The notes under the pieces: generated by a model
Database searches by the model: none
What the model was told of the DNA's origin: nothing
What the model saw: the letters and a program-made list of their open reading frames with translations, nothing else
Made by a program: the position numbers and the translations under genes
From: a virus
DNA length: 25,947 nt
IMG/VR virus record: IMGVR_UViG_3300032163_000092
Location: 1 to 25,947 of that record
Strand: one strand, 5' to 3'
Shown: one piece after another, positions 1 through 25,947 of the stretch
Position numbering within the stretch: position 1 is the stretch's first letter
Layout of the letters: every line of letters begins with the position of its first letter

Positions 1-214
1 GGCCGGCCGGCGCGATGTTCGACCCACCCGCGAAGCGGCCGGTAAAAGGCTGGATCCACATCTTCTCGCTAACCGACAGAGAGGCCCACGCTCCGGTCTT
101 CCGTCCGGTGTTATCGGCCGTCTGAGCGAACCGGAGGACGTCGCAAAGAACCCCCCACGCCGTGATCTGGGCGTCGATCTGTGTCCGCATCGCCGCGAGC
201 GGGGGGTATGCCAT
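1..214 (-). CDS. putative head-tail connector/closure protein (3' end outside window)
   Basis: An open frame runs from an ATG at 214 to the left edge, giving about 71 residues that begin MAYPPLAAMRTQIDAQ; the stop lies outside the window. The start overlaps the stop of the preceding gene as TAATG, so translation is probably coupled. No family was recognised from the sequence. The role is inferred only from position: it lies downstream of the capsid gene in a head operon, where head-completion or head-tail joining proteins usually sit. Confidence 0.6.
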   Translation of the reverse strand, partial: MAYPPLAAMRTQIDAQITAWGVLCDVLRFAQTADNTGRKTGAWASLSVSEKMWIQPFTGRFAGGSNIAPAG

Positions 215-477
215 TACAAATCCTCTCCGAGATATTCCCCGCCGTCAGTACCGAGAGGACCGACGCCGTTTTGGACAGTATCGATCGACTCGCAAGGGAA
301 GGACCGGAGCTGTTCGATCAAGCTGTCCTGTTGCTTGTAGAGGAATTGGAGGTACTCCGTTTGGTTGAACTTGACGGACCCGACAGACCAATTCGGCGCG
401 GGGTTAGCGATCGCGGCCGTAATCGCGGCCTGTATAACTGTGAGCTGTGCATCAAGAGCCGCCGCCGTGAGCGCCAT
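214..477 (-). CDS. small phage head/neck-region protein
   Basis: This 87-residue protein starts with an Ala-rich helical segment (MALTAAALDAQLTVIQAAI) and has a mid-region TEYLQFLYKQQDSLIEQL typical of short coiled-coil proteins. Its ATG overlaps the TAA of the upstream signal-peptide gene (TAATG), and its own stop overlaps the next start in the same way. I do not recognise a family. Its place between the capsid genes and the window edge suggests a head-completion or connector accessory role, which is inference only. Confidence 0.65.
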   Translation of the reverse strand: MALTAAALDAQLTVIQAAITAAIANPAPNWSVGSVKFNQTEYLQFLYKQQDSLIEQLRSFPCESIDTVQNGVGPLGTDGGEYLGEDL

Positions 478-923
478 TAGTTCACCGACTTGAGTTCCAT
501 GTAGATGGTGTAGCTACCTTTTATCGTCGACGTGGAAGGGTTTGTCGTAAACAGAATATTGCCGGTGTGTCCGGTTGACCGAGGGTCTTTGATCGGTCCG
601 TTACCGGACTCATCGATCTCACCGTTGCCGGTCAGAATCGCGACGCGATCGTCAGTATCGGCATCGAAAAGAACCGAGACGCTCTCTCCGATCGTCGACC
701 ATTTCAGCTTCGTAATCATGAGGTTCGTCGGTGTTCCGGAGAGCGCCGCCGTTGAAACTTTAACGACCGCGCTTTCCCCTGTACCGTCGGATGCGCCACC
801 AAAGAGGAAGGCATAACGTCCGGACGTGTTCCGGATCGTGGCTGTCGTAACCGTGTCGACCGCGTGTGCGAGCTGAGTCACCGCGACGAGCGCGATGAGT
901 GAGAGCAAAAATCTTTTAAACAT
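477..923 (-). CDS. putative secreted beta-rich phage protein with signal peptide
   Basis: The chosen ATG at 923 has GGAGG seven bases upstream; a longer frame reaching 989 would run through a strong hairpin and lacks a ribosome site. The 148-residue product begins MFKRFLLSLIALVAVTQLAHA, a classical Sec signal peptide (basic n-region, hydrophobic core, AHA cleavage motif). The mature part is rich in Thr, Ser, Gly and Val and looks all-beta. Such export signals are unusual inside a head operon. It could be a surface or superinfection-related cargo protein, or a structural protein whose hydrophobic N-terminus only mimics a signal. No family was recognised. Confidence 0.7.
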   Translation of the reverse strand: MFKRFLLSLIALVAVTQLAHAVDTVTTATIRNTSGRYAFLFGGASDGTGESAVVKVSTAALSGTPTNLMITKLKWSTIGESVSVLFDADTDDRVAILTGNGEIDESGNGPIKDPRSTGHTGNILFTTNPSTSTIKGSYTIYMELKSVN

Positions 924-941
924 TGGAGCCTCCCTATAGAA

Positions 942-999
942 GCGCGAATAGCCGGACAGGGCTATGGATTTCGAGTCCACAAGCCCCATCCGGCCGCGC
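942..999 (-). other. long interrupted hairpin with tRNA-Ser(CGA)-like anticodon arm
   Basis: Four consecutive stems pair: 942-946 with 995-999, 951-956 with 989-994, 959-963 with 982-986, and 965-968 with 976-979. On the minus strand the apical loop reads CTCGAAA on a five-pair stem, the same as the anticodon loop of bacterial tRNA-Ser(CGA). There is no T-arm or CCA end, so this is not a normal tRNA gene. It sits between the stop of the gene at 1008 and the ribosome site of the gene ending at 923. On the plus strand it is followed by CTTTTAATTTA, so it might also act as a terminator for plus-strand transcripts. Confidence 0.5.
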
Positions 1000-1007
1000 C
1001 TTTTAAT

Positions 1008-1418
1008 TTACTGCGATCCGACCGACTTCCAAGACCCTGCCACACTCACGGTTTCCGTCGATATATACAGCTTCATATCTGACGTTTGAACGGCGAGCGT
1101 TCCACGGTTGTACCCCGTCGTTGGCAACGTCGCGAACGCACCGGCAAAATACAGCTTGTCGGTGGAGGTCGTCGCCGAAGACACGCTTACCGATCCGCCG
1201 GTAAATGTGCCTGTAGACGACGTCAAGCCGTTCGTGAACGTCACCGTTGTCGCAAACGACGTGTTGGTGCAAGAGCACCCCGCGTTCGTCAGCGTTCCGG
1301 TGACATTCAAGTTCGTGCATTGAAGGTCCGTGAACTTTGTCGCCGCCGCGTAAACAACCTCGACGGAAACAAAGGCCAGAAGGAAGGCGAGCAGATAATT
1401 CTTCATGAGTTTGCTCAT
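1008..1418 (-). CDS. putative secreted fiber-like protein with signal peptide
   Basis: ATG at 1418 is preceded by AGGAGG with an eight-base gap. The 136-residue product has a signal peptide (MKNYLLAFLLAFVSVEVVYA, starting at residue 5), then a Thr/Ser-rich beta segment containing LNVTGTL, a pattern common in phage fiber and spike repeats. The end (GTLAVQTSDMKLYIST, then GSWKSVG) resembles the tips of short phage fiber proteins. It follows the capsid gene by 16 bases and lies in the same operon as the second signal-peptide protein. The function is unknown; export or a virion-surface role are both possible. Confidence 0.7.
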   Translation of the reverse strand: MSKLMKNYLLAFLLAFVSVEVVYAAATKFTDLQCTNLNVTGTLTNAGCSCTNTSFATTVTFTNGLTSSTGTFTGGSVSVSSATTSTDKLYFAGAFATLPTTGYNRGTLAVQTSDMKLYISTETVSVAGSWKSVGSQ

Positions 1419-1434
1419 GTGTGCTGCCTCCTTT

Positions 1435-2523
1435 TTAGGCTTGGTTCTTGATGAAGTAACGCCAGTCCGCGGCTCCGGCTCCACCATAGAAGGAAGCCTT
1501 GAACTGCTGAATGACGTCGGCGTTGAAGCCCTCTTCGGTGTCCTGACCCACGCGAGTAAAGACTTCGAACGGCCAAACTTCTTCCCAACGGAACTGCCGT
1601 TGAGGAGAACCGTAGAACCAGTCGGTTGACACGCCCATCCCGTAGGGATTGACGATGACGTCGAACTGATCTCTCGCGAGATTGACGTCGAGGTTCGCGG
1701 TTCCGTTTGGACCGTACTCGTTCTTTTGCATCTTGAGGGCCAAGGACTTAAGCGCACTTCCGACGAGAAGAATCGGCCGATCGCCCATAACCCAGATGGG
1801 TTCCCCTTGCTCATCGACTTTGTCGGTGAGCGCCTTGTCTGCCGCTTCCCAACCGTCGGTCCCGAGCGGGTTGCTCGTTTTGAGGTTGAGATACGGAGCG
1901 GACGCCGAATACAGAGCACCACCCGACAAGGCTAGTGAAGCCGAGTCGATGACGGCGGCGAAGATAAGGCTCGCTCGTTTCTGCTGAGCGCGTTCGCCGA
2001 TCTGACGAGCACGGTTCATAAGCTCGCCGGTTTGATCGAAGAAAATGTCTTCCTTCGTCAGCGAGATTTTGCCTCCGTACTTGTAGTTGTTTACCGTCTG
2101 GTACTTTTCATCTGGCGGCGTGATTTCGGGGTAGTCCTGTTTCTCAGTTACGAGACCCACGGCTCCCAGAGCACTCCATCCGACGATGCGTGATACTTTC
2201 AGCTTCGACGGAACTGTGCGGACGAGCCGCTCATGCTCCTTCGGGAACTGTTCGTATCCGTCAATCATCACTTTCGAGATGAGTTGACCCGCGATGTTCG
2301 GAAACGCGGACGACGTGAGGTTTTCTTCGAGCTCTTGATCGACGACCAAGGACTCGTACAGCGCACGAAGGTTAATGCCGGTAGGCAAGATTTTCTTCGA
2401 GTCCAACAGGCCACGAACCGCTTTACCGACTTCTCGGTGAGCGATTGCGCGTCCTTTCGACGTATCAGAAGGGTTGAACTTCTTCTCATACGCCTCTACT
2501 AGTTCGACGATGTTTCGTTCCAT
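1435..2523 (-). CDS. putative major capsid protein
   Basis: The ATG at 2523 has AAGGAGGGG upstream with good spacing; a TTG two codons earlier is too close to the ribosome site. The 362-residue product has a helical N-terminal arm (VELVEAYEKKF), a central segment with GGKISLTKEDIFFDQTG, and a C-terminal part with FDVIVNPYGMGV and PFEVFTRVGQDTEEG. These resemble the N-arm, E-loop-like and P/A-domain texture of phage major head proteins, including Mu-type ones. The order protease/scaffold, decoration, capsid is the classic head-gene order. No single diagnostic motif is visible, so the call rests on size, texture and context. Confidence 0.82.
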   Translation of the reverse strand: MERNIVELVEAYEKKFNPSDTSKGRAIAHREVGKAVRGLLDSKKILPTGINLRALYESLVVDQELEENLTSSAFPNIAGQLISKVMIDGYEQFPKEHERLVRTVPSKLKVSRIVGWSALGAVGLVTEKQDYPEITPPDEKYQTVNNYKYGGKISLTKEDIFFDQTGELMNRARQIGERAQQKRASLIFAAVIDSASLALSGGALYSASAPYLNLKTSNPLGTDGWEAADKALTDKVDEQGEPIWVMGDRPILLVGSALKSLALKMQKNEYGPNGTANLDVNLARDQFDVIVNPYGMGVSTDWFYGSPQRQFRWEEVWPFEVFTRVGQDTEEGFNADVIQQFKASFYGGAGAADWRYFIKNQA

Positions 2524-2537
2524 GTTCAATCCCCTCC

Positions 2538-2984
2538 TTAAGATGCGTCGCCGACGAGTCTAGGCCCGCCAGTTTTGTAAGGTAGCGAGAAGATGACTTC
2601 GAGAGAAGTCGCACTCGCTACACATTGCGCCGCCATCGCCACCGCGTCCGTGTCAGACGGTGTCAACACTTGATGAGGTGTCGTGGTATACATCTGCAAG
2701 TTCGCACCGACGACAACGGTCGCGGCCGCGTCGAGTCCGATCTTGTAGACAGCTTGCCCGTTACGAATGGCAACGCTGATGTTTCGCTGTGCTTCCGTCG
2801 AGGCGTGAGCCTCTTTCGCGACGCCGATGAAAACTAGGTTGTCGGTGGTCGCGCCTACCCGTTCAACCGTACTGCCCGAGATTTTCAGCAAGTCGCCGAT
2901 TTCAATCGTCGATCCGGATAGCGCCGGAAGGGATTGAATCGTCTCCTCACCTCTAACCCACAATGCTCCTGCGAAGTCTGCCAT
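2538..2984 (-). CDS. putative head decoration (capsid-stabilising) protein
   Basis: ATG at 2984 follows GGGAGGG. The 148-residue protein is beta-rich, with a repeat-free pattern such as IEIGDLLKISGSTVERV and NISVAIRNGQAVYKIG, the texture of small phage decoration or head-fiber proteins (similar in style to DUF2190 members). It lies between the protease/scaffold gene and the major capsid gene, where lambda-like phages place gpD. It would bind the outside of the expanded capsid. Assignment is from position and fold texture, not from a signature. Confidence 0.65.
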   Translation of the reverse strand: MADFAGALWVRGEETIQSLPALSGSTIEIGDLLKISGSTVERVGATTDNLVFIGVAKEAHASTEAQRNISVAIRNGQAVYKIGLDAAATVVVGANLQMYTTTPHQVLTPSDTDAVAMAAQCVASATSLEVIFSLPYKTGGPRLVGDAS

Positions 2985-2999
2985 GATGATTGCCCTCCC

Positions 3000-3416
3000 T
3001 TATCCGAGCAACGCGACGGTCAGCTCTTCCTCTGTAGGAAGTGCGCCTTCGGTTACTTCGGTTTCTTTTGTAGAAGCGCCGTGTCCGGTAACGACCGGCT
3101 CCTTCGTTTTGGTAACGATTTTCACCGTCTCCAAAATGTCCTTTTGCATTTTCACCATCGCCTCGGCCGCTTCCGGCGTCACCGCGTCAGACTCGACGAT
3201 CGGTCGAATCTTCTCGATGACTTCCTTCGGCAATCCGGATTCCGCGAGCACCAACATTTTCTTGGCCTTCGCTTGAATCTTCGGCGCGTCCTCTCCTGCT
3301 TTGATCTTCTCTTGGAGCTCCGTCAAAACTGCTGTGCGCTCGGTCGAACGGATGCTTTCGACCAAGACGGGGCAATCTTTCAGAAGTTCTTCGAGTGTTA
3401 GCTTTGATAGGTCCAT
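3000..3416 (-). CDS. nested in-frame scaffold protein (internal start)
   Basis: Inside the protease gene, Met179 (MDLSKLTLEELLKD) is preceded by AAGGAGGGG with about ten bases to the ATG at 3416. The codons for Gln-Gly-Gly-Glu-Asp-Glu create this site. Translation from here would give a 138-residue helical, Lys/Glu-rich protein matching a free scaffold. Lambda does exactly this with C and Nu3. The strength of the site, its location at the protease-scaffold boundary, and the domain content support real use; no direct proof exists in the sequence. Confidence 0.65.
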   Translation of the reverse strand: MDLSKLTLEELLKDCPVLVESIRSTERTAVLTELQEKIKAGEDAPKIQAKAKKMLVLAESGLPKEVIEKIRPIVESDAVTPEAAEAMVKMQKDILETVKIVTKTKEPVVTGHGASTKETEVTEGALPTEEELTVALLG

Positions 3417-3950
3417 TTCGTCTTCCCCTCCTTGATTGGATTCGTATAGCGTCTCGTTGACCGACGCCTCCATGACTAGGTCAATCGAGAACGGCACTTT
3501 CCCCGCGAATCCTTCGACGAGGAATACACCGTTCTCCTCGCGTCCGTGTCCGCGATCTCTGATCGACAATCCCGCGCCGGCCGGCTTCGACTCTGCGATC
3601 GGAATGACTGTGTTGCGTACTCCTTCGTTCGGGATTAGATGAAGGTCAGCTCGTAAGAACTTCCCCTCCTCCAACCTGACGTTTCTATAGGTCCCGCCGT
3701 AATCGCGGACAGACCTCACGGTCTCTCCGTTCTTCGGGTGGTCGAGGTACATCTTCGCGCCCTCATAGCGCAAGACGGCCTCGCTTAAAGCCTTTTTCGT
3801 GTAGAGCGTTTTATTCCGGCTGATCTTGTCTCCGGTCAGAATCAAAACGCCTTCGAGGACGCCGCTCTCGCGGTTGATCTTCGTCGAGGACATAGCCTCG
3901 TTAAGCTCCGACGTCATATCGATCGTCTGGTTTTTCGGTTTTACGCTCAT
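3000..3950 (-). CDS. prohead protease with C-terminal scaffold domain
   Basis: This 316-residue protein begins with a beta-rich protease domain (about residues 25-165). It carries LDHP with His71, GAGLSI with Ser129, and a later FSIDLV strand, consistent with the assemblin-like serine protease fold of phage prohead proteases. The rest is a charged, helical scaffold region (about 180-316) rich in Lys and Glu. The start overlaps the upstream stop as ATGA. The protease would cut the scaffold and capsid arms during head maturation. An internal in-frame start at residue 179 has its own ribosome site (see nested feature). Catalytic assignment of His71 and Ser129 is inference. Confidence 0.8.
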   Translation of the reverse strand: MSVKPKNQTIDMTSELNEAMSSTKINRESGVLEGVLILTGDKISRNKTLYTKKALSEAVLRYEGAKMYLDHPKNGETVRSVRDYGGTYRNVRLEEGKFLRADLHLIPNEGVRNTVIPIAESKPAGAGLSIRDRGHGREENGVFLVEGFAGKVPFSIDLVMEASVNETLYESNQGGEDEMDLSKLTLEELLKDCPVLVESIRSTERTAVLTELQEKIKAGEDAPKIQAKAKKMLVLAESGLPKEVIEKIRPIVESDAVTPEAAEAMVKMQKDILETVKIVTKTKEPVVTGHGASTKETEVTEGALPTEEELTVALLG

Positions 3951-4288
3951 GACGCTTTCTCCTTCTTCGGAAACAGGGCATTGATCTCCGGTAGGAAGCC
4001 TTCGAGCTCCTCCGCGACCTTCGCCATCGCATCGATGTCGTCGAGCGTGATTCCGTTTTCCTTCCCGCGCTCAAGCGCGGCTCGGACGCAATCTAAAACG
4101 TGGACGCCGGCGCGGTTGAATCCTTCCTTCGCGGGCGTGACCTCTTCCGTCAGCACACGGCCTTTAGGCGCTTTCACTTCGGGCTTGGGCTCCGGAGCGG
4201 CCGCTTCCGGCGCTGTCTCCTCGGCTTCCTTGTGCTTCGGTTCCGATTTCTCTTTATGAGCGGGGCTGTGCTTTTTCGCTGTCGACAT
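3947..4288 (-). CDS. charged small protein of head operon
   Basis: A 113-residue protein with a disordered first half rich in Lys, Glu, Pro and Ala (for example KHKEAEETAPEAAAPEPKP) and a helical second half (VRAALERGKENGITLDDIDAM, then EELEGFLPEINALF). It begins directly after the Mu F-like gene and its stop overlaps the protease start as ATGA. No family was recognised. It may be a minor head or assembly factor by position only. Confidence 0.65.
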   Translation of the reverse strand: MSTAKKHSPAHKEKSEPKHKEAEETAPEAAAPEPKPEVKAPKGRVLTEEVTPAKEGFNRAGVHVLDCVRAALERGKENGITLDDIDAMAKVAEELEGFLPEINALFPKKEKAS

Positions 4289-5329
4289 TTATTCCTCCTC
4301 TGAATCGTCGCCTAGATATTTCGGGTCAATCCTCGGCGTTCCTCGACACATGCAATGCGGGTGAGCAGGGATGAGCTCATCGACTTCGGCCGGCGTGTAC
4401 GGACCGCCTGCGGCGAGGTCGTCGCATTCGTCCTCTTCCGCGTGAACTCGCGAGAGCGTGATATCCATCCCATCGATCCACGGCTTATCTTTCGCGAACG
4501 CGACTTGAGCCTTGACGTAAGTCCGGTTCATTTCTGTGCGAGCGAGACGCATCGCGTTTTTGTAGGGGCTCCGATAGACGCCTTGACCTGGCTCGACGCC
4601 TAAATCGGAAGCGTCTTGGAGAGCCGGCGAAACGTATTTCCTGATCCTCCGAGCCATCACCGACGGATTTTCTCCGTTCGCCATACCGTTAGCGACGATA
4701 CGCTTGATGTCCTGCTCCGCTCGCGAGGTGTAATCCCAGACGCGAGCAGAGGGCGTGTACCCGCCGATCTTCCCTCGACCGGCGAGACTTCCTTGCGCGA
4801 CTTTCTTGATGATCTGCGCTGTCTTATCGAGCCACTTCTTCGTATAGAGCGCGGACTGTAATGTGCCGGCTGTGCCGGCGAGCGTGGCGTTCACTCCAAA
4901 GGTGAGCTTGTCTTCTAAGAGCGTTCGGTCGACCCACGCTTCATAGAGAGCACGTTCGACGAGAAGCGTCTGCTCCATCGTCTTGCGGTTCGCTTTAAAG
5001 ATCGGAAGGAGCGCGTCGCCGATATGACGGAATCCCATCTTCGCGCTGTCGCGGATCGCCGCTCTGATCCAAATCCGGAGGGACGCTCGGAGGTTCATCG
5101 ATTCGTTATGGATGACCGCCGAGATTCGCTTCGCGTTTTTAGGGGTATGCCCTTTGTCTTCAACCTCGGACGTGATTTTCTCCGTGTAGTGGTCGAGCAT
5201 GGCGCGGAGCGATTTCTCGGCGGTCGAAATACGCTTGAAGAACTCGACGCGCTCAATACGAACGCGCTCCGCGATGATCGCGGTCGATTTCTTGACGAGC
5301 TCTGCTTTAGTGGCTTCGGACAGGATCAT
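4289..5329 (-). CDS. Mu F-like minor head (head morphogenesis) protein
   Basis: The 346-residue product has a long helical N-terminal half and a C-terminal domain with RLARTEMNRTYVKAQ, then SRVHAEEDECDD and HPHCMCRGTPRIDP. This Arg-Thr-Glu plus His/Cys tail is the hallmark of the Mu gpF / SPP1 gp7 head morphogenesis family. Family members occur in a few copies near the portal vertex and assist head assembly or DNA ejection. It lies between portal and capsid genes as expected. The start overlaps the stop of the upstream 66-residue gene as ATGA. Confidence 0.88.
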   Translation of the reverse strand: MILSEATKAELVKKSTAIIAERVRIERVEFFKRISTAEKSLRAMLDHYTEKITSEVEDKGHTPKNAKRISAVIHNESMNLRASLRIWIRAAIRDSAKMGFRHIGDALLPIFKANRKTMEQTLLVERALYEAWVDRTLLEDKLTFGVNATLAGTAGTLQSALYTKKWLDKTAQIIKKVAQGSLAGRGKIGGYTPSARVWDYTSRAEQDIKRIVANGMANGENPSVMARRIRKYVSPALQDASDLGVEPGQGVYRSPYKNAMRLARTEMNRTYVKAQVAFAKDKPWIDGMDITLSRVHAEEDECDDLAAGGPYTPAEVDELIPAHPHCMCRGTPRIDPKYLGDDSEEE

Positions 5330-5526
5330 GCGGCTTTATCCATTTTCTCGTCCTGCTCAATAACCCATCGCGCTCCACCAAGACGGATAAGCTCGGCGCG
5401 TGACTCGTCGCGCTCCGCTACAAGTTTGGCCGTCTGTCGATTTAGCCTCGCGATTTTGACGTCGGATAGCCAATTAAGCACCCGAAGGTAAGCGAGCTCG
5501 ACGTGGATGAAGAGCACTCGGATCAT
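5326..5526 (-). CDS. small hydrophobic/coiled-coil protein
   Basis: A 66-residue protein with a hydrophobic N-terminus (MIRVLFIHVELAYLRVLNWL) and a charged coiled-coil tail (LNRQTAKLVAERDESRAEL). ATGA overlaps join it to the gene before and after. It may be membrane-associated, but the hydrophobic stretch contains charged residues and is not a clear transmembrane helix. Function unknown; lysis or head assembly accessory roles cannot be told apart. Confidence 0.6.
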   Translation of the reverse strand: MIRVLFIHVELAYLRVLNWLSDVKIARLNRQTAKLVAERDESRAELIRLGGARWVIEQDEKMDKAA

Positions 5527-5699
5527 CTCTGTTTGGCTTCCTTCTCTGCGGCCGCGACGTGGTTCGCCATCTGATCGGCGAGCTTCCGCTTGCCGGCGAG
5601 CGTCATGTTCCGGACGTGAGAGCTGATTTCGTTGTCGAGCTGATAGTGAGCGTCGCTCGCCCGAGAGACGTCGCTTGATTTCGCTAGAGACATTTCCAT
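5523..5699 (-). CDS. very small protein between portal and minor head genes
   Basis: ATG at 5699 starts two bases after the portal TAG, with a G-rich run within the portal 3' end as ribosome site. It encodes 58 residues, MEMSLAKSSDVSRASD at the start and an Ala/Lys-rich helix at the end (NHVAAAEKEAKQR), and its TGA overlaps the next ATG. The conserved overlap pattern and steady codon use support it as real. Function is not recognisable. Confidence 0.65.
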   Translation of the reverse strand: MEMSLAKSSDVSRASDAHYQLDNEISSHVRNMTLAGKRKLADQMANHVAAAEKEAKQR

Positions 5700-5701
5700 G
5701 A

Positions 5702-7540
5702 CTATTCCCCCCCTGCGTCGTCGGCGGGCTTCGCGCCGGCCGCTTTAACTTTTTGCATGATCTTGAAAACGTCCTGCGGACTCTTCGCGTTCATAACCTG
5801 ATTGCGGTCTTCCGGAGACATTGAATTGAGCGCGTCCTGCATCTCCGCGTCCATGTTTCCGTCGTCGCTGATATCGCCGGCCTGTTTACCGAGAAGAGGG
5901 TTTCCGACTTGCGCGGCTTCTTCCTCGATCTGCCGTTGCTTCCGGACTTCCTCGCCGTAATCGAAGCCGAGCGCGGAGCAAGCGGTACTGTCAGCGATCC
6001 AACCGTTTTGTCTCGCTTCCGTGAGCGCGTCCGTGTGGAGCTTCATATCGCGGTGGACGATCTCGGGCCATTGCATATCGCATCCGAAGAAGGTCTCCGT
6101 CGGTGTCTCCATCTTTCCGTTCGGCATGAGCTCGGCCATAGCCTTTTGTTTCTCGGAGCGCGTGTCGGCCGGATTCTTCTCGTCGGGGTTAGCGTCGTCG
6201 GGCTTCGGGTCCGCGTTAGGATCGGCGTTCGGATCGGCCGCGGCGTCCTTCTTCTTGGCGAACGGATTGCCGGCTTCCTGCATGGTCCGGACTGTCTTAA
6301 GCTGATTGATAAATTCATCGTCGCTAGGAGCTTCGAGGACGCCACCATCGACGGCGATCTGAATGACCATCCGGTATATCTGGGCGAAGTAGAACTGGTA
6401 GAAGACCTGCCAATACTGAATCGCTTTCACGAAGGGCGACTCCGCTATAAGGGAAGAGGAGTAATTCGCGTTCGAAGCGTCTCCGAAGACGTACTCCGGA
6501 AGGTTCGTGCCGGCCGCCATATTGAGCTTGATGTTCCGGCCGTCTTCCTTCACGTCGTTCGCGTTGATATTGGCGTTAATCATTTCGTACTCGACGCCAG
6601 GACCGGCCGTAATGATCGTTCCTCCGCGAATGTTTTGCTTCTTCGATTCGGTCGCGGGGTTACGCGCTGTCGGCAAGGTCGCGGCCATCGAAGCGACTTC
6701 GGCGGCCGTACCGGTGATCTTCTTTACGAGAACGATCGCGGACCGCATTTTATTGAGGAGGATGCGGTTCAAGAGCCATTGTTGGTAGTGTTTAATCATC
6801 TCCATAATCGAAAGGAGCTGAGTCTCTCCGCGCTTTTGGTCGCTGTCGACGTTGATCTTTATGTGGAGCATCTTCTCGGCGGGGACGTCTCTAAAATCCT
6901 GCGGGTTCGTTCGGTTCTGGACGGTGTATTTAATGACCTTCTCGACGTCGTTCGGATCGGTGACGATTCCGTTATTGATCGTCTGAGAGGTGGCGCTCGT
7001 ATTGTTTTCGTCCTTGGCGCGGACGAGAAGTGGATCCACGAAGCGGACCGTCGCTTTCCCCGTCTTCTTCTTCTCGGTCGATCCTTCCTCGGCCGGCGCT
7101 TCGTCAAAGAACTCGATAAAGAGCTCGCCGTCACGGAGCGATCGGAAGATGATCTCGAATTGCTTGAGGTCCATCTTGTTACGCTGTGCGGTCCAAAACT
7201 CACGCCACACGTACCACACCATCGGATCGTCGGCCTTCGGAGTGATCGAGATACCGCGACCCATGACGTAATTCAAAAGCGTTGACAGCGCGGCGCGAGC
7301 GTTCGGATCGAAGCGGGCGAACTCGCGAGCCTTCCGGATCATTTCGAGCTGAGTCGATTGAACCATGCCCTTCTCTTGGTCGTTCGCTTGGAACATCCGA
7401 GCCCAACCGTCTTTGTCGGGCCGATCGGTGACAAGCTGAGAGGCTTCCTTCATGATCCGCGTCTCGGACTTGAGGGCTGTAGTGAGGTTGACTTCTTCGG
7501 CGAGCTTGCGCTGATAGATGGACTTGATGAGTTTAATCAT
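5702..7540 (-). CDS. portal protein
   Basis: A 612-residue protein directly downstream of the large terminase, overlapping it by 4 bases. It has the portal texture: FARFDPNARAALSTLLNYVM then VWYVWREFW near the N-terminus, a central DPLLVRAKDE, and FRDVPAEKMLHIKI before a long helical region (QWLLNRILLNKMRSA). Portal dodecamers form the DNA channel and the tail-docking vertex. Residues about 415-445 form an acidic Asp/Pro/Asn repeat linker (NADPNADP type), and the last 120 residues are helical and acidic. It ends with TAG. Confidence 0.88.
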   Translation of the reverse strand: MIKLIKSIYQRKLAEEVNLTTALKSETRIMKEASQLVTDRPDKDGWARMFQANDQEKGMVQSTQLEMIRKAREFARFDPNARAALSTLLNYVMGRGISITPKADDPMVWYVWREFWTAQRNKMDLKQFEIIFRSLRDGELFIEFFDEAPAEEGSTEKKKTGKATVRFVDPLLVRAKDENNTSATSQTINNGIVTDPNDVEKVIKYTVQNRTNPQDFRDVPAEKMLHIKINVDSDQKRGETQLLSIMEMIKHYQQWLLNRILLNKMRSAIVLVKKITGTAAEVASMAATLPTARNPATESKKQNIRGGTIITAGPGVEYEMINANINANDVKEDGRNIKLNMAAGTNLPEYVFGDASNANYSSSLIAESPFVKAIQYWQVFYQFYFAQIYRMVIQIAVDGGVLEAPSDDEFINQLKTVRTMQEAGNPFAKKKDAAADPNADPNADPKPDDANPDEKNPADTRSEKQKAMAELMPNGKMETPTETFFGCDMQWPEIVHRDMKLHTDALTEARQNGWIADSTACSALGFDYGEEVRKQRQIEEEAAQVGNPLLGKQAGDISDDGNMDAEMQDALNSMSPEDRNQVMNAKSPQDVFKIMQKVKAAGAKPADDAGGE

Positions 7541-9009
7541 TCAGTAAATCCCCCCGCGTCTCCCCCGTCATCGACGAAGTTTTCGAACTCGTCTTCGCCG
7601 AGAACCGGATAGCGCGTCTGTAAGAGGTAAAGGATCGCTTGAGTGGCCGTGTCGACTTGATCGTTAACCTCATTGTCTGATCCCCGAAATTTCGCGCACT
7701 CTTCCACAAAGTCCGTGACCCACGGCGCGATCTCGGGGTCCGGTATGTAGACGTTGCCGGCCGCGAGCGGAGGCGTTACCGCTACCGCTCTCGCGACCTT
7801 CGTCCCGTGAGGCAAAATCGGTACGAGACCCGGGATGGTCTTCGTGAGCATCGATATGACGGCCGGTCCGTTCGCCTTGTCTTCCACTAGGTGACCAACC
7901 GCGAACGGATATTGACGCGCCAGATTTTTGACTCCTTCGAGAGCTTCGAGGAAGTCCATCCGTCCACGAATCATGATCGGCAATAGGTAAAAATCCCCAC
8001 CGCGCCGCGCCCAACACTGGCCCACAACAAACGAGCCCGCCTTCGTCTCTTTGAAAGTCATGTCCCACGACGTGACGACGATATCGAAGCCCGACGGTAA
8101 CGCCTTGTAGAAACGCCAGTATGTCCGCTTTAAAACGGTGGTCGTCTCGTCCATGCGTTCGTTCTGCATTTCGCGAGCGAAGATAAGCGGTCCCATGAGG
8201 ACTTTGTCCTTCTTCAATTTGTCGAACGTGTTGTGCTCTGTCGGCCATAAAATCGTTCCCTTGTCCCAATCCTTGACGGCGGCGAAGCTCCGCGATTTCA
8301 CTCCCGCTTTCTTTTTCAATTCTTCGAGGAGGTCATCTGTATTGATCGCGGTCCCTTGAAAATGGATCGACGTCCTCCGTGACTTCGAACGCGCTTGATA
8401 CAGAGAGCCCCAAAACCATGCGTTCTTTTTCTTCGTCATCGTCGACGAGAAGATGTCGTCCTCGTCGTATAAATCGTCCACGATAATGTAATCGGGTCTG
8501 ACGTTCCGATAGTTGATCCCTCGGATGCTCTTGCCGGCCCCGATCGCGGAGAAGATGACTCCGTTACTCAGGACGAAGCGTTGATCCGTCCACCGGTCGC
8601 CGATCATGTCGCCGTACATCGCGATGAGGAGCTCGTTTGATTCGAGCTCGCATTTGATCGCTCGGTTTACCTCAAGCGCCTTTTCGTCGGTCGCTTGCAC
8701 GTTCAGGTAGTGCCGGAACGTCTCGGGCTCTTCGAGAGCTTGAAAGAGCGGGATCAAAAAGCACTTGATCGTCGTCTTCGAGTGATATCGAGGAGCTTCG
8801 GTGTTCGTGAACTCTTCCGATCGGATGCTCACGAAATAACCGTGAAGCTCCGGACAGAAAGGGAGTCCGAACTTTTCGGAGAAGAGCGCCTCGCCCCACC
8901 CGAGAATGTCTTTCTCCTTCGCACATAGACGCGCTTCCTTCAAGCGCGACTGGCGTTCTATTTCAAAGAGCTCGTCGTCTGACCTAGACTTTTTGAGCGC
9001 CGTTGGCAT
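7537..9009 (-). CDS. terL: terminase large subunit
   Basis: A 490-residue DNA-packaging motor. The ATPase half has a divergent Walker A (PRYHSKTT, residues 73-80) where the usual GKT is replaced by HSKT, a Walker B (YIIVDDLYDEDD, about 174-185) and a coupling motif near FQGTAIN (about 217-223). The nuclease half has the three acidic sites of the RNase H-like fold: Asp316 in SWDMTF, Glu376 in VEDKANG and Asp450/Asp453 near NDQVDTATQA. Length and motif order are normal for the family. It overlaps the small subunit gene by 26 bases and the portal by 4. Confidence 0.93.
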   Translation of the reverse strand: MPTALKKSRSDDELFEIERQSRLKEARLCAKEKDILGWGEALFSEKFGLPFCPELHGYFVSIRSEEFTNTEAPRYHSKTTIKCFLIPLFQALEEPETFRHYLNVQATDEKALEVNRAIKCELESNELLIAMYGDMIGDRWTDQRFVLSNGVIFSAIGAGKSIRGINYRNVRPDYIIVDDLYDEDDIFSSTMTKKKNAWFWGSLYQARSKSRRTSIHFQGTAINTDDLLEELKKKAGVKSRSFAAVKDWDKGTILWPTEHNTFDKLKKDKVLMGPLIFAREMQNERMDETTTVLKRTYWRFYKALPSGFDIVVTSWDMTFKETKAGSFVVGQCWARRGGDFYLLPIMIRGRMDFLEALEGVKNLARQYPFAVGHLVEDKANGPAVISMLTKTIPGLVPILPHGTKVARAVAVTPPLAAGNVYIPDPEIAPWVTDFVEECAKFRGSDNEVNDQVDTATQAILYLLQTRYPVLGEDEFENFVDDGGDAGGFTE

Positions 9010-9541
9010 GGCCGGTCCGCATCCGAGCTAAACCTCTAAGCTCATCGCGTGTCAGCCCCGAGAAGTCAATCTGCGATGTCACCGTGACAAGCGGCCGTCC
9101 GTCTTTGCCGGTGACTTCGAGCTTGAGCATCCCTAAAATCTTCGCGGCGAGCTCGGCGGCTCGCAAGCGGTCCGTGAATTTGATCTTCTTCACTTCGCCG
9201 GCGCTGTCATCGAGGTCGATACCGGCAAGAGCGACGATGACGTCATCGGGCATCTGATTGACGTCCTTCATTGTTCCGTCGGTGTTAAAGGCTTTTCGAG
9301 GATCGAAGGTGAGCATGGCGAGGACTTTGGCTCTGACAAGTTCGGTGGTGAGCTCGGACTTCGCTTCTATACGCTTGAGCGCGGCGTCTACTGCGCTCCG
9401 AACCATAACTTTTGATAACAGGCGTGAGCCTTGCGGTTGTGCTGTTTTGGTCGAATAACCGGCTCGTTTCGCGGCGGCGGTCGCGTTTTGGTCTTTGAGG
9501 TACTCCGATACGAAGCGGCGCTCTTTAGGTGATAGGTCCAT
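8984..9541 (-). CDS. terS: terminase small subunit
   Basis: A 185-residue protein with an N-terminal helix-turn-helix (LSPKERRFVSEYLKD, NATAAAKRAGYS, residues about 3-45), the typical opening of Terminase_2-type small subunits, followed by a helical oligomerisation core (ELTTELVRAKVLAML) and a segment with TDRLRAAELAAKILGML. It would recognise the packaging site and load the large subunit, whose gene it overlaps by 26 bases. Confidence 0.9.
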   Translation of the reverse strand: MDLSPKERRFVSEYLKDQNATAAAKRAGYSTKTAQPQGSRLLSKVMVRSAVDAALKRIEAKSELTTELVRAKVLAMLTFDPRKAFNTDGTMKDVNQMPDDVIVALAGIDLDDSAGEVKKIKFTDRLRAAELAAKILGMLKLEVTGKDGRPLVTVTSQIDFSGLTRDELRGLARMRTGHANGAQKV

Positions 9542-9986
9542 TCTTCCCTGTCTGTCCTTGGTTCCCGCCGCTCACCGAGTTAGCCGACTCGGGGTGAACG
9601 TCGAACGACGGGAACCGTACCTTTCGCGAAGCGGTGCGAGCCGTGGAGCCCGAACCGTCTTTAAATTTTCGTTGCGTGAGCGTGAGGTTCGTCGCCGCGA
9701 CGACGCGGGGGTAGAGGTCAGAGGGAATGATCGGTTTCACTACGGAGAGGAAAAATTCTAAACACTCTGCGAGCTGAGAGGTGTGCGAATCAAATTTGTT
9801 TTTCTTCGCGAGGTTGAATTGTCGACGGAAATCAGGGTCATCACGTCGCCAATCATAGATCGCGTCGCGTGACACGCGGACGATGCGAGCGGCCGGCGCG
9901 ACTTTGCCGAAGCGGAGAAACGCTTTTAGGAATGGTTGTTTTTTGTGCTCAAGGATCGCTGTCGCGGTTGAACTCATTACGCCCAT
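9525..9986 (-). CDS. helix-turn-helix protein, terminase-linked
   Basis: A 153-residue protein with an HTH around residues 28-55 (VAPAARIVRVSRDAIYDWRR) that resembles the DNA-binding head of small terminase subunits. The C-terminal third is Ser/Gly/Arg-rich and probably disordered. It overlaps the terS gene by 17 bases. Start could be the ATG at 9986 or that at 9977; neither has a clear ribosome site. It might be a second packaging-site binding protein or a late regulator. A GGATATCC half-site lies right before the start. Confidence 0.7.
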   Translation of the reverse strand: MGVMSSTATAILEHKKQPFLKAFLRFGKVAPAARIVRVSRDAIYDWRRDDPDFRRQFNLAKKNKFDSHTSQLAECLEFFLSVVKPIIPSDLYPRVVAATNLTLTQRKFKDGSGSTARTASRKVRFPSFDVHPESANSVSGGNQGQTGKNGPIT

Positions 9987-10027
9987 GAGGATATCCCACG
10001 AGCGGGAAAAAGGGTGCTACTGGTTTC

Positions 10028-10273
10028 TTACACTTCGCGGAGGGAGTTCGCCATCTTCGGTGGGACCGCTTCTCGGTGAGGGTTTCTCAGATGGTAGGTC
10101 TTCACAAACACGTCATGAACGTCGCGGTATCGGTGGATGATGACTTGAACGTTGATCCACGTTTCTCCGGTCAGTTGGGCTATCTCTTTCGGCGACTTAC
10201 CGGCGCGGAGTCCGCGCAAGATCGCCGCTATAATTGCTTTCGTAATGATCCGAGCGTTTCTGACTTCCGGCAA
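10028..10273 (-). CDS. small HTH DNA-binding protein
   Basis: The TTG at 10273 has GGGAGG eight bases upstream and gives 81 residues; a longer frame to 10501 runs antisense into the recombinase-like gene and is unlikely. The core AGKSPKEIAQLTGETWINVQVIIHR is a clear HTH of the sigma/homeodomain-like kind. It is the first gene of the leftward packaging and head operon after the divergent promoter region, so it may control late genes or packaging. The function is inference. Confidence 0.65.
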   Translation of the reverse strand: MPEVRNARIITKAIIAAILRGLRAGKSPKEIAQLTGETWINVQVIIHRYRDVHDVFVKTYHLRNPHREAVPPKMANSLREV

Positions 10274-10294
10274 AAGGCCCCCCTCCCCGAGTAA

Positions 10295-10327
10295 GTCCAC
10301 AAAACTATACCCGTTTTTTTTGTGGAC
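10295..10327. repeat. inverted-repeat site A (candidate recombinase crossover site)
   Basis: A 33-bp element with perfect 10-bp arms, GTCCACAAAA and TTTTGTGGAC, around a 13-bp centre. Its left part (GTCCACAAAAC then TATACC) recurs at 11505 after the recombinase gene, with a single extra C. The size is near that of a small serine recombinase crossover site (about 28-34 bp). It also overlaps the leader of the leftward HTH gene and the -35 area of the rightward promoter. Confidence 0.6.
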
Positions 10328-10344
10328 AGCAAACGCGGATTTAC

Positions 10345-10376
10345 TATGATATCCGCTCTGATATCTATCAGGCAAG
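10345..10376. promoter_or_regulatory. divergent promoter region with GATATC operator O1
   Basis: Two GATATC boxes at 10348-10353 and 10360-10365 are six bases apart. Leftward, TTGCCT (10375-10370) and TATCAT (10351-10346) are 18 bases apart and enclose the second box. Rightward, TATGAT (10345-10350) lies 19 bases from TTGTGG (10320-10325). The operator therefore overlaps both promoters, so one bound regulator could switch the recombinase operon and the HTH/terminase operon. Promoter calls are by eye. Confidence 0.6.
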
Positions 10377-10397
10377 GGAAGACCGGAGGCTACCGAT

Positions 10398-10886
10398 ATG
10401 AATGACCTATCTCGAAACTCTGTCGATCCAAAGGACGACCGCGAGGAATTGGCGTCAGCTCCGACGTCTTCTCGTTCGTCGATACCCATCGACCAAACCA
10501 ATTCCGTTCCGCAAGGTCAATCAATTAGAGCTGTCCTTTACTACCGAGAAGAAGACCGTCGGCGACTTCAAGAACTTAAACGCCAGTGCGCGGTCCGTAA
10601 CTTTATCTTTCTCACCGAAACGACAGTATGGGACGACGCGATCGACCTCGCGAAGAAGCGCCTTGTCGACGTCGTTGTTGTTCCCTCTTTTTCTTCCTTC
10701 CCTGTAATCGAAGGGCAATTTCCGCCGCTCGATCTGTATCTTACAGAGAAGGAGCTCAGAGATAGAGGCGCGAGCTTCTTCGTCATTTCCGAAGGAGTCG
10801 GGACGGCCACGGCGACCGGACGGTTCATGTTCACTTCAATGGCGGCTTTGCATGGCTATAGGAGACTCGGTGGATCAAGCGATTAA
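10398..10886 (+). CDS. degenerate serine recombinase-like protein (no catalytic serine)
   Basis: ATG at 10398 has GGAGG eight bases upstream. After a disordered 40-residue head, residues 43-157 line up with the catalytic domain of the recombinase encoded just downstream. AVLYYREED matches AIYARVST but has Glu where the nucleophilic serine should be. DVVVVPSFSSFPVI matches DALLVWALDRFARS but lacks both active-site arginines. GTATATGRFMFTSMAAL matches DTSTSQGRLMFHVIAGM. The C-terminal DNA-binding domain is absent. It is probably a non-catalytic partner or inhibitor of the active enzyme. The gene overlaps the next by 17 bases. Confidence 0.75.
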   Translation: MNDLSRNSVDPKDDREELASAPTSSRSSIPIDQTNSVPQGQSIRAVLYYREEDRRRLQELKRQCAVRNFIFLTETTVWDDAIDLAKKRLVDVVVVPSFSSFPVIEGQFPPLDLYLTEKELRDRGASFFVISEGVGTATATGRFMFTSMAALHGYRRLGGSSD

Positions 10887-11535
10887 GAAGCGCGTCGCGA
10901 TCTATGCGCGAGTCTCAACGAACGACCAAACAGCCGAGAACCAAATCCTCGACCTCGAAGGTTTCTGTAAACAGCGCGGTTGGACGATCAAGGAAACATT
11001 CATCGATGAGGGTATCAGCGGCGCTAAGGATGACCGGCCGCGCTTGAACGATATGATGGATCTCATCCGTCGCCACAAGTTCGACGCGCTCCTCGTCTGG
11101 GCGCTCGATCGCTTCGCGAGAAGTATGAAGCATCTCGTCCTCACTCTCGATGAGCTCCGCGAGCTGAAAGTCGATTTCATTTCCTACAAGCAGAACATCG
11201 ATACGAGCACATCGCAGGGACGCTTGATGTTCCACGTCATCGCCGGCATGGCTGAGTTTGAGCGCGAGATGATCCGCGAGCGCGTCTTTAGCGGACTCCG
11301 CCGCGTGAAGGCTTCCGGAAAGACGCTCGGACGTCCAACCCTACCTCAAGAGGTAAAGACAAGGATTCGCGAACTCCACGCGGCCGGTCAGTCCTACAGC
11401 GCGATCGCCGCACAAATCAAGTGGGTCCGCGCTTCCGGAAAGTACGGTCCGCGCAAAGAAGTGAGCATCTCGAAGTCGGTCATCGGGAAGATTTTAAACG
11501 AATCGTCCACAAAACCTATACCAAATGTCGCTTGA
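10870..11535 (+). CDS. serine recombinase (resolvase/invertase type)
   Basis: The GTG at 10870 has AGGAG five bases upstream; an ATG at 10852 lacks one. The 221-residue product has the small serine recombinase layout: AIYARVST with nucleophile Ser16, LDRFARS with Arg81 and Arg84, DTSTSQGRLMFHVIAGMAEF leading into the long E helix, and a C-terminal HTH (GRPTLPQEVKTRIRELHAAGQSYSAIAAQ in parts, about 154-221). It is far shorter than large phage serine integrases, so inversion, resolution or a site-specific excision role is more likely than classical integration, though integration is not excluded. Confidence 0.92.
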   Translation: MDQAIKKRVAIYARVSTNDQTAENQILDLEGFCKQRGWTIKETFIDEGISGAKDDRPRLNDMMDLIRRHKFDALLVWALDRFARSMKHLVLTLDELRELKVDFISYKQNIDTSTSQGRLMFHVIAGMAEFEREMIRERVFSGLRRVKASGKTLGRPTLPQEVKTRIRELHAAGQSYSAIAAQIKWVRASGKYGPRKEVSISKSVIGKILNESSTKPIPNVA

Positions 11536-11606
11536 GGCGTCGACGGAGCAAGTGTCGCTTGGAAAGGCTCCACCGAACAAGTGTTTTGTGGACACCCGTC
11601 GGAGGC
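11505..11606. repeat. repeat region after recombinase: site B plus three imperfect tandem units
   Basis: GTCCACAAAAC at 11505-11515 repeats site A, and its inverse TTTTGTGGAC lies at 11584-11593. Between and over them are three imperfect direct units of 27-29 bp at 11523-11549, 11550-11578 and 11579-11606, beginning AAATGTCGCTTG, AAGTGTCGCTTG and AAGTGTTTTGTG. A fourth looser copy (GTGTGGCTTGAGGC) occurs near 11643. Resolvase res sites are built from several recombinase subsites of similar size, so this may be a binding and crossover region. It overlaps the 3' end of the recombinase gene. Confidence 0.6.
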
Positions 11607-11649
11607 TTGTTTTCGCACTATATAAGGAAGAGTTCGACAGGAGTGTGGC

Positions 11650-11859
11650 TTGAGGCTTAAGCGATGGGAATTGCGCCGCTTCGACTGGCGATGGGGTGTT
11701 GTCACGGCCGGACCATTCTTTTCCTGTTTGAGCATCCATCGAACGAAGCCCATCGCGCAACGGTGGAAGCGAGACCAAAACTCAAAACGCTTAAGAGTCG
11801 TTCGCGTCGTCATCGTTCCGGACCTTCATGACAAATGGAAAGGGTGCGCTCACGGATGA
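11650..11859 (+). CDS. small basic protein, unknown function
   Basis: A TTG at 11650 follows AGGAG with six bases between. The 69-residue product is strongly basic (KRWELRRFDWRWGVV, QRWKRDQNSKRLRVV) and ends in TGA overlapping the next ATG (ATGA). The overlap and the ribosome site are the main support. No family was recognised. The stretch 11607-11649 before it holds only spacer. Confidence 0.55.
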   Translation: MRLKRWELRRFDWRWGVVTAGPFFSCLSIHRTKPIAQRWKRDQNSKRLRVVRVVIVPDLHDKWKGCAHG

Positions 11860-12146
11860 CCGCAAAACCGTTCGGACTTCTTCGCTGTGAGCTCTGGGAT
11901 GGGAAAGCGGACTGTCCGCGAGCACTTCTCCGTGACACAATTCGCGGCCGCTACAAGGCAAACGAAGGATGGTGTTGGTTGGTTGAACCGCCGAAGCGGT
12001 ACGGAGACCCCGCGAGGTTCTTTGTGGGATACCGGACCACTACAAACGCTCTCATTGAGCGAGGCTTTCGGCTTTGCGGGTCAGTTGAAGGATACGTTTG
12101 CAACGGAAGAGGTCAGCTCGCGAAGAGCGGCCGCTACGGAGACTAA
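11856..12146 (+). CDS. hypothetical phage protein
   Basis: The ATG at 11856 overlaps the preceding TGA; an ATG at 11835 in the same frame would overlap more and has no ribosome site. The 96-residue product has a compact mixed composition with Cys and Trp (GLLRCELWDGKADCP, EGWCWLVEPPKRYGDPARFFVGY). The stop TAA merges into the AAGGAGG of the next gene. No domain was recognised. Confidence 0.6.
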   Translation: MTAKPFGLLRCELWDGKADCPRALLRDTIRGRYKANEGWCWLVEPPKRYGDPARFFVGYRTTTNALIERGFRLCGSVEGYVCNGRGQLAKSGRYGD

Positions 12147-12155
12147 GGAGGCAGT

Positions 12156-12422
12156 ATGGCAAAACAGGAAGTTCTCATTCAGCTAATCACGAACGGACGT
12201 CCCGGGTGGCAAGTCCGCGAACCGGTAGACGCGAAGCTCTGTCGCAAGATGACCGACAAGGAACTTAAAGCGATCGGAACGGCCGTTGTCAATGAGCTCG
12301 GCGCGATTATCCGGTCCGGAGCTCCGGAGACCTCGATCGAGAGATTCGTTCACGGCGGTCAGTCCGCGCAGAAAGCGGCCGACGAAGTAATCGCGGCTCA
12401 CCAGAATAAGAAAAAGAAATGA
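12156..12422 (+). CDS. hypothetical phage protein
   Basis: ATG at 12156 follows AAGGAGG. The 88-residue protein starts with a short beta segment (QEVLIQLITNGRPGWQV), has a helical middle (MTDKELKAIGTAVVNELGAIIR) and a lysine-only tail (KKKK). Its stop overlaps the next start as ATGA. Function unknown; the basic tail could bind nucleic acid. Confidence 0.7.
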   Translation: MAKQEVLIQLITNGRPGWQVREPVDAKLCRKMTDKELKAIGTAVVNELGAIIRSGAPETSIERFVHGGQSAQKAADEVIAAHQNKKKK

Positions 12423-12601
12423 TCGCCGCGATGACACTAAAGACGTGCTGTTGCTCGAAGCGGCCGGTCACGATCGAGGAAGACGACCCGATCGAGATAT
12501 GCCGGCATTGCGGCGGCGCTCGGCCGACAAAGGTTCTAACCGCGATGCGAGCGCGAGAATATAAAAGGAGGCTTACCGATGGAACTGCCAGAGATTCTTA
12601 A
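12419..12601 (+). CDS. small putative zinc-binding protein
   Basis: A 60-residue protein with a cysteine cluster near the start (TCCCSKRP) and CRHCGG about 15 residues later, a plausible zinc-ribbon. It starts in an ATGA overlap and overlaps the next gene by 23 bases. Zinc ribbon proteins of this size are common in phage early regions and often bind DNA or host proteins; which one is not visible. Confidence 0.65.
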   Translation: MIAAMTLKTCCCSKRPVTIEEDDPIEICRHCGGARPTKVLTAMRAREYKRRLTDGTARDS

Positions 12602-12941
12602 AAAGCTGTTAGAAGAAGCGCACGTCATCGAGATTCATACCGGCGACTGTGACCACGACGAGGGTGACAACGGGTCGAAGTGGATCCAAGTCGCGAGACT
12701 CGGACAGGAGGACATACTCAAGCGCAAGGCTCATGTCGCGGACCTCGCGAAGGCGCGATCGGATATCGAAGTCCTTCTCTCAAAGCTCGACGCGGTAAAG
12801 GCGAACGCGATCGCGGCGAAGACCGAGCATTGGGCCTATATCCGCGAGAAGTACGGTTTGCCGGCAAAACAGGCGATGAGGATCGCGGACGACGGCCGTA
12901 TTCTTATGAGACCGGAGAAAGAGGGCGCCGATGGTCACTAA
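12579..12941 (+). CDS. hypothetical phage protein
   Basis: ATG at 12579 follows AAAAGGAGG. The 120-residue product begins MELPEILKKLLEEAH, has an acidic His/Asp patch (HTGDCDHDEGDNG) that could bind metal, and a long helix (HVADLAKARSDIEVLLSKLDAV). It overlaps the DUF3850-like gene by 11 bases. No family was recognised. Confidence 0.7.
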   Translation: MELPEILKKLLEEAHVIEIHTGDCDHDEGDNGSKWIQVARLGQEDILKRKAHVADLAKARSDIEVLLSKLDAVKANAIAAKTEHWAYIREKYGLPAKQAMRIADDGRILMRPEKEGADGH

Positions 12942-13194
12942 ACATGAGCTTAAAATCTGGCCCGAGTTCTTCGGGGACGTCCTCTCCGGAGCCAAGAAGT
13001 ACGAGGTCCGCGTAAACGATCGCGGCTTCAAAGTCGGCGACGAGCTGATTCTTCAAGAGTGGAACCCTAACACGGCCGCGTATTCCGGTAAGACCTGTAC
13101 CGCGAAGGTCGCCCATATCACTCACGGCTCGGAGGTTCCTGGCTCTGCGATGAGACCGAACCTCTGCGTCATGGGAATCGAGGTGATCGCATGA
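12931..13194 (+). CDS. DUF3850/ASCH-like domain protein
   Basis: The whole 87-residue protein fits the DUF3850 pattern: HELKIWPEFFGDVLSGAKKY, then EVRVNDRGFKVGDELILQEW and a closing strand. DUF3850 is related to ASCH/PUA-type beta-barrels that bind RNA or modified nucleotides. Small phage copies are common; the ligand here is unknown. Its neighbours are small accessory genes read in the same direction with overlaps. Confidence 0.8.
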   Translation: MVTKHELKIWPEFFGDVLSGAKKYEVRVNDRGFKVGDELILQEWNPNTAAYSGKTCTAKVAHITHGSEVPGSAMRPNLCVMGIEVIA

Positions 13195-13442
13195 GCTTCA
13201 TACGCAAAGGACCGGCAAATCGTTTCCCGAAAGGCTTAAAGGTCGAACCGCTCGGAGCGGAGAAGTTCCGCGTCACGCTGTCGGCCGGCTTCGCTCAAGT
13301 CGGTTGCGACTTCTCAGCCGGAGAGGTCGAACACATGGCCGCGCATCTAGTCGACGTCGTTCAAATGGTGAAGCTGACCGGATTCAACTATGCGCCGACG
13401 AAGGAGAACATCAATATAGAAGACGAGGAGTCCCGCGCATGA
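13191..13442 (+). CDS. hypothetical phage protein
   Basis: An 83-residue protein starting in an ATGA overlap. The middle is a beta-hairpin followed by a helix (EKFRVTLSAGFAQVGCDFSAG, then EVEHMAAHLVDVVQMVKLTG), the shape of a small alpha/beta fold. The tail is acidic. Family not recognised. Confidence 0.65.
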   Translation: MSFIRKGPANRFPKGLKVEPLGAEKFRVTLSAGFAQVGCDFSAGEVEHMAAHLVDVVQMVKLTGFNYAPTKENINIEDEESRA

Positions 13443-13795
13443 CTGACGCGATCGGACACGGATGGGTACGGCCGCTCCCTTACGGACCGGTCGCTCGATG
13501 TGGCGGTCCTGGCATCTGTAGCGAGTGCGCGATCGAGCTCGCGAACCTGACGCGAGCGGTCAAAGAGCTTTACTACTGGCAAGTTCACGGACCGGACGCG
13601 ACAAACTTTACGGCGATCCTCTACACGCTCATGCAAAAAGGAAGTCACGGGAACCGCGAACGTCTCGGACTCGGGTTCCCTTGGGAACTCGAAGCGTGGC
13701 GTCAATGGAACGCCTCACCTACGGCAGAGGAGTTCTTCGCGAAGTTCGGATTCGGCGTTAGGTCTTCGCCCACCAAAATATCAGAATCAGAATAA
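13439..13795 (+). CDS. hypothetical protein with Cys pair, last gene of rightward operon
   Basis: ATG at 13439 overlaps the preceding TGA (ATGA). The 118-residue product contains CGGPGICSEC early, a possible metal site, and a helix ending in Trp-rich ELYYWQVHGPD. It ends at 13795 facing the leftward genes; no terminator hairpin was found between the converging units. A different frame start at 13304 was rejected because its first part is the shadow of the gene before. Confidence 0.65.
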   Translation: MTDAIGHGWVRPLPYGPVARCGGPGICSECAIELANLTRAVKELYYWQVHGPDATNFTAILYTLMQKGSHGNRERLGLGFPWELEAWRQWNASPTAEEFFAKFGFGVRSSPTKISESE

Positions 13796-13839
13796 CGAGG
13801 AAGACGACGAGTCCGAGTCTCGCGTCGACCTCCGTGATG

Positions 13840-14046
13840 TCAGTTAACGACGCGAAGATGCGAGACCGCCTCGATCGGCAGGAAGAGCTGACAAATCCAC
13901 AACACCAGAACCACTATCACAAACGCATTCAGGATTTTTATCACCGTTCCGTCGAGAAACGCAGGAAACTTTCCCGCGAGCCAGTTTACAAGTCCGAGCA
14001 ATACGGCCACGATCAGAATGACCTTTACGACTGTCAGCATCAGCAT
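13840..14046 (-). CDS. small two-helix membrane protein (Thivi_2564-like)
   Basis: ATG at 14046 follows AGGAGG nine bases upstream. The 68-residue product has two hydrophobic helices, about residues 4-25 and 36-58 (VVKVILIVAVLLGLVNWLAG and VIKILNAFVIVVLVLW). The pattern LVN, then a short loop with GTVIKILNAF, matches small bacterial and phage membrane proteins of the Thivi_2564 type. A holin role is possible but unproven, as no endolysin lies in this window. Confidence 0.75.
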   Translation of the reverse strand: MLMLTVVKVILIVAVLLGLVNWLAGKFPAFLDGTVIKILNAFVIVVLVLWICQLFLPIEAVSHLRVVN

Positions 14047-14060
14047 GTTTTTGTTCCTCC

Positions 14061-14318
14061 TTAGTCGAGTGTACGGGTGTCTTCCATTGAAACCAGTTCT
14101 TTAAAGTGAGCAAGAGTAGAATTATGGATGGGGTCGGCTGTGGATACACGACGAAGGGGCTCCTGCTTAAATAGATTGAATAATTCTCGGAGGACTCGAC
14201 GCTGGACGTAAATCGTCTCGAAAAGCCGGTGAATGTCTTTGTCGTTCGAAAGTCCGCGACAGAAGTCTTTTTGGATAGATTCGAAATCCTCATCCGTCAA
14301 GGCTCTTCCGTCATTCAT
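14061..14318 (-). CDS. hypothetical helical phage protein
   Basis: The start ATG at 14318 has AGGAGG 11 bases upstream; a longer frame to 14444 has only shadow sequence. The 85-residue product is helical and mixed-charge (ALTDEDFESIQKDFCRGL, IHRLFETIYVQRRVLREL). Its TAA lies within the ribosome site of the membrane protein downstream. It might be an accessory to that protein, but no function is visible. Confidence 0.6.
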   Translation of the reverse strand: MNDGRALTDEDFESIQKDFCRGLSNDKDIHRLFETIYVQRRVLRELFNLFKQEPLRRVSTADPIHNSTLAHFKELVSMEDTRTLD

Positions 14319-14554
14319 TCTTCGGACTTCCTCCTTCCCACATTGGCCGCTCGGTGGACTCTCAAAAAAGCGGGATGGTCGTAAGCATGTCGGACGCGCT
14401 CTTCGGACTCGACGAGCCATTGACCCTTGTGACCTTGGACCCACCCGCGCTCTGTCTCATAGAGAAAATCTTCCTTCATCTGAATCGCTTTCACGAAGTG
14501 AGTCCGGCGCTTATAGCTCTTCCACTTCAACGTCTCGCCGAGCTTGACTATCAA
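14315..14554 (-). CDS. hypothetical basic phage protein
   Basis: A 79-residue protein (from the TTG at 14554, whose TTGA overlaps the stop of a tiny membrane peptide gene; GTG codons at 14563 and 14560 are alternatives). It contains SYKRRTHFVKAIQMKEDFLYE and GWVQGHKGQWLVES and a basic tail. Its stop overlaps the next ATG. Start and function are uncertain. Confidence 0.55.
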   Translation of the reverse strand: MIVKLGETLKWKSYKRRTHFVKAIQMKEDFLYETERGWVQGHKGQWLVESEERVRHAYDHPAFLRVHRAANVGRRKSEE

Positions 14555-14649
14555 CGCCACCACCGGCCGGCGAAAAGAGTGAGAAGAGCAGACGCTACCA
14601 CGACGGCAACGAACAGATATATTTTCTCAGCGTGAGTAAGCCGTCGCAC
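14551..14649 (-). CDS. one-helix membrane peptide
   Basis: A GTG at 14649 (or TTG at 14655) opens 32 codons: a basic start, AEKIYLFVAVVVASALLTLF as a clear transmembrane helix, and a basic GRWWR end. The TGA overlaps the next TTG. No ribosome site is visible, so the call rests on the hydrophobic pattern and the overlap. It may be a small lysis or membrane accessory peptide. Confidence 0.45.
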   Translation of the reverse strand: MRRLTHAEKIYLFVAVVVASALLTLFAGRWWR

Positions 14650-14701
14650 ACGCAAAGTTTAAACGGATCAGGTGCTTTTCTGCTCGTCTATTTTCTTACG
14701 C

Positions 14702-14893
14702 TTAGATCGCGCCGACAGCGCGGCCGCGTTCGACGATCGTCGCGTCTTCTGGAAGATTTAGCTCTGCTTCGCGGTATTTGTTTCTGGTGGGGTACGCTTC
14801 GATACAGTCCTTCGAGTGCATCCACCGGACCAACCGTTGCCGCGGCTTATGCGGTCCGTGACAGCTCGGGTCTGGGTACGCCTTGGTGTTCAT
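14702..14893 (-). CDS. hypothetical small protein
   Basis: ATG at 14893 has GAGG about nine bases upstream, within the 3' end of the RusA-like gene (47-base overlap). The 63-residue product has two Cys and many His/Arg (PDPSCHGPHKPRQRLVRWMH), so nucleic-acid or metal binding is possible. The gap 14656-14701 after it has no feature I can identify. Confidence 0.55.
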   Translation of the reverse strand: MNTKAYPDPSCHGPHKPRQRLVRWMHSKDCIEAYPTRNKYREAELNLPEDATIVERGRAVGAI

Positions 14894-15266
14894 TGATCGT
14901 TACCTCTATTCGTGGATCCACTTTGTCCACATGGAAGTGATGCTGTACCGGTTGCGGAATCCACTTCCTCGAATCCCCTCCGATCTTTTCCGTCGCCACA
15001 AGCGCGTCGAGAATGAACTTAATCCCGCTCGCGATATTGTCATAGTCGCGGCGAGCGTTCGCTTCGACCCAAAGAATTGAGATGTCGACAGGTCCGGAGA
15101 ACTTCGGAAAGTTCGCTTCCCAGATATAGCCGGCGACGACGAGCTTGAGTCCGCGTCTCTTCTTCGATCCGTAAAACTTCCCCGGTCCGTTGCGGCCGAC
15201 AATCCGGTCCCACCGGAGAAGTTCATTGGCTGACGGGAGTCTTCCCTTGATCGTGAACTTCGCCAT
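14847..15266 (-). CDS. rusA: RusA-like Holliday junction resolvase
   Basis: A 139-residue protein with the RusA architecture: an N-terminal strand (TIKGRLPSANELLRWDR), then ANARRDYDNIASGIKFILDAL, where the two aspartates of RRDxDN and the later Asp form the metal site. In this copy the loop between DN and the lysine is two residues longer than in E. coli RusA. Family enzymes cut four-way junctions made during phage recombination or replication before packaging. It overlaps the preceding 57-residue gene by 44 bases. Confidence 0.85.
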   Translation of the reverse strand: MAKFTIKGRLPSANELLRWDRIVGRNGPGKFYGSKKRRGLKLVVAGYIWEANFPKFSGPVDISILWVEANARRDYDNIASGIKFILDALVATEKIGGDSRKWIPQPVQHHFHVDKVDPRIEVTINEHQGVPRPELSRTA

Positions 15267-15396
15267 TACTTAACTCCTCGCGCAGAACGTCTCCGAGCTC
15301 GCCGGCGATCGCGTCCGTCTGTTTACACGCGAGCTTTAGAGCTTCGAGACTTTCTATCAGCCTTTTGGTTTTCCGTGCTCGTTCGCTTTCCGTCAT
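15223..15396 (-). CDS. small helical protein upstream of RusA
   Basis: The ATG at 15396 has AGGGG seven bases upstream and gives 57 residues; a GTG at 15414 is possible. The product is a charged helix pair (SERARKTKRLIESLEALKLA, DAIAGELGDVLREELSN). It overlaps the longer gene before it by 74 bases, which is much and lowers certainty about the start. Function unknown. Confidence 0.5.
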   Translation of the reverse strand: MTESERARKTKRLIESLEALKLACKQTDAIAGELGDVLREELSNGEVHDQGKTPVSQ

Positions 15397-15799
15397 CGGT
15401 CTTCCCCTTTTCACTCTTTGGAGCGGCCGGCGTTTTCGGAATCATCGGCATCAAATAGACGTTGATGTCTCCGACGATAATTTTTCGCGCTTCGTCCGAC
15501 ATGGTTCCGTCCGGCCAAATGAGATTCGCGGCTTTGAGTCTCGCGAACGCTTTCGTCACCTTCGTAACAGGAAGACCGGCAATCTCTGCGAGCCGATCGA
15601 AATTGATCGCGCCGACCCCTTCCCAGAATCGGGCGATCGAATCGTATGCGTCTTCTCCGGACTTCGCGGCCGGTTCTTTAAAGGCCGGCCGGTAAATCTT
15701 CCAAGCGACAGCGACACGCTTCGCCATAACGTCGTTCATGATGAGGATAAGCGACTCCTGACTTCGGAGCGCGAGCTTTAAAATCGGAAGCGAGCTCAT
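15323..15799 (-). CDS. winged-helix-like phage protein
   Basis: A 158-residue protein with a helix-rich first part (AKRVAVAWKIYRPAFKEP) and a likely winged-helix segment, FDRLAEIAGLPVTKVTKAFARL then ANLIWPDG, around residues 68-100. The C-terminal 40 residues are a Lys/Ser-rich disordered tail. The ATGA start overlaps the stop of a gene with a probable ATT start. It may act in replication or regulation; the direct neighbour is RusA-like. Confidence 0.7.
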   Translation of the reverse strand: MSSLPILKLALRSQESLILIMNDVMAKRVAVAWKIYRPAFKEPAAKSGEDAYDSIARFWEGVGAINFDRLAEIAGLPVTKVTKAFARLKAANLIWPDGTMSDEARKIIVGDINVYLMPMIPKTPAAPKSEKGKTDDGKRTSTENQKADRKSRSSKARV

Positions 15800-15981
15800 T
15801 CAATGCCGACTATTTCGACGAGCTTCTCGGTGTTTTCATATGGCTGTGCGAAGAGCTGACCGCACTCGCAAGCCCAGAGGAAGGACCGGCATAAAAAAGA
15901 CCAGCCTCCGCGTGGAAGATTCTCCTTACGGAAGCCGGCCTCTACCTGAATCGGCGTAGCGATTGGATCGTGCCGATGAAT
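15796..15981 (-). CDS. small Cys-containing protein with probable ATT start
   Basis: The frame has no ATG, GTG or TTG, but an ATT at 15981 lies eight bases after GGGAGGGGG, an excellent ribosome site. From there 61 residues read HRHDPIATPIQVEAGFR, then LCRSFLWACECGQLFAQP, ending in a TGA that overlaps the next ATG. ATT starts are known (infC). The Cys residues may bind zinc. The coding texture is good, but the unusual start needs proof. Confidence 0.5.
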   Translation of the reverse strand: MHRHDPIATPIQVEAGFRKENLPRGGWSFLCRSFLWACECGQLFAQPYENTEKLVEIVGIE

Positions 15982-16010
15982 AAAAATTTCCCCCTCCCGA
16001 AAACGCAGGG

Positions 16011-16211
16011 TTAGGACGTGGCTTGAGCCGGCTTTGTTTCCTTGCCGCCGATCATCTGAAACGGGATATCGAAGGTCTTACAGCGCACGTACTCAGCCAT
16101 CGATAGACCGACAGCGTCCGCGAGCTTTTTGAGCTTCTTTTTTTCCGGAGTCGTCAGTCTGAGAGGAATCCCAAGACCGCGCCGTAATCCCATTCCGCTT
16201 GAAAGTGCCAT
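16011..16211 (-). CDS. ribbon-helix-helix-like DNA-binding protein
   Basis: ATG at 16211 follows GGAGG. The 66-residue protein has a short basic strand (IPLRLTTPEKKKLKKLADAV) followed by GLSMAEYVRCKTFDIP, the layout of MetJ/Arc-type RHH proteins (strand about 15-19, helices about 21-32 and 36-45). Its own promoter region carries a GATATC-type operator, so it is a candidate for the regulator of that operator set. This is inference. Confidence 0.65.
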   Translation of the reverse strand: MALSSGMGLRRGLGIPLRLTTPEKKKLKKLADAVGLSMAEYVRCKTFDIPFQMIGGKETKPAQATS

Positions 16212-16244
16212 CGTTTATCCTCCCTGCTTTCGCGAGTATTTGTA

Positions 16245-16274
16245 GCATAGCGATATCATCGCGAGTATCTTTAA
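16245..16274 (-). promoter_or_regulatory. promoter with operator O2 (GATATC-N6-AGTATC)
   Basis: GATATC at 16252-16257 and AGTATC at 16264-16269 are six bases apart, as in the other operators with one half degenerate. On the minus strand TTAAAG (16274-16269) and TATGCT (16250-16245) are 18 bases apart. The start of the RHH-like gene is about 34 bases downstream of the -10 box. Confidence 0.5.
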
Positions 16275-16278
16275 TTTC

Positions 16279-16368
16279 TTACACTTCACTTCGCATCCAT
16301 CGATACAGCGCGACGATGACCACAATAAAACCGGCCGCGAGGAAGAGGAACATCACCACGTCAAACAC
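16279..16368 (-). CDS. one-helix membrane peptide
   Basis: A GTG at 16368, four bases after GGAGG, opens 29 codons: MFDVVMFLFLAAGFIVVIVA then LYRWMRSEV. It is a single transmembrane helix with a basic C-terminus. The start overlaps the end of the preceding Cys-rich gene by eight bases. Such peptides are easily missed; function unknown. Confidence 0.55.
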   Translation of the reverse strand: MFDVVMFLFLAAGFIVVIVALYRWMRSEV

Positions 16369-16519
16369 GCTTCCTCCAAGCCTCATGACACGCGCAAGCG
16401 CACTCCGGATTGTGCGTCTCATGATCGTCGGAGTGACGACACGGTCCGCACATTGTCGTCGGAGATTGCCTTTTATTAAAGACTTTCGCCATCTCTCGTA
16501 ACGCGGCCCACAATATCAT
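16361..16519 (-). CDS. small zinc-finger-like protein
   Basis: The ATG at 16519 follows AGGAGG and overlaps the preceding TGA. The 52-residue product has CGPCRHSDDHETHNPECACACH, shown here in part as CGPC and CACACH, a dense Cys/His metal site. A frame extending to 16612 has shadow-like sequence. No family was named. Confidence 0.6.
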   Translation of the reverse strand: MILWAALREMAKVFNKRQSPTTMCGPCRHSDDHETHNPECACACHEAWRKRV

Positions 16520-16677
16520 GACCCCTCCTGTCTGACGTCTCGACATTCCGCGCACGTCAGAATGATGACGAGCCGGCCGTGACGGTCCGAGCACCACCAC
16601 TCGTTTCCGCATCCGTAACAGAAATGCGGGTGCGGTCTCGGCTTAGACGACCTCTGACTCTTGAGGCTCCAATTCAA
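16516..16677 (-). CDS. small zinc-ribbon protein
   Basis: The supported part is 53 residues from a TTG at 16677, with CYGCGNEWWCSD and CAEC forming a zinc ribbon. An ATG at 16767 has AAGGAG ten bases upstream and would give 83 residues, but the extra part overlaps the gene before by 125 bases and looks like a shadow. The stop overlaps the next ATG. Start unresolved. Confidence 0.6.
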   Translation of the reverse strand: MNWSLKSQRSSKPRPHPHFCYGCGNEWWCSDRHGRLVIILTCAECRDVRQEGS

Positions 16678-17248
16678 AGTAACGCGGCCATCCGAAGAGT
16701 TCTCGACAAAGGCGCTTCGCGTCTTCGAACGCTTGTTCTCGTCCGTCGGAATTGAGGAAGATTTCATCGTTAAGGTGCTCCTTCAGGCGGATCAGCGCGG
16801 CCGTGACGATCAAGTCATACGGCTTAAACTGAGTCTCGCACTTGCAGAAATAGCCCTTCTCTTCCCTTCGCGTCCAATGTCTCTCAATAAAAAGACGGTC
16901 GATAACGAACGGACCTTGAGCGCACGATCCTCCGTGACAATGTCGCGTCGTCAAATGTTCCCCGCTCCAATACGGCTCCGGAGCTGTCGGATTATCGTTA
17001 CTCACTCCCTCAGCTTCGCCGGTCGGCCAAGGTTCTCCGAAGTCAAAGAATCGGTGACCACATTCGCGATCGCCATTGAACGCGATTGTGTTCGGCGTAA
17101 TTTCTGGCTTGCCATGTCCGGTAGGACCGGCGATCCGGAGACCCATCTCGGATGCGCGGTCCAAAAGTATCCTGATATCCTCGACGGCTCGCTTGAATCC
17201 TTCGCGTGACAGCTCGGGAGCTCGTCGCCACATATGCGTGTAAGGCAT
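16643..17248 (-). CDS. conserved-type phage hypothetical protein
   Basis: ATG at 17248 follows AAGGAG ten bases upstream. The 201-residue product starts with helical YTHMWRRAPELSREGFKRA and ends with FCKCETQFKPYDLIVTAALI and LNDEIFLNSDG, a pattern I associate with conserved phage hypotheticals. Several His/Cys residues in the middle (RHCHGGSCAQG) might bind metal. It is the first gene after operator O3. Function unknown. Confidence 0.75.
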   Translation of the reverse strand: MPYTHMWRRAPELSREGFKRAVEDIRILLDRASEMGLRIAGPTGHGKPEITPNTIAFNGDRECGHRFFDFGEPWPTGEAEGVSNDNPTAPEPYWSGEHLTTRHCHGGSCAQGPFVIDRLFIERHWTRREEKGYFCKCETQFKPYDLIVTAALIRLKEHLNDEIFLNSDGREQAFEDAKRLCRELFGWPRYFELEPQESEVV

Positions 17249-17277
17249 TGTCTTTGGTCTCCTTCTTCTCCATGGTA

Positions 17278-17307
17278 GTGATATCCGTTAAGATATCTAA
17301 TTTACAA
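17278..17307 (-). promoter_or_regulatory. promoter with operator O3 (GATATC-N6-GATATC)
   Basis: Perfect boxes at 17280-17285 and 17292-17297. On the minus strand TTGTAA (17307-17302) and TATCAC (17283-17278) are 18 bases apart, with one box between them and the other over the -10. The gene starting at 17248 is 30 bases downstream. The stretch 17308-17339 holds no other feature. Confidence 0.55.
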
Positions 17308-17339
17308 AGGGGATGGAAGGCCCAATTTTGACCGAGCTG

Positions 17340-17654
17340 TTAAAGCGGCATCCCTTCGACCCAGAATCCATGAGCGTGTTCTACGCGAGCTTGCCGGTGA
17401 GCTTCCTCTTCCGCGTACCGGTCCTTCGCAACCTTGAGCGCGTGACGAGCTCTCAGCGCGTTAAGAGACTCGCGGCCGCGCTTTGCGTTCCGAGCATCGA
17501 TGACGCAGTTAGGACAGAAAGGGAACTCCTGTCCGCTCGCGATATGAAGCGGTTGCAAACACTTCTTACAGGGCGTTTCCGTTTCCCACCAATTGAATTC
17601 GTTCGGATAGAAACGGCTCTTCTCTGTTTCCTCGACGGACCTTGTGTCATTCAT
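17340..17654 (-). CDS. zinc-ribbon phage protein
   Basis: ATG at 17654 follows AGGAGGGG. The 104-residue product has CKKCLQPLHIASGQEFPFCPNC (Cys pairs about 29-32 and 47-50), a clear zinc ribbon, followed by a long helix rich in Arg and Ala (LNALRARHALKVAKDRYAEEE). It may bind nucleic acid or a host protein. It is the last gene of its group before operator O3. The 74 bases 17655-17728 upstream contain no convincing gene. Confidence 0.7.
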   Translation of the reverse strand: MNDTRSVEETEKSRFYPNEFNWWETETPCKKCLQPLHIASGQEFPFCPNCVIDARNAKRGRESLNALRARHALKVAKDRYAEEEAHRQARVEHAHGFWVEGMPL

Positions 17655-17728
17655 GGACCCCTCCTATGAACGGCTTCCCTTTATCCCCGACGCCCGGGCT
17701 CATGACGCGAGCGGCGGGGGAAAAGGAC

Positions 17729-18118
17729 TTACGGCAATTTTTCTCCGACGAGTCTCTCGACTTCTTCCTTCGTTCCGGAGCGCCATCGAGGAGCGCAAGC
17801 GCGGTCCGCGACCCACTTAAACTCGACGAAGTCGAAGCTCTCATCCGGAATGAGACTATCGACCTTCCGCGACTCGTCGACGCGGTGGTCGTAATGTTCG
17901 ACGAAGACGCACTCGGCCTGCTTGAGGTCGTACTCTTTACAGACCTCCGTCGCGATCGTCTCGACGCCGTTCGTTACGCTGAGACCTTGATACCCGTCTT
18001 CGAGCTGACTCATAAGGACGAGCACGACTCCGGACAGGACGCGGTAAACGCTGACCCAACACGCCGCGTCTCGCCCGTTCTCCGCTTCATATTCGAAACG
18101 TCCGTTGACTTCTTTCAT
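17729..18118 (-). CDS. hypothetical phage protein
   Basis: ATG at 18118 has GGAGG four bases upstream and overlaps the preceding TGA. The 129-residue product is mixed alpha/beta (CWVSVYRVLSGVVLVLMSQL, YDLKQAECVFVEHYDHRVD). The hydrophobic stretch at 21-38 reads more like a strand core than a membrane helix. Family not recognised. Confidence 0.7.
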   Translation of the reverse strand: MKEVNGRFEYEAENGRDAACWVSVYRVLSGVVLVLMSQLEDGYQGLSVTNGVETIATEVCKEYDLKQAECVFVEHYDHRVDESRKVDSLIPDESFDFVEFKWVADRACAPRWRSGTKEEVERLVGEKLP

Positions 18119-18312
18119 TCGTCCTCCGTTTTCTTTTTCAAGCTCTCGACGAATTCAAAAAGACAGCTCCATTCCGACGGACCCAGTACGATTCTGTTTC
18201 GCGGATCGTCCGGATATCCATTCTCGGTTGTTAGGACGAGCTCGAAACCTAAGAACGCGGCCGGTTGAATTTCCGCGTAGACGCTATCTCCGATATAGAC
18301 TTTTTTGCTCAC
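18115..18312 (-). CDS. conserved small phage protein (KVYIGDSVYAE type)
   Basis: A GTG at 18312 overlaps the preceding TGA (GTGA). The 65-residue protein opens KKVYIGDSVYAEIQP and continues FELVLTTENGYPDD, then IVLGPSEWSCLFEFVE. This is the signature of a widespread small phage and prophage protein of unknown function. The unusual start is supported by the overlap and by the conserved opening. Confidence 0.8.
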   Translation of the reverse strand: MSKKVYIGDSVYAEIQPAAFLGFELVLTTENGYPDDPRNRIVLGPSEWSCLFEFVESLKKKTEDE

Positions 18313-18503
18313 CGGATTTTCCCGAAGACGAGCGCCGCGAGTTCGCGGTCGAGCGTGATCCGTCCTCCGTTGTGCTGTTTACAAGCGGCCTCGATCTTCT
18401 CCGCGACGTACAGGTCGAGCGCGGCCGCGAATCCTCGACCCATGCGCCGGCCGAGCTCCTTACAACGCTGACGAACTTTTGTGGGCTTTATGTAGACGCT
18501 CAT
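18309..18503 (-). CDS. histone-fold-like small basic protein
   Basis: ATG at 18503 follows GGGAGG. The 64-residue product fits a helix-loop-long helix-loop-helix plan: KPTKVRQRCKELG, FAAALDLYVAEKIEAACKQH, GRITLDRELAALV. The GRITLD turn before the last helix recalls the RKT loop of archaeal histones. It is basic and the right size. DNA binding is plausible; the long helix is slightly short for a true histone, so this is a fold guess. A longer frame to 18623 is shadow. Confidence 0.55.
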   Translation of the reverse strand: MSVYIKPTKVRQRCKELGRRMGRGFAAALDLYVAEKIEAACKQHNGGRITLDRELAALVFGKIR

Positions 18504-18765
18504 CCGGAACCTCCCTCTCGGGGTACATCTTCGCGCCGTCTTCCCCGATCTTTTCCATGATCCGGTCGAGGTGGTCAGCCCACGCATCGACGTCACAATC
18601 CTCGTCGGATTCTCCATAGTCACCGTTCCTTAACTGAGTCGACTTAGAATCGAGCGCGGACCAAATCTCGACCCAATCTTCCGGCGTCAGCTTCGGAGCG
18701 CAATCCGCGCATCTATGCGGCGGCCGCGCCGGCATACCGTCAGCGTCATGAGTTCGTCGTTTCAT
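18460..18765 (-). CDS. hypothetical phage protein
   Basis: The 101-residue product has CADCAP near the start and a conserved-looking helical segment (WVEIWSALDSKSTQLRNG, WADHLDRIMEKIGEDG) like small phage hypotheticals. It starts in an ATGA overlap and overlaps the histone-like gene by 44 bases. Function unknown. Confidence 0.7.
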   Translation of the reverse strand: MKRRTHDADGMPARPPHRCADCAPKLTPEDWVEIWSALDSKSTQLRNGDYGESDEDCDVDAWADHLDRIMEKIGEDGAKMYPEREVPDERLHKAHKSSSAL

Positions 18766-19001
18766 GAGTCGACCTCCACGCGGTCTATGAGGTCGCGGAC
18801 CATCCGGACTTCGTTCCTATCGACTAAGTCCTTCTCATCGACGACCGTCAGCTCGTCCGATTCGCCGTTGCACTTATCGCTCGGACAGCCGTTAAGCGCG
18901 AGCTCTTCCGCTTCCTTTTTCGTCCGAGCTTCGACCGTCCATTGGTGGAAGATATGCTCCGTCATTTCGCAATTCCACGTCTTCAATTTAGGTTTCGCCA
19001 C
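18762..19001 (-). CDS. hypothetical phage protein
   Basis: The GTG at 19001 has AGGAGG five bases upstream and gives 79 residues; longer starts lack support. The product begins AKPKLKTWNCEMTEHIF with QWTVEARTKKEAEELAL, a strand-helix pattern seen in small DNA-metabolism accessory proteins, and includes CPSDKC. No family was named. Its stop overlaps the next ATG. Confidence 0.65.
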   Translation of the reverse strand: MAKPKLKTWNCEMTEHIFHQWTVEARTKKEAEELALNGCPSDKCNGESDELTVVDEKDLVDRNEVRMVRDLIDRVEVDS

Positions 19002-19011
19002 ATGAGCCTCC

Positions 19012-19488
19012 TTAGTTTGTTCCCGCGTCTTTGTGCAAGTTCGCTCCACCGGTCCACGTCCCGCCCTGACAGTCGGTCATCGTGTAGTAAAACGAGACCG
19101 CCGATCCTGTAATGAACGTCGAACCGGACCGGACCGTCAGCGTACCGGCACAAACGCGGTTCGCGTTCGTCGGATCGTTAACGGTCCATGTCTGCCTCGT
19201 CAAAGTCAGCGACCGGACGTTGTTTCCCCCTTGAGGACCGAAGACGACGGAAAAATCTCCCTTCACCGTCGCGACCCCTCCGGTCATCGTAAACGTACCG
19301 GCCGCTTGATCGCTCGACTGCGTCATGTCGACGCCGAAGTTAAAGTATCCAATCGCGTCGTCGGTTCCGTTTCCGGACCACGAGCCGGCGACGTGCGGAT
19401 AATACGGCTTCGGCGCGTCTTCCTTTTTACTGCACCCCACCGTCGCTAACGTCGCGACGGCGAGGAGCAACACGGTTCGGATGTTCAT
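19012..19488 (-). CDS. phage-encoded lipoprotein
   Basis: ATG at 19488 overlaps the preceding TGA. The 158-residue product has a lipoprotein signal peptide, MNIRTVLLLAVATLATVGC, with the lipid-bearing Cys19 in TVGC. The mature domain is beta-rich (AGSWSGNGTDD, TFTMTGGVATVKGDFSVVFG) and carries two further Cys that could form a disulfide. Phage lipoproteins often block superinfection at the cell surface (as T5 Llp does); that role here is inference. It sits in an early gene group, as immunity-type cargo often does. Confidence 0.8.
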   Translation of the reverse strand: MNIRTVLLLAVATLATVGCSKKEDAPKPYYPHVAGSWSGNGTDDAIGYFNFGVDMTQSSDQAAGTFTMTGGVATVKGDFSVVFGPQGGNNVRSLTLTRQTWTVNDPTNANRVCAGTLTVRSGSTFITGSAVSFYYTMTDCQGGTWTGGANLHKDAGTN

Positions 19489-19799
19489 AGAGACCCCCTC
19501 GACCGCTTGTGATAGCTCCGGAGAATCCCCGGAACTTCGTCAAGCGTTCCCCCGAGCTCGATCAACGTCTTGCGCCATTTGTCGGTATGTCCGGCTCCGC
19601 TTTTAATGTGCGCGAGTTCATGGAGCGCGAGCTCGCGAGAGTCGAGCCATTTTGTCGACAGGTAACAGACGACCGGCTCATCGTTATGTGAATGGGCCTT
19701 CGCGCGGAATCGCGAACCTTCTCCGCGTCTCTTACAACCTCCGACGAAGACAGTCACGCCGGCCGGCGTTAGTATCGGATGATCGATAATCGGACTCAT
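19485..19799 (-). CDS. HELAH-type zinc metallopeptidase-like protein
   Basis: ATG at 19799 overlaps the preceding TGA; a frame to 19835 adds shadow. The 104-residue product contains ALHELAHIKSGAGHTDKWRK: an HExxH zinc site followed by a third His in GHTDKW, as in SprT-like and M48-like small peptidases. Family members cut proteins or act on DNA-protein crosslinks; the substrate here is unknown. It lies between the DUF932 gene and the lipoprotein gene. Confidence 0.75.
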   Translation of the reverse strand: MSPIIDHPILTPAGVTVFVGGCKRRGEGSRFRAKAHSHNDEPVVCYLSTKWLDSRELALHELAHIKSGAGHTDKWRKTLIELGGTLDEVPGILRSYHKRSRGSL

Positions 19800-20794
19800 C
19801 GAACGCCGCCCGCGAGCGACAGCGCCGCGTCCCAAGCCTTCTGCTTCATGTTGGCTCCCGATCCGAAGAGGACCGACTTCGCTCGCGTGTCATTCTTCTC
19901 GGACGAGCGTTTATAGTCGACGTATTCGACGACCGCGTTAAACGCGCCCCACGCGGTATGCTTCACGCCGGGAAGATCGTTCCCGCGACCCTTGTCGAAC
20001 ATCGCGGAGACTTCGTCGACGATCTTCTGCGTCGCTGTCGAGAGCTTCGCGTCCTTCTTATCGTCCGGTCTGATACCGACATTGATGAGGTAGGACTTCC
20101 ACGCTTCCATTGTGACCTGAGTCGCCGCGAGACGTTTCGCCGCTTCCTCATAGACCTGATATTGCATCGAGACGATTCCGAGCTGTTGACGAACGCGAGC
20201 GACGGACGCGCCGAGATTCGTCGTATGTCTCATCGTCGCGTTGCCGGTGAATGACTCGCCGGCCTCTTTCGCTTTCTGAATCTCTCTCTCAGCGAGAGCG
20301 ATCGCGACGTTGTGCGTATTCATGCAGACGACGCGGATCGGAGTAAACAGCATCCGCGCCGCTTTCATTCCGTTGTGCGCGTTCGTGAGGAGTAAGTATT
20401 TTTCGATCAGGTCGTCTTTAACGACGCGGATCGTTCCCGGGAGCTTCGCGAGGATCCACACATATTGACCGTCTCGAAGACTTCCCGCCGTGTGATAGAT
20501 CGCTTCCTTCGAACCGACGACAGCGTCGAAGAAAGAAAACGCTTCTTTGTTTTGGAGAGGTTGATAAACGTTCCCGACGACTCCGAGCGGGACGTTTTTG
20601 TCTTCGCGGACGATCGCGAAGTGATCCGGAACTTCGGTTCCGTCCATGAGGTAGAGCGGCTTTTTCGAGACCGTCCAATCGAGACCGGCCGCCGCGAGAG
20701 CTTCCGCCGCGGTCGCGACTTTCCCGAGTTCCTTACCGAGCTTGTGCCACGGTTTTTCACCCGTGTAAAACATGCTGTCGATTTCATGAGCCAT
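19796..20794 (-). CDS. DUF932 / phage-plasmid-like protein (TIGR03299 type)
   Basis: ATG at 20794 follows AGGAGG. The 332-residue product opens MAHEIDSMFYTGEKPWHKLG and carries YLLLTNAHNG and TPIRVVCMNTHNVA, the hallmarks of DUF932. Such proteins occur in many phages, plasmids and near CRISPR or defence loci; the activity is not known. An 18-bp perfect palindrome lies 18 bases upstream of its start. Confidence 0.88.
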   Translation of the reverse strand: MAHEIDSMFYTGEKPWHKLGKELGKVATAAEALAAAGLDWTVSKKPLYLMDGTEVPDHFAIVREDKNVPLGVVGNVYQPLQNKEAFSFFDAVVGSKEAIYHTAGSLRDGQYVWILAKLPGTIRVVKDDLIEKYLLLTNAHNGMKAARMLFTPIRVVCMNTHNVAIALAEREIQKAKEAGESFTGNATMRHTTNLGASVARVRQQLGIVSMQYQVYEEAAKRLAATQVTMEAWKSYLINVGIRPDDKKDAKLSTATQKIVDEVSAMFDKGRGNDLPGVKHTAWGAFNAVVEYVDYKRSSEKNDTRAKSVLFGSGANMKQKAWDAALSLAGGVR

Positions 20795-20812
20795 CTTAGT
20801 AGCCTCCTTGGT

Positions 20813-20830
20813 AAGACCCGATCGGGTCTT
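20813..20830. promoter_or_regulatory. 18-bp perfect palindrome in DUF932 leader
   Basis: AAGACCCGATCGGGTCTT is its own reverse complement and ends just before the AGGAGG of the DUF932 gene. As RNA it could fold only with strain at the tip, so an operator for a dimeric protein, or an RNA stem that hides the ribosome site, are both possible. Confidence 0.55.
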
Positions 20831-20873
20831 GAATGACGTTACAACGTTTTGTATACTCGCGAACTTTTTTCAC

Positions 20874-21038
20874 TTACGCGGCTTCCTGTAGGGTGACTCC
20901 GGACGCGATGCGCTGAATTTCCGGAGCTCCTCCGCGATCGATCATGTAGGAAATCCACCATAACATGGTCTGTCCTTCTTCACAAATCAAGCTCACTCCG
21001 CATCCTGAAATCCTGTAGACCTTCGTTCCGGTTGTCAT
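20874..21038 (-). CDS. small hypothetical phage protein
   Basis: ATG at 21038 follows AAGGAGG nine bases upstream. It encodes 54 residues beginning MTTGTKVYRISGCGVSLICE and ending GVTLQEAA, with a Trp pair in the middle. It is the first gene after operator O4 and probably leads the DUF932 transcript. No family was recognised. Confidence 0.65.
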   Translation of the reverse strand: MTTGTKVYRISGCGVSLICEEGQTMLWWISYMIDRGGAPEIQRIASGVTLQEAA

Positions 21039-21089
21039 CGCTCTGTCCCTCCTTAAGGGCGTGGCGTACTGTCTCTTCCTTATATGTAT

Positions 21090-21118
21090 AGGATATCCCC
21101 GAAGATATCTCTTTTCAA
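21090..21118 (-). promoter_or_regulatory. promoter with operator O4 (GATATC-N6-GATATC)
   Basis: Perfect boxes at 21092-21097 and 21104-21109. On the minus strand TTGAAA (21118-21113) and TATCCT (21095-21090) are 17 bases apart, so the boxes fill the core promoter. The first gene begins about 52 bases downstream. This is the best promoter match of the four operator sites. Confidence 0.6.
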
Positions 21119-21182
21119 GGTCTATTTTTAGGTGTTAAGCGATGTTAAGGACGTACAAAACAGAGCGTCTATAAAGATGGGT

Positions 21183-21335
21183 TTAATGGACGATATACGC
21201 GGGGGCGTCTTTGAGTAGGTCTTCTAGGATCGCGTTTAAGGTGTCTACCTTGCGATTCCAGCGTTTCGGGTGTTTCAGTCCGTTAAGCGGACGCGGGTCC
21301 CTGAAAAGGTCGATTTTAGGCGTTTGATGCGCATC
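21183..21335 (-). other. open, coding-like 50-codon extension after TAG (possible readthrough)
   Basis: Directly after the TAG of the gene at 21336-21587 the same frame stays open for 50 codons and reads like protein: IDLFRDPRPLNGLKHPKRWN then RKVDTLNAILEDLLKDAP, ending in TAA at 21183. It has no ATG, GTG or TTG of its own. It may be a readthrough tail, a gene with a rare start, or a decayed gene. The following 21119-21182 holds nothing I can identify. Confidence 0.35.
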
Positions 21336-21587
21336 CTAGGAGGCTTTGACAAGCTCCGGAACCGGTACGAACTTGCCGCAAGCTGTCCATCGCTTCCGGT
21401 GATCCGTTGCCGGTCCTCGCGTGTCTCCGCGAAGCATGCACTTGTAATACGTCCGCGAGAATTGGCGAGCGATCAGGAGCCGGCACGATCCGCATTTTTT
21501 TCCTTCCGGACCTTTTCCGAATTGCCCCACCATCGGATTCGGTTCGGTCGCAGGCATCGCGAAGAGCATCGCGTTTAAACAATTCAC
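21336..21587 (-). CDS. zinc-binding phage protein
   Basis: A GTG at 21587 overlaps the preceding TGA (GTGA) and has GAAGG six bases upstream. The 83-residue product has CGSC, YYKCMLRGDTRGPATDHRK and ACGKF, four Cys in the order of a common small phage zinc protein. It ends in TAG, after which the frame stays open (see extension). Function unknown. Confidence 0.75.
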   Translation of the reverse strand: MNCLNAMLFAMPATEPNPMVGQFGKGPEGKKCGSCRLLIARQFSRTYYKCMLRGDTRGPATDHRKRWTACGKFVPVPELVKAS

Positions 21588-21838
21588 GCGGGACCTTCAA
21601 GTTCGTGCGCGTACTTTGTCCGGAAGATATTCGCCGCGTTCAAAAACAATCGCATCGATGTTTCGCAAAAGACGAGCTGTCCATCCGGAAGTTCAACGCG
21701 GAACGAAACGCTCGCACGTCCGGTCTCCATGCCGGCCGCGAGCGCGGCGACTCCGACAAGATTTCCCTTGATCGTTTTTTCCGGAACCATGTCCGGCCAA
21801 GCGCCATCGCCGTTAAGAAGAATTTGAAGCGTGGTCAT
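21584..21838 (-). CDS. conserved small phage protein
   Basis: An 84-residue protein beginning TTLQILLNGDGAWPDM, an opening I associate with small conserved phage hypotheticals, followed by GRASVSFRVELPDGQLVFCE and a closing helix. Starts in an ATGA overlap. It may be a small alpha/beta accessory protein; no activity is known to me. Confidence 0.75.
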   Translation of the reverse strand: MTTLQILLNGDGAWPDMVPEKTIKGNLVGVAALAAGMETGRASVSFRVELPDGQLVFCETSMRLFLNAANIFRTKYAHELEGPA

Positions 21839-22062
21839 TCAGAATCGCCGGCCGGCTCTTCCGCGTTAGGCTTCGGCGGCGCGTCCGGTTTTCTCTTCGC
21901 CTCTTGAGTTCTCGCGATCGTCGTCATTTCTTCCGCGCCGGCTTCCGCGCACTCGACTTGATCCGCGTGCCACGCGATATCTTCGCGGTCAGGGCGTCGC
22001 ATTATTAAAACGCCGTCATCCTCTTCGATGTCATCGTGACAATGTTCGCAGACGTAACTCAT
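21835..22062 (-). CDS. small zinc-binding protein downstream of replication gene
   Basis: A 75-residue protein with CEHCHDDIEEDDGVLIM near the start and a later HADQVEC, a plausible Cys/His zinc site, then a Pro/Glu-rich disordered tail. It starts in an ATGA overlap with the replication gene. Confidence 0.7.
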   Translation of the reverse strand: MSYVCEHCHDDIEEDDGVLIMRRPDREDIAWHADQVECAEAGAEEMTTIARTQEAKRKPDAPPKPNAEEPAGDSE

Positions 22063-23042
22063 ACCGGAAGCTCCTCAAGCTCGGCCGCGACCGCCACGGC
22101 CGGCTCGCAGAGCTGACAGTCTTTCGTCCGACAGACTCCACGATACACCGTCGCCACGGTATCTCTGTGCATTTCGATAACTTCGGCGCGACTGAGGTCT
22201 CGTTGCTCTTCGACTTTTTTCGCGGTGACGAGTTCACGCGGCATAGACGCCGAGAACGCGGCCGGCTTTGAGTATTTACCCTCGACGATCTCGACGTGAC
22301 ACCGGAGGATGAAATCAAAGTTCGCTTTCCACCGTCGGTCATTGTCGCCGGCCATGAACGCGGATTTATTCGCGACACGAAAAACCTCGTCCCAATACAG
22401 CGGGTCCGGAAACGCGCCGATCTCTAATCGCATCTTCTTCCGACGCTTATCCGTCAGCGATCGGCAAGCGATGAGGCGCGGACAGTACCGGTTGAAGTCG
22501 TCCTTGAATTTTTCGAGCGAAGAAGGATCGGTCGGCTTCCGAGCCGACAAAGAGACGTTGTCTTTATTTAAAACACCGGAGGGAGAAACGTCAAAGGCGG
22601 GAGAAGAACGTCTAACGGCAGAAACAACACCACTACTGCTGTCGCCCGAATCTGAGCCCGAAACTGAGCCTAAATCTGAGCCCGTCTTTTTCGATTCGAT
22701 GCGTTTTTTAGTTGTTTTCGTTGAGCCCGAAACTGAGCCCGAATCTGAGCCTAAATCTGAGCCCATCGACAGGACCAAAATCCGCGTGAAGCGCCGGTCT
22801 TCGCTTGAGACTTTTATAATGTCGAGCTCGATTAAACGCTTGAGTGCGGACCGGACGAGCTTTACCGTCGTACTCGCTTGCTTCGCGAGGTGTCCCCATG
22901 ACGTGATGACTTCTCCGCGCCCGATTGGAATTCCCTTCCACGTCGTCGGTCTGAGGTTTGCTCTGAGGTCTAAAACAATGGACACCATCTTAACGTGTAT
23001 CGGCTCATCTTTGAGCTCTTTGAAAATCTTCCCTGAGCACAT
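22059..23042 (-). CDS. phage replication protein (winged-helix initiator/loader type)
   Basis: The ATG at 23042 follows GGGAGGGG; a frame to 23165 is shadow of the leader. The 327-residue product has a winged helix at about 45-95 (VITSWGHLAKQASTTVKLVR, ALKRLIELDIIKVS), a Gly/Ser/Asp repeat linker at 94-133, and a helical C-terminal domain (about 200-280; FKDDFNRYCPRLIA, DPLYWDEVFRVANK) like DnaT or helicase-loader regions of phage replication proteins. The linker DNA is made of 12-bp iterons, as in lambda O. It would open the origin and recruit the host helicase. Confidence 0.78.
   Translation of the reverse strand: MCSGKIFKELKDEPIHVKMVSIVLDLRANLRPTTWKGIPIGRGEVITSWGHLAKQASTTVKLVRSALKRLIELDIIKVSSEDRRFTRILVLSMGSDLGSDSGSVSGSTKTTKKRIESKKTGSDLGSVSGSDSGDSSSGVVSAVRRSSPAFDVSPSGVLNKDNVSLSARKPTDPSSLEKFKDDFNRYCPRLIACRSLTDKRRKKMRLEIGAFPDPLYWDEVFRVANKSAFMAGDNDRRWKANFDFILRCHVEIVEGKYSKPAAFSASMPRELVTAKKVEEQRDLSRAEVIEMHRDTVATVYRGVCRTKDCQLCEPAVAVAAELEELPV
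22642..22767. repeat. 12-bp iteron clusters inside replication gene (candidate origin)
   Basis: Tandem 12-bp units of type GAGCCCGAAACT, GAGCCTAAATCT and GAGCCCGAATCT fill 22642-22686 and 22723-22767. The 36 bases between them (22687-22722) are T-rich on the plus strand. Iterons next to an AT-rich stretch inside the initiator gene are the layout of the lambda-type origin. The same DNA encodes the Gly-Ser-Asp linker, so a purely coding repeat is the alternative. Confidence 0.55.
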
Positions 23043-23079
23043 AGGCCCCTCCCTCGTAAGTTCGCGATCTCTAGCCACT

Positions 23080-23307
23080 CTAGCCACGAGCGACTTCGGT
23101 CGTACTGGTTTCCTTTTTACTTTCGAATTGGTGCGCTTTCTGTAACTGTATGATGAGCGGGACAATCAGTTTCGTCTCGATCATGAGCGTCTTATTTGTT
23201 GGCATCCCACCGGTCGGCGTCTGACGCCAAATGCGAATGTCGAGAACGCGCTTGCCGCCGTCGTCTCCCGGGGTAAGCCGGAGCCATTCGTCGCTTCTCA
23301 GCTTCAT
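23080..23307 (-). CDS. PC4/YdbC-like ssDNA-binding candidate
   Basis: ATG at 23307 follows AGGAGG. The 75-residue product has DEWLRLTPGDDGGKRVLDIR then IWRQTPTGGMPTNKTLMIE and a helix (VPLIIQLQKAHQFES). Strands with DIR and PT-K-L before a final helix match the PC4-type ssDNA-binding domain. Its place just upstream of the replication gene fits. The match is by eye. It is the first gene after the attenuator-like hairpin. Confidence 0.5.
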   Translation of the reverse strand: MKLRSDEWLRLTPGDDGGKRVLDIRIWRQTPTGGMPTNKTLMIETKLIVPLIIQLQKAHQFESKKETSTTEVARG

Positions 23308-23323
23308 GTTTTAATCCTCCTGT

Positions 23324-23384
23324 AAAAAAGTTTCCCGACGGTAAATCAAAGCGGCTGCTCGGCTCGCGGTGATCCGTCGGGAAA
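23324..23384 (-). terminator. terminator/attenuator-like hairpin in leader of PC4-like gene
   Basis: Perfect 11-bp arms at 23331-23341 and 23374-23384 (TTTCCCGACGG and its inverse) flank a 32-base loop, followed on the minus strand by TTTTTT at 23329-23324. The ribosome site of the next gene begins only four bases later, so there is no room for a new promoter: this looks like a controlled terminator. Loop bases 23357-23363 can pair with 23403-23409 upstream, which would give a pseudoknot. Confidence 0.55.
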
Positions 23385-23424
23385 AAATGTGATGGACCGA
23401 GGGCCGAGCGAAGGCGATTAGACT

Positions 23425-24150
23425 TTAATTTTTTGCGCCGGTCAAACTTTTACTCGAAGAGTGGAGCGGGGAGGTCGGAGTTGCGCCGCCTTCTCCGAGC
23501 TGGAAGCCCGGCGTGTCACTAACAACACTTTCCCCGCAAATCTTTTTTGGGTACGGCTTCGCGACGATCCTCTTCCGGAGCTCGTCATCGAACGGATAAA
23601 AATATCGGTGCTTCGGTTTTTGCTTCACGATCGTCAAATCTTTTTTCTTCGGGCATGAGCTCATCCGGCCGTAATGTTCTTTGACTCCGGACGTCGAGAC
23701 GGACCGGTCGTGGTACACGCGGCCGCTCTTACCGATATAGATCGGGACGCTTGCGCTCTCTCCGGTGTAAATCCAGTTGCCGGCCTGATAGATCGATCCG
23801 ACGTGTCCCTGATTCGCGTCCGCGTAAGAAATGACGAGCTTGAGCCCAGGGCAAAACTTCCGGAGCATCCGGATCGCGATCGCGACGATCTGAGTCACCG
23901 GCGCTTTATGCGCTTTCAGCGCGACGCGAGACAGCTCGCAAATCTCCGTCGTCTTAAGTTTGTACGTCTTCGCGAGGTCGGATCCACTCACGCCGCGGCT
24001 GAATAGGACCGCTCCGATAAACGTCCCGTCTTCCCAGACGCCGACCTTCACGCATTTCGAATCGGGCATATGTTTCGAGTAGTGGTAATGAAGGACCGCG
24101 AACTTCGCGGCCGCGTAAGAGCACCAGTCGAGTTTAAGATTCGAACTCAT
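23425..24150 (-). CDS. Mom-like DNA modification protein
   Basis: The 241-residue product carries HYHYSKHMP, VGVWEDGTFIGAVLFSRG, ELSRVALK, and CPGLKLVISYADANQGHVGS then IYQAGNWIYTG, a near-linear match to the Mu Mom family (GNAT-like fold). Mom converts adenine in phage DNA to a carbamoylmethyl-type (acetamido) adenine and so protects it from restriction. The conserved core spans about residues 15-165; the tail is variable. It overlaps the ParB-like gene by 17 bases, suggesting they act together. Confidence 0.83.
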   Translation of the reverse strand: MSSNLKLDWCSYAAAKFAVLHYHYSKHMPDSKCVKVGVWEDGTFIGAVLFSRGVSGSDLAKTYKLKTTEICELSRVALKAHKAPVTQIVAIAIRMLRKFCPGLKLVISYADANQGHVGSIYQAGNWIYTGESASVPIYIGKSGRVYHDRSVSTSGVKEHYGRMSSCPKKKDLTIVKQKPKHRYFYPFDDELRKRIVAKPYPKKICGESVVSDTPGFQLGEGGATPTSPLHSSSKSLTGAKN

Positions 24151-24694
24151 GACCGCACGATGGACAGGTGACGAGGGTTTTCTTATCGAGGGCGCCCTGC
24201 GAGCCTTCGAGCTCGACCGGAGAGAAGTCGACGAGGAGCGTGTCGAGACGGAGTTTGTCTAGGAGCGTTTCGTCTTCGAGCTTGATCGCCGTGAGGAGCT
24301 CTTGGAGGTTGTCGGTGAAATGGCCGGCGACGTTCGGGTTATTGAGCGTGACGTTGAGGGCTTTCTCTTCGAGGTCGTCGAGCGTGACGACGATGACTTG
24401 GGCTTCCACATCGCCACGTTGTTTAAGCACTTCGAACCGTTGATGACCACCGACGATATGTTTCGTCCGTTCGTTCCAGATGATGGGCTCGACCACGCCA
24501 AACCGTTCAAGAGACTGGGCAAGACCGTTGAGGGCGTCTTCGCTAATAGTGCGCGGATTGTAGGGGGCAGGTTTAATCTCGGTGAGCGGGATAACACGAA
24601 CCGGAGGATGCTCTCTTCGAGGCGCGTCTTTTGGTTTTGAATCTCCGTCGCCTCCTTCCCGAGACGATGGAGTCCGTTTCTTAGGGCTCGACAT
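24134..24694 (-). CDS. ParB/Srx-like domain protein with C-terminal zinc motif
   Basis: ATG at 24694 has a weak GAGG 11 bases upstream. In the 186-residue product IPLTEIKPAPYNPRTISEDA, LAQSLERFGVVEPIIWN and HIVGGHQRFEVLKQRG (residues about 36-95) form the ParB/Srx fold; GGHQR is its signature loop. The C-terminus has CPSCGHEF, half of a zinc knuckle. In phages this domain often sits beside DNA modification enzymes, as here with Mom. Whether it nicks, binds CTP or guides modification is unknown. Confidence 0.85.
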   Translation of the reverse strand: MSSPKKRTPSSREGGDGDSKPKDAPRREHPPVRVIPLTEIKPAPYNPRTISEDALNGLAQSLERFGVVEPIIWNERTKHIVGGHQRFEVLKQRGDVEAQVIVVTLDDLEEKALNVTLNNPNVAGHFTDNLQELLTAIKLEDETLLDKLRLDTLLVDFSPVELEGSQGALDKKTLVTCPSCGHEFES

Positions 24695-24936
24695 TCGTTG
24701 ATTAGCCTCTTTCGGGACCACCTCGCGTAGTCTGTCCCGCGGTCGAATTGTGGTATATCGGAACATCGATCGCAAAGGTCAGACGGAGCCCAAGAGCAAC
24801 CGCCAAAACAAGCGCGGTCATCGGTACACCCGCAGACGCGACAGCTCCGAGTCGACGGTCCCCACCGATCGGCTTTTACAATCCCCGGACCGCTCGGGAT
24901 GGAGAATCCACCGTTAACGATAATTTTCTGTTTCAT
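24259..24936 (-). CDS. cysteine-rich protein, long overlap with ParB-like gene
   Basis: ATG at 24936 follows GGGGAG. The first 110 or so residues look real: WGPSTRSCRVCGCTDDRACF, GGCSWAPSDLCDRCSD (a Cys-rich metal site seen in many phage proteins) and a coiled coil (LINECRALRNGLHRLGKEAT). Beyond about residue 115 the frame runs through the ParB-like gene and turns Ser/Arg-rich, like a shadow, until a TAG at 24259. The true protein may be shorter through a lost stop or a frameshift. Confidence 0.55.
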   Translation of the reverse strand: MKQKIIVNGGFSIPSGPGIVKADRWGPSTRSCRVCGCTDDRACFGGCSWAPSDLCDRCSDIPQFDRGTDYARWSRKRLINECRALRNGLHRLGKEATEIQNQKTRLEESILRFVLSRSPRLNLPPTIRALLAKTPSTVLPSLLNGLAWSSPSSGTNGRNISSVVINGSKCLNNVAMWKPKSSSSRSTTSKRKPSTSRSITRTSPAISPTTSKSSSRRSSSKTKRS

Positions 24937-25196
24937 CGTTTTAACTCCCCGAGCATGAATCCGGTGTGCGGGTGACGCGCTCGGAACTCCTCGTAAGCGT
25001 CGACCTCGCGGCCGCTTCCTCCGCACTTCTCGCAATCGCCGTCGCAGTTCGGACAGTCGCACTCGTGCTCGCCGGTTCCGTTGCAAGGGAGACAGACCGG
25101 CAGGGTTTTAAATTCAGCGCGGACCTCTTCGAAGCGGATCGCCTCGATCTGCTCTTTGTCGCCGAAGACGAGCGGCCGCTTGAGAACGTCGTTCAT
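24933..25196 (-). CDS. DnaJ-type zinc-finger-like small protein
   Basis: An 87-residue protein with CLPCNGTGEHECDC, CPNCDGDCEKCGGSGRE: CxxCxGxG-type repeats like the DnaJ central zinc domain, without a J domain. It starts in a TAATG overlap and ends in an ATGA overlap. Similar small phage proteins are common and of unknown function. Confidence 0.75.
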   Translation of the reverse strand: MNDVLKRPLVFGDKEQIEAIRFEEVRAEFKTLPVCLPCNGTGEHECDCPNCDGDCEKCGGSGREVDAYEEFRARHPHTGFMLGELKR

Positions 25197-25444
25197 TATC
25201 GCGATGCCTTTTCGAGTCGGAGTTTTAATTCGAGCGCGGTCCGGTATTCGTCGCTCTGAGGATCGGGGTAAACGTCCATGAGAAGATCGCAGGATTTAAT
25301 CATAAGCGCGACTCCTTCGGCATCGAGCTTTATCTTGTCGTGGCGCGAGTACCACTTATGGAGGACGTGGATTTTCCGATCGTAACGGTTGGCGGCCCAG
25401 AAGATGAGCGCGAGGATCGCGACGCAGATAGCGAGCGGGATCAT
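25196..25444 (-). CDS. small membrane-anchored protein
   Basis: An 82-residue protein with an N-terminal helix MIPLAICVAILALIFWAANR as a membrane anchor and a charged cytoplasmic helical part (IKLDAEGVALMIKSCDLLMD, LELKLRLEKAS). Starts in an ATGA overlap with the upstream gene. Function unknown. Confidence 0.7.
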   Translation of the reverse strand: MIPLAICVAILALIFWAANRYDRKIHVLHKWYSRHDKIKLDAEGVALMIKSCDLLMDVYPDPQSDEYRTALELKLRLEKASR

Positions 25445-25947
25445 ACCTTGAGCGTATCGAGCGCGGCGCGGGCGTCGTCCGTCGCTTCCGCGAGTTCTTT
25501 TCCGAGCTCATTCATCCGTCGCGCCAAGTAACCGTACTGCTCAATGATCGCGGCCGGTCCGTGTTTCCTGACGATCGCGACAGCTTCGCCGACCTTCTCG
25601 CTGTCCCATCGATCGATCTTAACTCCGGACTTCGCCTCAAAGACGTTGATCCGTTCTTGGAGTTCCTTGAGCTCTGTCGCGAGGTGCTCACGGCCGAACG
25701 CGGCGTTACTGACCGCGTCTTCGATCTTCTTCGCGACTTCGGCGGTCACAAGCGCGTCGAGCTGACCCTTCGGAACATACGCTTCGCACACGCGACGAAT
25801 AATCGCCATCATGAAAATGCGCGAGACAGGATGAGCCTTTTTCGCCGGCGCTTCGACAACGGTTTTTAGTTTGCCGCCTTTCGCGATGAGGAGACCCCAC
25901 GTCTTCGGGAGCTCTTCGACTTTGACGACTGACTCGTCGCCGGCCAC
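25441..25947 (-). CDS. C-terminal part of putative MmcB/nuclease-like protein (5' end outside window)
   Basis: The frame is open to the right edge, so the start is outside; the GTG at the edge need not be a start. The visible 168 residues begin with VVKVEELPKTWGLLIAKGG and KLKTVVEAPAKK, like the tail strands of MmcB-type PD-(D/E)XK proteins, then a helical coiled-coil (ELKELQERINVFEA, YLARRMNELGKELAEA). The catalytic part would lie outside, so the assignment is tentative. Confidence 0.55.
   Translation of the reverse strand: MAGDESVVKVEELPKTWGLLIAKGGKLKTVVEAPAKKAHPVSRIFMMAIIRRVCEAYVPKGQLDALVTAEVAKKIEDAVSNAAFGREHLATELKELQERINVFEAKSGVKIDRWDSEKVGEAVAIVRKHGPAAIIEQYGYLARRMNELGKELAEATDDARAALDTLKV

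Follow-up and report, generated by a model that had tools for sequence, protein, structure and literature searches.

Serine recombinases are controlled by the topology of their recombination sites or by unrelated directionality factors. The latter are known for the large serine integrases that act on attP and attB, while small resolvases are directed by site topology. In the Tn3 system, contacts between catalytic domains hold the res complex together. The chromosomal cassette (SCC) elements carry two adjacent full-length large serine recombinases, CcrA and CcrB, in one operon. Catalytic domains of Tn3 resolvase that are inactivated by the S10A substitution are tolerated at the accessory sites, though not at the crossover site (PMC9943657), and dead subunits can therefore work in this complex. 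Here we analyse a phage locus in which a predicted dead catalytic domain is encoded as a separate protein directly upstream of an apparently active small serine recombinase. The original prediction described the two as a coupled pair, and suggested that the dead member could act as an inhibitor, directionality factor or regulatory subunit in a phage switch. As explained below, the pair itself is supported, while the switch is not.

The window that we analysed is the whole 25,947-base virus record, which derives from a tailed phage. Its minus strand encodes the portal, the large terminase and two terminase-small-like proteins, its plus strand encodes small early genes, and the recombinase pair lies at the divergence point of these two arms (Table 1). 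Both predicted open reading frames exist on the plus strand, that of the upstream protein (P0001) at 10398-10886 and that of the recombinase (P0002) at 10852-11535. The latter is open from an ATG at 10852, and its most likely start is the GTG at 10870, judging from an AGGAG five bases upstream. With this start the predicted overlap of 17 nt holds (it would be 35 nt if the ATG were used). The SD sequence of P0002 lies within P0001. The two adjacent terminase-small-like genes (8984-9986) and the short HTH-like gene (10028-10330) form a block that is common to all relatives discussed below. At 23425-24150, the window also encodes a Mom-like DNA modification protein (PHROG_1384, E = 4.5e-52), possibly an anti-restriction gene.

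Table 1. Features in and around the P0001/P0002 locus (coordinates refer to the window)
Feature	Position	Strand	Description
Second terminase-small-like protein	9525-9986	-	Belongs to the syntenic block by which relatives were recognized
Short HTH-like protein	10028-10330	-	Start uncertain; divergent from P0001/P0002; in the syntenic block
Probable operator	10295-10327		33-bp palindrome, GTCCACAAAA-13 nt-TTTTGTGGAC; half-sites as in the downstream site
Sigma-70-like promoter	10323-10350	+	TGGACA-16-TATGAT; 10/12 consensus
P0001	10398-10886	+	ATG start; 162 aa; residues 1-42, N-terminal tail (low model confidence); residues 43-158, predicted catalytically dead serine-recombinase catalytic domain
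P0002	10870-11535	+	GTG start; 221 aa; small serine recombinase
Res-like region	11505-11593		Overlaps the 3' end of the recombinase gene; conserved in L107, L110, L112, L157 and L158
Probable accessory binding site	11505-11531		Imperfect inverted repeat GTCCACAAAACCTATACCAAATGTCGC
Probable crossover site	11568-11593		26-bp dyad, CTCCACCGAACA-AG-TGTTTTGTGGAC; central dinucleotide 11580-11581

P0002 has the sequence of an intact and, as predicted, presumably active enzyme. The motifs YARVST and LDRFARS, a full helix E and a C-terminal HTH are all present, so that the catalytic Ser and Arg residues, helix E and HTH fall within the roughly 180-230 aa that characterize small serine recombinases. 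The SGxKxxRP loop and all other parts that are missing from P0001 are likewise kept, and the orthologues of P0002 in syntenic phages are 36-49% identical to it.

The resemblance of P0001 to the catalytic domain of resolvases, which had been noticed by comparing motifs, is borne out by profile and pairwise searches. P0001 matches the Pfam Resolvase family (PF00239) with an E-value of 1.1e-4, at 22.8 bits marginally below the curated cut-off of 23.3, the DNA invertase profile PHROG_125 with an E-value of 6e-5, and, in BLASTP, its partner P0002 (27% along 78 residues, with a pairwise E-value of 2e-7). When scored with an HMM of 86 recombinases, P0001 reaches 26.7 bits, as compared to 10.8 bits for the best of 20,000 shuffled versions of P0001 and -1.9 bits for the reversed protein. 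By these sequence statistics, which are independent of any structure model, the homology exceeds chance. The AlphaFold2 model of P0001 alone is poor (pLDDT 39). Given a 34-row alignment of P0001 with 33 further sequences of recombinase domains, of which two are dead domains themselves, the prediction improves to a pLDDT of 83 overall and of about 95 for the greater part of the core, and its strands and helices follow the resolvase order. The solved structures nearest to this model are serine recombinases (Foldseek E = 1.5e-5), and in VIA-align the Z-scores are 13.0-13.3 for gamma-delta resolvase and a phage serine integrase, but at most 7 for other folds. Because the resolvase alignment biases the model, it supports rather than proves that P0001 has a resolvase fold.

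Two alignments agree that the nucleophilic Ser is absent from its column in P0001, as is Arg from both LDRxxRS columns. Also missing is the SGxKxxRP segment that lies between beta2 and alphaB, and the protein stops midway through helix E, with neither the second half of this helix nor a DNA-binding domain. The expected losses were thus correct for the nucleophile, the LDRxxRS arginine pair and the DNA-binding domain, but R50 preserves the Y-x-R arginine, which corresponds to Arg8 of gamma-delta resolvase. The dimerisation core, which the original prediction took to be retained, is retained only in part: a segment of helix E is present, but the loss of its other half could abolish dimerisation. 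Having neither catalytic residues nor a DNA-binding domain, P0001 could play a role only through protein contact or through its translation.

These losses bring up the possibility that P0001 is debris, either a tandem copy or a captured recombinase fragment, that is translated without any effect on P0002. The missing half of helix E would be in keeping with this reading, as would a very long branch in the recombinase tree (4.39 changes per column) and a GC3 of 0.54, compared to 0.64-0.73 in the neighbouring genes, which fits a recent arrival or foreign gene, or relaxed constraint. However, in spite of this extreme divergence, P0001 has a frame of 162 codons with a good ribosome-binding site and with no stop or frameshift, its GC1 exceeds its GC2 as in coding sequence (which is not the case for the alternative frame), and its core still fits the resolvase fold. 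We regard debris as unlikely, though it is a serious competitor. As to origin, the tree neither favours nor excludes a grouping of P0001 with P0002 (AU p 0.41), and a recent tandem duplication therefore cannot be claimed. Searches of IMG/VR, phage records, plasmids and GTDB genomes recovered no close relatives of P0001, only weak matches to true recombinases, and selection on P0001 can therefore not be measured.

The DNA on both sides of the gene pair carries repeats that could be binding sites for the recombinase. Upstream, a palindrome overlaps the -35 region of the operon promoter, so autoregulation is likely, and the palindrome is a probable operator. Its half-site GTCCACAAAA has four exact copies in the window, all flanking the P0001/P0002 pair, and with up to one mismatch there are 6 copies, as against 1.4 expected. 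A TGGAC -35-like element can be recognized by eye at a similar position in L109, L110, L112 and L157. Downstream, a res-like region, which is new here, is shared with several related phages (at 4550-4680 in L107, 4590-4725 in L110 and 4540-4670 in L112, for example). Within it, the 26-bp dyad has the 12+2+12 bp layout expected of a serine-recombinase crossover site. Over six phages, half-site symmetry about its axis amounts to 48/72 positions, but to no more than 25 once the axis is shifted by anything up to 12 bp, and an invariant CA and TG flank the variable central dinucleotide. It was this six-phage comparison that replaced the dyad at 11505-11531 as candidate crossover site. That inverted repeat, GTCCACAAAACCTATACCAAATGTCGC, is matched nowhere else in the window, even when 3 mismatches are allowed.

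The inner repeats of the region co-vary, being TGTCGC twice in the window, where one of the two lies outside the recombinase gene, and TGTGGC twice in other phages. The outer repeats change together in L158, to GCCCCACAAA and TTTATGGGGC. Such paired changes point to selection that acts on the DNA rather than on the overlapping C-terminus of the recombinase. The site segment has one match in the 25.9-kb window and one in each of two related records of 45-47 kb, though the records may be incomplete. Two records of 45-47 kb have a single resolvase-family gene. A search of four related records for a tyrosine integrase found none. From the single conserved res-like site and the lack of a tyrosine integrase in those records we infer that P0002 is a resolvase, probably for genome multimers. 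On sequence grounds, it looks like an autoregulated resolvase and not like a switch. A separate search of viral contigs with a 17-20-bp site pattern returned 13 contigs, none of which has a recombinase of the P0002 kind.

This assignment bears on the suggestion that P0001 serves as a directionality factor or regulates lysis versus lysogeny. The overlap of the two genes in an operon would agree with such a role, and the dead domains that we found in Bacillales (see below) are paired with large, integrase-type serine recombinases, which do need such factors. However, P0002 is a small recombinase of 221 aa with a single res-like site rather than a large serine integrase, its relatives manage without P0001, and neither a repressor nor an integrase module was recognized in the window. 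We thus consider this role very improbable.

The related phages provide a further view of the pair. A search with P0002 led to L026 (48% identity over full length), and ten contigs carry the syntenic block, i.e. the small terminase gene, the second terminase-small-like gene and the short HTH gene, followed by a recombinase gene on the opposite strand. These contigs represent about seven lineages, as three pairs are near-identical. The recombinase is present in all ten, and P0001 in none. Nor did any of the fetched recombinase loci have a P0001-like neighbour beside a phage recombinase of this block. In place of P0001, the interval between promoter and recombinase contains a 94-aa ORF in L109, a 91-aa ORF and noncoding DNA in L107, a 133-aa ORF that by eye resembles an HNH endonuclease in L166, no evident gene in L110, L112 and L157, and almost nothing in L158. 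L109 and L112 are alike to the left and right of this interval but not inside it, and P0001 therefore looks like the occupant of a variable cargo slot. We also observed a near-identical noncoding element of about 130 nt between promoter and recombinase in L107 (3180-3330), L112 (3710-3860) and L157 (4320-4460, minus strand), phages whose recombinases differ substantially. The element is absent from the window, has no match in Rfam and has an ordinary folding energy (z -0.87).

A conserved phage switch is difficult to reconcile with these data, given that ten of ten relatives keep the recombinase without P0001 and that a single res-like site fits resolution. The original prediction had itself taken relatives without the adjacent pairing as evidence against it, and such relatives are what the survey of neighbouring genes found. 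Since the relatives keep enzyme and site but not P0001, any control exerted by P0001 would be local, and is unproven. The absence of P0001 from all ten, and its place in a variable slot, add to the case for debris. They also bear on another explanation, in which P0001 acts mainly in cis: ribosomes that translate it would be delivered to the recombinase start within its 3' end, so that translational coupling sets the dose of the recombinase and the protein is incidental. The 17-nt overlap and the position of the recombinase SD inside P0001 agree with this explanation, as do the other leaders, short ORFs or noncoding DNA, that fill the slot in relatives. Yet a resolvase fold would be unnecessary for this purpose, the recombinase has its own SD, and several relatives have no overlapping ORF. 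We therefore view coupling as improbable, and as less so than a directionality factor.

Although the dead partner is absent from the phage relatives, this architecture is found, independently, in Bacillales and a Moraniibacteriota genome. Scanning all fetched recombinase loci revealed two further pairs of a dead domain and a recombinase. In Heyndrickxia ginsengihumi, a 179-aa domain in which YTRNT and LFSLTP replace the catalytic motifs overlaps an active recombinase of 566 aa. In a Moraniibacteriota genome (L184, 995-1453; same genome as L178), a 152-aa resolvase domain is followed after 14 nt by a large serine recombinase. Its nucleophile Ser is replaced by Ala (RVA for RVS) and SERLAR is kept. 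We found Heyndrickxia-type dead domains in 5 of 299 genomes drawn from the order of Heyndrickxia, here called Bacillales, each directly upstream of a large serine recombinase. In these pairs (L192-L196; also L171, 3457-3993), a dead domain of about 183 aa with the motifs YTRNT and xFTLSP overlaps a serine recombinase of 565-575 aa, and mostly adjoins a phage primase-like gene. The Ser and the LDRxxRS arginines are lost, and the Y-x-R position is Arg, or Lys in L193. The pair is conserved over identities of 44-89%, and comparison of its four closer members gives dN/dS values of 0.24-0.34 for the dead domain and 0.04-0.08 for the partner recombinase. The dead-domain protein of Bacillales is thus maintained under purifying selection, and this recurrence of the architecture under selection argues against debris in the case of P0001 as well. 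The Bacillales domain has no close sequence similarity to P0001, so that stand-alone dead domains next to active recombinases have probably originated more than once. The family has no match in viral contigs, and its hits in phage records are all annotated as integrases or resolvases. In the literature that we searched, which was mainly open-access, we found no description of a dead serine-recombinase partner from phages or Bacillales.

Taken as a whole, the reading that we favour over debris and over translational coupling, at slightly short of even confidence, is that the dead P0001 is co-transcribed with an autorepressing resolvase, P0002, that acts at the res-like site, and that P0001 tunes P0002 by contact alone. 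P0001 and P0002 would be made from one transcript, and P0002 would bind the res-like region, cross over at the 26-bp dyad and repress its own operon through the upstream palindrome. The remaining half of helix E or the outer face of P0001 might then cap or poison dimers and tetramers of P0002, such that a free dead domain would block or reshape the contacts between catalytic domains in the recombination complex. We infer that the two genes are co-transcribed, that P0001 binds P0002 and in which direction it acts, and also that the biological role of P0002 is resolution.

More generally, free-standing dead serine-recombinase domains could be undescribed, repeatedly evolved subunits that control recombinases and are translated together with the enzyme, with P0001 and the Bacillales proteins as separate examples. 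This wider proposal is speculative, and we would not bet on it. If it is true, a subunit derived from the enzyme's own dead catalytic domain would constitute a further principle of control, and one suited to the engineering of tunable recombinases. Even if P0001 is inert, the res-like site and the Bacillales pairs are directly testable.

Compared to known systems, the locus resembles Tn3 and gamma-delta in having a small serine recombinase, a putative multi-site region adjoining its gene, and a probable crossover site of two half-sites with a 2-bp core. It differs from them in that its main site is at the 3' end of the gene with sub-sites spaced about 30 bp apart, in the separate palindrome over the promoter, in the lack of a transposon, and in the separate dead domain without DNA-binding domain. 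With the Hin/Gin/Cin invertases it shares the 12+2+12 bp layout of its probable crossover site, and the profile of this type, PHROG_125, is the best phage profile match of P0002. Unlike in those systems, no second, inverted crossover site was found in the records, which may be incomplete, no invertible tail-fibre segment was recognized in the window, and no enhancer was identified. As in CcrA/CcrB, two serine recombinase genes are adjacent in one operon, but P0001 is a dead domain of 162 aa. A parallel to P0001 is the Bacillales pair, in which a stand-alone dead catalytic domain that has lost the Ser and the LDRxxRS arginines likewise immediately precedes and overlaps an active serine recombinase, although the partner there is large and that of P0001 is small.
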